Source of the DNA: TM7 phylum sp. oral taxon 352
GTDB lineage: Bacteria > Patescibacteriota > Saccharimonadia > Saccharimonadales > Saccharimonadaceae
Assembly: GCA_007845355.1 (NCBI GenBank)
Contig: SDRQ01000004.1
Span: 1 to 53,305, forward strand
DNA: 53,305 nt
Direction: 5' to 3'
The translations under genes were made by a program, and so were the position numbers. Position 1 is the first letter of the stretch. Each line of letters begins with the position of its first letter. The notes beneath the pieces were generated by a model. That model had not been told where the DNA came from, made no database searches, and saw only the letters and a list, made by a program, of their open reading frames with translations. Shown here piece by piece: positions 1 to 53,305 of the stretch.

Positions 1-2
1 AT

Positions 3-413
3 GAGCGCGAGATTAGTCGTAAGGAAGTTGCTAGTGTTGTAACGAAAGAGCCAAAGAAGCAGATTGAAATAATTGGCACGAAGCCTAAAAATCCATTGAC
101 GAAAAGTAAGGGCGCGCAGATATTTACCGACTCTAAGGGCGTAGCGCATCGCGAGACGTATTATGATTTGCCGATGAATATTGTGATAAAAGCTTGTGGT
201 AGCGGCGGTACTTATACGGTGCGGACGGATGGCGCGAAGGTTGATAAAGATGGCTATATTTTGGTGGCGGCTAATTATGGTAATTATCCGCGATGCTCGG
301 TGGTTGAGACAAGTATGGGTCCTGGAAAGGTTTATGACACTGGCGGATTTGCAGCCAAGCATCCGCACGGATTCGACTTGGCGACTGACTGGACTAATGG
401 AGACGGACGTTAA
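3..413 (+). CDS. G5/3D-domain cell-wall protein, C-terminal part
   Basis: Partial at the left edge; the reading frame is open from base 3. The first ~30 residues ([13 protein letters not shown]..., ending in IEIIGTKP) look like the end of a G5 domain. The rest is a 3D-type double-psi beta-barrel domain: [32 protein letters not shown] and a closing [13 protein letters not shown], with the paired Asp residues typical of this fold. Such G5-3D proteins (YabE/Rpf-like) are exported and act on peptidoglycan. Its TAA stop overlaps the ATG of the rsmA fragment (TAATG), echoing the yabE-rnmV-ksgA neighbourhood of Gram-positives. Function is inferred from domains only; the signal peptide lies outside the window. 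Confidence 0.75.
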
Positions 414-2415
414 TGGCTTCTTCTCGTGGACCAAAAAAATCGCTTGGACAGCATTGGCTGAAAGATCCGGAGATTTTGGCGGATATTGCTGAAGCGGCCG
501 AATTGACGGGTGATGATGTTGTGCTGGAAATTGGACCGGGACTAGGTACTTTGACTAGTCGTTTGTTGGCTCGGGCTAATTGCGTCCGAGAACTAGCACA
601 ACTAACGAACAATTCTTCCCTAGCCCGAGTTACGCCAACGTAGCACAACCTACGCTCTTCTTCGACGTCATCAGCGTTGCCACTATCAAACACTCTTGCG
701 TGCGGCAAAATCCCCTCTTCCAGTCCCGCCAGAAAAACCACCGGAAACTCCAAACCTTTAGCCGCATGAAGCGTCATGAGCGTTACTTGTTGATCGGCAG
801 CTGTATCCGTCGAAGACATCAAAGCCATCTCTTCCAAAAATGTCGCCACGTCAACATAAGCCTTCGCCTCCGACAAAAGCACGCCGATATTTTCCATTCG
901 CTCCTCAGCTTGTGGCGTTCCGTCGTTTATAAAATCTTCATAGCCAGTAATTTTCATGATTTTTTCAATCAATTCGGCTGGAGATCCATCAATTTCCTGC
1001 TGTAAATCGTGCAATTTTTGACCAAACTCTAGCAACGGACGTTTTGCGCGCGCCGTCAAAGTATCCGCCTCCTCAACTGCCAGTAACCCGCTAATTATAT
1101 CTTCCCCTGACGCGTCATTCCAGTCCAAAAACTTAGAGATACTCACCGCGCCAACGCCACGTTTTGGTGTATTCACAATTCGCAAAAAACTAACTCGATC
1201 ACTCGGCTGATATAACAATCGCAGATATGCCAATAAATCCTTAACGACCGCTCGATCCAAAAATCGCAGACCGCCGACGATTTTATACGGAATATAACTC
1301 TGACGCAAGGCTCGCTCAATTACGTAGCTTTGCGCATTCGTTCGGTACAACACCGCCACGTCGCCGTATTGACGACCGTTCGCAATTTGCGCCTGAATCT
1401 CATTCGCAATCGCCAAGGCCTCCTCGGACTCATTGTATAATTGCCATAATTTTGGCTCAACACCGTCGCCATTCGCTGTCCATAAATTTTTATCAGTTCT
1501 ATGAATATTATGACTAATCAGCGCATTTGCCATATTCAAAATCGCGCCAGTCGAACGATAATTTTGCTCCAGCTTGACCACCGTCGTTCCCGGAAAATCA
1601 CGCTCAAAATTGAGAATATTAGTATAATCAGCCCCGCGAAAACTATAAATCGACTGGGCGTCATCGCCAACCACACATAAATTGCGACGCGAATTAACCA
1701 GCAGCTTAATTAACGCATATTGCACCGCATTCGTGTCCTGATACTCGTCAATCAGAATATGTTCGAATTGCTGCTGCCATTTATGACGAATGTCTGGCTT
1801 ATTTCTCAATAATTCCACAGTTTTTATCAATAAATCGTCAAAATCCAACGCCGAAGCATCTTTCAGAGCTTTTTCATAAGCAAAAAACAGTTCGGCTATT
1901 TTCTGCTCTCTTGGACCACGAGTCGAAGCCGAAAAATCCTCAGCATTTCGCATTTCATTTTTAGCATTCGAAATAGCCGAAAGTACAGCTCGAGGTTTAA
2001 TATCTTTATCCGTCAAGCCGCGAGCCTTCATAATCTGCTTAATCAAGCTTATTTGATCGTCGGTATCGTAAATCAAGAATCGCTTGTTCAGGTCAATATT
2101 TTCACCATCCATCCGCAACATTCGCACGCAAATACTATGAAAAGTTCCCATCCACGGCATAAATTGCCGATTTTCAGAATCTTCACCCAATATTTGAGCC
2201 AATCGCTGACGCATTTCCTTTGCGGCTTTATTGGTAAATGTAACAGCTAATATTCGACTAGGAAATATCTTCAACTCGCCAATCAAATAAGCGATTCTAT
2301 GGGTTAGAGTTTTAGTCTTTCCAGATCCAGCTCCAGCCAAAATCAACAGTGGCCCATCAACGTGCGTCACCGCTCGAGCCTGCTCGCTATTTAATCCGTC
2401 AGTAAAATTAGACAT
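394..2415 (-). CDS. UvrD/PcrA/Rep superfamily 1 DNA helicase, 3'-truncated
   Basis: A 3'-5' SF1A helicase for repair and replication restart. All core motifs are present in order: Walker [16 protein letters not shown], motif [11 protein letters not shown], motif [19 protein letters not shown], motif [10 protein letters not shown], motif [22 protein letters not shown] and motif [15 protein letters not shown]. Native sequence stops near base 580, after SCASSRTQ. The last ~60 codons are antisense to rsmA and not helicase, so the C-terminal ~100 residues of the family are missing. The start lies 5 bp after the preceding stop, with a TAAAAT box 6 nt upstream of the ATG. It is the last gene of the pyk-pgk-tpiA group. 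The core ATPase could still work; the truncation makes this uncertain. Confidence 0.85.
413..643 (+). pseudogene. rsmA: rsmA (16S rRNA dimethyladenosine transferase), 5' fragment
   Basis: Residues 1-~56 are clearly the N-terminus of RsmA/KsgA, which dimethylates A1518/A1519 of 16S r[21 protein letters not shown], then SAM motif I ([18 protein letters not shown]). At about base 580 the similarity stops. The next 20 codons are the antisense of the helicase gene and end in a stop, so more than three quarters of the ~260-residue enzyme is missing. The start ATG overlaps the previous stop (TAATG). Either a real inversion or deletion has destroyed the gene or the assembly is chimeric here (see findings). 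Confidence 0.85.
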
Positions 2416-2419
2416 ATAT

Positions 2420-3658
2420 CTATTTTATCAGCAAAAAGTACGAAACAGCGCCGCCAGCCATACCAATTGCCAAAAATAGAACAATAAGCAACGCTATTAA
2501 TAATCCAGATTTTTTCTTTTCTTTGTCGGCTGAAGGCTTTACTTCTGTAGATACGGCGGCAAACATCGGCGCTGGCTCAGAATCCATAGTTTCTTTTTCG
2601 GATAATTCGGAAGACTCAATCAAAGAGCTGTCAATGTCAGTGGACATTTTATCGTCTGAATCTTCAGGAACGCCAGCCTCCTCAATTGCTATAATTTCTG
2701 GACTCAAATCCATTGGTGAATCGGGTGCATCGCTCAAAGAGTTTTCGCTCATGCTGTAATTAGATAAATTGGTATTATATTGATGTTCCAATTTTACATC
2801 CTCAGAATCAGCAGGCATAGACGCATCTTCATCGCTATTCATCTCAGAATTAGTCATGACCTGATTAACAGAGCCGAGCGGCCGCTTCTCCACTTCAACA
2901 TTAGCAATAAACGGAGATTCCAGCGGCGTAGTCATCGGTGTAGCAGGAGCTTCGTTATTACTTACAGCTAACGATTGCGCTATCTTATCAGTCAATGACA
3001 ATTCCTCAGCAGACGCATCTTCAATCTCCGCAAAAGTAGATTCATTATGCACGTCTTTAAGATCAGGTGTATCACTAGGACTATCTGATTGAGCAACTAT
3101 ATCAGACATTTCTTTCCTTGCCGCAGAATGCCTATTATTTGTGCTAATCACGTCCACCAAATCAGGCGAAGGTTGAATCGTCGTGCCAGTTCGAGATGGA
3201 GCGGGAGCAGCAGGTTTTTGGATAGTACTGACAGATGAAGGTCTAACAACATCCATGAAACGACCAGTTGGACGCTTTGCTATAACAGACGTACTTTTTA
3301 CTTCGCTAGCAGCCACACCAGGAGCTCTGTTAGCTATTGAGTCGTTAGTAACTTTCTCGTTCGTAGGACTATCAACCTCTTTAGGAATCGTATTATCGCT
3401 AGAAGGCTCTTTTTTTGCTTCAGGCTGAGAGATCGATGATAAAGGAGTAGAAGCAACAGACGAAGGTGTAAATGGAGTTACCGGAGGCGCAAAGCTAGTA
3501 CTAATAGAGTTCCCTGACACAGGTTTTTCCTCTACGGGCGCAGACGCAGAAACTTCGCTATTATTTTCATTAGCCACCACTGGAGCTTCCTTTTCTCGCT
3601 GCTTATCCATAAGAGAGCTTACCGCTCTATCCAACTCATCAAAATCAATATCTGTCAT
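2420..3658 (-). CDS. acidic, low-complexity protein with C-terminal membrane anchor
   Basis: I do not recognise a family. The 412-residue chain begins with a compact hydrophilic motif (DIDFDELDRAVSSLM). About 340 residues of Ser/Pro/Glu/Asp-rich, probably disordered sequence follow. It ends with a basic cluster (KEKKKSG) and one hydrophobic helix (LLIALLIVLFLAIGMAGGAVSYFLL) reaching the C-terminus, so it is a tail-anchored or C-in single-pass protein. A GGGGG Shine-Dalgarno lies 4-5 nt before the ATG. It sits 14 bp after tpiA and 4 bp before the helicase, so it is probably co-transcribed with both. The disordered part suggests a spacer or scaffold; no function is claimed. Confidence 0.7.
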   Translation of the reverse strand: MTDIDFDELDRAVSSLMDKQREKEAPVVANENNSEVSASAPVEEKPVSGNSISTSFAPPVTPFTPSSVASTPLSSISQPEAKKEPSSDNTIPKEVDSPTNEKVTNDSIANRAPGVAASEVKSTSVIAKRPTGRFMDVVRPSSVSTIQKPAAPAPSRTGTTIQPSPDLVDVISTNNRHSAARKEMSDIVAQSDSPSDTPDLKDVHNESTFAEIEDASAEELSLTDKIAQSLAVSNNEAPATPMTTPLESPFIANVEVEKRPLGSVNQVMTNSEMNSDEDASMPADSEDVKLEHQYNTNLSNYSMSENSLSDAPDSPMDLSPEIIAIEEAGVPEDSDDKMSTDIDSSLIESSELSEKETMDSEPAPMFAAVSTEVKPSADKEKKKSGLLIALLIVLFLAIGMAGGAVSYFLLIK

Positions 3659-3672
3659 ATGCCCCCTATTTT

Positions 3673-4431
3673 TTAACCTTTATGTGCTTTCGAGATTATC
3701 TCCTTAAATTGATATGCATCCAAACTGGCTGCTCCAACCAATAAACCATCAAGTTCATCAATTGCTAAATAATCTGCGGCGTTTATTGACGTAATACTTC
3801 CACCATAGACAACTCGAACTGATTCCGCCGCTTTTTTACCGTACAAATGAGAAATATGTCGTCGAATCATCTGTGTAGCTTTTTTTACATCAGACGCTTT
3901 AGCGCTGTCGCCAGTACCGATTGCCCAAACTGGCTCATATGCAATAACTACTTCATCCAGCTCGTCCGCCGTCACGTTAGCCAGGCCGCTAGTCAACTGA
4001 TCAGCCAGAACATCCTTCGTTTCGCCAAGAGTCTTCTCTTGAATCGTTTCACCAACACACAGAATCGGATGAATACGATTTCGAATTGCCGCCTGAACTT
4101 TCAGTCGAATATCTTTTTCGCTTTCAATGAAAATATAGCGACGCTCCGAATGTCCGATCAATACATAATCAGCAATTCCACGAAGATGCGCCGCTGGAAT
4201 TTCTCCCGTGTACGCCCCCGAATCTCGCCAATAGCAATTCTGAGCCGCCAACTTAGCGATTCGACGATTAATTTGTAAACTCAAACTCTGCAGCGTCAAA
4301 ATAGTAGGCGCCAGCACCACTTCAACATCTCTATGCGATGGAAGCGTGTTCATCAGCTTATGCAAATATAAGCTAGCCTCTTGCATATTGAAGTTCATTT
4401 TCCAGTTACCGATGATTAACTTTTTTCTCAT
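3673..4431 (-). CDS. tpiA: triosephosphate isomerase
   Basis: Interconverts dihydroxyacetone phosphate and glyceraldehyde 3-phosphate in cytosolic glycolysis. Visible hallmarks: the N-terminal Lys-Asn pair in GNWKMN, catalytic His in IGHSERR, catalytic Glu in VIAYEPVWAIGTG (including the loop-6 lid) and the phosphate-binding YGGSI near the C-terminus. At 252 residues it is the normal length. AAGGA lies 8 nt before the ATG. It follows pgk by 24 bp in a pyk-pgk-tpiA operon. Confidence 0.97.
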   Translation of the reverse strand: MRKKLIIGNWKMNFNMQEASLYLHKLMNTLPSHRDVEVVLAPTILTLQSLSLQINRRIAKLAAQNCYWRDSGAYTGEIPAAHLRGIADYVLIGHSERRYIFIESEKDIRLKVQAAIRNRIHPILCVGETIQEKTLGETKDVLADQLTSGLANVTADELDEVVIAYEPVWAIGTGDSAKASDVKKATQMIRRHISHLYGKKAAESVRVVYGGSITSINAADYLAIDELDGLLVGAASLDAYQFKEIISKAHKG

Positions 4432-4455
4432 GAGATAATCCTTATGCTTAGTTTA

Positions 4456-5694
4456 TCACCTCAAACCGTATGCGTCTAGTAAACTTTCAATTCCAGGCAA
4501 TTTTTTACCAGCCATCAAGGCCATGCTAGCTCCGCCACCAGTGGAAACATGGGTAAAATTGGCGCCGTCATGTCCGTCCCATTTCAATATAAAATCAGCT
4601 GTATCTCCGCCGCCAACTATTGAAACAACCCCTTTATTCTGGGCAATAGCTAGCGCTACTCGCGCTGAACCGATTGCAAAATTATCAATTTCAGCATAGC
4701 CCAGCGGACCATTCCAAACAACCATCTTCGCGCCGGCCAGTATTTTCGTGAATTTCTCAATTGTCTGACTTCCAATATCCAGCGCCATATCTGAGTTCTT
4801 TATTTTATCAATATTGACCTCTTGACGAGGAAAATCCTTAGAAATCTCTGGCGCAACCGCCATATCAATCGGCAATACCAAAAAATCGTCAACATTCTCT
4901 ACGCCAACCTTAGCCGCTGCCAAATCATAAATTTCCGCGACAACCTTTTCCATTCCTGGCTCAAACACACTCTTGCCGACATTAAATCCACGGCAATGTA
5001 AAAACGTGTTTGACATGGCGCCGCCAATTAAAATCCGATCCGCCTTTTTAATTAGACGCTTAATCAGTAATATTTTATCGCTAACTTTCGCGCCGCCAAT
5101 AACCGCAACCAACGGACGTTTTGGCTTATTCATCGCCTCAGTGATAGTTACATATTCTTTTTCTAATAGTAATCCCGCTAGCCCTGGAACACACAATGTA
5201 ATCGCATGAGTGCTGGCGTGCGCCCTGTGTGCGACCGCAAATCCGTCCTGCACAAAATAATCCGCTCGGACAGCGCGTTGAATTGACTTGGCAAATGTTA
5301 AATCGTCAGCCTCCTCCTCGTCATAAAAGCGTAAATTCTCCAACATAAGAATACTGCCTCGTGGCGCGCGGCGAATGGCTTGATGAACAGCTTCGCCCAC
5401 GCAATCATCCAGCAATTCTACCGGACGGCTCAGCAACTTGGATAGGTGATCTGCGACAACTTTCAGACTAAACTTAAGATCCCTACCTTTTGGTCGCCCC
5501 AGATGAGACATGATAACAATCTTGCAATTCTGCTCCAGCAAATATCGGAGCGTGGGCAGCGAAGCGCGAATTCTTAGATCGTCAGAAATCTGACCACGCT
5601 TTGTTAGTGGCACATTATAATCTGCTCGCAGAAGAATAGTTTTTCCACGTAGATCAACATCGCGAATTGTTTGCTTCGGAAATTTTCTGCCCAC
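4456..5694 (-). CDS. pgk: phosphoglycerate kinase
   Basis: Transfers phosphate between 1,3-bisphosphoglycerate and ADP, the first ATP-yielding step of lower glycolysis. Substrate-site sequences are intact: LLRADYNVPL, the SHLGRP loop, a basic-patch Arg in LENLRFY, then GGAKVSDKI and the C-terminal nucleotide-domain GGGDTADF and STGGGASM. At 412 residues it is slightly longer than average but otherwise typical. The start is GTG (reverse strand at 5694), chosen because AGGAG lies 7 nt upstream; that Shine-Dalgarno overlaps the stop of pyk, so the two genes are translationally coupled. Confidence 0.97.
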   Translation of the reverse strand: MGRKFPKQTIRDVDLRGKTILLRADYNVPLTKRGQISDDLRIRASLPTLRYLLEQNCKIVIMSHLGRPKGRDLKFSLKVVADHLSKLLSRPVELLDDCVGEAVHQAIRRAPRGSILMLENLRFYDEEEADDLTFAKSIQRAVRADYFVQDGFAVAHRAHASTHAITLCVPGLAGLLLEKEYVTITEAMNKPKRPLVAVIGGAKVSDKILLIKRLIKKADRILIGGAMSNTFLHCRGFNVGKSVFEPGMEKVVAEIYDLAAAKVGVENVDDFLVLPIDMAVAPEISKDFPRQEVNIDKIKNSDMALDIGSQTIEKFTKILAGAKMVVWNGPLGYAEIDNFAIGSARVALAIAQNKGVVSIVGGGDTADFILKWDGHDGANFTHVSTGGGASMALMAGKKLPGIESLLDAYGLR

Positions 5695-5705
5695 CCAAAT
5701 TCTCC

Positions 5706-7127
5706 TTATGACAACGTCTTGACTTGGATATTGTCAGTTTTTCCTGGCTCTGGATTATGGCCGCTAACAAGCACAACCGTAACTGGGTCTGCGCCGAAAT
5801 AGCCTTCTTGTTTCAATTCGTCAGCTAGCTTAGTTGCTGCATTTGGGTCGTTTGGTCGAACATATGGACGAGAAGCGTACCTTAGCGCCAACTTTTGCGC
5901 AGTCTTCACATCTTCGGTTACGCAAACAATTGGTAGGTTCGGACGATATGCGGCAACGTTAATTGCAGTAGCGCCAGTGCGTGTTCCCGCAATAATAGCT
6001 CTAGCCTTAATTCTCCTTGCCAATTGAGCTGCCGTGTAGCTTAAAATCGCGTCAGTTTTTTCACGCATTTCAGCCTTTTCTACCAACATCACTTCACTGT
6101 GTTCTTGAGTGTAGATAATAGTCTTGCGCATTGCACGAACAGTTTCAACAGGATATTTACCATTGGCAGTCTCATCAGACAACATAACTACATCAGCGCC
6201 TTGAATTACAGCATTGGCAACGTCGCTTACTTCAGCGCGACTTGGCTCTGGATTATCAACCATACTACCCATCATTTGTGTTGCAACGATTACTAGCTTG
6301 CAATATTTACGACACAAGGCAATAATTCGACGTTGTACAACTGGGACAATTTCCGCGCCAGCTTCCACCGCCAAGTCTCCGCGAGCGACCATAATACCGT
6401 CACTAGCCTTAACGATTTCCTCCAAATTCTCTGGATCAACGGCAGACTTAGTCTCAATCTTGGCAATAATATTGGCTGTCGAACCCAGGTCTGTCAATCG
6501 ACGACGCAAATCAATAATGTCATCAGCTTTTTGGATAAAACTCAATGCAACATAATCAAAATCTTGGCTTGCGCCCCATTCCAAATCGTTAATATCTTTC
6601 TGAGTAAGAATGTCGCCACCAAAATCTGTGTCTGGCAAATTCAAACCCTTGCGGCTCATCAAAAAACCGTCGTTCTGAACTTCTACGCGAATTGCAGTTG
6701 GACTAACAATTTCTCGCACAACCGTCCTGATCTTGCCGTCAAACATGTAGAGTGGCTCGCCGACTTTCATCTTCTCCGCCAAATTGTACTGCACTGGCAA
6801 ATTGAAGCTGCCGTCATGATCAGTAATTTCTGAATCCAAGACCAACATATCGCCAACCTTAACATTCAGCATGTTATCTTTCAAAACGCCCAGGCGAATC
6901 TTCGGACCTTGCAAATCTTGTAGGATTGCGACAGGCTTGCCCAACTGTTTACTAGCTGTGCGCACCCAATTGATCTGCTCAATTCGCTCCTCATTAGCGC
7001 CGTGGCTAAAATTCATACGGATGCCGTTAACGCCGGCTTCCAACAATTGGTAAACCTTTTCTTGGCTGAACGTTGCTGGCCCAATTGTTGCTAATATCTT
7101 TGTTCGTTTAAATATATTATCACTCAT
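5706..7127 (-). CDS. pyk: pyruvate kinase
   Basis: Converts phosphoenolpyruvate and ADP to pyruvate and ATP. Motifs: N-terminal KILATIGPATFS, RMNFSHG, the active-site KIETKSAVDPENLEEI with the catalytic Lys/Glu, MVARGDLAVE, and the ATQMMGSM segment followed by P(x)PSRAEVSDVANAV. A C-terminal allosteric domain is present. The reading frame opens further upstream, but the ATG at 7127 is preferred: it gives the family N-terminus (MSDNIFKRTKIL), and a perfect TATAAT ends 7 nt before it, so an upstream start would lie outside the transcript. Head gene of the glycolytic operon. Confidence 0.96.
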   Translation of the reverse strand: MSDNIFKRTKILATIGPATFSQEKVYQLLEAGVNGIRMNFSHGANEERIEQINWVRTASKQLGKPVAILQDLQGPKIRLGVLKDNMLNVKVGDMLVLDSEITDHDGSFNLPVQYNLAEKMKVGEPLYMFDGKIRTVVREIVSPTAIRVEVQNDGFLMSRKGLNLPDTDFGGDILTQKDINDLEWGASQDFDYVALSFIQKADDIIDLRRRLTDLGSTANIIAKIETKSAVDPENLEEIVKASDGIMVARGDLAVEAGAEIVPVVQRRIIALCRKYCKLVIVATQMMGSMVDNPEPSRAEVSDVANAVIQGADVVMLSDETANGKYPVETVRAMRKTIIYTQEHSEVMLVEKAEMREKTDAILSYTAAQLARRIKARAIIAGTRTGATAINVAAYRPNLPIVCVTEDVKTAQKLALRYASRPYVRPNDPNAATKLADELKQEGYFGADPVTVVLVSGHNPEPGKTDNIQVKTLS

Positions 7128-7134
7128 TTTTAAA

Positions 7135-7140
7135 ATTATA
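7135..7140 (-). promoter_or_regulatory. -10 box of pyk, leaderless
   Basis: TATAAT on the minus strand with 7 nt between its last T and the pyk ATG. No Shine-Dalgarno is present. Transcription should start at or within a base or two of the start codon. Confidence 0.7.
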
Positions 7141-7260
7141 TCACGAAATAACAGTGATGAAAAATGGCGCCAAGGAGATTTGTAATACTTATTTAATGTC
7201 AAGATTTGCGTTAATCAAAACTAGCTTACCTATTTTCTTAATGCTAGAATATAAAATATT

Positions 7261-7563
7261 ATGCTAGGAATAGATAAATACATTATCTCAAAAATTTTGT
7301 TCTTTATTTTCGGATCAACTACTGTAATTATTTTCTTTTTATTCTATACTGGAGTATTTGTAAATATCGTTGGGTCTATAGAAGCTGCAATTACGATATA
7401 TTGCATAAACACCGTCCTGCTGATACCCATAACAATCTGGTATGCAATCGAACGCTCACATAAACCGAAATATAAGGAGAGCGACATACTTGAAGCCTAT
7501 TCTGAAATGATGTCTCGGACTGACGATGAGTCCGCTGCCAAAGAAACTACGAAGCGACAATGA
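7261..7563 (+). CDS. small two-helix membrane protein
   Basis: Not recognised. A 100-residue protein with two strong hydrophobic helices (about residues 10-38, ILFFIFGSTTVIIFFLFY..., and 44-66, AAITIYCINTVLLIPITIWYAI), then a charged cytoplasmic tail rich in Lys, Glu and Asp. AT-rich TAGAAT/TATAAA sequence lies within 5-16 nt of the ATG and no Shine-Dalgarno is seen. It is divergent from pyk. The hydrophobic pattern supports a real gene, but there is no functional clue. Confidence 0.55.
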   Translation: MLGIDKYIISKILFFIFGSTTVIIFFLFYTGVFVNIVGSIEAAITIYCINTVLLIPITIWYAIERSHKPKYKESDILEAYSEMMSRTDDESAAKETTKRQ

Positions 7564-7675
7564 AAAAAGCTCACCACAATAAGCAATTAGTTATTTGCGC
7601 AAAAATAGGTTATTAATTCGCATATTCTAGCATACTTCTTAAGAATAGACGACAACCCCGTCTATCACGTATACT

Positions 7676-7713
7676 GGTATCTAGATATTAGAATAGATTC
7701 TAGCGAGGATACC
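7676..7713 (+). promoter_or_regulatory. dyad between -10 box and start of the Nudix gene
   Basis: TATACT (7670-7675) is followed at once by GGTATC, and the matching GATACC lies at 7708-7713. Nested inside are CTAGA (7681-7685) and TCTAG (7699-7703). The downstream arm abuts GAGG, the only Shine-Dalgarno-like sequence before the ATG at 7718. Further upstream AGACG...CGTCT forms another small dyad. It may be an operator or a leader hairpin. Otherwise 7564-7669 shows no gene or clear terminator. Confidence 0.35.
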
Positions 7714-7717
7714 ATAT

Positions 7718-8269
7718 ATGCACGACAACGAATTATGGCAAATTTACAATAACAACGGCACGCCTGTAGACGACAAAGGCGCGCCCAAAGAAGAATTTAA
7801 CTCTGATAAAAGCCTAGTCATGAGCAACGCTCATGTGTGGTTTTGGAAGATTGACGAAGGCGGGGTGAGCATACTGCTACAAAAGCGTTCATTGACAAAG
7901 TCCAATAAGCCAGGCTGGTTTCATATTTCGGCAGGCGGGCATATCAATATCGGAGAAACACCAGTGCAAGCAGCTGTACGAGAGACTAAAGAGGAAATGG
8001 GGCTTACAATTGATGAATCTGAGCTGCATTTTGTGCAAGCTGTTCGCATCATCGAGAAAGACCCACGAGACATCGTAAATGTGTTTCTTTACCAGCTCAG
8101 TGGCGATGAAAACTTCACCTTTGTCGATGGCGAGGTTGATTCGTACGAATGGCGCTCGCTAGATAATTTCAAAGAAATCACCCGGGACGCGGCGGCTAAT
8201 AACTTAGTGCCTCAAGGTGAATTGTATTTCGGAACACTTATCACGGCACTTGAGTATGTTAGTCAGTAA
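7718..8269 (+). CDS. Nudix hydrolase (IDI-like)
   Basis: A perfect Nudix box at about residues 73-95: GHINIGETPVQAAVRETKEE followed by MGL, with the metal-binding REx2EE core. The N-terminal half (VMSNAHVWFWK, LLQKRSLTKSNKPGWFHISAGGH) resembles the isopentenyl-diphosphate isomerase-like branch of the family, which also contains plain pyrophosphohydrolases. Substrate cannot be told from sequence. GAGG lies 9 nt before the ATG. The gene converges on the acetyltransferase with a 7-bp overlap of the two 3' ends. Confidence 0.9.
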   Translation: MHDNELWQIYNNNGTPVDDKGAPKEEFNSDKSLVMSNAHVWFWKIDEGGVSILLQKRSLTKSNKPGWFHISAGGHINIGETPVQAAVRETKEEMGLTIDESELHFVQAVRIIEKDPRDIVNVFLYQLSGDENFTFVDGEVDSYEWRSLDNFKEITRDAAANNLVPQGELYFGTLITALEYVSQ

Positions 8270-8835
8270 TAGATAGCTCCATCCCAGTTCTTCTTTTTGA
8301 GAGTATACACCTTCCACTCTACCGGAGTGCCATTTACATCGCCTCTTTCAATCCCTTCGTAATGATATCCTAGCTTTTCAAGAGCACTCCAACTTCGGAT
8401 GTTCTGTACATATGCCTTTGCCTCAATCATCTCGAATCCTCCTTCGGAAAATGCCCAATTTGATGCAGCTTTCTTTGCGGAGCTACCAAGACCCTGCCCC
8501 CAATTACTAGGGTCCCCAATCAGTGTACAGAATGCACCAGTCTTTACACCGTATTTTTGACTAAGATCTTTGATTTCATTAATCTCTATATTCCCAACTA
8601 TTTCACCGTCTAACTCAATCATCCAGCTATAACGGTCATCGTCATCAACCATATTTTCGAGGTGCTTAACTTCGTCTTCTACTGTCATTTTTGAAAAATC
8701 AGCTCCAAGATACTTCGTAACTTCATCTTTGCTAATCCATTGTATAGTTACAGGAGCATATTTTGGATCGGGTTTTATGAGACGAAGTTTTTTAGTTATA
8801 TCGTAAAACGGTATATCAATATCTCTAGCATACAT
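8263..8835 (-). CDS. GNAT-family N-acetyltransferase (RimJ/RimL-like)
   Basis: About 190 residues with the GNAT order: substrate-side strand pair (LRLIKPDPKYAPVTIQWI), central VGNIEINEI strand, the acetyl-CoA pyrophosphate loop region (GDPSNWGQGLGSSAKKAASNWAF) and the closing EAKAYVQNIRSWSALEKLGYHYEG, typical of RimJ/RimL-type enzymes acting on N-termini or small amines. The upstream box is TAAAAT 9 nt before the ATG. It stands alone between converging and diverging neighbours. Target unknown. Confidence 0.85.
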   Translation of the reverse strand: MYARDIDIPFYDITKKLRLIKPDPKYAPVTIQWISKDEVTKYLGADFSKMTVEDEVKHLENMVDDDDRYSWMIELDGEIVGNIEINEIKDLSQKYGVKTGAFCTLIGDPSNWGQGLGSSAKKAASNWAFSEGGFEMIEAKAYVQNIRSWSALEKLGYHYEGIERGDVNGTPVEWKVYTLKKKNWDGAIYY

Positions 8836-9133
8836 AATACACGTATTTTACCACATGTTAGGTCTTAAGATTAGAGCCAAACACTCAGACTAGATGTGAG
8901 TCTGGCCAGGTGCGTCAGTGTTTTAATTGTCAACACTACGCCAAATATATTTTGGAACACCCGCCCGAACTACTACTTGACCTCTGTAATACACTGCGAA
9001 AAGCCACCTTTTTCGCTGCCACCTTCAATAAAATTCCAACTTACGATGAAATAAAGTTTGGAACTCACAAAAATAGCCCGCTACCAGAGGTAAACGAGCT
9101 GTTTCGTGTCCAGATGGACGATAAGTCCTTTGA
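8836..9133. other. ~300-bp stretch without a convincing gene
   Basis: It holds a small hairpin (CAGACT-N7-AGTCTG, about 8887-8905). One plus-strand frame runs open from 8910 into the tRNA-Glu gene; its last 20 codons are simply antisense tRNA, so I do not call it. The middle part (KYILEHPPELLLDLC...) could be a decayed gene remnant. Confidence 0.4.
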
Positions 9134-9208
9134 TGGTGACCTTACCGGGAATCGAACCCGGATTGCCAGGATGAAAACCTGGTGTCCTAACCGTTAGACG
9201 ATAAGGCC
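9134..9208 (-). tRNA. tRNA-Glu (UUC)
   Basis: Full cloverleaf on the minus strand. The acceptor GGCCTTA pairs with TAAGGTC (one G-U). The anticodon loop TTTTCAT carries UUC on a CCAGG/CCTGG stem, and the T-loop is GTTCGATTC-like. The CCA end is encoded (TGG at 9134-9136 on the plus strand). Confidence 0.97.
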
Positions 9209-9287
9209 ACGACTTCAGATATCATAACAAATTATTGTCGAATTGTCTATAGCAAATCAGCCACTTCTCCGCCGTTATCTATTAATG

Positions 9288-9293
9288 TATAAT
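9288..9293 (+). promoter_or_regulatory. -10 box of the 71-aa membrane protein, leaderless
   Basis: TATAAT ends 6 nt before the ATG at 9300, which fixes the start of the short gene that follows. Confidence 0.65.
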
Positions 9294-9299
9294 ATTTCC

Positions 9300-9515
9300 A
9301 TGACAAAGCAGAAGAAAAAGCGCAATAAAAAATATTCTGGAATGGACGCGACATCTCAGCGACCAAAGGTAACAAGGATTACAGCAACGAATCGCTCCAA
9401 ATTATCTCAATGGTTTTTCGATCGGAAAAAGCTCATTCGCACCATTGGTATGGCGGGACTCGTTGTAGTTGTCTTAATTATCGTTGTTTCTGGAATACTG
9501 AGTTTATTTCGTTAA
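9300..9515 (+). CDS. small basic single-pass membrane protein
   Basis: A 71-residue protein of unknown family. It has a very basic N-terminal half (MTKQKKKRNKKYSG..., RRK-rich) and one helix near the C-terminus (TIGMAGLVVVVLIIVVSGILSLF). A longer in-frame start exists at 9243, but the TATAAT 6 nt before 9300 argues for this one. Its TAA stop and the TAA of the histidine kinase on the other strand share the tetranucleotide TTAA (9512-9515). The basic part would stay cytoplasmic; binding to nucleic acid or ribosomes is possible but unproven. Confidence 0.6.
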   Translation: MTKQKKKRNKKYSGMDATSQRPKVTRITATNRSKLSQWFFDRKKLIRTIGMAGLVVVVLIIVVSGILSLFR

Positions 9516-11671
9516 CGAACTGGCAGATTAAATCCAAAGGTACTGCCTTTTCCTTCTTCTGATTCAAAGATCATTTCGCCGTCGTGCGATAAAATAACTT
9601 TCCTCGCCAAAAATAAGCCAACGCCAGTGCCGTCTGGCCGCTTTTTTCTGGCATTTGTGCCGCGGAAGAATTTGCCAAACAGATTTGCTTGCTCTGATTT
9701 TGGCACACCAATTCCCGAGTCTTTCACCGTAAATTCAATCGCGCCATTACTATTTTTCAGAGAAATTATTACCTTTTTGTGCGGATTTGAATAGTAAATA
9801 GCATTGTCGATCATATTCAGCATAACTTGACGAATCTTCTCAGAGTCGGCTGTAATCAGTGGAACTTTTCTATCAATCTTTAGGTCCATTTCAACAGACC
9901 TCTGATCAGCCACAACTTTAAGCAACGCAACTTCATCCCGAAGAATTTGAGCAACGTCTGTCTCCTGTTTATCAATGTTAAATTTACCAGTCTGAAGCCT
10001 AGAAACATTAAGAAAGTCGTTTATTAGCCTCACCATACGCTCACTCGAAGAAAACGCCTCTCTAAGAACCGCACGTTGCGTCGGCGTAATCTTCCCCAGA
10101 TCGCCCTCCAGCATCATATCCAGATAACCTTTAATACTAGTCAACGGTGTCCTTAACTGATGTGAAGCCATAGAAATAAATTCGTTCTTCGCCTCGTCTA
10201 GTCGCTGAAGCTGTCGATTACTAAACCTCAATTCTTTCGTCGCCTCGTCAATTTTACGCTGCAAACTCTTATTCAACTCATTAATCTCTTCCAATGACAA
10301 AGAATTTCGAATCGACACCGCCAGTTCCCCAGCAATCGATTCCAGCATTTCAATATCGCGAGAACTATACCCCAAACTCTTATGCTCGCCCAGAAATAGA
10401 ATTCCCGTTTCTTGATTTTGATGCAGCAGCGGCATAACAATTTTCGTGCGATGAATATCCAAAAGTTTCTTCAGCTCTGGATCTTTTACTTGATTTGCCA
10501 AAATAACTTCCGGAAAACTGCAATTCTTATAATAGTAATCCATAATCCTGCGAACATCTTCCTCGACAACAGATATTCGTCGCCGACCCGCTCGACCATA
10601 TATTCCTTTTTCCGGAATACAAAACGCCACTTTTTCCGCCTTAAGAGAAGTTGCTATATAATTGCCAACACGTCGAGTTAGCAATTGCAGATCCGCCGTA
10701 TAGGTTAATATTTTACTAATCTCACGCGTAAACGTATCAGCGTCATACTCTCCGTAATAAAAAACTCTATCAGTAAATTTATCAAAGATTTTCTTCACTG
10801 GTTGATATACGACAGCCAAAACCATAGCCAAAATCATATTCATAAGATTTACGTGACTATCAACCGTCAGGCTGCGTTGGAAAACCAAAATTGAAATGAC
10901 ATATGCAGAAATCACGTAAACGACAGCTAGTGCGATTAATAGCAACATATACGAAACGCTTCGAGCCACCGCCATTTTTACGTCCATCAATCGGTACCTG
11001 ACGATGCTATACATAATTGCAAATAAGAAAATAATCGTAGCAATTGGACCAATCCATATATATCGATAATCACCAAGCGCCGGAAGAAACAGATCCACTA
11101 CAAAGCCAGGAATGCTACATATCAACAGGCCAATCATGTAAATCGCGACTTGCTTGCGTCGAACAGGATCTGATTTGCGCCACGCTATATAACCAAAACA
11201 CATAGAGATTAAGAAGAATACCGAGAAAAAAGTTGCAAAAATAACATAGTTGACTGCATGAATCGGAATTCGAGAAAAATCTACTGGCGTGACAATTTCT
11301 GATGTATTGACAATAAACTCAGGAACCAAAATAATATATAGCGAAAAAATCGTTATCAATATACTAGACGCGCAGATAAAACTTTTCGTTGATTTTGTCG
11401 ATGGAAGAAACGACTTTGTAGTGAAAATAGCCAACGCAGGACAAAAAACAGCCGAAGCTACATAAAACCACCTGGACGCAGTGTCCAATGTTACTTCCCT
11501 GTCCGCCAGAGAAAACACTTCAAGTCCAGCCGACCACACAGCCAAACATAAACAAACCAGAAAAAACCAATACTTTGCATCATGACGATGCTTCGACTTT
11601 TTGAGTACGAGCACGCCCAAAATTAGCGCCATCAACGCAACCAATCCTAGCACTAATGCTCGTATCATCAT
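9512..11671 (-). CDS. 7TM sensor histidine kinase
   Basis: A 719-residue membrane sensor. Seven or eight hydrophobic helices fill residues 1-~300 (HisKA_7TM-like sensor). A GAF-like region at about 330-470 follows, then a coiled linker (NELNKSLQRKIDEATKELR). The kinase core has the H-box FISMASHQLRTPL (phospho-His about residue 504), N-box MIDNAIYYS, G1 DSGIGVP, F-box FGKFFRG and G2 GTGVGLFLAR. It should autophosphorylate and pass phosphate to a receiver. The lone receiver at 13088 is the nearest candidate but is on the other strand. TATAAT lies 10 nt before the ATG. No ligand is evident. Confidence 0.93.
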   Translation of the reverse strand: MMIRALVLGLVALMALILGVLVLKKSKHRHDAKYWFFLVCLCLAVWSAGLEVFSLADREVTLDTASRWFYVASAVFCPALAIFTTKSFLPSTKSTKSFICASSILITIFSLYIILVPEFIVNTSEIVTPVDFSRIPIHAVNYVIFATFFSVFFLISMCFGYIAWRKSDPVRRKQVAIYMIGLLICSIPGFVVDLFLPALGDYRYIWIGPIATIIFLFAIMYSIVRYRLMDVKMAVARSVSYMLLLIALAVVYVISAYVISILVFQRSLTVDSHVNLMNMILAMVLAVVYQPVKKIFDKFTDRVFYYGEYDADTFTREISKILTYTADLQLLTRRVGNYIATSLKAEKVAFCIPEKGIYGRAGRRRISVVEEDVRRIMDYYYKNCSFPEVILANQVKDPELKKLLDIHRTKIVMPLLHQNQETGILFLGEHKSLGYSSRDIEMLESIAGELAVSIRNSLSLEEINELNKSLQRKIDEATKELRFSNRQLQRLDEAKNEFISMASHQLRTPLTSIKGYLDMMLEGDLGKITPTQRAVLREAFSSSERMVRLINDFLNVSRLQTGKFNIDKQETDVAQILRDEVALLKVVADQRSVEMDLKIDRKVPLITADSEKIRQVMLNMIDNAIYYSNPHKKVIISLKNSNGAIEFTVKDSGIGVPKSEQANLFGKFFRGTNARKKRPDGTGVGLFLARKVILSHDGEMIFESEEGKGSTFGFNLPVR

Positions 11672-11697
11672 ACTAATGCTTATTATAGCATTTTATT

Positions 11698-13047
11698 CTA
11701 CGTTTCAATCGCAAAAACTGTGTAAACGCCGCTCGCAGTAACTGTAGCTTCAATAGATTCTTTTGGTATGCCAGATTTTTGGAGCAATTTAAAACCTTCT
11801 TTAATTGAGCGCATCCTAACCTTTGGAACCCACCCCATTAGTCCATGCAAAAATTCTTTTTGTGGGCGATTTACGTTCATATTGCCAGTGATCATTAGTC
11901 CACCAGTTCGTAAAAACTTCAATGATTCTCGTGTCAATTGCTTATAAACACCGTCTGGCAAATATTCTCGCAAGCCAGAATCTTCCGCAATATCCAGTTT
12001 ACGATTGCCCAAAACTCCCTCCAAACTCAGAGGCTTGCCAAGCTTGCTGAATAATCGCTCACAATGAACTTCAATCTTATCTTCCAAATTCCATTTCTTC
12101 GCCAAACTTTGTGCTGCCGCTAGAGACAACGTATCTTGGTCCAGCAGAATTACCGTCGGCGCCTCACCCGTTTCATCCTTAAGTTTTTTCAGCATCTTCA
12201 AAGTCGCCAGTCCTGTTCCGCAACCAAAACTCATCACCAACATATCGTCAATCGAACGATTATCTTTTTCTGCCACTTTCTTCAAATGATCAATCGACAA
12301 ACCGTTCACTGTTTCCACTCGCTCACGAATACCAAGCGAATCCGCACAATGCCGAATGACGTTAGAAAACTTCTCCGTCACCGGCGCCTGGATGAATTCT
12401 CGGACTTCACTAATTCTCTTCTCTACTTCTTCAATAGCCGTCGATTTATCCACACCGTTGTTGACTTTATCTTGAATCATAACTTCCGTCAGCGGCAAAC
12501 CATTAATCTTCTCATCAAATACCGACTCATCCAGCGGACCACTCATAGTTGGATATTTACCTTCTGACAATATTTCGCCATTTTTACCAAAAACACTTAA
12601 GCCCTCAGCTTCAGAAATTGTTAAAAACGTCAGTGCGGAACCTCGCTGATTGTGCCACGGCTTCGAATCAGTTTGATCTTTACCGTATAGAAATTTATCA
12701 CGAGAAACCTCCAGATATGAATCTATATCATTACCCCATTTATTTTCTCTCACAAAAGGAATCTTTTCTAGAACATTCGCAATTGCCGCGGTGGCTAAAT
12801 TTTTATGAATAATATCTTTACGAACATCCTTTAATTCCGCCCCGCCTTGCTCCAGATAATTGTATATGTCCTGAATTTTATCCGGATTATTATATGCAAA
12901 ATCAGTCTTTTCTCCAATTTTAACCCTACACTCCTCACTTCTAAGATCCGCAATTTCCTCGTTTAATTTTTCATTAGCTTCATGATCAATTCCATTAAGA
13001 AAATCACCTGTTTCTGTAATATACTGTTCGCCTCTAAATTTTTCCAT
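11698..13047 (-). CDS. class I SAM-dependent methyltransferase-like protein
   Basis: 449 residues. The C-terminal ~200 hold a Rossmann methyltransferase signature: motif I MLVMSFGCGTGLATLKML, then an acidic strand end VILLDQDTLSLAAAQSL, and later DGVYKQLTRESLKFLRTGGLMITGNM as the motif IV/V region. The N-terminal ~230 residues are charged and unlike any family I recognise. Substrate unknown. Start: TATAAT ends 7 nt before the ATG. It is divergent from the receiver gene and upstream of the histidine kinase (26 bp), so the three may form one signalling module. Confidence 0.7.
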   Translation of the reverse strand: MEKFRGEQYITETGDFLNGIDHEANEKLNEEIADLRSEECRVKIGEKTDFAYNNPDKIQDIYNYLEQGGAELKDVRKDIIHKNLATAAIANVLEKIPFVRENKWGNDIDSYLEVSRDKFLYGKDQTDSKPWHNQRGSALTFLTISEAEGLSVFGKNGEILSEGKYPTMSGPLDESVFDEKINGLPLTEVMIQDKVNNGVDKSTAIEEVEKRISEVREFIQAPVTEKFSNVIRHCADSLGIRERVETVNGLSIDHLKKVAEKDNRSIDDMLVMSFGCGTGLATLKMLKKLKDETGEAPTVILLDQDTLSLAAAQSLAKKWNLEDKIEVHCERLFSKLGKPLSLEGVLGNRKLDIAEDSGLREYLPDGVYKQLTRESLKFLRTGGLMITGNMNVNRPQKEFLHGLMGWVPKVRMRSIKEGFKLLQKSGIPKESIEATVTASGVYTVFAIET

Positions 13048-13054
13048 GCCAAAA

Positions 13055-13060
13055 ATTATA
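13055..13060 (-). promoter_or_regulatory. -10 box of the methyltransferase, leaderless
   Basis: TATAAT on the minus strand, 7 nt before the ATG at 13047. Confidence 0.65.
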
Positions 13061-13075
13061 ACATAATTTATGTGA

Positions 13076-13081
13076 TATACT
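13076..13081 (+). promoter_or_regulatory. -10 box of the receiver gene, leaderless
   Basis: TATACT ends 6 nt before the ATG at 13088. It is back to back with the methyltransferase promoter (16 bp apart). Confidence 0.65.
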
Positions 13082-13087
13082 TAAAGC

Positions 13088-13459
13088 ATGATAAAAATCG
13101 CTATCATTGAAGACGACCCAACCATCAGCCAGATGTACCGAATGAAGTTCGAGTCGGACGGATTTGACGTTCGCTTGGCCGCCAACGGACAAATTGGCAT
13201 AGAAGTAGTCGAGAAGTTTCAGCCAGACATTATTTTGCTAGATTTACAAATGCCGGAAATGGACGGCGCGGAGGCTTTGAAACGAATTAGGTCTAAAGAT
13301 TGGGGAAAAACTATTCCCGTTATCGTCCTCACTAATCTCGGCGAAGAAGAAGCTCCGCACGATTTGAAGAAATTAGGAATTCATAGCTATATCGTAAAAG
13401 CTAATCTCACGCCACGCCAAGTCGTCGAGCAGGTCAAAGCTGCCATAAAAACTGCTTAA
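13088..13459 (+). CDS. single-domain response regulator (CheY-like)
   Basis: 123 residues covering one receiver domain and nothing else. The acidic pocket IIEDDP is at residues 6-11, phospho-acceptor Asp in IILLDLQMPEMDG (about D55), switch Thr in VIVLTNLG and the conserved Lys in SYIVKANL. With no output domain it would act by protein contact, for example in a phosphorelay or on the pilus. A partner kinase is encoded 1.4 kb away on the other strand. Its stop TAA shares TTAA with the folD stop. Confidence 0.93.
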   Translation: MIKIAIIEDDPTISQMYRMKFESDGFDVRLAANGQIGIEVVEKFQPDIILLDLQMPEMDGAEALKRIRSKDWGKTIPVIVLTNLGEEEAPHDLKKLGIHSYIVKANLTPRQVVEQVKAAIKTA

Positions 13460-14268
13460 CTTTTTGATTGATTCGCAATTTTTAGACAAGCCGTAATTAC
13501 GTTATCAAACAGCGCAGAAACCGTTAATGGACCAACTCCGCCTTTTTTTGGTGTAATAATTACATCATTACGCTGACGCACTTCTTCAGATACGTCGCCA
13601 ACAATTTTTCCATTTTCCGAAGCAGTTCCCGCGTCAACAACGACCGCCTTAGTCTTAATCATCTGGCTTTTAATCAGCTCTGGAACTCCAGTTGCCGACA
13701 CGATAATATCGTAATTTATCAATTGAGATAAATCGTCACCTTTTTCAAAAACCGTCACATCAACGCCAGACTTCAGCCACATTTTCTCAAGAGGCGCACC
13801 AACCAAGCGACCTCGCCCGACAATTGCGACTTTCTTACCCTTCAAATCAACGCCATATCCAGCCAGTAGCCAACCAATAGCCGTTGGCGTAGCCGCCTGA
13901 AAAATCGCCCTCTTGCGCAAACCATCAACATCTTTATCTTCTCGAATACTCTCGAGTAGTTCCTCAGTCTGATCAGAATTACTAATCGGCAATTGCAGAA
14001 TTATTCCTTGAACGTCGTCTCGATTGTTCAATTCTTGAATCACCTCCAAAGCGCCGCCCGCAGGGACTCGATGAATCTCCACGTCAATCAAAATATCAGC
14101 GCCATACCTCTGCTTCAAACGCATATACGTTTCAATGACTGGATTTTCGACATCAGTAACAATTGCCAAACGAGGATTAATATGCCAAGCCTGCCTTAAA
14201 GCTCGCACCTGTTTCGCCTGGCGCTCCTTGATAAATCCAGCTAATTCTGAGCCATTTAATTCTCTCAT
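13456..14268 (-). CDS. folD: bifunctional methylene-THF dehydrogenase/cyclohydrolase
   Basis: Interconverts methylene-, methenyl- and formyl-tetrahydrofolate, feeding purine and formyl-Met synthesis; glyA in this window supplies the methylene unit. Motifs: catalytic Tyr/Lys in PVIETYMRLKQRYG, LQLPI, KDVDGL, NAD(P)-loop VGRGRLVGAPLE and C-terminal GGVGPLT. The frame extends upstream to 14343, but that would lie across the tRNA-His promoter. TATACT at 14277-14282 puts the transcript start at the ATG of 14268 (8 nt), giving MRELNGSEL; 14274 is a possible alternative. About 270 residues, normal or slightly short. Confidence 0.94.
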   Translation of the reverse strand: MRELNGSELAGFIKERQAKQVRALRQAWHINPRLAIVTDVENPVIETYMRLKQRYGADILIDVEIHRVPAGGALEVIQELNNRDDVQGIILQLPISNSDQTEELLESIREDKDVDGLRKRAIFQAATPTAIGWLLAGYGVDLKGKKVAIVGRGRLVGAPLEKMWLKSGVDVTVFEKGDDLSQLINYDIIVSATGVPELIKSQMIKTKAVVVDAGTASENGKIVGDVSEEVRQRNDVIITPKKGGVGPLTVSALFDNVITACLKIANQSKS

Positions 14269-14276
14269 TGTCATTA

Positions 14277-14282
14277 AGTATA
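14277..14282 (-). promoter_or_regulatory. -10 box of folD
   Basis: TATACT on the minus strand, 8 nt before the ATG at 14268 and only 2 nt before the ATG at 14274. It favours the downstream start and a leaderless mRNA. Confidence 0.5.
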
Positions 14283-14296
14283 GCAATTTTACCATC

Positions 14297-14325
14297 TTGA
14301 GTACAGATATAGTATGTGCTATAAT
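14297..14325 (+). promoter_or_regulatory. promoter of tRNA-His
   Basis: TTGAGT (14297-14302), a 17-bp spacer and a perfect TATAAT (14320-14325), ending 18 nt before the mature tRNA. A textbook sigma-70 layout. Confidence 0.75.
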
Positions 14326-14343
14326 TTGAAAAGCTTGGATCAT

Positions 14344-14422
14344 GGCGGATGTAGCTCAGTTTGGTTAGAGCGCTGGATTGTGGCTCCGGAGGCCGTGGGT
14401 TCGAACCCCATCATTCGCCCCA
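14344..14422 (+). tRNA. tRNA-His (GUG)
   Basis: Full cloverleaf. Extra G(-1) faces C73, as expected for tRNA-His. The acceptor GCGGATG pairs with CATTCGC, the anticodon is GTG in loop TTGTGGC, the T-arm is GTGGG/CCCAT and CCA is encoded (14420-14422). Confidence 0.97.
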
Positions 14423-14471
14423 AGTTTTACGACAATTTATTCACACCGATAGATTATTTTCAATAAAACGG

Positions 14472-14499
14472 TAGACATTTTTATTAATTGTTGTATAAT
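14472..14499 (+). promoter_or_regulatory. promoter of tRNA-Lys
   Basis: TAGACA (14472-14477), a 16-bp spacer and TATAAT (14494-14499), ending 8 nt before the mature 5' end at 14508. Confidence 0.7.
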
Positions 14500-14507
14500 G
14501 AAATCGT

Positions 14508-14584
14508 GGGCCAGTAGCTCAGCTGGTTAGAGCACCTGCCTCTTAAGCAGGGTGTCGAGGGTTCGAGCCCCTCCTGGCCCTCCA
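14508..14584 (+). tRNA. tRNA-Lys (CUU)
   Basis: The acceptor GGGCCAG pairs with CTGGCCC. The anticodon loop CTCTTAA sits on CCTGC/GCAGG, the T-arm is GAGGG/CCCTC and CCA is encoded. The discriminator base is T. Confidence 0.97.
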
Positions 14585-14592
14585 AAAAATAA

Positions 14593-14617
14593 CCTCACAT
14601 TGAAGTGAGGATTTTTT
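14593..14617. terminator. bidirectional intrinsic terminator
   Basis: CCTCAC-ATTGAA-GTGAGG with ATTTTTT on the right and AAAAAAT on the left. It can end tRNA-Lys transcription on the plus strand and the 136-aa gene on the minus strand. Confidence 0.85.
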
Positions 14618-14619
14618 AT

Positions 14620-15030
14620 TTATCCAAACGGATTATATCCGCGAGAAGGTGGTTCACGAAAAGTAGCTCGATTAGCATTGAAAGATTGGCGAGAGTTATT
14701 CGCACCTGACGGAACATTGTTATTTTGTAGACCATTGACTCGTCGATTCCCGCCAGACAGACCAGCGTCATCAGGATTATTGTTAGCACCCCTCGACCGA
14801 GGTGCTACACTTATTTCCGCACCAAATCGTCTTCGATTGTCATAATTATTGGCAGATATCGAAGATCCGTATCCTTTAATATATCGGCGCTCCGAATTCA
14901 CACCACGATTAGCGGTTAGCATTCTGCCCGTATCTCCATACGCTTTAAAACCATCAATTGATCTTCTTAAGGAGCCAGATAATCTAATCATCATTTCCCG
15001 CGTCATTTGCGGCTTTTTGTTCGCATCCAT
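14620..15030 (-). CDS. Asn/Arg-rich, probably disordered protein
   Basis: Not recognised. 136 residues: an N-terminal amphipathic stretch (MTREMMIRLSGSLRRSIDGF), then a long segment rich in Asn, Arg, Gly and Ser (NNYDNRRRFG, NNNPDDAGLSGGNRR, GANNSRQSFNANR) with no hydrophobic core and no membrane helix. It has its own terminator and an SD-like GGGGA 4-5 nt before the ATG, so it looks like a real transcription unit lying between two tRNA genes. Net basic charge would allow RNA or DNA binding; nothing firmer can be said. Confidence 0.5.
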   Translation of the reverse strand: MDANKKPQMTREMMIRLSGSLRRSIDGFKAYGDTGRMLTANRGVNSERRYIKGYGSSISANNYDNRRRFGAEISVAPRSRGANNNPDDAGLSGGNRRVNGLQNNNVPSGANNSRQSFNANRATFREPPSRGYNPFG

Positions 15031-15053
15031 ATATCCCCATTAGTTATATGAAA

Positions 15054-15130
15054 TGGCGCCCCGAGTAGGATTCGAACCTACGACCTTAGGCTTAGAAGTC
15101 CTCTGCTCTATCCAACTGAGCTATCAGGGC
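15054..15130 (-). tRNA. tRNA-Arg (UCU), weak anticodon stem
   Basis: The acceptor GCCCTGA pairs with TCGGGGC, discriminator G, CCA encoded, D-arm GCTC/GAGC, T-arm GTAGG/CCTAC. Anticodon UCU in loop CTTCTAA. The anticodon stem (GAGGA against GCCTA) has only three Watson-Crick pairs, with A-G and G-A oppositions at its ends (see findings). Confidence 0.93.
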
Positions 15131-15133
15131 GTA

Positions 15134-15162
15134 TTCACATTATAACATCTTTCTGCTACAAT
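15134..15162 (+). promoter_or_regulatory. promoter of tRNA-Gly
   Basis: TTCACA (15134-15139), a 17-bp spacer and TACAAT (15157-15162), 11 nt before the tRNA. Confidence 0.65.
15139..15144 (-). promoter_or_regulatory. -10 box of tRNA-Arg (UCU)
   Basis: TATAAT on the minus strand, 8 nt before the mature 5' end. It overlaps the -35 region of the divergent tRNA-Gly promoter. Confidence 0.65.
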
Positions 15163-15173
15163 AGTAAAAGCTT

Positions 15174-15248
15174 GCGGGTGTAGTACAGCGGTTAGTATGC
15201 AAGTTTTCCAAACTTGAGATGGGAGTTCGATTCTCCCCACCCGCACCA
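15174..15248 (+). tRNA. tRNA-Gly (UCC)
   Basis: The acceptor GCGGGTG pairs with CACCCGC. Anticodon UCC in loop TTTCCAA on CAAGT/ACTTG, T-arm GGGAG/CTCCC, CCA encoded. The phosphorylase gene begins 33 nt downstream without an obvious terminator between. Confidence 0.97.
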
Positions 15249-15280
15249 AGTTTGACAATTTCAATCCATAAAGGGCATCG

Positions 15281-17086
15281 ATGGATCCATATATTTATAC
15301 AGAAAAGCCAAAATACCAGCCGCATGATATTGAAGATGCGTCCGAATTTTATGATGTAATTGAACGAAGCAGCTTAACGCATCAATTGTCTGAAAACCGA
15401 CCATATGTCTATTGGACGATGGAAATTTATGATAAATCCAATGGTATTAAAGGTGGCGGCGGACTCGGAGTTTTAGCAGCGGACACGCGACGTGTAGCTG
15501 AAAAATTAGAAGTTCCATTCGTAGTGGTGACGCCATTTTATCGTAGCGAATCACACCAAAAAATCACCGACCTCGCGCAAGAAGAGTTTTCGGAATCCGT
15601 TTCACCTCAAGATTACGGATTTGAATATATTGACGAAGTTTTCGTAAGTTCAAACGGATTCCCAGATGCAAGCTTAAGCATTTTCAAGAAGACACTCGGT
15701 TCAACGCAATTTGTTACAATTTCAGAACCGAATTTTGGACAATTGTACGAAGGCGACGGATCTGGCGATCATAGACTATACCAAGAAGTAGCGCTGGGAT
15801 TTGGTGGCTATAAAGCATTAAAACTCCTCGGTATTAAGCCGGCTGTTATTCAACTTAATGAGACTGCAACGATTTTTGCCGCATTGGCGCGGCTAGACGA
15901 GCTGTGCGCTAACGGAATGAATTTATACGAAGCCGTCGTTTACGTTCGCAAACACACACTTTACACGAACCACACGCTTCTTCAAGCAGCCGAACCGGAA
16001 TTCCATCGTTCGCAATTTGAAAAATTAGTTCTGCCAAATATAAAAAGTAATGCTGTGCGTTGCTGGCTAATGGAACAATTCCGCAACGACAGACTGAGGC
16101 CGAATCTTTTGGCAATTGAACTTACTGAAGCGAAGAATGGTGTAAGTAAACTACACGCCCGTGTAGCAAATTTCCGCGATCGCAACAACGACAAAGTTAA
16201 ATTTCAAGCCATTACTAATGGAATAGATCTTGAAACGTGGGTGCTACCTGAAACGTTGCAAACATATCGCGATCACGGTGTTATCGATAAATTTGGACTG
16301 CCCACAAATGATTTTTCTGAAAAATTAGACTCGCTGAGTAGCACGGATCTGAGGTATTTGAAAAAACTCGGTCGAAAGGAATTGAATCGAGTCCTATTGA
16401 ATCGCCAAGACCAGTACGGAAAATCCATACAAATCCCAGAAAATGCAATATTATTCGACTTCAAGCGAAGATTCGCCAATTACAAACGACCTTATATGCC
16501 GTTTGAAAACCCAGATTCATTGCGCCAAATTCTCATTAGCCACAACGCGCATTATATCCTGACAGGAAAAGTTCACCAAGGCGACGTGACGATGTATCAG
16601 AAATTGCTCGAAGTATTAAAATTGATCGACAACGATCCAGTCCTCAAGGAGCGTGTTCATTATATACAAGATTACGATGAAGAGTTGGGGCGAGCGTTAG
16701 CAATCGGCTCGGATGCCTCGATAAATATTCCTATTGTCGGATTAGAAGCGTGCGGCACTTCATGGGAGAAAGACATCGCCAATTTGAAACTCCTCATCTC
16801 CACTAGTGACGGCGGCGTTGCCGATGTCCAGCCAATCGCTTGCCTGGAGGTTACCGGGAGAAACTATGAAGCCGAAGTTTCATCTCTGTACGTCAACATG
16901 CATAAAGCTGCCGCTATTTTGAAGAATGACCAATTGTTAGAAAAACACATCCGCCACCAATTAAGCAACTATTTGCCAATTATTTCTGGCGCCCGAATGA
17001 TGAAAGATTATCTCAAATTTATTTTTCCAAAACCGCAAATCCAGCCTAAAAAAGAACCACAGATCAAGCGAATTCCTATTCAATAA
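15281..17086 (+). CDS. alpha-glucan (glycogen/maltodextrin-type) phosphorylase, short form
   Basis: Phosphorolyses alpha-1,4-glucans to glucose 1-phosphate with pyridoxal phosphate. At 601 residues it resembles the short phosphorylases (TIGR02094 type) rather than the ~800-residue animal or E. coli enzymes. Visible: N-terminal KGGGGLGVLAADTRRVAEKL, TLYTNHTL (His segment), QAITNGIDLETW, FDFKRRFANYKRP, LTGKVHQGD and the cofactor region GLEACGTSWEKDIANLKLLI, in which the Lys of WEK aligns with the PLP lysine of the usual GTSGMK. That region is divergent, so activity should be checked. AGGG lies about 7 nt before the ATG. It converges with the murA-like gene (11-bp overlap). Likely feeds glycolysis. 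Confidence 0.85.
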   Translation: MDPYIYTEKPKYQPHDIEDASEFYDVIERSSLTHQLSENRPYVYWTMEIYDKSNGIKGGGGLGVLAADTRRVAEKLEVPFVVVTPFYRSESHQKITDLAQEEFSESVSPQDYGFEYIDEVFVSSNGFPDASLSIFKKTLGSTQFVTISEPNFGQLYEGDGSGDHRLYQEVALGFGGYKALKLLGIKPAVIQLNETATIFAALARLDELCANGMNLYEAVVYVRKHTLYTNHTLLQAAEPEFHRSQFEKLVLPNIKSNAVRCWLMEQFRNDRLRPNLLAIELTEAKNGVSKLHARVANFRDRNNDKVKFQAITNGIDLETWVLPETLQTYRDHGVIDKFGLPTNDFSEKLDSLSSTDLRYLKKLGRKELNRVLLNRQDQYGKSIQIPENAILFDFKRRFANYKRPYMPFENPDSLRQILISHNAHYILTGKVHQGDVTMYQKLLEVLKLIDNDPVLKERVHYIQDYDEELGRALAIGSDASINIPIVGLEACGTSWEKDIANLKLLISTSDGGVADVQPIACLEVTGRNYEAEVSSLYVNMHKAAAILKNDQLLEKHIRHQLSNYLPIISGARMMKDYLKFIFPKPQIQPKKEPQIKRIPIQ

Positions 17087-18599
17087 TCACTTCAATCTCA
17101 GCACCTAGCGAATTTAAGCGCGCCGCCAATTCCTCATATCCGCGATTAATCGAATATACATCGCGCAAAATTGATATGCCTGGAGCGGCAAGCATTGCCA
17201 AAAGTATCACAACGGACGGACGAAGCGCTGGCGGAGCAACAACGTCAGCTGGCTTCCATCTTGTTGGACCAGTGATGTAAACACGGTGTGGATCAACCAG
17301 CTCGATTTGTGCATTCAGCTTGCTTAGCTCTGTAAAGTAAATTGCTCGGTTTTCGTAACTCCAGTCGTGAACCAACGTGCGCCCCTCAGCCACCGTCGCG
17401 ATAAGCCCCAAGAATGGCAAATTGTCCATATTAATTCCAGGAAACGGCAAGGCGTGAAGTTTATCCTTTGCTGCCTGGAGTTTGGAACGCTGCAATTTAA
17501 TATCAACCAAACGAGTCTGCCCGTTATTGGCAAAATATTCCTTGCTGAGTTCAAATTTAAGACCCATTTCCGCTAATGTCGCTAATTCAATCTCCAAGAA
17601 TTCAATCGGCGCACGACGAACAATAATTTCCGAATCCGTAACTGCAGCCGCCGCAATAAAGCTCATCGCTTCAATCGGATCTTCGCTCGGATAATAGTCC
17701 AGATTTTTACTAATTCGTTTACGACCCGTGATTTTCAAGGTTGTCGTACCAATTCCATCAATTTTCACACCCAACTTCTTCAAGAAGAAGCAGACGTCTT
17801 GAACCATGTAATTTGGGCTAGCATTGCGGATGATAGTAGTGTTTGGTGACAACGCCGCAGCCATAATTATATTTTCCGTCACCGTATCGCCACGCTCCGT
17901 CAATAAAATCGTTCGATCGCCAGAATTGACATCAGTTTTTGCGTGATAATAATCAGTCTCCGCCGTGACGTTCATTCCAAAATGCCTCAAACCACTAAGG
18001 TGCGGCTCAACCGTACGCTTCCCTAAATTACAGCCACCAGCAAACGGCAATTTGAAATCGTCATATTGATGTAGTAGCGGACCAAGGAACATAATTACCG
18101 TCCTAGTTCTCTTCGCCGCAGCAATATCCATATCTTCAAGCCTCAAGCGCGCTGGCGGCACGATCTCAAGATCACTACCGTCCAACCAGCGAGTTTTAAC
18201 ACCAATCGAATTCAAAACCTCGATAATTCGATTAACCTCTTCAATTCGCGCCACTTTCCTAAGCGTCGTCTTCCCCTTATTCAACAAACTCGCACAGAGA
18301 AGACCTACTGCAGCGTTTTTACTAGTCTTAACTTGTATCTCACCAGACAATTTTTTGCCGCCAGTTACCTTAAAATTCATTTTTCCGGAATGATTTACGG
18401 TTACAATATTGTTATTAAGCACTTCACTAATTCGAGCGATCATCTCAATGCTAATGTTCTGACCTCCGTTTTCAATGCGATTAATAGCACTCTGAGACGT
18501 ACCAATTGCTTCAGCCAACTGAGTCTGAGTTAACCCCTGTTTTTGGCGATTTTCAGCGATTAAATTGCCGATTTTTTGAAGATACCTGTCTTTTATCAT
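17076..18599 (-). CDS. MurA-like enolpyruvyl transferase fused to an N-terminal XRE helix-turn-helix
   Basis: Residues ~8-66 are an XRE/Cro DNA-binding domain (NRQKQGLTQTQLAEAIGTSQ, SAINRIENGGQNIS). From ~75 to 507 runs a complete EPT/MurA fold, the enzyme that adds enolpyruvate to UDP-GlcNAc. Key residues: Lys in KTSKNAAV (K94), active-site Cys in AGGCNLGKRTVEPH (C190; the E. coli Cys115 position), Asp in INMDNLP and Arg in INRGYEELAARL. One open frame with no stop or frameshift, so the fusion is real in this sequence. MurA is normally ~420 residues without a DNA-binding domain. TATAAT ends 6 nt before the ATG and a perfect dyad overlaps it, so autoregulation is plausible. Confidence 0.88.
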   Translation of the reverse strand: MIKDRYLQKIGNLIAENRQKQGLTQTQLAEAIGTSQSAINRIENGGQNISIEMIARISEVLNNNIVTVNHSGKMNFKVTGGKKLSGEIQVKTSKNAAVGLLCASLLNKGKTTLRKVARIEEVNRIIEVLNSIGVKTRWLDGSDLEIVPPARLRLEDMDIAAAKRTRTVIMFLGPLLHQYDDFKLPFAGGCNLGKRTVEPHLSGLRHFGMNVTAETDYYHAKTDVNSGDRTILLTERGDTVTENIIMAAALSPNTTIIRNASPNYMVQDVCFFLKKLGVKIDGIGTTTLKITGRKRISKNLDYYPSEDPIEAMSFIAAAAVTDSEIIVRRAPIEFLEIELATLAEMGLKFELSKEYFANNGQTRLVDIKLQRSKLQAAKDKLHALPFPGINMDNLPFLGLIATVAEGRTLVHDWSYENRAIYFTELSKLNAQIELVDPHRVYITGPTRWKPADVVAPPALRPSVVILLAMLAAPGISILRDVYSINRGYEELAARLNSLGAEIEVIIE

Positions 18600-18607
18600 G
18601 CGTAAAT

Positions 18608-18625
18608 TATATCACTAATGATATA
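18608..18625. promoter_or_regulatory. candidate operator between XRE-murA and glyA
   Basis: TATATCA-CTAA-TGATATA, a perfect 7-bp inverted repeat. It overlaps the minus-strand TATAAT of the XRE-MurA gene (18606-18611). Another half-site, TGATATA (18635-18641), sits in the glyA -10 region (TATAAT 18638-18643). The XRE domain is the obvious candidate binder (inference). Confidence 0.5.
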
Positions 18626-18665
18626 TATAAGCAATGATATAATAAGTATAAACGGAGGTTTAGTC

Positions 18666-19934
18666 ATGAAAGACAAGCAAATTGAAGAACTTATAAAAGC
18701 AGAAAAAAAGCGCCAAACGGACGGTCTGGAACTGATTCCTAGCGAGAATTACGTTTCGTCAGATGTACTTCAGGCGCTCGGTAGTGTTTTCACTAATAAA
18801 TATTCAGAAGGCTACCCTGGTCGACGTTATTACGGCGGGCAAGAAAACACTGATCAAGTCGAGCAGCTGGCGATTGACCGCGCTAAGAAACTTTTCAAAG
18901 CAGATCACGCTAACGTCCAACCACATTCTGGAGCGCAGGCTAATGAGGCGGTTTATTACGCTTGGTGCGAGCCTGGCGACACCATTCTGGCTATGGATTT
19001 GGCTCACGGCGGACATCTTACACACGGCGCCCCAGTTACCCGCAGCGCCAGAGAATATAACTTCATTCGCTATGGCATAAAAAATATCGACACTGGCGAA
19101 ATTGACTATGAAGAAATTCGTCAATTAGCCTTGAAGCACAAACCAAAGATCATTTTGGCGGGATTTTCGGCATATCCACGAGAGCTAGATTACGAAAAAT
19201 TTGCCGAAATTGGCAATGAGGTCGGCGCCATGTTAATGGCGGATATGAGCCATATTGCGGGGCTAATCGTTAGTGGTGTTGCCAAAAACCCGTTTGACTA
19301 TGGCTTTCATGTAATTACCACAACAACTCATAAAACTCTACGTGGACCACGAGGCGGGTTGATTCTTAGTCGAGGAATAGTTGGCAATCCATTGAAAAAA
19401 CCAGAAAAAACTCTCGAGAATTTGCCTACGTTGATTGATCGAGCGGTATTCCCTGGCACGCAAGGCGGACCGCACATGCACACCATCGCCGCAAAAGCCG
19501 TAGCGTTCGGTGAAGCTTTACAGCCAGAATTCAAAGATTACGCCGAGCAAATTGTTAAAAATGCAAAAAGATTAGCGGAAGAGTTGCAAAAGCGCGGTTT
19601 TAAGTTAGTGACTGGCGGCACCAGTAACCATTTGATTCTGGCAGATATTCACAGCAGTTTCGGTATTGACGGCAAGGAAGCGGAAATCGCTATGGATAAA
19701 ATTGGTCTGACACTGAACGCCAATGCGATTCCAGACGACCCACTGCCAAGATTCAGGCCAAGCGGCATTCGCTTAGGCACGCCAGCTGTCACGACGCGAG
19801 GCGCCAAAGAAGACGACATGGAAAAAATCGCAGAATGGATGAGGCGGTCAATAGATAATCGCGATAATGACGAAATGTTGGCTGAACTACGTAAAGAAGT
19901 CGTAGAATTCTGCCATACTCTACGCGATATTTAA
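18666..19934 (+). CDS. glyA: serine hydroxymethyltransferase
   Basis: PLP enzyme converting serine and tetrahydrofolate to glycine and methylene-THF, the substrate for FolD encoded at 13.5-14.3 kb. Motifs: LELIPSENYVS, NKYSEGYPGRRYYGG, NVQPHSGAQAN, MADMSHIAGL and the PLP lysine in TTTTHKTLRGPRGG. About 422 residues, full length. The frame opens earlier, but GGAGG (18654-18658) lies 7 nt before this ATG, and TATAAT at 18638 would exclude the upstream start. Shares its promoter region with XRE-murA. Confidence 0.97.
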   Translation: MKDKQIEELIKAEKKRQTDGLELIPSENYVSSDVLQALGSVFTNKYSEGYPGRRYYGGQENTDQVEQLAIDRAKKLFKADHANVQPHSGAQANEAVYYAWCEPGDTILAMDLAHGGHLTHGAPVTRSAREYNFIRYGIKNIDTGEIDYEEIRQLALKHKPKIILAGFSAYPRELDYEKFAEIGNEVGAMLMADMSHIAGLIVSGVAKNPFDYGFHVITTTTHKTLRGPRGGLILSRGIVGNPLKKPEKTLENLPTLIDRAVFPGTQGGPHMHTIAAKAVAFGEALQPEFKDYAEQIVKNAKRLAEELQKRGFKLVTGGTSNHLILADIHSSFGIDGKEAEIAMDKIGLTLNANAIPDDPLPRFRPSGIRLGTPAVTTRGAKEDDMEKIAEWMRRSIDNRDNDEMLAELRKEVVEFCHTLRDI

Positions 19935-19950
19935 TGTAAACCCGCGCATA

Positions 19951-19982
19951 AAAAACTCCGACATAACGCCGGAGTTTTTTTA
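19951..19982. terminator. bidirectional terminator between glyA and pilA
   Basis: AAAAACTCCG ... CGGAGTTTTTTT with loop ACATAACGC. T-runs on both strands can serve glyA (plus) and the pilin gene (minus). Confidence 0.9.
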
Positions 19983-19999
19983 TTTACATACTTAGCCGA

Positions 20000-20434
20000 T
20001 TAACAGCCAGTACCAATTTTTCGCTCTTCTACTAGACGACTTGAGAAATTGTAGTACTTAACGTGCGCACCCGTAGCATCACCTGTAGTCGGACATGGAA
20101 CATACTCAATAGTATTAGCCTCTGCAGGAGCAGCAGGAGGAGTAGCAAAAGTACCAATATTAACTGTATTTGAGTCCAAGTAATACGGTTCGCCAGAATT
20201 AGCAGCGTTTGTTAAGTCCGTTAAGCCAGTTGGGTACTTACTCTTAGCTGTGTTGTATAGCTCAGCTTTCTTTGCAACGGCGTCAGCAGCAGATTTAGCA
20301 GCAGATGTCTTTGCTTGGTTTTGCAAACCGTTGTATGCAACCAAAGAAACAACTGTCAAAATTGCGATGATCACGATAACGATCAAAAGCTCAACTAGTG
20401 TAAAACCTTGATTTTTGATATTCTTTGTAGTCAC
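20000..20434 (-). CDS. pilA: type IV pilin (major pilin candidate)
   Basis: A prepilin of 144 residues: short basic leader MTTKNIKNQG, cleavage before Phe, then FTLVELLIVIVIIAILTVVSLVAYNGLQNQ with Glu at +5, the canonical class III signal and polymerisation helix. The rest is an Ala/Thr-rich globular part with a C-terminal Cys pair (PCPTTG...IGTGC) that could form the D-region disulfide. The start is GTG with AGGGGG 9 nt upstream. It lies just downstream of the minor pilin operon and separate from it by 76 bp. Exported and assembled by the PilB/PilC/PilM-O machinery at 39.6-44.9 kb; the peptidase is not in this window. Confidence 0.93.
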   Translation of the reverse strand: MTTKNIKNQGFTLVELLIVIVIIAILTVVSLVAYNGLQNQAKTSAAKSAADAVAKKAELYNTAKSKYPTGLTDLTNAANSGEPYYLDSNTVNIGTFATPPAAPAEANTIEYVPCPTTGDATGAHVKYYNFSSRLVEERKIGTGC

Positions 20435-20510
20435 GATAATGTGCCCCCTAAATTGTTAGTTTGATTTGTAACTTGATAATACTACAACGTTTTTAAAAGC
20501 GCAAGCGTTT

Positions 20511-22289
20511 TTAATATATATATCTATTCTGCACTGGACGCAAGAATAAAGATTCCGTTGGGCTGAACCTATTATTTTCACTACCTGAAGTTCCGTCACC
20601 AATCTGCCCAGTATCATTCAATCCCCAACAGTAGGAGCGCTTGTCCGACATAATTGCACAGCCGCGGTTTGCCCCAGCAGACAAACTCACTACCCTCTCT
20701 GAAGCAGGAAGCCCATTTGGACCAACATTAACTGGCTGAGGAGTAAATGAATATTGAATGTCCGTCCTATTTGTTCCAAGTTGACCCAATCTGTTATCAC
20801 CCCAACAATAGACTTTCTTAGTACCAGCATCGTTCACCAAGGCGCAAGAATGAGCAATGCCAACCTCAACCTGCAGCGCTACCCCAGGCAAACCACCGAC
20901 CAACCTCGGCTCAATATGCTTTTTAGGAGTGTCACTCCCCGGAGATCCAGCCTGTCCGCGCCCAGCGCCACCCCAGCAGTACACCCTACCCGCAGCAATA
21001 GCGCAGGTGTGAGTTACATAATCAGGAGAGCCCGACCAAGTGTATCCATCTTGAGATATATCAGTCACATCCTCCAAGTCCTTAACTCTGGTAGCGCTAC
21101 CATAGCCGCTATAATGCGGCACACCAATACCCAACTGCCCAAACCTAGCCTGCCCCCAACAGTAAGCTCTTTTTTCAGTGGTTATAACGCACATAGTTTC
21201 TGAACGAGATCCGCCAGTTGATAACTTAGTAGCATAATAATTATTAGGAAGCCTGTTGTAGCCGCCCGAATTAATACGCACTGGCGTTGCGCTGGACTTA
21301 GGGCTGCCGGGGCTCCCGTAACCCAATTGACCTATATTATTACTACCCCAACAATACACCTTTCCTGCGGCAATAGCACACGAAACATCGCCGGTTCCTC
21401 CAATTGCACTGATATTATTTCCAGCAAAATCTGCAGCTAGCGCGCCAGTAGGCGGTTTAACCTCGACTGGGACACTAGAATATTTACCGTCGCCAAAATC
21501 TCCATTACCTAGTTGTCCAAATTTATTATTACCCCAACAATATATCTTCCTGACAGAACTAAATTCAGTCAATACACAGCTATGAAATTGTGCCGCAAAT
21601 ATGTCAATAATTTTCCCATTTCTCATATCACCCACAGAACGCACCTTCACGGGGACATTAGAACTAACAGTAGTTCCGTCGCCCAATTGACCCATAGTAT
21701 ATTCATTACTTTCATACTTGTCATTATTGCCCCAACACCAAACATTATTCGACAATATAGCGCACGTACGATAAGTGCCGCTTACTGTGCGCGTTGCGTC
21801 AATATCAGCTGGCCAAGTAACTGATTTTTTTACAACAGCAGTATAAGTTTTTAAGACTGTGCCACTACCATTTGTTATTTCAACGCGACCCGTTGACGAA
21901 ATCTGAGCGGTAGCGGCCGACAGAGCCGCGCTTCTAGTCGAAGCCTCCAAATTGCCAACTTCAAAAGTCGTTCTTAACTTGCTATTCTCAAATACATATC
22001 TATTACCAGGAAAAGCTACAGCCCCCTTACAATTAGTTTCTGGACGAAGTGGTCCAATTCCACCAGGAACCGATCCCCATGATTGCTCAGCTCCATTAGA
22101 ATCCAAGCAGGCGTTGGCATACGCCGTACCTGCCTCGCCAGCCTCTTGAGCCAACTTGTAATAATACTCTTCCTGAGAGTAGACGTATGACTGAGTCACA
22201 ACCCTCATAGCTCCAGCCAAAAGAGCCAGTATAAAAGTACTCATAAGTACAATTAACACCAAAGAATAGCCGTTTTTCTGTCGAATCAT
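20511..22289 (-). CDS. pilus-associated protein with seven RCC1 repeats (putative tip adhesin)
   Basis: 592 residues. The N-terminus (MIRQKNGYSLVLIVLMSTFILALLAGAM..., then QEAGEAGTAYANACLD) resembles PilX-type minor pilins: one membrane helix followed by a helical shaft. From about residue 165 onward come seven units of the form (S/T)CAI...VYCWG-N--GQLG, an RCC1-type repeat; seven fits a closed seven-bladed propeller. Each unit carries a Cys pair, suggesting one disulfide per blade and an exported location. ATGA overlap with the preceding minor pilin gene. By analogy with PilY1 (also a propeller) it could cap the pilus and bind a surface. The role is inferred. Confidence 0.8.
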   Translation of the reverse strand: MIRQKNGYSLVLIVLMSTFILALLAGAMRVVTQSYVYSQEEYYYKLAQEAGEAGTAYANACLDSNGAEQSWGSVPGGIGPLRPETNCKGAVAFPGNRYVFENSKLRTTFEVGNLEASTRSAALSAATAQISSTGRVEITNGSGTVLKTYTAVVKKSVTWPADIDATRTVSGTYRTCAILSNNVWCWGNNDKYESNEYTMGQLGDGTTVSSNVPVKVRSVGDMRNGKIIDIFAAQFHSCVLTEFSSVRKIYCWGNNKFGQLGNGDFGDGKYSSVPVEVKPPTGALAADFAGNNISAIGGTGDVSCAIAAGKVYCWGSNNIGQLGYGSPGSPKSSATPVRINSGGYNRLPNNYYATKLSTGGSRSETMCVITTEKRAYCWGQARFGQLGIGVPHYSGYGSATRVKDLEDVTDISQDGYTWSGSPDYVTHTCAIAAGRVYCWGGAGRGQAGSPGSDTPKKHIEPRLVGGLPGVALQVEVGIAHSCALVNDAGTKKVYCWGDNRLGQLGTNRTDIQYSFTPQPVNVGPNGLPASERVVSLSAGANRGCAIMSDKRSYCWGLNDTGQIGDGTSGSENNRFSPTESLFLRPVQNRYIY

Positions 22290-23140
22290 AAGTTATTTAT
22301 CTTTCGTATCATTAATGTTTGAGAATCGGAAACTTGTTTACTTGGTGATTGTATCGTTAAAGTAACCTCTACATTATCCGCGCCATCAAGAGCTTTCTTA
22401 TCGCTATCTGGAGCGTCACTATTTTTGCTTATTAGCGTTTTTCCATCGTAGTAATTAATCTTAAATTCCGAAACTCCAGTCGCTAAAATCGAATCTTCAC
22501 GAAGCTTCATGGCTCGATCCTTAAACTTATCAGCATCCGTAACATTCATACAAAAGTAACCCGCGGCAGACCCTGAATATGGCGCTGGAGGATAACTGGA
22601 GAAATCAACTAAATCATTATATATAGTCCGTCGATGCAGCTCTCCATTCTTCAAAAAATATATGACTATTTTTTTATACTTCGGTTGCTGAGTTTTATTT
22701 GCATTACAGTCAAACTTTGGAGTTCTTAGATATACAATCTCCCTAGAATCGGCGCCTCGTCCCATATTTGTAGCATATTGGAGTAGTATAAGCGAGTTTT
22801 TTTCGGGATCAGTAATGGCGCTACTTGAATACGGATTACTTCTATATCTCCATTCTCTAGGCGTCGCACTAGGGAAATTTTTATCGGTAGCAAACGTATC
22901 CTCTCCATCATAACTGCTCACCTTAAAGCGCGAAGCTTGGCGGACATCAGTTTCAATTGCATCCATGGAATTGTGCATATTTCGACTAATCTCAACCTTC
23001 GCCTTGCTGATAGACGCACTTTGGTTTGCAGAAATTAACATCTGACTAAACACGCCGACGACCATTGCGATGATAACCATCACCAGGGCTAGTTCTACTA
23101 CAGTAAAGCCCCCCTCATTAGAACGCCACATATGTCGCAT
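22286..23140 (-). CDS. minor pilin (PilW/PulJ-like)
   Basis: Prepilin signal GGFTVVELALVMVIIAMVVGVF after a short leader (MRHMWRSNEG), with Glu at +5. A periplasmic/extracellular part of ~250 residues follows, including a helical stretch KVEISRNMHNSMDAIETDVRQASRF, the usual PilW/PulJ pattern. The frame opens at 23185, but the ATG at 23140 is chosen: AGAAGGTGG lies ~6 nt upstream and the leader length then fits. It overlaps the previous gene by 23 bp and the next by 4 bp (ATGA), so these minor pilins are translationally coupled. Confidence 0.85.
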   Translation of the reverse strand: MRHMWRSNEGGFTVVELALVMVIIAMVVGVFSQMLISANQSASISKAKVEISRNMHNSMDAIETDVRQASRFKVSSYDGEDTFATDKNFPSATPREWRYRSNPYSSSAITDPEKNSLILLQYATNMGRGADSREIVYLRTPKFDCNANKTQQPKYKKIVIYFLKNGELHRRTIYNDLVDFSSYPPAPYSGSAAGYFCMNVTDADKFKDRAMKLREDSILATGVSEFKINYYDGKTLISKNSDAPDSDKKALDGADNVEVTLTIQSPSKQVSDSQTLMIRKINNL

Positions 23141-23567
23141 GTACCACCTTCTTTCCACTACCCACGCCAGAGCTTGGTAATCCATATTCTACGATAGACT
23201 CCACTTTAATCGGCATTCCCAAGCTAATTGTTCCATTCTTACATCCGTATGGCGCTGATGCATATACTTGTTGACTGACCACCCCAGGCAGCCCATCGAC
23301 ATTACCAGTAGTTCTTGTAACTTCATACCTAGTATTCGACGACGCCGTATTACACTTAAACCACGACGGAGTGGAATCATTCGCGTAACGACGCATATTA
23401 TTATACGCCAGAAGACTCGCTTTATTATGCTGAGCGCTTAAAACCGATATCTGGCTAACTTGCGCTTGCATACTTAATATAACAGCCATGAAAATACCAA
23501 TAACAACCAGAGTAACCGCAACTTCGACAATAGTAAATCCATCGCTTTTTCCTACTAGTCGCGCCAT
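23118..23567 (-). CDS. minor pilin (short)
   Basis: 149 residues with a prepilin motif: leader MARLVGKSDG, then FTIVEVAVTLVVIGIFMAVILSMQ (Glu +5). Two Cys (WFKCN, YGCKNG) may be paired in the globular part. Third-class signal and size suggest a PilV/GspI-like role in pilus initiation. Overlaps its upstream neighbour by 13 bp and its downstream neighbour by 23 bp; AGGGTG lies ~10 nt before the ATG. Confidence 0.85.
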   Translation of the reverse strand: MARLVGKSDGFTIVEVAVTLVVIGIFMAVILSMQAQVSQISVLSAQHNKASLLAYNNMRRYANDSTPSWFKCNTASSNTRYEVTRTTGNVDGLPGVVSQQVYASAPYGCKNGTISLGMPIKVESIVEYGLPSSGVGSGKKVVHATYVAF

Positions 23568-24040
23568 ATACTATTCACCCTTTTTTCCGACCCCGTCGAA
23601 AATTCCTTATATATAATGTTATATTTCACACAAGTTACCGCCGCCACGTCAGTTATAGAGCCAGAAGTCGGCTTTGTACAATCCCCATCGTCTATGTTTG
23701 CCGCCTCGTACAACAATTTGCCATTACTACCGCCAGACCAATCACTACGATTACACTTAACCATTTCTTTTTTTAATGAATCACTCCCTGCGATTGACGA
23801 AAAACTTTTAATAAGATCAGCGCAGGAAGGGTACTCGTGTCCGATAGAACTAACATTTTTATACTTGTAATATCGTTCCAACCTCAAGGACAGCTCAGAT
23901 ACATCAGCTTTTTGTTCCTGATCTTTAGTTAGGTTCAAAAATCTTCCGCCACCAACAAATGCTATACTAGCCAAAATTGACACAACCACAATAACTACTG
24001 CCACTTCAACTATCGTATAGCCACCCGTCCCACGATTCAT
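23555..24040 (-). CDS. minor pilin, first gene of the minor pilin operon
   Basis: Prepilin leader MNRGTGG followed by YTIVEVAVVIVVVSILASIAFVGGG, Glu at +5. The globular part has four Cys (YPSCADL, MVKCNR, DGDCTK, VTCVKY). A longer TTG-started frame begins at 24058, but TACAAT ends exactly 6 nt before the ATG at 24040, making that the first codon of a leaderless mRNA. It opens a four-gene operon: three minor pilins and the RCC1 protein. Confidence 0.85.
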   Translation of the reverse strand: MNRGTGGYTIVEVAVVIVVVSILASIAFVGGGRFLNLTKDQEQKADVSELSLRLERYYKYKNVSSIGHEYPSCADLIKSFSSIAGSDSLKKEMVKCNRSDWSGGSNGKLLYEAANIDDGDCTKPTSGSITDVAAVTCVKYNIIYKEFSTGSEKRVNSIWRD

Positions 24041-24046
24041 ATCAAT

Positions 24047-24052
24047 ATTGTA
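24047..24052 (-). promoter_or_regulatory. -10 box of the minor pilin operon, leaderless
   Basis: TACAAT on the minus strand, 6 nt before the ATG at 24040. Confidence 0.6.
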
Positions 24053-24078
24053 GCGCAAATCTACAAAAAAGCATATGC

Positions 24079-25107
24079 TTATTGCCGGGAAAGTTCTAGC
24101 GGCTCTTGCTCAATTTTTATACCGAATTTGTCAAAGACAATTTGCACAATTTCCTCACGAATCGCCGCCAAGTCATCATATCCCGTTGCCGAATCATTCA
24201 CAAGCACCAACGCGTTCTTCTCATAAACCCGCATGCCGTGACTGCGATAACCTCTTAAGCCAGCCTTATCTATCAACCAACCTGTTGGTATTTTATATCT
24301 TCCGTCAGACATTGCATAATTTGGAATGTCGCTATATTCTTTTTGCAATTCTTCCAATTTCCATTTTTCAACCAGCGCGTTTTTGAAGAAAGAACCTGCA
24401 CTTGGCAATTCCGCTGGGTCTGGCAATTTTTCCGAACGAATATTAAGAACCGCCACGCGAATCACTGACAAATTAACCTCACGAATATCATTATCGTCAA
24501 TATATTTCTGCAAAGAAGCGTAATACGGCGGTTTCGGCTCTGCTTTATTTAGTTGTAAAGTAATATTCAGAATGCAATATCGCCCTTTTTCCTTGTCGCG
24601 AAAAATGCTATTTCGATAAGAAAAATCACATTCGTCAGCGGAAATAGTTACAATTGTGTCGGTTTTTGAATCGTAAGCCTCCAGACTAATCAACGTATCG
24701 GCGATTTCTTGACCGTACGCCCCAACGTTCTGAACCGGCGCAGCTCCAGCCGTTCCAGGAATTCCCGACATAGCCTCAACTCCCTGAAGCCCAAGTTCAA
24801 TAGCCTTCTCAACAACCTCGTCCCAGACTTCGCCCGCACCAATTTTTACATCAGTTGTTTCGTCAGTTTCAGAGATAACCTCAAAACCTTTAATCTTATT
24901 CAACAGTACGATTCCTTCAAAAACCTCGTCGTGCGTAATCACATTGCTGCCACCGCCCAACACAAAAATCGGCAAATTTTCCTTTCGGGCATTACGATAT
25001 AGCGACACAACATCACCGGCAGAATCCGCTGTCGCCATATAGCGAGCCTCACCTCCCAATTTCATAGTCGTGTATTGTTTTAGTGATATATTAGTCATGA
25101 CGTCCAT
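24079..25107 (-). CDS. murB: UDP-N-acetylenolpyruvoylglucosamine reductase
   Basis: FAD enzyme that reduces the MurA product to UDP-MurNAc with NADPH. Motifs: TTMKLGG (FAD-binding start), VLGGGSNVI, GIPGTAGAAPVQNVGAYGQEI, YRNSIFR, the Ser in PSAGSFFKNAL that protonates the intermediate, and a C-terminal Glu segment (FGIKIEQEP). Type I architecture, 342 residues. TATACT lies 6 nt before the first ATG. An in-frame ATG three codons later (MTNISLKQY) cannot be excluded. Works directly after MurA; the XRE-MurA gene is 6 kb away. Confidence 0.95.
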   Translation of the reverse strand: MDVMTNISLKQYTTMKLGGEARYMATADSAGDVVSLYRNARKENLPIFVLGGGSNVITHDEVFEGIVLLNKIKGFEVISETDETTDVKIGAGEVWDEVVEKAIELGLQGVEAMSGIPGTAGAAPVQNVGAYGQEIADTLISLEAYDSKTDTIVTISADECDFSYRNSIFRDKEKGRYCILNITLQLNKAEPKPPYYASLQKYIDDNDIREVNLSVIRVAVLNIRSEKLPDPAELPSAGSFFKNALVEKWKLEELQKEYSDIPNYAMSDGRYKIPTGWLIDKAGLRGYRSHGMRVYEKNALVLVNDSATGYDDLAAIREEIVQIVFDKFGIKIEQEPLELSRQ

Positions 25108-25113
25108 GCATAT

Positions 25114-25119
25114 AGTATA
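25114..25119 (-). promoter_or_regulatory. -10 box of murB, leaderless
   Basis: TATACT on the minus strand, 6 nt before the ATG at 25107. Confidence 0.6.
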
Positions 25120-25145
25120 TCATTTTACTCGACCGTCATCTATGA

Positions 25146-25151
25146 TATAAT
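25146..25151 (+). promoter_or_regulatory. -10 box of tRNA-Arg (UCG)
   Basis: TATAAT ends 10 nt before the tRNA. A weak TTTTAC lies 17 bp upstream. Confidence 0.6.
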
Positions 25152-25161
25152 AACTTCATAC

Positions 25162-25238
25162 GCACCCGTAGCTCAGCGGATTAGAGTACTTGGCTTCGAA
25201 CCAAGGGGTCGCAAGTTCGAATCTTGCCGGGTGTACCA
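25162..25238 (+). tRNA. tRNA-Arg (UCG)
   Basis: The acceptor GCACCCG faces CGGGTGT (G1-U72 at the end). Anticodon UCG in loop CTTCGAA on CTTGG/CCAAG, T-arm GCAAG/CTTGC, CCA encoded. Confidence 0.95.
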
Positions 25239-25244
25239 AAATAG

Positions 25245-25267
25245 CTCGTCATTATGACGGGTTTTTT
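25245..25267 (+). terminator. terminator after tRNA-Arg (UCG)
   Basis: CTCGTC-ATTAT-GACGGG followed by TTTTTT. Confidence 0.85.
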
Positions 25268-25306
25268 ATTTATGATGATCATAAAAACACTAGTCGAGCG
25301 GCTGAG

Positions 25307-27760
25307 TTAGCTATTCAATGGCGGATTCTGAATTCCTGACGGCATTTGCGCAGATTGCGAGCCTAAAATTTGACGAATTTGATCAGCGGTGATAATTGTG
25401 GTCGAACCGGGCGCGACAGTTCCCGCCAGCATTTGCTTGGCGACGGTATTCTCGACAGCTCGCTGGACGACGCGGCGCATCGGGCGAGCTCCCAATCTTG
25501 GATCATAGCCAGCCTCGACCAACAATTTCTTACCTTCTTCCTCGACCGCAACTTGAATTTTTTGCGGCGCCAAAGTCTTATTAACTCCCATCAAAATCAA
25601 ATCAACAACCCGCAACAACTCCTCTTTTCCTAGCGGACGAAATAGAACGATTTCATCAAAACGATTCAAGAATTCTGGGCGGAATAAATTGGCGTTAATC
25701 AACTCGTTAATAAATGTCTGCTCGAATTGCTCCAATTGATAACCGCGCTCAATATATTCACGAATTCTATCCGCGCCAGCATTTGACGTCGCAATTACAA
25801 TCGTATCGCGAAAACTAATTTCTCGGTTATTTTCATCGCGAAGTATTCCTTCATCCAAAAGCTGCAGAAGTGTCGTCAAGACCTGTGGATGAGCCTTTTC
25901 AATTTCATCCAAAAGCACGACAGAGAACGGACGCTTCTGAACTTGAGCCGTCAAACTTCCTGGATCTCGCGAACCATCCGCAATTAACCTAGCCACATCA
26001 TCCGGCCTGACAAATTCGTTCAAATCCAAGCGAATCATATTGCCTTCACCGCCAAAATAAACATCCGCCAAAGCTTTAGAAAGCTCCGTTTTACCAACAC
26101 CAGTCGGACCAAGAAACAGGAATGCGCCAATCGGTCGATTCTGATTTCTAACACCTGTGCGCGCGCGGCGAATAGCGTCAGAAACAACCGTCACGGCTCG
26201 CGTCTGATTGATCATTCGCTGATGAATTAATGACTCCAAGTTTAACAATTTTTCCTTTTCGTCGCTCAAAGATGCTACCGAAATTTTTATACCAAGAGTC
26301 TTTTCGATCGCGTCATCCACAGACTGTGCGGTCACCAGCCCGCCACTCGCATAACTTGCCGCCGCTTCCAAAATTTTCAACGCCTTACCTGGCATCACCA
26401 AATCTTGAACATAACGATCGCCAACACGATACGCCTCCGCCAGCGCCTGATACATATATGTCACTTTGTGCTGCGCTTCAAATAAAACCAATTGATCGCG
26501 CATAATTTTCATAGTTTCGGGTTCGTTTGACGGCTGAATTGCAATTGTATTCAAAGCGTGAGCAAGCTGTGGCTTAGTCTGGGAGATTTGCAAAAATCGC
26601 TGATCGTCCATCGTTAAAATCGTCCTAAGTCTACCCGCCTCCAGAATTGGCAATAACACATTGCTAAGGTCAACCGAACCAACGCCTTCTTCGAAAAATA
26701 ATTGCGCATTGTCCAGACATAAAATCACGTTTTTCGACAGAAAAGCTTCGTTCAAAATCATCGTGACTAGATTTTCCAATTCCCCGCGACCCGACGCTAC
26801 ACTAATCAACGACGACGCATCCAGCATAAAAACTTGCTGGTACATCAGCGAACCAGGAACGCCTCGATGCCCGTCAATCAGCATTTCCGCAAACGCCGAC
26901 ACGACAGTGCTTTTCCCCGCGCCATCAGCACCAACCAGCGTAATATTCTGCCGCCCGCCAGAACTAAACGTTTTAAGCATCTGTCCCAGCGCCTCCTCGT
27001 GCGCAGCTAATTTAGTTGTAAACGCGCCGCCAGATACACTGACGCTAATATTCTGAGCAAATCGACTCAGCAGTGGCGTATAACCAAAAGACCAATCCCT
27101 AGCAATTCCGCCCGTATTTAACGGCTTCTCTTTATATTGGTCAATCAGCGCCTTTATTCGCTCGTACCATCGAATAGCCTCCTCGATATCATGAAAATCG
27201 ATCTTCATATTCGCCAGCAAAGAATCGTGTTGGGGCAATTGCTTTACTATCGCCGCCGCCAAAACCGCGCTAGTAATCTTCGGACTTTCCGTGCTCTGCC
27301 AAATTTCAATCGCCGCCTTCCAAATTTGCTCCGTTCGATTCGGATCGTCGACGGAAATATTGCGCAAGAAATTCGGCGTCAAACCCAGCCGCACTGCCAA
27401 AAATTGCCCGGCTCGCGTACCTGTAATCGCCTCAGCAATATCAATCGGCGTCGGTCTGCGCGGCAATTTGCCCAAAACGTCCGCCGCCATCACATCGCCA
27501 ATTGTCTTAGGGTTTTTACTAATTTCTGCCGTCTTAAGATCTTTTTCCCACCAAATTGACACCATAATCATTGGGCCACTCAGACCAAATAATAGCCAGC
27601 CAATTGCCCCGTGTTCAATCAACGACCACAAACCAAGTAGCACCATCATAATGCCGACAGCTATCGCCACGATATGCCAAGCATTGCCAAACCTCACAGA
27701 AAATCGCGCTTTCTGGGCTCGTAAACTGTCGTAATTAAATCTCGGCTCTATTTCCATACA
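25307..27760 (-). CDS. membrane-anchored ClpC-like AAA+ protein with degenerate first ATPase site
   Basis: About 817 residues. Two hydrophobic helices near residues 28-70 (WHIVAIAVGIMMVLLGLW, AIGWLLFGLSGPMIMVSIW) anchor it. A Clp-N-like helical region follows, then two AAA+ modules. D1 has Walker A GADGAGKST (about 278) but its Walker B reads VILCLDNAQLFF, Asn replacing the catalytic Glu. D2 is intact: GPTGVGKTE (about 552), VVLLDEIEKAHP, ATSNAG and arginine-finger region FRPEFLNRFDEIV. I see no IGF/VGF-type ClpP-docking loop. Start at 27760 because GGGAG lies 7-8 nt upstream; it overlaps the preceding membrane gene by 13 bp. Could be a membrane unfoldase or disaggregase. Confidence 0.85.
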   Translation of the reverse strand, partial: CMEIEPRFNYDSLRAQKARFSVRFGNAWHIVAIAVGIMMVLLGLWSLIEHGAIGWLLFGLSGPMIMVSIWWEKDLKTAEISKNPKTIGDVMAADVLGKLPRRPTPIDIAEAITGTRAGQFLAVRLGLTPNFLRNISVDDPNRTEQIWKAAIEIWQSTESPKITSAVLAAAIVKQLPQHDSLLANMKIDFHDIEEAIRWYERIKALIDQYKEKPLNTGGIARDWSFGYTPLLSRFAQNISVSVSGGAFTTKLAAHEEALGQMLKTFSSGGRQNITLVGADGAGKSTVVSAFAEMLIDGHRGVPGSLMYQQVFMLDASSLISVASGRGELENLVTMILNEAFLSKNVILCLDNAQLFFEEGVGSVDLSNVLLPILEAGRLRTILTMDDQRFLQISQTKPQLAHALNTIAIQPSNEPETMKIMRDQLVLFEAQHKVTYMYQALAEAYRVGDRYVQDLVMPGKALKILEAAASYASGGLVTAQSVDDAIEKTLGIKISVASLSDEKEKLLNLESLIHQRMINQTRAVTVVSDAIRRARTGVRNQNRPIGAFLFLGPTGVGKTELSKALADVYFGGEGNMIRLDLNEFVRPDDVARLIADGSRDPGSLTAQVQKRPFSVVLLDEIEKAHPQVLTTLLQLLDEGILRDENNREISFRDTIVIATSNAGADRIREYIERGYQLEQFEQTFINELINANLFRPEFLNRFDEIVLFRPLGKEELLRVVDLILMGVNKTLAPQKIQVAVEEEGKKLLVEAGYDPRLGARPMRRVVQRAVENTVAKQMLAGTVAPGSTTIITADQIRQILGSQSAQMPSGIQNPPLNS

Positions 27761-28128
27761 GAAACTCCCATTTGCCATAAAATAATTCCGATAAACGGCA
27801 TCAGCGGCAGCGCCAGCCACATAATAATTCCTAAAATCATCCACAAAAATCGTAGTAATATCATCAATATTCCAATAATTATCACCATGGAGCGCACCAC
27901 CGCGCCAATTACTCGCGAGAACATCTTGTCAAAAAACGCAGATAGCTGCACAGATAAGTCGCCGCCAACCGGAGCGGCTGAAATCTGGCGAAACGGATTG
28001 AATAAGGTTTTCAAAAGCAGCCCGACTGAGAAAAAATCTGCGGTTCGTAAAACTCCCAGAAAACTTTGTCGGATATATTGCAACAAGCCATTGCCATACC
28101 ACCACTGAAAGATACCCACCAAAAACAT
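27748..28128 (-). CDS. membrane protein in operon with the ClpC-like ATPase
   Basis: Not recognised by name. About 126 residues: an N-terminal amphipathic part (MFLVGIFQWWYGNGLLQYI), a conserved-looking loop (ADFFSVGLLLKTLFNPFRQI) and two or three hydrophobic helices (VIIIGILMILLRFLWMILGIIMWLALPLMPFIGIILW, a helical hairpin). TACAAT ends 6 nt before the ATG at 28128, which beats the longer open frame. Its last 13 bp overlap the ClpC-like start, so the two products probably work together at the membrane. Confidence 0.7.
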   Translation of the reverse strand: MFLVGIFQWWYGNGLLQYIRQSFLGVLRTADFFSVGLLLKTLFNPFRQISAAPVGGDLSVQLSAFFDKMFSRVIGAVVRSMVIIIGILMILLRFLWMILGIIMWLALPLMPFIGIILWQMGVSVWK

Positions 28129-28134
28129 ATTGAT

Positions 28135-28140
28135 ATTGTA
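28135..28140 (-). promoter_or_regulatory. -10 box of the membrane protein/ClpC operon, leaderless
   Basis: TACAAT on the minus strand, 6 nt before the ATG at 28128. Confidence 0.6.
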
Positions 28141-28159
28141 GCACATCGACCCGGCAGAG

Positions 28160-28165
28160 TATAAT
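28160..28165 (+). promoter_or_regulatory. -10 box of murT, leaderless
   Basis: TATAAT ends 7 nt before the ATG at 28173. Divergent from the ClpC operon promoter. Confidence 0.65.
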
Positions 28166-28172
28166 AGACAAT

Positions 28173-29435
28173 ATGGCAAGACAGATGATTAGTACTATTA
28201 TTGGCAAAAGCGTCAAGAAAGTCGCTAAATTACGCGGCGGCGGTTCGGCCTTGCCTGGTTTGGTGATTGAAAAAATTGACCCAAAATTTATTCAAAGAAC
28301 GTTGGCAGATTTGCCGCAAGGCGTGGTGATTATCAGCGGAACGAATGGAAAAACGACGACGACAAAAATTGTCGTAGAGTTGCTGGAATCAGTTGGACTG
28401 AAAGTCTTCACCAATCGTACTGGTAGCAATTTTTCCCGAGGTGTGGCAGCGGCGCTACTTGATGAGGTTAATATCCGCGGCAAGCTGGATGCTGACATTG
28501 CAGTTCTGGAACTGGACGAGGCTTGGGCGGTTAAGTTTGTGCAAATTGTTCGTCCGCGCTTTTCCCTACTTCTGAATGTTATGCGCGATCAATTGGACAG
28601 ATTTGGAGAAATCGACAATACAGCCGCACTGCTTCAAAAAATAGCTGAAGCCACCAGCGACACTGTCGTTCTCAACCGCGACGATCCGCGAATTTTTAAG
28701 ATTAGCGAACATATTCAGGCTAAAAAAGTTTTCTTTGGCACAACCAGTGAATTACTTCAATTGATGCCGACAGACGACACTCTAAAATACGGAACCGCAG
28801 TCGCGAATCAAAGCGTGGCGGCTGATGTTTTATTGAAAAAGATTAACGCTCAACAGGCAACTTTTCAAATTGACAATAAAGAAATTGACGTAGATCTGCA
28901 ACTCACTGGAGTTTACAATCTTCTCAATGCGGCGGCGGCGGTTGCCCTGGCTCGACAAATAGCGGGACCGGAAATTACCGATACGATTTTATCTGCGCTG
29001 GAAAGCATAAAGCCGGCGTTTGGCCGTGGCGAAACGATTTACCTGAATGGCACGCCAATTGAACTTATTTTAGTGAAAAATCCAAGCGGCTTTCGGTTGG
29101 CACTTCTGTCGTTCGCCAAAAATAATAGCGCTACGATGATCGCTGTTAATGACAATTACGCCGACGGACGAGATGTAAGTTGGTTCTGGGACGTCGATTT
29201 TTCACTATTGAAAAACGTAGCAATGATCAGTGGCGTGCGCGCTTACGACATGGCTTTGCGACTTCAATATGATGACATTCCAATTGGGAAAATTGACACC
29301 AATATTTCGAAAACCCTGGAAGATTTCATTAATACTAATCCCGATGAGCCAAAACAGATTTTTTGTAGCTACACAGCCATGACAGCGATTCGTCGCCTGC
29401 TGAGCGAAAAAACCGACGTGGAGGAAATATCATAA
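28173..29435 (+). CDS. murT: lipid II isoglutaminyl synthase, MurT subunit
   Basis: Mur-ligase-like ATP-dependent subunit that, with GatD, amidates the D-Glu of lipid II to D-isoglutamine. Seen: P-loop VIISGTNGKTTTTKI, NRTGSNFSRG, LELDEAWAV, LLLNVMRDQLDRFGEIDN and the C-terminal DUF1727 signature DGRDVSWFWDVDF with the catalytic Asp. The four-Cys zinc ribbon found in Gram-positive MurT is absent: the corresponding central region has no Cys at all. 420 residues. Leaderless start. Its TAA overlaps the GatD ATG (TAATG), and GGAGG sits just upstream. Confidence 0.93.
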   Translation: MARQMISTIIGKSVKKVAKLRGGGSALPGLVIEKIDPKFIQRTLADLPQGVVIISGTNGKTTTTKIVVELLESVGLKVFTNRTGSNFSRGVAAALLDEVNIRGKLDADIAVLELDEAWAVKFVQIVRPRFSLLLNVMRDQLDRFGEIDNTAALLQKIAEATSDTVVLNRDDPRIFKISEHIQAKKVFFGTTSELLQLMPTDDTLKYGTAVANQSVAADVLLKKINAQQATFQIDNKEIDVDLQLTGVYNLLNAAAAVALARQIAGPEITDTILSALESIKPAFGRGETIYLNGTPIELILVKNPSGFRLALLSFAKNNSATMIAVNDNYADGRDVSWFWDVDFSLLKNVAMISGVRAYDMALRLQYDDIPIGKIDTNISKTLEDFINTNPDEPKQIFCSYTAMTAIRRLLSEKTDVEEIS

Positions 29436-30157
29436 TGAAAATAACAATTGCGCAACTTTATCCGCGAGATATGAATCTTTATGGCGACTGGGGCAACACA
29501 CTAGTCCTGAAAAAACGACTAGAACGACGCGGCTTCGAAGTTGAGATTATCGATCACAACCCAGGCGATTCAACGGATTTTTCTAAAATTGATATTTTTG
29601 TTGGCGGCGGCGGACAAGATTCCGGGCAGACGATTATCCAAAATGATCTTCTGGCGCGAGCTGATGAACTGCGGCAATTAGCAAAAGACGGTGTGCCGAT
29701 GTTGATGATTTGCGGAATGTACCAATTATTTGGTCGATTTTTCCGAACACTCAAGGGCGAGGAAATTGTTGGCGCTAATATTCTGCCGATTGAAACGATT
29801 GCTGGCGACGAGCGGATGATTGGCAACATTGTCATTAGAAGTCAGGAATTTGGCGATATCGTTGGCTATGAAAATCACAGCGGACAAACTTTCTTAGATA
29901 AGACCGCCAAACCTCTTGGGCAAGTTATTAAAGGCGCCGGCAATAATATGACCGACGCAAACGAAGGTGTTCGCTATAACAATATCATTGCCACTTATCT
30001 TCACGGCCCAATTTTGCCTAAAAACCCGCAGATTGCAGATTTTCTTATTGGCGAGGCGCTAGAGCGACGCGGCGTAAGCGCAGATTCGGGGCTGGAAAGA
30101 ATTGACGATACTTTAGCGAATAAAGCAAAAGAAATAGCTCTAAAATTATCCAGATAA
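29435..30157 (+). CDS. gatD: lipid II isoglutaminyl synthase, GatD glutaminase subunit
   Basis: Class I (CobB/CobQ-type) glutamine amidotransferase that supplies ammonia to MurT. Nucleophile Cys in MLMICGMYQLFGRFF (about C94), substrate-side GGGGQDSGQ, and catalytic His in IIATYLHGPILPKNP. 240 residues, typical. Translationally coupled to murT by a 1-bp overlap; the glycosyltransferase follows 3 bp later, so the three form an envelope operon. Confidence 0.94.
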   Translation: MKITIAQLYPRDMNLYGDWGNTLVLKKRLERRGFEVEIIDHNPGDSTDFSKIDIFVGGGGQDSGQTIIQNDLLARADELRQLAKDGVPMLMICGMYQLFGRFFRTLKGEEIVGANILPIETIAGDERMIGNIVIRSQEFGDIVGYENHSGQTFLDKTAKPLGQVIKGAGNNMTDANEGVRYNNIIATYLHGPILPKNPQIADFLIGEALERRGVSADSGLERIDDTLANKAKEIALKLSR

Positions 30158-30160
30158 TTC

Positions 30161-31672
30161 ATGAAAAAAATCCGTATATATCTTAAAAAGCTATATGCAT
30201 TTCTTCATAAAATGCCCGGTTTGATTTGGCTAATTCCAATCTTAATTTTAGCCGTCAACGTTCGACTTACCTATTTAACAAAAGCCGATATTTGGCATGA
30301 TGAAGGATATACGGCGGCCATCATTCAGCAACCAATCAGAGAAATTATCACCATTACAACCACGGATGTCCACCCGCCGCTTTATTACGCTATTATGCAC
30401 GTTTGGCAATCGATTTTCGGCAATTCCGTAGCTTCGCTCAGAGGATTTAGCGTTACGTGCGGAGTTCTGACGATTGCCCTATTATTTCTATTACTCCAAA
30501 AACTTTTCTCTAAAAGAATTGCCGTATTCGGAAGTTTTTTAGCAGCGCTAGGACCATTCTTAATTCGCTATAGTGACGAAGCCCGAATGTATGCACTAGC
30601 GGCACTTTTGGCTGTAGCAATGACATACGCATTTATCGTGGCGGTCGAGCGCAAAAATAAGAAGTTTTGGTGGGCGCTATATGGAATTTTAGTGGCACTC
30701 GGCCTTTATACACAATATTTTCTAGCATTAATGCTACCCGCGCATTTCGCATATATATGGCTAAAACTCGGTGGAAATCGCACTGCCATAAAAAATATAT
30801 TTAATAACAAAAATGTTTGGCTTGCCGCAGGGACATGCTTTTTACTATTTCTCCCCTGGCTACCAGTTATGATCTCCCAAACCAGCCGAGTAAGCAGCGG
30901 CTTCTGGATCCCCGAAGTCACCAAATTCACCATCCCGACAACACTATCAATGTTCTTGACTTACGACGACAGGATTGTCCGCTATTTTGGGTTGCTACTG
31001 CCGCCAATTATAATCACAATTTCATTCGTCCTAGCCAAAAAACATTCAAAATACCAAGCAGCAATTTGGATTTTAACAATTTGGCTGCTGCTGCCGATGA
31101 TCATCGTTTACATACTCAGCCAGGGTCGACCAGTTTACTTAGATCGATACTTCACTTATTCAGCACCGGCGTTTTACGGCTTAACCGCGGTATTCATCGG
31201 GCTTATTTTTTCTAATAAAAAATGGTGGTCTATTGGAATATCTATCGTTCTGACATTATTTATCGGTCATTACATGTGGCATATCGGCGGTAAAAATATC
31301 GCAGAGTCGTCCTGGAATAATACCAGCACAGCCATGAATCATATAAATGAAAATATCCAGAGTAGTGATGTTATTATCTCTGGCGAGATCTACACTTATT
31401 TTCACACTTCATATTACAACCGCACAAATAAAGAAATTATACTCCTGAAGCCGAAAGAAGAACTGGGTTGGGTTGGCGAATGGGGATTAATTAAAAAATT
31501 GAATACTCCAGAAATTAGTTCTTTAGAATTAGTAAAATCTCCAAGAATCTGGCTCATTCTCCGCGAAAAAACATATGAAGAATATAAAAAACAAGTTCCG
31601 CCCTATTGGCAATTAAAGCAAGAATTCCATGACGGTGACTTGATTATTGGACTATACGAAAATAAAAAATAA
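30161..31672 (+). CDS. GT39/ArnT-like membrane glycosyltransferase
   Basis: 503 residues with about 10-11 hydrophobic helices. First loop carries the acidic pair DIWHDEGYTAA and the second DVHPPLYYAI, the PMT/ArnT (PMT_2, GT-C fold) signature for lipid-phosphate-linked sugar donors; RYSDEARMYAL follows, also typical. The C-terminal ~120 residues are soluble and probably outside. Donor and acceptor are unknown; the operon with murT-gatD suggests cell-envelope decoration, possibly glycosylation of wall polymers or surface proteins such as pilins. Ends in an intrinsic terminator. Confidence 0.88.
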   Translation: MKKIRIYLKKLYAFLHKMPGLIWLIPILILAVNVRLTYLTKADIWHDEGYTAAIIQQPIREIITITTTDVHPPLYYAIMHVWQSIFGNSVASLRGFSVTCGVLTIALLFLLLQKLFSKRIAVFGSFLAALGPFLIRYSDEARMYALAALLAVAMTYAFIVAVERKNKKFWWALYGILVALGLYTQYFLALMLPAHFAYIWLKLGGNRTAIKNIFNNKNVWLAAGTCFLLFLPWLPVMISQTSRVSSGFWIPEVTKFTIPTTLSMFLTYDDRIVRYFGLLLPPIIITISFVLAKKHSKYQAAIWILTIWLLLPMIIVYILSQGRPVYLDRYFTYSAPAFYGLTAVFIGLIFSNKKWWSIGISIVLTLFIGHYMWHIGGKNIAESSWNNTSTAMNHINENIQSSDVIISGEIYTYFHTSYYNRTNKEIILLKPKEELGWVGEWGLIKKLNTPEISSLELVKSPRIWLILREKTYEEYKKQVPPYWQLKQEFHDGDLIIGLYENKK

Positions 31673-31694
31673 CTGGTTAAACGCCAGTTATTTT
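31670..31694 (+). terminator. terminator of the murT-gatD-GT39 operon
   Basis: TAACTGG-TTAAACG-CCAGTTA followed by TTTT; the stem starts at the stop codon. Confidence 0.75.
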
Positions 31695-31918
31695 AATATA
31701 TTGAATGATTTCAATTGGTCGAGAAAAACAAATGCTCCTCGAACTTTTTGATTACATAGTAGCGAACAAGGCGGCTGCAAGCAGACTTTTGTCAGAAATT
31801 AGAGTCACGTGTTCATCACGGTCCGCTACTTTTGTTGGTAATATTGTATATTAGCATCACACTATTGATGCTTCACTTCTGTTAAACTAAGCCGGGCACA
31901 TTTTCATTACTAGAGTGA
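31695..31918. other. gene-free left part of the element
   Basis: No open frame of note. It holds GTAGCG (31759-31764) paired with CGCTAC (31824-31829) followed by TTTT, with small hairpins inside, and AGCATC-N8-GATGCT (31853-31872). It may contain the left attachment site or a second small RNA; neither can be shown. Confidence 0.35.
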
Positions 31919-31924
31919 TATAAT
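31919..31924 (+). promoter_or_regulatory. -10 box before the structured RNA
   Basis: Perfect TATAAT. Expected start near 31931, at the 5' end of the folded region. No convincing -35 hexamer. Confidence 0.6.
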
Positions 31925-31930
31925 TATAAA

Positions 31931-32073
31931 CATGCAACCTAAACCGCCTTGGCGGCATGGTTGTTATAAAAACCATCGTGAAATAACAGCTCGTCGTCAG
32001 AGCACTATTTCACGATGGTCGGTACTGGAAACGGTATCGGGTAGCTTCGGCTATCACTGGCGGCGAGCTTTTT
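31931..32073 (+). ncRNA. candidate structured RNA with long hairpin and pseudoknot
   Basis: A 14-bp perfect stem pairs 31972-31985 with 32006-32019 (ACCATCGTGAAATA/TATTTCACGATGGT). Its 20-nt loop contains AGCTCGTCGTC (31988-31998), which pairs over 11 bp with GGCGGCGAGCT (32059-32069) followed by TTTTT. Between them GGTAGC-TTCG-GCTATC forms a UUCG-capped hairpin. Upstream, CCGCC/GGCGG and ATGGTT/AACCAT can also fold, the latter competing with the long stem. It ends ~40 nt before the next gene's Shine-Dalgarno. It may be a separate small RNA or a cis-regulatory leader. No match to RNase P, tmRNA or SRP core motifs. Confidence 0.55.
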
Positions 32074-32115
32074 AGTTTGCCTCCATAACTAGCATAAGTA
32101 ACAAGGAGGATGTTT

Positions 32116-32985
32116 GTGACTACGGCAAAAGACGACGACATATTGATAGATATAAGAAATGAATATCGACAAAAGAAGCAGCAACTTAATCAATATGACA
32201 CTCTCCTAGATAATCAGGGTATATCCGTCGGAATACCATCACTACTTTTGGTTGTTTGTGCAATCACAGCATTAGTATCTATGGATCAGCCAGGCGGTGA
32301 GGCACTATCAAAAATAACTGGTATAGCCTCTATTGTTTTACTTGTAATAGTTCTCGTATTAGCAATCATTACTGGTGTTCGCAAATCTACAAAAGATAAG
32401 CTAGAAAGACACCTTAAAGACCTGAAGAATGAAGCGGTAATGTTCCAAAAACACGCAGGAACTCATAAAAGTGTTAGCAGCAGAGACGAATTGAAGCTAT
32501 GGCATGATATTGAGGAGAATAAAGCCTCAAGCCACCATAAGTTAATTGGCGTATCCATTATTGTAGTAACTCTAGCCGTCTTGTTGTCTCCAATCATCTT
32601 CGGCTATCTTAATACGCAAAAAAATCTTGACAGTAACTCAACTTATGCAAGCCAGGCGAAATGTTTAGATAATGCGTACACAGCCTACGATAAAGCGTGG
32701 AAAGCTGCCGACAAAGATGGCGATGATATGGTTTCGTTTAGAGACGGATCAACAGACATAATAAATTCGTACTACGACAGTGTAATATCTTGTTATCGAG
32801 AATATAAGACTGAAAATAGCGAAGAATATATCGCAGATTACAAGGCAAAGCGTCAACAGGAAGTCGATAAATATAATAAGTGGCTAGAGTCTTCAAAGAG
32901 TACATCATCAAACAGCGGATATAGATCAAGTATAAGCTGTACGAGTAGCTCTATCGGGTCGACAACCTTCACAAATTGTTATTAG
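32116..32985 (+). CDS. element-borne membrane protein with extracytoplasmic C-terminal domain
   Basis: Not recognised. About 289 residues: an N-terminal charged helix (IRNEYRQKKQQLNQYD), two hydrophobic helices (about 40-60 and 72-95), a cytoplasmic coiled segment (KDKLERHLKDLKNEAVMFQKH), a third helix (LIGVSIIVVTLAVLLSPIIFGYL), then ~110 residues rich in Tyr, Asp, Lys and Ser with several Cys (AKCLDN, ISCYRE, SISCTSSS, TNCY). GTG at 32116 is chosen over the ATG at 32110 because AAGGAGG abuts the ATG but is 6 nt from the GTG. It follows the structured RNA and is followed 5 bp later by the hairpin array. Confidence 0.65.
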   Translation: MTTAKDDDILIDIRNEYRQKKQQLNQYDTLLDNQGISVGIPSLLLVVCAITALVSMDQPGGEALSKITGIASIVLLVIVLVLAIITGVRKSTKDKLERHLKDLKNEAVMFQKHAGTHKSVSSRDELKLWHDIEENKASSHHKLIGVSIIVVTLAVLLSPIIFGYLNTQKNLDSNSTYASQAKCLDNAYTAYDKAWKAADKDGDDMVSFRDGSTDIINSYYDSVISCYREYKTENSEEYIADYKAKRQQEVDKYNKWLESSKSTSSNSGYRSSISCTSSSIGSTTFTNCY

Positions 32986-32989
32986 CTCA

Positions 32990-33114
32990 CATCTACAAGG
33001 CAAGATGATTAAGCATGGGTAGAGCTTACTACAAGACAAGTACGCTTAACAGGGATGGACCGTCTACAAGGCAAGACGGCTAGAAGGGGCAAGAATATCT
33101 ATAAAGCAAGCTGT
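32990..33114 (+). repeat. array of four hairpins with a conserved loop, 35-36 bp period
   Basis: Loop ACAAGGCA (or close variants) recurs at 32995, 33031, 33066 and 33101. Each copy is flanked by different but self-complementary arms: CATCT/AGATG, AGCTTACT/AGTACGCT (one mismatch), CCGTCT/AGACGG and ATATCT/AGCTGT (one mismatch, one G-U). Linkers between the first three and their successors share a GGG. The arms vary while pairing is kept, so selection is on RNA (or cruciform) structure, not on sequence. It starts 5 bp after the stop of the 289-aa membrane gene, hence probably its 3' UTR. Confidence 0.7.
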
Positions 33115-33143
33115 CTGTATCACTATGATTCATTGGTATTTTG

Positions 33144-33149
33144 TATAAT
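33144..33149 (+). promoter_or_regulatory. -10 box of the 201-aa element gene, leaderless
   Basis: TATAAT ends 7 nt before the ATG at 33157. Confidence 0.65.
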
Positions 33150-33156
33150 AAAATAA

Positions 33157-33762
33157 ATGTCGAATGCTGTTCATAATAAGTATATTCACAACCTTAGGGG
33201 AAATAAGGATGTATTTTTAGCCGATATCAAACACAGTACAGAATTCAAGGAAATCGAGCAAAGACACTTGAAAAATGTTTTTATGGGTATATATAGTCTA
33301 CTTGGACGAGTTGACGGTAATGACGACAGTGCCCGTAAGGTGCATGATTGTGCAGCTGAAGTAAGCGACACCTTTAACATAAAGACAGAAACCGCCATGC
33401 AACTTTTGCTCACACCAGAAGCGCCAGCCCTATATAGAATGAAGTATATCCCCCGCGTGTATTGCGAAGGAGACGAGGTTGTCTTGCGTCTGCATTACAA
33501 AACAACCAGGAAAGATTTAGATGCTATCTGGAAGCTCGTAAAAGAGCTTCAGGGAGACATTGGCGGCACTAGTGGCAAGAAGTCAATCAAACCAGAGTTG
33601 GCGTATTGCATACATCGTCAGCGTGTACTCAAAAACCGAAAGATGTCTGAAATATATGCAGACTATTCACATGGCAGACTGGAGGGATACGAAGGAAATA
33701 TACCTACCTTGAGCGAAAATGATTTTAGAAAATACTATCAAAAAATCGTAAAGGGGTTATAG
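33157..33762 (+). CDS. element-borne hypothetical protein, possibly DNA-binding
   Basis: 201 residues, soluble, no family recognised. The middle (YIPRVYCEGDEVVLRLHYKTTRKDLDAIWKLVKELQ) looks like strands followed by a helix. The C-terminal part (HRQRVLKNRKMSEIYADYSHGRL ... SENDFRKYYQKIVKGL) is basic and helical, with a spacing compatible with a helix-turn-helix. On a recombinase element a directionality factor or regulator would be a reasonable guess, but nothing in the sequence proves it. It has its own leaderless promoter just after the hairpin array. Confidence 0.6.
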   Translation: MSNAVHNKYIHNLRGNKDVFLADIKHSTEFKEIEQRHLKNVFMGIYSLLGRVDGNDDSARKVHDCAAEVSDTFNIKTETAMQLLLTPEAPALYRMKYIPRVYCEGDEVVLRLHYKTTRKDLDAIWKLVKELQGDIGGTSGKKSIKPELAYCIHRQRVLKNRKMSEIYADYSHGRLEGYEGNIPTLSENDFRKYYQKIVKGL

Positions 33763-33816
33763 GTTCTTAATATATAGCCCAGATATTTTATGTCTCGATA
33801 AATATACCATTAGTGC

Positions 33817-34014
33817 ATGAGTAAAGTCACATCGTGCACTAAAGATACACGGCGCTCACCTGTTTACAGGTCCACTGGTATTGCCGTGATTGATCTTGTA
33901 GCTCTACTGCAGTTATGTGAAAAATTTGAGCACGATTCTGACGAATTAATCAGTTATATTGATGAATTTGATAGCAAAACTGGTAAAACAATTTCTGTAA
34001 AAATAGTATTCTAG
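33817..34014 (+). CDS. small element-borne hypothetical protein
   Basis: 65 residues. The second half (STGIAVIDLVALLQLCEKFEHDSDELISYIDEFDSK) could form helices. TATACC lies 8 nt before the ATG and no Shine-Dalgarno is present, in keeping with the leaderless pattern. It sits between the 201-aa gene and the recombinase, in the place where excision factors often occur. Small size keeps confidence low. Confidence 0.45.
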   Translation: MSKVTSCTKDTRRSPVYRSTGIAVIDLVALLQLCEKFEHDSDELISYIDEFDSKTGKTISVKIVF

Positions 34015-34040
34015 CCATAGCCATAAGTTACTCGAACTAC

Positions 34041-34046
34041 TATAAT
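34041..34046 (+). promoter_or_regulatory. -10 box of the serine recombinase
   Basis: TATAAT with 10 nt to the ATG at 34057. It overlaps the in-frame ATG at 34045, which therefore cannot be the start. Confidence 0.6.
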
Positions 34047-34056
34047 GATAGTAAGT

Positions 34057-35763
34057 ATGGAGAGTTCGGATAGCAGATCATCATCTAGTACAGTTCATGA
34101 CCTGTATAGCCTGCTGATGAACACTATTCCAGACGCACCCACCGATGTAGACTTTAAGGAGCTAAATTATGTTATTTATGCCCGCAAATCTACCACGGGA
34201 GACGAAAGACAGGAACGATCGATACCCGACCAGATAAAAGACTGTATTGAGCGTGTGGTGAAGCCTGAGGGGCTACGAATCGTTGGCGAGCCAGTAGAGG
34301 AAAAACAATCTGCAAAAGATCCTGGTATTCGCCCAAAATTCAGCAAGTTATTAGATGATATACGCTATGGCGAGGTTGATGGTATTATTGCCTGGCATCC
34401 CGACCGCCTGGCACGCAACATGAAAGAGGCTGGAGAGATTATTGACCTACTAGACAAAGGTATTCTCAAGGATATTCGCTTTGCCACCTCCGCCTTTGAA
34501 AACAGTCCGACAGGAAAAATGTTATTAGGTATATCATTTGTACTATCAAAGCAATACTCTGAACACCTGAGTGAAAGTGTAACAAGGGGCAATCGTCGTA
34601 AAACTGAAGATGGCTTTTTCTTTGATGAGCAAAAGCACGGATACTTCATTAAGGACGGCAGACTCTACCCTGACGGACGCAACTTTACACTCCTGCAACA
34701 GGCATTTCATAAACGAATAGAGGGAAATGCTACCCTACAAGAAATTGCCGATTGGCTGACTAGTGAGGGCTACGAGCTGCGGCGTAAAGGTAAAGAGCCT
34801 GTGAAGTTTGTGTGGAATGTAAATAAGATCTCCAATGTTTTTCACGACCCTATATACGCTGGCGTATTGAAATATGGCAAATCACTTGCAAAGCTTCAGG
34901 AGTATTACGACTTTCAGCCAATGATAAGTGTTGACGATTTCTTGAGACTCAACAAAATAAAGAGCCTTGACTCTACAAAGATTGTATCTTCAATGATGAT
35001 AAATAAAGGCAGGAACACAAAAGCGGATCTTTTGAGAGGTGTTGTATTTTGTGGTTTCTGCAATAAGAGTTTTAGCTCGGGATTAACTTCTAAGCAGCGC
35101 AAGGATGGTAGGATTTACTATTATAATTACAAGTGTGAGACCGACGGATGTGAGTTTAGGGGCAAAAGTGTTCGTGCCAATAAAGTATTGAACCATGCGT
35201 ATAGCTTTCTCGATAAGCATGTATTTGACACAGCGAGCAATTACAAACGGTTTGTTGAGGACTCTCGAGTTTATACTGCTCAATACTCAAAAGACCTCAC
35301 TTCAAGAATTATGTCATTCTCTAATGCTATCGGCTCAAAGAAGAGAGAATACGATAGCGTTAAGAAGCTTATTGTCACCAATCCCGACCTTAAGGGGCAT
35401 TACAACCTCGATGAAATTAGTGATGAATTAGATAGCCTACAAAAGGACCTGAGGAAACTAAGGCATCAAAAAGATAGCCTAAAAGAATCAATCCTTACAT
35501 ACGATGAATATCTCGAACTCTTCGGTTCTATATCTGATAGATTACGAAAAGTGACAGATATGACCCTTATTGACGGAGTGCTAAGAATTTTCTTCTCAAA
35601 CTTTACAGTAAAGCAATACGGAAGAGGAAAAGAACAGAGGTGTGAGATTACACATAAATTAAAGGAACCCTGGGAAGGGTTCCTAAAAAACGATGATTTC
35701 TCGTGTGGTCGGGGTGAAAGGACTCGAACCTTCGACCTCACGGTCCCAAACCGCGCGCGCTAG
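34057..35763 (+). CDS. large serine recombinase (integrase)
   Basis: About 568 residues. Resolvase domain at ~36-175 (VIYARKSTTGDERQERSIPDQ with nucleophile Ser about residue 45; IAWHPDRLARN). The recombinase domain (NATLQEIADWLTSEGYELRRKG ... VFHDPIYAGVLKYG) follows, then a zinc ribbon (VVFCGFCNKSF ... CETDGCEF) and a coiled coil (LDSLQKDLRKLRHQKDSLKES). This is the serine-integrase class that inserts elements between attB and attP. The last ~19 codons (GERTRTFDLTVPNRAR end) are antisense tRNA-Pro, and the preceding codons span the tRNA terminator. The C-terminus is therefore probably supplied by the chromosome at the insertion site. Confidence 0.92.
   Translation: MESSDSRSSSSTVHDLYSLLMNTIPDAPTDVDFKELNYVIYARKSTTGDERQERSIPDQIKDCIERVVKPEGLRIVGEPVEEKQSAKDPGIRPKFSKLLDDIRYGEVDGIIAWHPDRLARNMKEAGEIIDLLDKGILKDIRFATSAFENSPTGKMLLGISFVLSKQYSEHLSESVTRGNRRKTEDGFFFDEQKHGYFIKDGRLYPDGRNFTLLQQAFHKRIEGNATLQEIADWLTSEGYELRRKGKEPVKFVWNVNKISNVFHDPIYAGVLKYGKSLAKLQEYYDFQPMISVDDFLRLNKIKSLDSTKIVSSMMINKGRNTKADLLRGVVFCGFCNKSFSSGLTSKQRKDGRIYYYNYKCETDGCEFRGKSVRANKVLNHAYSFLDKHVFDTASNYKRFVEDSRVYTAQYSKDLTSRIMSFSNAIGSKKREYDSVKKLIVTNPDLKGHYNLDEISDELDSLQKDLRKLRHQKDSLKESILTYDEYLELFGSISDRLRKVTDMTLIDGVLRIFFSNFTVKQYGRGKEQRCEITHKLKEPWEGFLKNDDFSCGRGERTRTFDLTVPNRAR
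35656..35684 (-). terminator. terminator of tRNA-Pro, inside the recombinase 3' end
   Basis: AGGAACCC-loop-GGGTTCCT (35663-35684); on the minus strand it is followed by TTTAATTT. It lies 22 bp beyond the tRNA 3' end and within the recombinase coding sequence. Confidence 0.65.
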
Positions 35764-35782
35764 CCAACTGCGCCACACCCCG
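35706..35782 (-). tRNA. tRNA-Pro (UGG), target of the element
   Basis: The acceptor CGGGGTG pairs with CACCCCG, discriminator A, CCA encoded. Anticodon UGG in loop TTTGGGA, T-arm GAAGG/CCTTT. Its 3' 58 nt overlap the recombinase gene antisense. Confidence 0.96.
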
Positions 35783-35884
35783 AAGATATCTCTATCATTC
35801 GCTCTGATCTATCTTAACATATATCGCTAAATAAGTACAGGAAAATCCCATAAAACTTAAAAGAGATCACTAAAAATACAACAG

Positions 35885-36520
35885 CTAAGCATTCACGGCT
35901 TCAATCTCAACCGACAGCACTTCTTTTTTGATTGGCAAAGATTGACCGGGCTCGAACGTATAAACCAGCAATTGACCAAATGGCATTTCTACGTTCGCCA
36001 TCTCAGCCTCTGGAACTTGGTCGAGATGTTTAATTAAAGCTCGAATAGAATTGCCGTGAGCCACCAATAAAATATTCTCACCATTCTGCAATTTCGGCAA
36101 AATCTCTTGCTCAAAATATGGGACAACCCGCGCATAAACATCTTTCAAAGTTTCGCCGCCCGGAACTGGATAATCCCAACCGCGCCGAATACCATTAAAA
36201 GCCTCTTCGCCAATCTCCGCTTTGACTTCCCATTTATTTTTTCCAGTCAAATCACCATAATCACGCTCGTTCAACTCAGTTACGTGCGTTGTTGGTAAAT
36301 TTTCGACGCCACACCCTTCGAGTAGCGCAGCCAAAGTTTGTTGTGTGCGTTTTAATGATGAAGTGTAAGCTTCATTAAATGATAAACCTTTTAACAAAGC
36401 ACCTAACCGCACAGTGTCATTGTGACCCTTTTCCGTCAAATTAACATCCGTCCAGCCAGTCCATTTACCAAGCAGATTCCACTCGCTCTCACCGTGCCGA
36501 CTAATAACTAATATTCCCAT
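35885..36520 (-). CDS. gpmA: 2,3-bisphosphoglycerate-dependent phosphoglycerate mutase
   Basis: Interconverts 3- and 2-phosphoglycerate, between Pgk and enolase. Phospho-His in ISRHGESEWNLLGKWTGW (about H9), Glu in TELNERDYGDLTG, second His in LLVAHGNSIRALI; 211 residues. Last gene of a rny-nudix-gpmA operon: its ATG overlaps the Nudix stop (TAATG), and GGAGGG precedes it. The 100 bp between it and tRNA-Pro show no gene. Confidence 0.96.
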   Translation of the reverse strand: MGILVISRHGESEWNLLGKWTGWTDVNLTEKGHNDTVRLGALLKGLSFNEAYTSSLKRTQQTLAALLEGCGVENLPTTHVTELNERDYGDLTGKNKWEVKAEIGEEAFNGIRRGWDYPVPGGETLKDVYARVVPYFEQEILPKLQNGENILLVAHGNSIRALIKHLDQVPEAEMANVEMPFGQLLVYTFEPGQSLPIKKEVLSVEIEAVNA

Positions 36521-37047
36521 TATTTCCCTCCAATCATCGGCGCAAAAAATTCTACAACTTCTTTCTTCACGCCGTCATTATCAATAATTTTCGTATTTAC
36601 GTAACCGAATTTATCAATTGCCCAAAATCTGATTGCCCAGAGCAGCGACATATCTTCAAAATCAATCTCATTTTTGGCAGTAAATTTACTAGCCACAATT
36701 TCCGATTCCTGCAATTTTATCTCAGAAAAAGCATCGTTTTCTAACTTTGTAAAAAACACAAATTGATGTGTCAAAAACTCATCAGAATGACGCGAAGCAA
36801 CCATGGCAAGTTTCAGATCCTTAGGATCGACTTGAATATCAACTTCTTCTTTTACCTCGCGCACCGCCGCTTCCAGCGGAGATTCTCCAGCGTCAACAAT
36901 GCCGCCAGGCAGCGACCAATGGTCTTTATAACCAGCCTTGACGATCAATAGTTCACCCTGCTCATTTTCAATTAGCACCGCCGCACTAGAAAAACGCCTA
37001 TCCAAACTTGCCAGCCAAGCCCGTCGCTCTTCATCTGTAAATTTCAT
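36520..37047 (-). CDS. Nudix hydrolase in RNase Y operon
   Basis: 175 residues with Nudix box SLPGGIVDAGESPLEAAVRE followed by VKEEVDIQV (about residues 45-70). The chain is otherwise MutT-like. No lipophilic or other specificity motif is visible. It overlaps rny by 1 bp (TAATG) without a Shine-Dalgarno and gpmA by 1 bp, so it should be translated by reinitiation. Position next to an RNase raises the idea of an RNA 5'-pyrophosphohydrolase (RppH-like) role; nucleotide-pool cleaning is equally possible. Confidence 0.9.
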   Translation of the reverse strand: MKFTDEERRAWLASLDRRFSSAAVLIENEQGELLIVKAGYKDHWSLPGGIVDAGESPLEAAVREVKEEVDIQVDPKDLKLAMVASRHSDEFLTHQFVFFTKLENDAFSEIKLQESEIVASKFTAKNEIDFEDMSLLWAIRFWAIDKFGYVNTKIIDNDGVKKEVVEFFAPMIGGK

Positions 37048-38537
37048 TATTTAGCAAACTCAATTGCTCGCGTTTCGCGAATCACGTTAACCTTAATGGT
37101 GCCAGGATATTGCATTGTCGACTCAATTTTCGTCGCAATATCTCGCGCCAATTTAATCGCCGACAAATCATCAATCGTCTGGGGCTTCACGATCACACGA
37201 ACTTCACGGCCGGCAGAAATTGCATAGGCTTTATCAATTCCCTCAAAGCTGGTGGCGACATTTTCCAAATCGCGCATTCGCTCTGCAAAGTTTTCAGCAG
37301 AAACATTACGCGCACCCGGACGCGCCGCCGAAGCCGCGTCGCAAACTCGAACAATAATTGCCTCTGGAGTTGTTGCTTCGATATCATCGTGGTGCGCTTC
37401 GATTGCGTGAACAATTCTCTCGTCCATACCGTATTTACGAGCCAATTCCGCCCCAATATGATGATGTTTACCCTCGATTTTATGCGATACCGCCTTACCT
37501 ACATCATGAAGAAGTGTAGCAATCTTCGTAATGCGCACATCCGCGCCGATTTCTTCAGCAATCATTCCAGCAATTTGCGCCATCTCAGTTGAATGCTTCA
37601 GGACGTTCTGCCCGAAGCTGGTACGAAACTTCAACTCACCAAGAAGCAGTAGCATTTCCTTCGGAATCCCAACCACGCCAGTTTCGCGCATAGCGTCTTC
37701 ACCAGCTTGGCGAACCTCTTTCTCAATCTGTTTCTTAGCCTTAGCAACAACCTCTTCAATGCGTGCAGGATGAATACGACCGTCCTTCATTAGCATCTCA
37801 AGACTCAAGCGAGCCACTTGTCGGCGAACGGGATCAAAACTCGACAAAATAATCATGCCGGGCGTATCGTCAACTAAAATATCGACGCCAGTTTCGCGCT
37901 GCAACGCCTGAATATTACGCCCCTCCTTACCGATAATTCGACCTTTCATCTCATCATCAGTCAACTTAACAGCAGTCACCGTACGCTCAGCAGTAACTTC
38001 ACTACTCATTCTCTCCATCGCAGTCACTAGGATCATTTGTGCCCGCTCTTCAGCATCATCCATTGCATCATGCTGTAATTTTGACACCAAACCGACCAAG
38101 TCTTGCTTAATGTCGCGCTCAGTCATCTGCATTAACTTATCAGCAGCGTCCTTCTTTTTCAGGCCAGCGATTTTTTCAAGCTTCTCCTGTTGACGTGTGC
38201 GAATATCGCGAATTTCATTTTTAAGATTATCAACTTCATCCTCATGTGCGCGCAATTTTTCCGCTCGTCGATCAAGCTCCTCCAGCTTATTATCCAGAGT
38301 CCTCTCGCGATCCGCCAAGCGATTTTCGGTCTTTTGCCATTCCTTGCGACGTTCATTTTCAATCTTAAGCGCCTCATCCTTAGCCTTAAGGACGATATCG
38401 CTCGCCTTAGTTTTCGCATCTGCCAGATCTCGCTCAATCTGATTTTTACCGTTAATTTGGCGGGTTCTCTGATATCCAACAAGACCAGCAGCGCCCGCGC
38501 CAGCTCCAACAGCCGCGGCAATAATTACTTCTATCAT
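37047..38537 (-). CDS. rny: ribonuclease Y
   Basis: Membrane-tethered endoribonuclease that starts mRNA decay. Order: N-terminal helix (VIIAAAVGAGAGAAGLVGY), ~130-residue coiled coil (DLADAKTKASDIVLKAKDE...), KH domain (GRIIGKEGRNIQALQRETG), HD domain with metal ligands (ATLLHDVGKAVSHKIEGKHH, IEAHHDDIE) and the conserved C-terminal tail ending AIEFAK. About 496 residues. The ATG at 38537 is used because GGAAAGGA abuts the earlier ATG at 38543 but is 6 nt from this one. Confidence 0.96.
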   Translation of the reverse strand: MIEVIIAAAVGAGAGAAGLVGYQRTRQINGKNQIERDLADAKTKASDIVLKAKDEALKIENERRKEWQKTENRLADRERTLDNKLEELDRRAEKLRAHEDEVDNLKNEIRDIRTRQQEKLEKIAGLKKKDAADKLMQMTERDIKQDLVGLVSKLQHDAMDDAEERAQMILVTAMERMSSEVTAERTVTAVKLTDDEMKGRIIGKEGRNIQALQRETGVDILVDDTPGMIILSSFDPVRRQVARLSLEMLMKDGRIHPARIEEVVAKAKKQIEKEVRQAGEDAMRETGVVGIPKEMLLLLGELKFRTSFGQNVLKHSTEMAQIAGMIAEEIGADVRITKIATLLHDVGKAVSHKIEGKHHHIGAELARKYGMDERIVHAIEAHHDDIEATTPEAIIVRVCDAASAARPGARNVSAENFAERMRDLENVATSFEGIDKAYAISAGREVRVIVKPQTIDDLSAIKLARDIATKIESTMQYPGTIKVNVIRETRAIEFAK

Positions 38538-38655
38538 TATCATTCCTTTCCGATCAGCCGCCCCTGAGTGTTCGTCTCAAGGAAAAATATCAACAGCCAA
38601 TCAACTTCAAACTATCTAACTCGGCGAATCAAAAATCACAAACCGCCGTAATTTA

Positions 38656-38661
38656 ATTATA
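38656..38661 (-). promoter_or_regulatory. -10 box of the rny operon, long leader
   Basis: TATAAT on the minus strand, 118 nt before the rny ATG. This is one of the few genes here with a long 5' untranslated region, which suggests leader-based control (rny is autoregulated in some bacteria). Confidence 0.5.
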
Positions 38662-38690
38662 CACGGTTTTGACGGTTTGAGCGATAAAAA

Positions 38691-39065
38691 TTATTTTCGC
38701 GGCGCAGTGATATTCGCGGCAGCGCCGTACTCTGGCATAACAATTTTTTCATTCTCGCCAGAACGCAATTTACCCAAAGCCAAATCACGCCAATTGTCAC
38801 CCATCGCACCAACAATAGGAATATTCAAGCTGTCAGCCAAGGTATTCACAACCGTCAAACCAATTCTCAGCCCCGTAAAACTTCCTGGTCCTTTCATCAC
38901 GCCAATGCCGCTTATCAGATGCAAATCGCCAGTCTTTTCTTCCAAAAATTTCAACAAATTCCGCGCCAATGTTCGCCCAGCTTCCCATTCAAAATCCTGA
39001 CGATTTTCTCCATTGACTATTGTCAAAAAACATGTTGATGTTGAAGTGTCTAATAAAATTATCAC
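38691..39065 (-). CDS. tsaB: TsaB-like protein, N-terminal domain only
   Basis: Partner of TsaD/TsaE in N6-threonylcarbamoyladenosine modification of ANN-decoding tRNAs. The ASKHA N-domain is clear: ILLDTSTSTCFLTIV, then GIGVMKGPGSFTGLRIGLTVVNTLA. The chain ends at 124 residues where TsaB normally has ~220-230, so the second ASKHA half is missing. There is no frameshift visible; the stop is followed by non-coding sequence. A shortened version is seen elsewhere in reduced genomes (from memory, unverified). ATGA overlap with tsaE. Confidence 0.88.
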   Translation of the reverse strand: MIILLDTSTSTCFLTIVNGENRQDFEWEAGRTLARNLLKFLEEKTGDLHLISGIGVMKGPGSFTGLRIGLTVVNTLADSLNIPIVGAMGDNWRDLALGKLRSGENEKIVMPEYGAAANITAPRK

Positions 39066-39520
39066 GCCATATTCTCCTTTATTTTTCCCAAAAGTTCATC
39101 AGATTTTTTGCCGCCAGGATAAAATTCCACAAGCCGCCCTTCTTCGCTAATCGCAGTAATTTTTATCACCAACCGATCACTCGGCAATACATCATCGACA
39201 GCGCCAGCCCATTCAACTACAACAACCGAATTAGAATCCACCACTTCGCGAATCTCCTCGCTCATAATTCCAGCATTTCCCAATCTATAAAAATCGTAAT
39301 GTGCCAAACTCAGACCGCGAGGTGAATCGTACACGCGCGAAATTGTGAAAGTTGGACTCTGAACAGGTTCATCGATTCCCATCGCCCTTGCAATTCCCTT
39401 CGTCAATGTGGTTTTCCCCGCGCCAATATCACCGACCAATTCCAGAACTTCCCCACCAGAAACAGCCCGACCAATTGCCGCGCCCAATTCTCGCATTTTC
39501 TCTTCACTAGAAATATTCAC
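39062..39520 (-). CDS. tsaE: tRNA threonylcarbamoyladenosine biosynthesis ATPase TsaE
   Basis: 152 residues: P-loop LVGDIGAGKTTLTKGIARAMGI, then VQSPTFTISRVY, the acidic/aromatic LAHYDFYRLG and VVVEWAGAVDDVLP, all TsaE hallmarks. ATP hydrolysis by TsaE resets the TsaB-TsaD complex. GTG start with TATAAT ending 6 nt upstream: leaderless with a GTG. Divergent from pilB. Confidence 0.95.
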   Translation of the reverse strand: MNISSEEKMRELGAAIGRAVSGGEVLELVGDIGAGKTTLTKGIARAMGIDEPVQSPTFTISRVYDSPRGLSLAHYDFYRLGNAGIMSEEIREVVDSNSVVVVEWAGAVDDVLPSDRLVIKITAISEEGRLVEFYPGGKKSDELLGKIKENMA

Positions 39521-39526
39521 TCTTAT

Positions 39527-39532
39527 ATTATA
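39527..39532 (-). promoter_or_regulatory. -10 box of tsaE-tsaB, leaderless GTG
   Basis: TATAAT on the minus strand, 6 nt before the GTG at 39520. Confidence 0.65.
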
Positions 39533-39561
39533 CTATGCTAGCTTTTTTTTGGCGATAATAG

Positions 39562-39567
39562 TACAAT
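39562..39567 (+). promoter_or_regulatory. -10 box of the pil operon
   Basis: TACAAT, 13 nt before the pilB ATG, with AAGAG between as a weak Shine-Dalgarno. Confidence 0.5.
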
Positions 39568-39580
39568 AACCATAAGAGTT

Positions 39581-41359
39581 ATGCGTGTTTCAGACCAGAC
39601 AATTGAGAGCATTCTGAAACAAGGTGGGGTTGTTGATGAGCCGCAGCTTGCTGATTTGAAATTGATCGCTGAACGGTCGAAGCAAACATTGCAAGAAACC
39701 GCTATTGAACAAAAAGTCATTTCTGAGGAAGATTTGACAAAGTTGATCGGCGATTATATCGGCGTGCCTTTCGTGCGAATCGAGCCAAAGGATATTCCCG
39801 AAGATATATTGAAACGAATTCCCGAACATATCGCGCGCCAGTATAATGTTGTGCTTTTTGAGAAAAACGAGGACGATAGCTTGTCGCTTGCAATGGAAGA
39901 CCCAGACGACGTGCAGGCATTGAACTTTATCCAGAAAGAAATTGGCTACAACACTAAGGTTTTCCTAGCGACAAAAAGCAACATTTTGGACTGTTTGGAA
40001 AATTATCGCGGTAATATCAATGCCGAGCTTGACGAAGTTATTGCGGTGCAAAAAGACGTTTCTGCCGAAGACCAAAACGTTAGTCAAGATGATTTTGCGG
40101 AAAATTCACCAATTGCCCAAACCGTTAATTTGTTGCTGGAATATGCCATAAAATCCAACGCTTCTGACATTCACATTGAGCCACGCGAAGATTACGTTCA
40201 GGTTCGTTATCGAATTGACGGTGTTTTGAAGGAAGTTAACAAATTGCCACGAAACGTTCACGGCGCTTTGGTGAGCCGCATTAAAATTCTCTCCAATCTG
40301 AAAATTGACGAACGCCGCGTGCCACAGGACGGCCGATTTAAGATAAAAGTTTCAGGAAAACAATACGCGCTTCGTGTTTCGACATTGCCAATAGCTGACG
40401 GTGAAAAAGTGGTCATGCGTATTTTGGACGAATCAAACCAGGCTGTTAAACTGGATCAGCTTGGCTATTGGGGCTTGTCGCTCGCAACCGTAAAAGACGC
40501 AATGGCTCAGCCGAACGGAATGATCCTGGTGACTGGGCCAACCGGATCGGGAAAATCGACCAGTTTGTTCAGTGTCTTGTCGGAACTCAACACTCCAGAT
40601 GTCAATATTTCCACAATTGAAGACCCAGTAGAATATAAAATCCCAGGGGTCAATCAAACCCAGACCAATGCCAAAGCTGGAATGACCTTCGCCTCAGGGC
40701 TAAGGGCGCTACTTCGCCAAGACCCAAATATCATTATGGTTGGAGAGATTCGCGACGGCGAAACCGCAAACCTTGGCGTTCAAGCGGCGCTAACTGGACA
40801 CTTGGTGTTCTCTACACTACACACAAATAACGCTGCAACATGTTTGCCACGTCTGCTAGATATGGGAATCGAGCCATTCTTAATTGCTTCAACCGTAAAA
40901 GCGGTGATTGGACAGCGACTAGTTAGGCGCCTGTGTATGAATTGCCGCCAAGAATACACTCCAAACGAAGAAGAAATAAAGTATATCACCGAGATGTTTA
41001 AGATAAACACCGAGTCGATTAAAAAAATTCACAATCTCGAAGAACAGGCTTTTGAGGATAAAATTGGCGGCGACACTCCTATGGGGTCAACAGATTCAGG
41101 AATTGAACACTTATGGAGGCCGAACCCAGAAGGCTGCGATAAGTGTGGACATAATGGATTCAAGGGTCGCGTTGGCATTTACGAGGTTCTTGGTATCTCC
41201 ATCCCTATCCAAAAAATGATTACCGCCAACGCCACCAGCAACGATATTCAAGATCAAGCGATTTCCGAAGGCATGGTGACAATGCAGATGGACGGACTTA
41301 TTAAATCACTGCGCGGGATCACCACCGTGGACGAAGTTTTGAGGGCAACAAGGGAGTAA
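39581..41359 (+). CDS. pilB: type IV pilus extension ATPase PilB
   Basis: Hexameric cytoplasmic motor that drives pilus assembly. An N-terminal MshEN/GspE-N region (residues ~1-150) is followed by the ATPase core: Walker A VTGPTGSGKSTS (about 319), Asp box STIEDPVEYKIPG, Walker B IIMVGEIRDGETA, His box LVFSTLHTNNAA and the four-Cys zinc site (LCMNCRQEY ... GCDKCGHNGFKGR) typical of PilB/GspE rather than PilT. 592 residues. First of a long pil operon; pilC follows after 4 bp. No pilT is seen in the window. Confidence 0.96.
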   Translation: MRVSDQTIESILKQGGVVDEPQLADLKLIAERSKQTLQETAIEQKVISEEDLTKLIGDYIGVPFVRIEPKDIPEDILKRIPEHIARQYNVVLFEKNEDDSLSLAMEDPDDVQALNFIQKEIGYNTKVFLATKSNILDCLENYRGNINAELDEVIAVQKDVSAEDQNVSQDDFAENSPIAQTVNLLLEYAIKSNASDIHIEPREDYVQVRYRIDGVLKEVNKLPRNVHGALVSRIKILSNLKIDERRVPQDGRFKIKVSGKQYALRVSTLPIADGEKVVMRILDESNQAVKLDQLGYWGLSLATVKDAMAQPNGMILVTGPTGSGKSTSLFSVLSELNTPDVNISTIEDPVEYKIPGVNQTQTNAKAGMTFASGLRALLRQDPNIIMVGEIRDGETANLGVQAALTGHLVFSTLHTNNAATCLPRLLDMGIEPFLIASTVKAVIGQRLVRRLCMNCRQEYTPNEEEIKYITEMFKINTESIKKIHNLEEQAFEDKIGGDTPMGSTDSGIEHLWRPNPEGCDKCGHNGFKGRVGIYEVLGISIPIQKMITANATSNDIQDQAISEGMVTMQMDGLIKSLRGITTVDEVLRATRE

Positions 41360-41363
41360 CATT

Positions 41364-42590
41364 ATGCCAATTTTTGAATATTTGCTTGTCAATAAAAAGA
41401 AAGAAACCGTCTCTTCAACGATTGAAGCAGCCGACAAACTATCTGCCATTAACAATTTGAGGTCACGCGGACAATTGATAAAAATTGAAGAAAAAGGCGC
41501 AAAAAAAGAGCTTAGTTTTTCTTTCGGCAAGAAAAAGAAAGGCGCCAAGACTGAAGAATTGGTGATGTTTACTCGTCAATTAAGCGCCATGGTTTCAGCT
41601 GGCGTTCCTATTCTTCGTTCCCTTAACTCTATGGCAAAACACGCCGAAAGCGCCAACTTTCGAGACACGATCAACGCTGTTATTAAAGACATTGAAGGTG
41701 GTATGTCTTTCGCGGATGCTCTGAGTAAACATCCAGAAACCTTCAATGATATTTACGTGAACATGGTTGCTGCGGGTGAAACCGGAGGTATTTTGGACGA
41801 TATCTTAAAGCGTCTGGCTCTGCAACAAGAGAAAAACTCATCCATGAAGAAAAAAATTAAAGGCGCCATGACATACCCGATCGTCCTATTAATTATTACG
41901 ATTATTGCCTTCTTTATCCTGATGATCTTCATTATTCCAGTCATCGGTAAAACCATCAAAGATATGGGCGGACCTGACGCCAAATTGCCACTTCTTACTG
42001 AGATTATGCTCGGAATTAGCGATTTTGTAGTGTCGTTTTGGTATATAATCATTCCAATATTTGTCGGAAGCATTTGGCTATTGATTCGCTACATTAAAAC
42101 TCCAAAGGGTCGCGTAAAATTTCACAATATCATCATCAAAGTTCCAGCTGTCGGACCAATTGTTAAAAAGGTGGCAATCGCTCGCTTTACTCGAACCTTT
42201 TCTGCTCTTATCGGCGCGGGCGTGGCTGTGCTTGAAGCGTTAGACGTAACTTCACGTGCCGTCGGAAATGTCGCCTACGAAAAATCCCTTAAAGAAGCCA
42301 CCAAGCGAGTCCAAAACGGTGAAGTCTTATCAAAAATTATCGCCGAACGAGATGATTTATATCCGCCGATTGTTGCGCAAATGTTATCCGTCGGTGAGGA
42401 AACTGGACAAACAGATAAAGTTCTGGTTAAAGTTGCAGACTTTTACGAAGAGGAAGTCGATACGGCAATTGATGGAGTGAGCTCTATTATTGAGCCGGTG
42501 ATGATTGTCGCAATGGGTGTTGTTATTGCCCTGGTCGCGGTCAGCGTCATGGGTCCAATTACAAGTATGGCGGGTCAAGTTAAGGAATAA
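41364..42590 (+). CDS. pilC: type IV pilus inner-membrane platform protein PilC
   Basis: 408 residues with the two repeated T2SSF domains (FTRQLSAMVSAGVPILRSL... and FTRTFSALIGAGVAVLEAL...) and three membrane helices (about 172-195, 222-242 and the C-terminal ~375-400). PilB acts on this protein to add pilins. An Ala/Lys-rich N-terminal extension of ~50 residues precedes the first domain. GGGAG lies 8 nt before the ATG. Confidence 0.95.
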   Translation: MPIFEYLLVNKKKETVSSTIEAADKLSAINNLRSRGQLIKIEEKGAKKELSFSFGKKKKGAKTEELVMFTRQLSAMVSAGVPILRSLNSMAKHAESANFRDTINAVIKDIEGGMSFADALSKHPETFNDIYVNMVAAGETGGILDDILKRLALQQEKNSSMKKKIKGAMTYPIVLLIITIIAFFILMIFIIPVIGKTIKDMGGPDAKLPLLTEIMLGISDFVVSFWYIIIPIFVGSIWLLIRYIKTPKGRVKFHNIIIKVPAVGPIVKKVAIARFTRTFSALIGAGVAVLEALDVTSRAVGNVAYEKSLKEATKRVQNGEVLSKIIAERDDLYPPIVAQMLSVGEETGQTDKVLVKVADFYEEEVDTAIDGVSSIIEPVMIVAMGVVIALVAVSVMGPITSMAGQVKE

Positions 42591-42614
42591 TAGTTTTTCA
42601 AAAAAGCTTATGCT

Positions 42615-42620
42615 ATAATA
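42615..42620 (+). promoter_or_regulatory. -10 box of pilM-N-O
   Basis: TATAAT 27 nt before the pilM GTG, within the 57-bp gap after pilC. It suggests a second promoter for the inner-membrane alignment genes. Confidence 0.55.
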
Positions 42621-42647
42621 CTGACATATAGGTGGGAAAATAATAAC

Positions 42648-43700
42648 GTGTCGAGCATATTTTATAGAAAAAAACCAATTATCGGCCTAGATATCAGCCG
42701 AACAAGCATAAAAGTAATGTCGATTGATAGAAATCGAATGCTGGTTCATGGATATGGATCGATTAATCTCGATTCTCAAAAAAGTGACGGAAATTCTACA
42801 GACAACACCGAATATTTGGCGCAGAATATCAAAACGTTATTGAAGAAAAACGTCGTAGGACAAATTAATAGCAACCGCGTGGCGTTAGGCATACCAACCA
42901 ACCGAACATTTTCGCGGACATTCAGCTTACCTGTGAAAGAAGAAAGCAATATTCGCAGTGCGGTAAATTTGGAAGCCGAACAATACATTCCAGCACCCCT
43001 AGATTCTCTTTATTTGGACTATCGAATCATCAATCGTACGAAAGATGAACTTAGTGTGCTAATGTGTGCCGCACCGAAGAAAATGATTGACAGCATGTTA
43101 GACGCCACAAAACAATGCGGCCTGGAGGTTGCAATAATTGAGCCGAATATCAGCGCAATCGCTAGACTTCTGAAGCGCACAGAAGAAGGAATGCTCCCTA
43201 CTGTTATTGTCGATATAGGCACATCAACTACAGATATCGCGATTCTAGATTCTGATATACGTGTGACGGGCGGCTTAAATGTTGGCGGCTATTCACTCAC
43301 CTTAAATTTAGCTAAAAAAATGAATGTACCGATTGAAACAGCTCATCAATTTAAGGTATTAAACGGATTAAATCCTGGCCCAAGGCAAGCCAGAATCGCA
43401 GGAGCCTTGCACCCAAGTTTGGAAAAAATGACCAACGAAGTTAAGCGTGTTATGCGATATTACACAGACCGCTTCCCTGATGAGAAAAAAATCGAGCAAA
43501 TTCTCATAGTTGGCGGCGGCGGTAATTTGCCAGGAATTGGTGATTTTTTCACAAACGAGCTATTAATGCCAGCGCGCGTGGCAAGTCCGTGGCAAATGCT
43601 CAATTTCGATGGACTAGAGCAGCCGGCAAAACAGCTTCGCTCCCAGCTATCACCAGTTGCGGGACTAGCCTTAATCAAGCAGGAGGATATTTATGATTAA
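42648..43700 (+). CDS. pilM: type IV pilus assembly protein PilM
   Basis: Actin-like cytoplasmic protein linking PilN to the ATPase. ASKHA signatures: phosphate 1 IIGLDISRTSIKVM, phosphate 2 TVIVDIGTSTTDIAIL, adenosine motif ILIVGGGGNLPGIGDFF. 350 residues. Start codon is GTG; GGTGGG lies rather far (12 nt) upstream. Its end overlaps pilN by 8 bp with AGGAGG inside the pilM coding region. Confidence 0.95.
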   Translation: MSSIFYRKKPIIGLDISRTSIKVMSIDRNRMLVHGYGSINLDSQKSDGNSTDNTEYLAQNIKTLLKKNVVGQINSNRVALGIPTNRTFSRTFSLPVKEESNIRSAVNLEAEQYIPAPLDSLYLDYRIINRTKDELSVLMCAAPKKMIDSMLDATKQCGLEVAIIEPNISAIARLLKRTEEGMLPTVIVDIGTSTTDIAILDSDIRVTGGLNVGGYSLTLNLAKKMNVPIETAHQFKVLNGLNPGPRQARIAGALHPSLEKMTNEVKRVMRYYTDRFPDEKKIEQILIVGGGGNLPGIGDFFTNELLMPARVASPWQMLNFDGLEQPAKQLRSQLSPVAGLALIKQEDIYD

Positions 43701-44268
43701 CCTTCTCCCTCCTCAAGAAAAAAAGCAAATCAACGCCGGACGAGTAAATGTCATCTTAAGACGATACTGCATCATATCATTGATATTTGCAGGTTTGCTA
43801 TTCTTAACTATTGGCGGATTTTATCTATTCTTAGAAAATAGCCGCACTTCAGCTCAAGCTAACATCGACGAAGGAAACGCTAAGCTTGCTCAATACCAAT
43901 CGACACAAAAAGAAGTTAGCGAGTTTAAGAAAGACCTCGACTCGGCTAAGGCGATCATTAGCAACGAGGCCCATTACTCTACAATTATCCCAAAAATTGC
44001 ACAGTACATCCCATCAGGCATGGTTTTGGATTCTCTGGCATTAGACACTTCAGCGCTAGATAAGCCGTTGTCATTAACAGCTCTTGGAAAAAATAGGGAT
44101 GACGCCATCCGAATAAAAACCAGCTTAGAAAAGTCAGAAATATTTAGTAACGTTCACCTCGAGACCGTTGTTTATAGCGATGGAAACCAATTGTCAGACA
44201 AGCCTGCAGATTATCCAATCACTATAACAATTAGCGTTACACCAAAGCCAGAGGTCTTAAAGCAATGA
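43693..44268 (+). CDS. pilN: type IV pilus inner-membrane protein PilN
   Basis: 191 residues: short N-terminal motif MINLLPPQEKKQINAGR (the PilN INLLP box that binds PilM), one membrane helix (YCIISLIFAGLLFLTIGGFYLFL), coiled coil and a C-terminal ferredoxin-like fold. Good Shine-Dalgarno (AGGAGG, 6 nt). ATGA overlap with pilO. Confidence 0.92.
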   Translation: MINLLPPQEKKQINAGRVNVILRRYCIISLIFAGLLFLTIGGFYLFLENSRTSAQANIDEGNAKLAQYQSTQKEVSEFKKDLDSAKAIISNEAHYSTIIPKIAQYIPSGMVLDSLALDTSALDKPLSLTALGKNRDDAIRIKTSLEKSEIFSNVHLETVVYSDGNQLSDKPADYPITITISVTPKPEVLKQ

Positions 44269-44858
44269 AAAAAGTTCTAAATGCCAGCATCGCGCGAATT
44301 GTCCTGTCGTTATTATTGCTCATAATATTATCAGCAATGGTAGGACTAGTTATTTTCGCCTATTCATTCTTAAGTAAAACATCAGAAGAAGTTGGAAAAA
44401 TGCAAACAGAAGCAATTGCAGTTGATGCAAAAATACAAAGTTTGCTAGCGTCAAAATCTCAGCTCGACCGCAATTCCGACACAGTTAAAAAAGCAAAGAA
44501 TATCGTCTCAGAATCGAAACTTTATCAATATCAGAATCAGATTATTAAGGATTTAAATACCTACGCCGACCGCGCCGGCATTCCGATTAAAGCTTTCTCT
44601 TTCCAAAACGAACCAACAACTTCTGCTAAGACAGCGAAATCTAGCAAGCGGACACCCGCCAGCCTTGCTGGGGTGAAAAGCACTTTCGTATCAATTCAAT
44701 TGGGAGATCATATAGATTACACGAAATTCCTACATTTCCTTAGTCTTATTGAAAAAAATGTCACCCGAATGCAGCTTTTAGGCGTGTCAATTTCCAGAGG
44801 CGCAAATAATCATGAAATATCAATCCAATCACTTGAAGTAAAGGTTTATACACGATGA
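44265..44858 (+). CDS. pilO: type IV pilus inner-membrane protein PilO
   Basis: 197 residues: N-terminal membrane helix (IVLSLLLLIILSAMVGLVIFAYSFL), coiled coil (KMQTEAIAVDAKIQSLLASKSQ), then a periplasmic-type domain. Weakly conserved, as PilO usually is; the call rests on topology and on the order pilM-pilN-pilO. Overlaps both neighbours by 4 bp (ATGA). Confidence 0.85.
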   Translation: MKKVLNASIARIVLSLLLLIILSAMVGLVIFAYSFLSKTSEEVGKMQTEAIAVDAKIQSLLASKSQLDRNSDTVKKAKNIVSESKLYQYQNQIIKDLNTYADRAGIPIKAFSFQNEPTTSAKTAKSSKRTPASLAGVKSTFVSIQLGDHIDYTKFLHFLSLIEKNVTRMQLLGVSISRGANNHEISIQSLEVKVYTR

Positions 44859-45139
44859 GTCCATCAATATCAGAACAGCTCGAACCAATCGTAAAATCAC
44901 TATCTAAATTCCTGTGGCGATTTCATGTGATAATATATAGCGTTGTCGTAATCGGAGGCGTAGCGATCGCGATATTTCTTTTGAGCGGACTTTTAGCAGT
45001 TTCTACCGAAGAACCACAAACCGCATCAATAAGCTTCGATAAAAAAACCATGAAAATTATTAAAGACTTCCGACCATCAACTTCAACAAACGACTCATTT
45101 AGTCTGCCGGCTGGTCGCTCCAATCCATTTGCCGAATAG
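44855..45139 (+). CDS. small membrane protein in the PilP position
   Basis: 94 residues with one membrane helix (VIIYSVVVIGGVAIAIFLLSGLLAV) and an extracytoplasmic tail ending LPAGRSNPFAE. It follows pilO with an ATGA overlap, exactly where pilP sits in Gram-negatives. PilP is a lipoprotein contacting the outer-membrane secretin; this protein lacks a lipobox and a secretin is not expected in Saccharibacteria. It may be a CPR-specific alignment subunit. The family is not recognised. Confidence 0.65.
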   Translation: MSPSISEQLEPIVKSLSKFLWRFHVIIYSVVVIGGVAIAIFLLSGLLAVSTEEPQTASISFDKKTMKIIKDFRPSTSTNDSFSLPAGRSNPFAE

Positions 45140-45151
45140 AACGTAACCGTT

Positions 45152-45157
45152 TATAAT
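45152..45157 (+). promoter_or_regulatory. -10 box of the PRC-barrel gene, leaderless
   Basis: TATAAT ends 6 nt before the ATG at 45164. Confidence 0.65.
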
Positions 45158-45163
45158 ATAGTT

Positions 45164-45751
45164 ATGCTTATATCCGCAGATCGCTTCCTTGATATTCCCG
45201 TCATGAGTCTTCAGACGGGCTCCGAACTGGCGCGAACATCGCGAGAAATTATCAATCCGAAGAATCTATCTATAATCGCATATGAGCTCGAGGGGCGACT
45301 TTTAGACCAACACCCTAGCCTACTTCGTATTGACGACGTCAGAGAAATTGGACCGCTCGGTATGATTATCGATTCAACCGATGAGATCATAGGCATTGAT
45401 GATGTGATTACTATAAAAGAAATTTATGAAATCAATTTTGCATTAAAAGACAAGTTGGTTATTGATGAAAAAAATAAGAAAATCGGAAAAGTTATCGGAT
45501 ATACGTTGGCGGCTGGGAATTTTATTATACAACAACTCCGAATTCGGCGACCGTTCTTGAAAAGTTTTGGCGACACAGAGCTGCTTATTCATCGTTCTCA
45601 GATTATAAAAGTAACCGACGATAAAATCGTTGTAAAATCAGCAACTATCTCGCACATAGCCGAAAAAACGCCTATTCCGCAGATAAATTCATACGAAAAT
45701 CCATTCCGTAAGCAGCCTCGTCCGCAACCAGAATCTACAAAAGTTGATTAA
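45164..45751 (+). CDS. PRC-barrel domain protein
   Basis: 195 residues holding two PRC-barrel-like segments: residues ~1-75 (SADRFLDIPVMSLQTGSELARTSREII, LSIIAYELEG) and ~85-165 (ALKDKLVIDEKNKKIGKVIGYTLAAGN). The family binds RNA-processing or photosynthetic partners in other bacteria; here its partner is unknown. Placed behind the pil genes but with its own leaderless promoter. Its stop shares TTAA with recX (45748-45751). Confidence 0.75.
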   Translation: MLISADRFLDIPVMSLQTGSELARTSREIINPKNLSIIAYELEGRLLDQHPSLLRIDDVREIGPLGMIIDSTDEIIGIDDVITIKEIYEINFALKDKLVIDEKNKKIGKVIGYTLAAGNFIIQQLRIRRPFLKSFGDTELLIHRSQIIKVTDDKIVVKSATISHIAEKTPIPQINSYENPFRKQPRPQPESTKVD

Positions 45752-46401
45752 TCTTTTGGGTTTTCAAGGGCCTTCTTAATGTCGTCGTAAGAAAAACCCT
45801 GCCTAGCCAAATATTGCATAAACTTCTGTTGGTCGCTATATCGATAACGTTTTTTAGCAATAATCTTCCGCAATTCCTCGTCATCAGAGCGAATATTCTC
45901 TTTAACTAACGACTCAATCGTTGTATTATCAATTCCCTTTTGCGTCAGTTCCAATTTCAAACGACGAATACTGGCGCCTTTTTTCATGAACCGCTGCTCA
46001 AACCAAAATCGAGCAAATTTTTCATCGTCCAAATATTTTTTCTCAATAAGACGATCCAAGACGCGCTCAGCAATCTCCGGCTTTATTCCAGGACGTTCAA
46101 TAATTTTTCCAGTTTTCGCTGAACGTCGACGAGTGGCTAGCGTTTTCCGACGCAGATAATCACATACTTCTTTGATGGCTCGCGGACGCATTAAGCAGTA
46201 CTCTATAGACCTAGCATACAACTTGCCAAACTGACTATCGTCTTCTAGCTTCGAAATTTCCTCTTCCGTATATTCGCGACCAATCTTAATGCCTAGTTCG
46301 CCGACCTGAAATACGTCCAAGCTAAAACGATATTTCCCGTCAACACTTACATTGACACGATTTTTATCACGAGCCTGAAGAGAAATATCGGTGATTTTCA
46401 T
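45748..46401 (-). CDS. recX: regulatory protein RecX
   Basis: Modulator of RecA filaments. Three-helix repeats are visible: CLMRPRAIKEVCDYLRRK, LIEKKYLDDEKFARFWFEQR with the classic FARFWFEQRFMKKGASIRRLKLEL, and YSDQQKFMQYLARQGFSYDDIKKAL. 217 residues. It lies 11 bp downstream of recA in the same direction, the usual arrangement. Confidence 0.93.
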   Translation of the reverse strand: MKITDISLQARDKNRVNVSVDGKYRFSLDVFQVGELGIKIGREYTEEEISKLEDDSQFGKLYARSIEYCLMRPRAIKEVCDYLRRKTLATRRRSAKTGKIIERPGIKPEIAERVLDRLIEKKYLDDEKFARFWFEQRFMKKGASIRRLKLELTQKGIDNTTIESLVKENIRSDDEELRKIIAKKRYRYSDQQKFMQYLARQGFSYDDIKKALENPKD

Positions 46402-46412
46402 CTATATATGAA

Positions 46413-47468
46413 TTAACTTTCCGCTTCCTTCACTTTATCACGCACTTTCTGATCAATTTCCGCCAAAACCTCAGGATTTTCCTTCAAGTAATTCTTCGTC
46501 TTGTCGCGCCCTTGACCAATCGTTTCGCCGTTATATTTATAAAACGCACCAGATTTTTCAACTATACCGTGCGTTGCCGCCAAGTCCAGAATATCGCCAG
46601 TTTTACTAATTCCCTCGTTGTACATGATGTCAAATTCAGCCACACGGAACGGCGGTGCAATCTTATTCTTCACGACCTTAATTTTTGTGCGGTTACCAAT
46701 AATATCATCGCCAACTTTGATCTGACCAATTCGACGAATGTCAATTCGTTGCGACGCATAAAACTTTAACGCATTTCCGCCAGTTGTCGTTTCAGGATTG
46801 CCAAACATCACGCCAATTTTCATACGAATCTGATTGATAAAGATCACCGTGGCTTTTGACTTATTGATAATTCCCGTCAATTTACGTAGAGCCTGACTCA
46901 TCAATCGAGCCTGAAGACCCATATGAGAATCGCCCATATCGCCATCAATTTCAGCCTGTGGCGTCAAGGCAGCCACCGAGTCAACTATCACCAAATCCAC
47001 CGCATTCGAACGAACCAACGTCTCCGTAATTTCCAATGCTTGCTCGCCGTTATCTGGCTGAGAAACCAACAAATTTTCCGTGTCCACGCCTAGACGCTTA
47101 GCGTATGCTGGATCAAGGGCGTGCTCAGCATCAATAAACGCTGCCGTTCCACCCTGCTTCTGAATTTCTGCAATAGCGTGAAGCGTCAATGTTGTCTTAC
47201 CCGAACTTTCTGGACCATAAATTTCTATGATACGACCTTTTGGATATCCGCCACCGAGCGCCAAATCCAAACTCAAAGCACCAGAAGGAATTACTTCAAC
47301 ATCGACTTTATGAGCCTCGCCCAATTTCATAATTGATCCGTCGCCAAACTGCTTGGTGATTTGATCCATTGCTAGACCAAGCGCCTTAAGCTTACCTTCA
47401 TCAACTTTTTTATCCGATGCCTGACTTGACTTTTCTGGATTTACTGTTTTACTGTCTGATTTTGCCAT
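46413..47468 (-). CDS. recA: recombinase RecA
   Basis: Strand exchange and repair. Walker [18 protein letters not shown], Walker [14 protein letters not shown]1/L2 region [15 protein letters not shown] and [18 protein letters not shown]-terminal domain to residue 351. GGAGGG lies 5-7 nt before the ATG. Unlike most neighbours it has a 5' leader: TATAAT (47496-47501) lies 27 nt upstream. No obvious LexA-type box is recognised. Confidence 0.98.
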
Positions 47469-47495
47469 AGCATTCCCTCCTTAGTTACTTCTTTT

Positions 47496-47501
47496 ATTAT
47501 A
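47496..47501 (-). promoter_or_regulatory. -10 box of recA (leadered)
   Basis: TATAAT on the minus strand, 27 nt before the recA ATG, with a strong Shine-Dalgarno in the leader. It contrasts with the leaderless pattern. Confidence 0.6.
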
Positions 47502-47522
47502 CCGATTTGTCGCAAGATTTGC

Positions 47523-47528
47523 TATAAT
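47523..47528 (+). promoter_or_regulatory. -10 box of the pseudopilin gene, leaderless
   Basis: TATAAT ends 7 nt before the ATG at 47536. Confidence 0.65.
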
Positions 47529-47535
47529 TACATTC

Positions 47536-47928
47536 ATGAATAAGCGAAACGGTTTCACTATTATTGAACTTTTGGTTGTAGCGACTTTCTTGATTATCAT
47601 CGCAATCTTAGGTTTCTCACAATATACAAAATTGACCAACGAATCAAACAACGCCGAAAAACGCACCGCGATTAACGCCATGCATTATAGCCTGGAAGAA
47701 GGTTTTTACGTTAAAAATGGCTATTACCCAGAGAAGTTAGAAGAAGGCACGCTTCCGACTATGGATCCTGCATTGTTAAAAGATCCACAAGGTAAGAAAA
47801 TTGGCGAAAAAGACAGCAGTTATCGTTATGAATCTTCAAATTGTAATGACGGAAAATGTAAGTCATACAAACTCGTTGCGACACTTGTCGATGAAGATGA
47901 CTATATAAAAGAAAGTCGCCATAAATAA
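47536..47928 (+). CDS. type IV pilin-like protein
   Basis: 130 residues. Leader MNKRNG, then FTIIELLVVATFLIIIAILGFSQYTKL with Glu at +5. The globular part is short and charged, with a YYPEKLEEGTLPT segment like that of GspG/pilin-type proteins and one Cys pair (NCNDGKCKS). A single gene away from the pilus operon, divergent from recA. It could be a competence-type pseudopilin, which would fit DNA uptake next to recA, but that is an inference from position. Confidence 0.88.
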   Translation: MNKRNGFTIIELLVVATFLIIIAILGFSQYTKLTNESNNAEKRTAINAMHYSLEEGFYVKNGYYPEKLEEGTLPTMDPALLKDPQGKKIGEKDSSYRYESSNCNDGKCKSYKLVATLVDEDDYIKESRHK

Positions 47929-47932
47929 TTAG

Positions 47933-48769
47933 CTAATCATCACAAACAGGACGGCCATTCTTAAAGTCTTCAATGGCATTATTGATTATCGCAATTTGCT
48001 TGCGTGGATTTGCCACAAAATGGAATATATATGTCGTTTCTTCACCCTCGGTGCTGAGGCGAATCGTGCCGTAATTGAAAAGAGTCTGAATAATTCCTGA
48101 CTGACGGAAGCTTGCATCTTCAATACTGCCTAAGCTCACCGTTTGCTCATGCCTATAAAATAAGCTACCTTGGATTTCCTGAATCACACTTTCGTTGGTC
48201 ATGTAAAAATGATTCTGCAAATATATCCACAAGGATACCGCACCACCAAGCGCAACCAACCCAATAAGCAACATCGCCACGCCAAACACATCGGTCAGTG
48301 AAGGCATCGGCGAGATAATTGCGTCACGAGCAATTGACGGATAAAACATCACAAACACCATGATCATCACCACCAAGAAAACCGAAATTCCCGTCGGAAT
48401 AAGCATACCAATTGGATGGCGCTTAATATCCAAAATAATATATTCGCCTTCGCTCAAATTGAGATTCGGGTATTGCTGAACTGATTTTTCATGCTTTTGT
48501 TTCAAGTCATCGCTAATAGTAAACGGCTTCGGGTCAATATCCCTGGCAACATGTACGACTTGCGGCTCATTAGCATATTGACTACGCAATCGCGGATCAA
48601 AATTCTCCCCATCAATAATTTCTGGTCTTGCCGTCACATAAGAATTCTTCTGCGCCACAACCGGAGCCGGACGACCAGTCTGTGGTGGATGATGGTACAG
48701 TGGTCGACCATCAGCATCGTACGCAACAGGCTGCGTTAAATCTTCTGACGAGGATGTTTGTGGATTCAT
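47933..48769 (-). CDS. bacterial PH-domain (bPH2/DUF304) membrane protein
   Basis: 278 residues. Residues ~1-115 are hydrophilic and Pro-rich (LYHHPPQTGRPAPVV). Then LSEGEYIILDIKRHPIGM leads into two membrane helices (LIPTGISVFLVVMIMVFVMFY and VFGVAMLLIGLVALGGAVSLWIYL). The C-terminal bPH2 domain follows (FYMTNESVIQEIQGSLFYRHEQTVSLGSIEDASF, a typical DUF304 strand pattern). Role unknown. TATAAT ends 6 nt before the ATG. Stops 4 bp from the converging pseudopilin gene. Confidence 0.85.
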   Translation of the reverse strand: MNPQTSSSEDLTQPVAYDADGRPLYHHPPQTGRPAPVVAQKNSYVTARPEIIDGENFDPRLRSQYANEPQVVHVARDIDPKPFTISDDLKQKHEKSVQQYPNLNLSEGEYIILDIKRHPIGMLIPTGISVFLVVMIMVFVMFYPSIARDAIISPMPSLTDVFGVAMLLIGLVALGGAVSLWIYLQNHFYMTNESVIQEIQGSLFYRHEQTVSLGSIEDASFRQSGIIQTLFNYGTIRLSTEGEETTYIFHFVANPRKQIAIINNAIEDFKNGRPVCDD

Positions 48770-48775
48770 GCCTAT

Positions 48776-48781
48776 ATTATA
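48776..48781 (-). promoter_or_regulatory. -10 box of the PH-domain gene, leaderless
   Basis: TATAAT on the minus strand, 6 nt before the ATG at 48769. Confidence 0.65.
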
Positions 48782-48793
48782 GCACGACAGAAC

Positions 48794-51250
48794 TTAAGAT
48801 AGTCTTGTTTTTTGGCGATAAACTTTTATAGCTATTGTTACTACACTGACTGCAACCATTCCAACAGCCGCAGCAATACCAAACCACGACGATCCATTCT
48901 TGCCTTCATTATTATCCTCAGACTTCCCCTGAGCTTCCCTCAACTTCACCTCATTCACACCACCATTCTCCTGAAGTTTTACGTCTTTACCACCAGAATC
49001 CATGGTAGCTATTTTCTTTTTGTCGCCACCGTTTACTTTATTATTCGAAGCCACATTGACAGATTTACGATTTGTATTTTCTTTTTTACTATCATCTTTC
49101 TTTGCTTGGTTCTTTTCATACTCTAACATCTGATAATATCCATATTCTTCCAAATATCCTGGATCAGAGTCACAAGCATCACCAATTCCATCCTTGTCGT
49201 AATCAGCTTGATCTGGATTTGCTACATCTGGACAATTATCAAATTCCCGTTCATGCTCATCGCCGTCATCACTAACCGTCAAAGTCGTCGTCGCTACGTT
49301 CGTCAGTCCAGAACTATCGGTCACTCTAAGCGTTAGCAACCCAGAAAATTCCTTAGTAAACGTATAATTGACAAAAGGCTTATCCGTCGTCACGTCATAC
49401 ACGCCGTCTTGATCGACATCCCATTCATATTTCACGATTTTACCATTTGCCGAATAAGAACCAGCGCCATCCAATTCTAATGTGTCGCCAATTTTCGCCA
49501 CATATTGACGATTTATCCAGGCATTCGGTTTGTTTGTCACATTTTCAACCGACGCATTAACTTGATCAACGAGCTTATCATTATCGTCAGCTTGTAAATA
49601 TGCGCCGCCCGTTCTTTCAGTCAAAGACATCACAGATGCCATCGCATCATGTCCAGAAGTATCAATAATATATATTTGAGCCGGATCAACAGCATAAGCA
49701 GCATCAACGATAGATTGTTCGGTTAGCTCAGTGACTGGTTCTGGATCTTTAGCCGGAGCGTCACCAATCACAATCATAATCTTTTTTACTCCCGCTCGCC
49801 ACTGTAGATTCAGCCCCGCCTTAATGCCAGAATAAACAGATTCTTCATCATCGCCGCCATTACCGAGTTGAATAGAATTGACAGCCTTGTTAAACACCTC
49901 GGCACTACTCGTAAAATCTGTCTCAATTTTGGACGGATAGTCTCCCGAGCTTCCGCCACAACACGGATGATCTTGATAAGTAACCAGTGCAAATCTAGCA
50001 CTCTTGGTTTTCGAACTGATCGACTCAACTATATTTCGAATGTTATTTCTAACAGCACTAATTGAACTACCCATCGAACCAGTCGTGTCAATAACAAATA
50101 CAACATCAATATCGCCATTAGTTTTCGTTATTGGTTTAACTAAATTGGGCAGTGGTACTTTTTCGCGAAGCGCTGACATATAATTGCTATGTCCAAAGAG
50201 GTTCGGATGATACCACGAACTCATATTGAACGCATTTGGCTCAAGGAATTCATGAATCCAACGGTCGTGATTCTTCTTAAATATTGAGGCGTCTGGCTCA
50301 TGTCCAGAAAACCGCTTTGGCAAACTATCAATAAAAATCACTTTCTCTTTACCGAGGCTTTTATTATATTCCTCAACCACCTTTTTCTGACGTGAATTAC
50401 CCTCCAGCCCCAACTTGCGCACTTCACTAGCAACCGAAAAATCGGATAGCTTCTCGCCATTATCAAGTGCTAGTAGCGGGTATCCTAAGAGAACTATTTT
50501 CGCGTCTGGACGTAAACGAGAATTAAGCGATGATAAAATGGTTTTCGTTCTATCTTCTAATTTATCCAGCAAATTCCTGGCGTCATTTATCTTTGTTTTG
50601 CAATCTGAAGCAGATCTTATCACAGCAGTAAAACAAGACTTAACAATGCCGTCAAAACCCAAATCATTTCCACCAATCGTCATCATTACCATATCCGTGC
50701 TGCGATCCACGATATCAAGTTGTCGTCGAATCGTATAATTACATCTTATATTGACTCTTTTCTGATTTTTTCCGCGCTTAGAGCCAATCGCACTACTTAT
50801 GATCCTATAAGCAACTTTTAAGTCGTTATTCGGTTTAATATTGCAGATATCCCTGTCTTCTGCGTATTTAATAATCTGTTCATTCGTTGCTAGCTTGCTC
50901 GGATCATCACTAATCGTTTTTACGACACTACCCGCACTCTTATCCTCCAAGAAGTCATTAATTTTAGCTCCAGAACAGGCGCGATTTATAAGCGTTACTG
51001 ACAGCCCGTTATTACTTAGCCATCTTTTATACATTTCCGCCCAGTTATTACTGTTACGATGACAGATGTTAGGACCATATTCATACCCATCAGCACCATT
51101 TCCGGCCGAATAAGAATCACCCAGTAATGTAATCGTAAGTTTCTTTCCTGCGTAATTATAAGAAACAACTTCGCCTTGGGCCGACTGTTGTATAAAAAGG
51201 CCAAAAATAATAGCTACAAAGAAAGATAATATAATAACTCTAATTTTCAT
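48794..51250 (-). CDS. large surface protein: SGNH hydrolase, VWA, PKD, TSP3 repeat, C-terminal anchor
   Basis: 818 residues. Signal peptide at 1-26 (VIILSFFVAIIFGLFIQQSAQG). SGNH/GDSL esterase domain ~35-360: block I LLGDSYSAGNG (Ser46), RACSGAK, TIGGND, and SWYHPNLFGH for block V. VWA domain ~380-570 with MIDAS VFVIDTTGSMG. PKD domain ~590-665 (WDVDQDGVYDVTT). Thrombospondin-3 calcium motif (DNCPDVANPDQADYDKDGIG). Then a Lys/Asn-rich linker and a C-terminal membrane helix (SSWFGIAAAVGMVAVSVVTIAI). It begins 1 bp after a small membrane protein gene, so they are co-expressed. Enzymatic plus adhesive domains suggest contact with a host surface (inference). Confidence 0.88.
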   Translation of the reverse strand: MKIRVIILSFFVAIIFGLFIQQSAQGEVVSYNYAGKKLTITLLGDSYSAGNGADGYEYGPNICHRNSNNWAEMYKRWLSNNGLSVTLINRACSGAKINDFLEDKSAGSVVKTISDDPSKLATNEQIIKYAEDRDICNIKPNNDLKVAYRIISSAIGSKRGKNQKRVNIRCNYTIRRQLDIVDRSTDMVMMTIGGNDLGFDGIVKSCFTAVIRSASDCKTKINDARNLLDKLEDRTKTILSSLNSRLRPDAKIVLLGYPLLALDNGEKLSDFSVASEVRKLGLEGNSRQKKVVEEYNKSLGKEKVIFIDSLPKRFSGHEPDASIFKKNHDRWIHEFLEPNAFNMSSWYHPNLFGHSNYMSALREKVPLPNLVKPITKTNGDIDVVFVIDTTGSMGSSISAVRNNIRNIVESISSKTKSARFALVTYQDHPCCGGSSGDYPSKIETDFTSSAEVFNKAVNSIQLGNGGDDEESVYSGIKAGLNLQWRAGVKKIMIVIGDAPAKDPEPVTELTEQSIVDAAYAVDPAQIYIIDTSGHDAMASVMSLTERTGGAYLQADDNDKLVDQVNASVENVTNKPNAWINRQYVAKIGDTLELDGAGSYSANGKIVKYEWDVDQDGVYDVTTDKPFVNYTFTKEFSGLLTLRVTDSSGLTNVATTTLTVSDDGDEHEREFDNCPDVANPDQADYDKDGIGDACDSDPGYLEEYGYYQMLEYEKNQAKKDDSKKENTNRKSVNVASNNKVNGGDKKKIATMDSGGKDVKLQENGGVNEVKLREAQGKSEDNNEGKNGSSWFGIAAAVGMVAVSVVTIAIKVYRQKTRLS

Positions 51251-51251
51251 A

Positions 51252-51740
51252 TTAGTTGCCCAAGCCTTCTACTGATATATATACTACTTTTTCGTCACCT
51301 ATTCCCACGCTGACCTGATATTTCCTACCCTCTATATCCTTATATCCTACAAAATATTCCACCCCAGATCTCTCTTTGTCTAGCTTCCAGCCAGAATCTT
51401 CAGCGTATCGTTGCAGTCTATTTAACAAATCACTCGCCGACTCATTCTGGGGCATCTCATAATATCTATCAATTGACGGATATGTGCTCTTTTTTAAAAA
51501 TCCACGTTCTGTAGGTATGCGATGTCTTTCGCGTGACGATTTCAGCTTTAAGCCCAAAACGCCCTTTTCAGCCATTGGATCTCGTGCCATATTCCACGCT
51601 TCCACATACGCCGGCAGCCAAGTTAAAAAATTGACTAGCCACAAACCAGCCAAAATTCCTACCAAAATTATAAATCGTCGTAGCCAGCGCCTAGCTTTAG
51701 AGTTCTTAACCGGTGATGTCGTTGCTTGTTTTTTGCCCAT
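51252..51740 (-). CDS. membrane protein paired with the SGNH/VWA protein
   Basis: 162 residues; not recognised. Basic N-terminus (KNSKARRWLRR), one membrane helix (FIILVGILAGLWLVNFLTWL), then an outside domain of ~120 residues (SASDLLNRLQRYAEDSGWKLDKER, VEYFVGYKDIEGRKYQVSVGI). AGGAG lies 5 nt before the ATG. The next gene starts 1 bp after its stop, so it probably assists or anchors the large surface protein. Confidence 0.65.
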   Translation of the reverse strand: MGKKQATTSPVKNSKARRWLRRFIILVGILAGLWLVNFLTWLPAYVEAWNMARDPMAEKGVLGLKLKSSRERHRIPTERGFLKKSTYPSIDRYYEMPQNESASDLLNRLQRYAEDSGWKLDKERSGVEYFVGYKDIEGRKYQVSVGIGDEKVVYISVEGLGN

Positions 51741-51802
51741 GGCGGCTCCTAGTTAAGTTTGTCTGGTTTTATTAAAGCACAAAAAGCCGAAGAATACGAT
51801 AA

Positions 51803-52801
51803 CTATTTTCCCAAATGTCGCTTTGCTTTAATCGTCACTCGACGACCACGCGGTGTACGCTCAATAAATCCAATTTGTAGCAAATATGGTTCATAAAAAT
51901 CCTCAATTGTCGTCGCCTCGTCACCAGTCAACGCCGCAATTGTTGTTAGACCAACAGGATTATCACCATAATTTTCCAGAATCGATTGCAATAAATTACG
52001 ATCAGCCGGATCCAAGCCCAACTCATCCACTTCCAGCATTTCCAAAGCATTGGTTGTAGTTTTTACATCAATTATTCCGTCGCCATTAACGTCGGCGTAG
52101 TCACGAACTCGCTTAAGAAGCCTGTTGGCAATACGTGGCGTCAAGCGCGCTCGCGTTGACAATAAATCCGCCGCTTCACTTCGAATTGACGATTCCAAAA
52201 TCTTCGCACTACGCGTCACAATTTTCGCAATATCCTCTGGCGTGTAAAATTCCAAGCGGTAAATATGCCCGAACCTATCACGCAAAGGTGCCGCCAAACT
52301 TCCAGTGCGCGTCGTCGCGCCAATCACTGTAAATCGCGGCAAATCTAATCGAATTGATCGCGCTGCCGGACCTTTTCCAATCACAATATCCAGCTTAAAA
52401 TCTTCCATTGCAGAATATAAAATCTCTTCTACAGACCGACCCAACCGATGAATCTCATCGATAAACAGAATATCGCCGTCCGACAAATTAGTCAGAATTG
52501 ACGCCAAATCACCCGCTTTTTCAATAGCCGGACCGCTAGTAATCCGCAAATTCGTGCCCATTTCATTAGCAATCACCGTCGCCATAGTTGTTTTACCAAG
52601 CCCCGGCGGACCATACAACAATACGTGATCCAACGGTTCGCCGCGCTTTTTAGCCGCATCAATCGCCAAGCGCAAATTACGTTTTAATCTTTCCTGACCA
52701 ACATACTCAGCAAAACTCTGCGGACGCAGACTCACCTCAATTCGCTGCTCTTCAGAATCTTCATCATGCGAACTTGTATCAACTATTCTTTCAATTGCCA
52801 T
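51803..52801 (-). CDS. ruvB: Holliday junction branch-migration ATPase RuvB
   Basis: AAA+ motor that drives branch migration with RuvA. Walker [15 protein letters not shown], Walker [17 protein letters not shown], sensor 1 VIGATTRTG, arginine finger region [15 protein letters not shown]-terminal winged helix ending [16 protein letters not shown]. 332 residues, complete. TATAAT ends 6 nt before the ATG. Confidence 0.98.
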
Positions 52802-52807
52802 ACACTA

Positions 52808-52813
52808 ATTATA
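52808..52813 (-). promoter_or_regulatory. -10 box of ruvB, leaderless
   Basis: TATAAT on the minus strand, 6 nt before the ATG at 52801. Confidence 0.7.
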
Positions 52814-52823
52814 TCATTTGTAG

Positions 52824-52829
52824 TACAAT
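52824..52829 (+). promoter_or_regulatory. -10 box of the rod-shaped RNA
   Basis: TACAAT; expected start near 52835, exactly at the base of the long hairpin. Confidence 0.55.
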
Positions 52830-52834
52830 AGGGG

Positions 52835-52953
52835 TGTCTACATCTAGAACCGGGCGTTTTGAGCGCATTGTTTACGTGCATAATGGGCAGCCGTTATCGA
52901 GCGTAAACTTGCGTTCTAGGTGTAGACAGCCAAATTTAACGGCTGTCCTTTTT
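52835..52953 (+). ncRNA. candidate 6S-like rod RNA with terminator
   Basis: Outer 16-bp stem 52835-52850/52913-52928 (TGTCTACATCTAGAAC/GTTCTAGGTGTAGACA, one wobble). A large asymmetric bubble follows (about 19 nt on the 5' side, 4 nt on the 3' side), then inner stem GTTTACG/CGTAAAC (52870-52876/52902-52908) and apical stem ATAATGG/CCGTTAT around a GCAG loop. A terminator (GACAGCC/GGCTGTC, TTTTT) overlaps the 3' strand of the outer stem. The rod with a central bubble resembles 6S RNA, though it is shorter (~120 nt). Alternatively it is an attenuator for the DUF4352 gene. Confidence 0.55.
52925..52953 (+). terminator. terminator of the rod-shaped RNA
   Basis: GACAGCC-AAATTTAAC-GGCTGTC followed by CTTTTT. 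Its left arm shares GACA with the outer stem of the preceding RNA. Confidence 0.75.
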
Positions 52954-52983
52954 GTTGGGCGGCACATCTCATAGGAGGGGATG

Positions 52984-53305
52984 ATGAACACAAGCGAGAA
53001 AAAACCAATTTTTAAGAAGGTGTGGTTTTGGGTAATTATTGTTATTATTGTGATTGGAGTATCTAGCGCATCGCAACAGAACAAAGCCACTGTCGTCAAT
53101 ACAAACAATAATAACGCTACTTCGGAAAATAAACCAACCGAAAAAACTACTTTCAAAGTTGGTGAAACTATCGCTTTCGACGGCAAGGAGGTGACTGTTA
53201 AATCAATTGATCGCGACTGGAAATCAGATAACCAGTTTATTAAGGCTAATGACGGAAAAGAATTCGTTAAAGTGAATGTGTCAATTGTCAACAAATCAGA
53301 TAGCG
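52984..53305 (+). CDS. DUF4352-like exported protein, N-terminal part
   Basis: Runs off the right edge; 107 residues seen. Short cytoplasmic start (MNTSEKKPIFKK), membrane helix (VWFWVIIVIIVIGVSSAS), Asn/Thr linker, then FKVGETIAFDGKEVTVKSI and GKEFVKVNVSIVNKSD, the pattern of the DUF4352 immunoglobulin-like domain found in lipoproteins and telomere-like surface proteins. No lipobox Cys, so it is a signal anchor rather than a lipoprotein. GGAGG (52974-52978) is 5 nt from this ATG and only 2 nt from the ATG at 52981, which decides the start. Confidence 0.75.
   Translation, partial: MNTSEKKPIFKKVWFWVIIVIIVIGVSSASQQNKATVVNTNNNNATSENKPTEKTTFKVGETIAFDGKEVTVKSIDRDWKSDNQFIKANDGKEFVKVNVSIVNKSDS

Follow-up and report, generated by a model that had tools for sequence, protein, structure and literature searches.

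What reads a constant loop that is presented several times on changing stems? The question was raised by a short array in the window, the whole stretch of 53,305 nt analysed here from TM7 phylum sp. oral taxon 352. The array belongs to an element of about 4 kb, measured from a LOOT RNA to a tRNA gene. The parts of this window element are listed below, together with their counterparts in two related array elements, L011 (CALLZM010000014.1, uncultured Candidatus Saccharibacteria) and L334; R1 denotes the covariance model of the hairpin.

31936-32055, + strand: LOOT RNA (RF03000), 71.1 bits against a gathering score of 46.4; also upstream in L011 and L334
32110-32985, + strand: cargo membrane protein, weakly DUF4231/SLATT-like, C-terminus common to the L334 cargo
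32990-33007, + strand: hairpin 1, CATCT-ACAAGGCA-AGATG, stem 32990-32994/33003-33007 (5 bp); R1 27.5 bits, -3.8 kcal/mol
33023-33046, + strand: hairpin 2, AGCTTACT-ACAAGACA-AGTACGCT, stem 33023-33030/33039-33046 (7/8 bp, one T-C mismatch); R1 27.6 bits, -5.7 kcal/mol
33047-33054, + strand: TAACAGGG motif, common by alignment to the window, L011 and L334, directly 5' of a hairpin
33060-33079, + strand: hairpin 3, CCGTCT-ACAAGGCA-AGACGG, stem 33060-33065/33074-33079 (6 bp); R1 33.4 bits, -9.3 kcal/mol
33095-33114, + strand: degenerate copy 4, ATATCT-ATAAAGCA-AGCTGT, arms 33095-33100/33109-33114; R1 23.9 bits, no fold alone
33144-33149, + strand: TATAAT, resembling a -10 box, 8 nt upstream of the 201-aa ORF; TATAAT has the corresponding position in L011 and L334
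33157-33762, + strand: P0001, the 201-aa protein of the putative satellite, with a weak C-terminal HTH-like fold
33817-34014, + strand: 65-aa ORF, by inference a putative excisionase; a small ORF stands at the corresponding place in L011 and L334
34045-35763, + strand: large serine recombinase (Pfam Resolvase, 2.7e-21), 3' end overlapping tRNA-Pro
35706-35782, - strand: tRNA-Pro, presumed attachment site

The repeat CTAYAARRCAAG was found in four copies in the window, starting at 32993, 33029, 33064 and 33099, and its spacing of 36, 35 and 35 nt agreed with the preliminary description of the locus. The four tandem hairpins of that description were reduced to three good hairpins (loop ACAARRCA) and one degenerate copy, because the arms of copy 4 contained a T-C mismatch and one wobble and its MFE alone was 0. 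Near-identical repeats were absent from the array, only a 12-nt core being common to the copies, and the core CTACAAGRCAAG occurred in the host genome at this place only. Complementarity of the flanks gave P ~2.6e-4 for the window alone, the stability of the whole 151-nt array region was ordinary compared with shuffles (z -0.2), and no curated RNA family of Rfam matched the array at E 10. The first arm begins 5 nt past a stop codon, as had been stated, and this position fits the 3' UTR then proposed; against that proposal, a search of the + strand of the array region detected no intrinsic terminator (stem then T run), and the TATAAT box lies beyond the array. We infer that this box gives P0001 a leaderless mRNA.

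No phage structural genes were seen among the ORFs of the window element, a search for its left att repeat found none, and terS was detected in none of the three array elements. Upstream of the LOOT RNA, at 31757-31830, a long-range complementary pair (GTAGCG/CGCTAC) and another ACAAGGC were observed, possibly marking a further structured RNA. The LOOT RNA scored above its cut-off in 50 of the 295 genomes of the order, and, of 36 LOOT loci retrieved, 9 had a serine recombinase within ~10 kb. It is a separate RNA, situated inside the array elements upstream of the cargo gene; pairing of this RNA with the loop of the array (GCCTTG with CAAGGC) was rejected, because the LOOT RNA of L011 had no complement and the other LOOT loci examined had no array. 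A de novo scan of 40 loci, including 36 LOOT loci, revealed no other convincing constant-loop array.

The window element, L011 and L334 shared the same order of LOOT RNA, cargo gene, array, P0001, small ORF, serine recombinase and tRNA, with TAACAGGG before one hairpin and TATAAT just before the P0001 ORF. In L011, eight hairpins were packed into ~300 nt immediately 5' of the P0001 homologue, their loops (e.g., ACAAAGCA, ACGAAGCA and TCAAAGCA) standing on unrelated stems, and flank complementarity in this independent homologous array reached P ~1.5e-11. L334 had two hairpins 104 nt apart, or about three units; its serine recombinase (reverse strand, rc coordinates 3977-5579) was read in two overlapping frames, indicating a frameshift or an assembly error. 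Compared with shuffles, the z scores of array stability were -7.4 for L011 and -4.5 for L334. The three array elements thus carried 2-8 non-coding copies each, located where terS would be, and tandem arrays were found only at the position of a missing terS.

Across the array elements the loop ACRARGCA was constant while the stems changed with compensation. In 19 hairpins, 83.6% of the cells were paired against 60% in shuffles, and the covariation exceeded 500 of 500 shuffles and all slides; the 13 array copies and the 8 gene copies also passed the test separately, the copies within one array being not mutually independent. The constant loop on a variable stem was therefore confirmed, with stems that compensate in homologous elements instead of losing their pairing and with none of the 500 shuffles reaching the same level. 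Pairing that is kept between homologous elements while the loop stays fixed suggests that the reader recognises a folded single strand. As to the nature of this strand, the inner six pairs of the 19 hairpins (114 pairs) comprised 104 Watson-Crick, 3 G-U, 2 A-C and 5 other pairs, and so few G-U pairs lean to DNA. The L011 and L334 arrays folded better on the sense strand, which leans to RNA; the window array had no sense bias (z -0.2 vs -1.5). When the degenerate copy L11d was left out, the inner-stem wobbles were G-U on the sense strand, with no A-C, and the hairpin copies were all oriented with the genes.

The loop with covarying arms, for which a search of other genomes had been suggested as a check, recurred in L011 and L334 and in genes of phages and satellite-like loci. 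The model R1 was built from the hairpins of the window, L011 and L007 (the same place as L054) and so matches there by construction; strong matches outside this training set were obtained in L050, L053, L055, L304, L306, L307 and L334. Weak R1 matches in other genomes fell within unrelated genes where checked and were taken as noise, and matches of the pattern GCTACAAAGCAAGC in viral contigs were mostly chance coding matches. Exact 18-mers matched three terS genes that were already known and four stretches unrelated to them; such matches also fell in unrelated coding genes.

In the phages, a single hairpin lay inside the terS-position gene, the one immediately preceding the gene of the large terminase (TerL), at its 5' end. 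The viral contig L304 has the order HNH, terS-like gene with the hairpin, TerL and portal, and the phages L306/L307 have HNH, terS and TerL with the hairpin ACCTGCT-ACAAAGCA-AGCAGGT; among six whole viral records, these three contained one strong copy each. The phages L308 and L309 kept the core with no stem, and L281, L282 and L295 had a hairpin at the terS position with variant loops. In the satellite-like loci L050, L053, L054 and L055, one hairpin, ACCGCT-ACAAAGCA-AGCGGT, fell within codons ~11-17 of a small terS-like gene, whose homologue immediately precedes TerL and portal in the prophages L281 and L282 and in L304; the terS-like genes of the satellite-like loci were ~59-65% identical to that of phage L304. 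At the corresponding gene place, L012 had CCATCT-ACCGACCT-AGATGG. The four-fold sites within the gene hairpin were all identical, compared with about half elsewhere in the gene (small numbers). A TKQ peptide was invariant in six terS-like proteins, including those of the stemless L308 and L309, and because the gene-position hairpins overlap it, part of their conservation may be at the protein level. The terS-position protein matched no terminase model of Pfam or NCBIfam; it may resemble DUF5681, a likeness that no Pfam model confirmed. Only one recurrent 12-mer, CTACRAAGCAAG, was common to the array elements and the phage or satellite terS regions, and no cosN-like sequence common to array elements and phages was found.

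Other features were observed around the terS-like genes. Upstream of the gene, CCAGCCTTTTCG was conserved in L050, L053 and L055, with a related sequence in L054, and a TATAAT/TAAAAT-like box shortly preceded the ATG in all four; together they may form a common promoter or regulatory site, possibly leaderless. In L277 (8383-8808), a terS-like gene without the ACRARGCA hairpin was preceded directly before its ATG by TATAGT-TTAGACTA-GCTATA.

P0001 adjoins the array in all three array elements and had been put forward as a protein that might bind it. Its homologues showed 63, 55 and 52% identity (63% in L011 and 52% in L334); distant homologues were present in L053, L054 and L055, none was seen in L050, and homologues elsewhere adjoined a putative terS-like gene (L278) or a small HTH gene (L280). 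The predicted structure (AF2 pLDDT 68.5) gave only weak HTH matches in a fold search (Z < 5), with no significant viral match, and the protein matched nothing in Pfam, NCBIfam or PADLOC, searches that a distant fold could escape. P0001 is unlikely to be the hairpin reader, as the viral contigs yielded no homologue and some homologues occur without the hairpin.

In L053, 7.0 kb between 94-nt att repeats at a tRNA contained a recombinase, a P0001 homologue, the terS-like gene with its hairpin and a defence-like cargo (OLD/AAA ATPase), and inspection by eye recognised no capsid or TerL genes. The cargo at 10666-13703 encodes an AAA_15/OLD-like ATPase (PADLOC NsnB, 6.5e-40) and a weakly restriction-enzyme-like protein, which suggests defence. 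Some PICIs encode terS and others carry the pac or cos of the helper, and cosB has three TerS sites (PMC6092414); the PICI protein Rpp redirects TerS (PMC6739421). As in PICIs of the SaPIbov4 type and EcCICFT073, which have no terS and carry cos/pac sites of the helper, the elements here are small and integrative: in the window the serine recombinase gene overlaps tRNA-Pro, and the relative L053 has att repeats. No phage structural genes were recognised in the window element or L053, nor capsid genes in the stretches read. Much as in PICIs, one class has its own terS-like gene and another only a putative packaging-region element with several sites (the window has an array alone, whose packaging role is presumed), and P0001, weakly HTH-like at its end, lies nearby. 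Unlike in PICIs, the packaging-region element is hairpin-shaped with variable arms, the host belongs to the CPR, the recombinase is of the serine type, and the size of ~4 kb for the window element and 7.0 kb for L053 falls short of the typical 12-15 kb (PMC6092414). Because the hairpin lies within phage terS-position genes, the element is probably phage-derived, and we read the window element, L011, L334 and the terS-bearing relatives as putative phage satellites.

On this evidence we tentatively favoured, at somewhat less than an even chance, the reading that the array would be a multiplied phage packaging-region recognition hairpin, carried by a satellite and acting as a cis packaging site. 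We regard the hairpin as a probable recognition element that belongs to the packaging module of the phage and that has been multiplied in satellites without terS; it more likely moved from phage to satellite than the other way round, and the array was probably copied from the phage packaging gene to exploit or interfere with that phage. The helper packaging machinery, through its terS-like protein, would read the ACRARGCA loop of the folded strand, P0001 with its weak HTH-like end could assist that protein in the manner of Rpp, and loop reading would select satellite DNA for packaging, the role of cosB/pac in PICIs without terS. The reading is supported by the terS-position hairpins of L304 and L306/L307, by those at the same place in L050, L053, L054 and L055 and, with variant stems or loops, in L012, L281, L282 and L295, by the restriction of arrays to places where terS is missing, by CTACRAAGCAAG as the sole recurrent 12-mer linking the two settings, by the tRNA-integrated L053 with no capsid or TerL seen, and by the PICI precedent of terS-bearing and pac/cos-bearing forms (PMC6092414) and of Rpp (PMC6739421). 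It is weakened by the want of a common cosN-like sequence, by L308 and L309, which keep the core without the stem, and by the terS-position protein, which no terminase model matched. Small-terminase genes bear recognition sites at or within their 5' ends in lambda (the R sites of cosB) and in P1 and SPP1 (pac sites), sometimes in repeated form, and the hairpin likewise lies at or in terS in the phages and terS-bearing relatives, the window having no terS. Those sites are read as double-stranded DNA and do not need complementary arms, whereas the hairpin arms here are complementary. This is unexpected of pac or cosB, because readers of double-stranded DNA would conserve the arms and not the loop, and we know of no pac or cosB site that requires complementary arms.

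It is also possible, though on balance doubtful, that the hairpin is an RNA operator in terS mRNA, bound by a phage RNA-binding protein (TerS or a regulator), and that the array titrates this protein as CsrB titrates CsrA; the array would then be transcribed from the cargo gene and act in trans as RNA, not in cis as DNA as in the packaging reading. The constant loop on compensating stems, the far better than shuffled folding of the L011 and L334 arrays and their preference for the sense strand, the G-U wobbles outside L11d and the common orientation with the genes all point this way, and CsrB/RsmZ sponge RNAs similarly combine many hairpins, a constant loop and variable stems with single copies in target genes. 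The sponge idea raised earlier is in this sense possible. Yet G-U pairs are scarce (3 of the 114 inner pairs), the window array is without sense bias, no terminator follows it, and the window element has no known RNA-binding protein; unlike CsrB/RsmZ, the loop is ACRARGCA and not GGA, and neither a dedicated sRNA promoter nor a terminator was found.

Three further explanations appear improbable. Repeats of ~35 nt directly before a ~200-aa gene in three elements recall a type III toxin-antitoxin pair, with the array as RNA antitoxin for the 201-aa protein, but this is hardly likely given that the repeats are not near-identical, that P0001 matched nothing, of the ToxN, CptN or TenpN kind or other, in Pfam, NCBIfam or PADLOC, which a distant fold may escape, that its homologues exist without hairpins, and that the hairpin occurs in phages while no P0001 homologue appeared in the viral-contig search. 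Single-strand origins are known that take the form of hairpins with conserved loops, and a site of this type in folded DNA, serving replication or strand transfer as a primase or initiator hairpin does, would explain the low wobble count at the DNA level; a place within terS-like genes is unusual for an origin and no replication protein was identified adjoining the hairpin, so that we consider such a site very unlikely. Conservation of the peptide (A/S)TKQ(A) might instead have produced the terS hairpin as a by-product, with the arrays as decayed pieces of terS, as the invariance of TKQ even in the stemless L308 and L309 and the 18-mer matches in unrelated coding genes would allow. This, too, has little probability: the residues on either side vary as reverse-complement pairs (PA..AG, TA..AV, ST..VD) along with nucleotide covariation, the array copies are non-coding with shifting frames and new stems, and in L012 the hairpin persists although the peptide differs.

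Our literature searches found no account of this hairpin or of satellites in Saccharibacteria. We propose, with about even confidence, that Saccharibacteria phages use a loop-read hairpin to mark the packaging gene and that satellites defeat or recruit the phage through a tandem array whose stems are free to change, either as a folded packaging signal or as an RNA decoy for packaging proteins, neither of which has been described as far as we found. One short hairpin connects the terS-bearing phages of these epibionts with elements in which no capsid genes were seen, and the array offers a testable case of a satellite that may be recognised through a folded hairpin.
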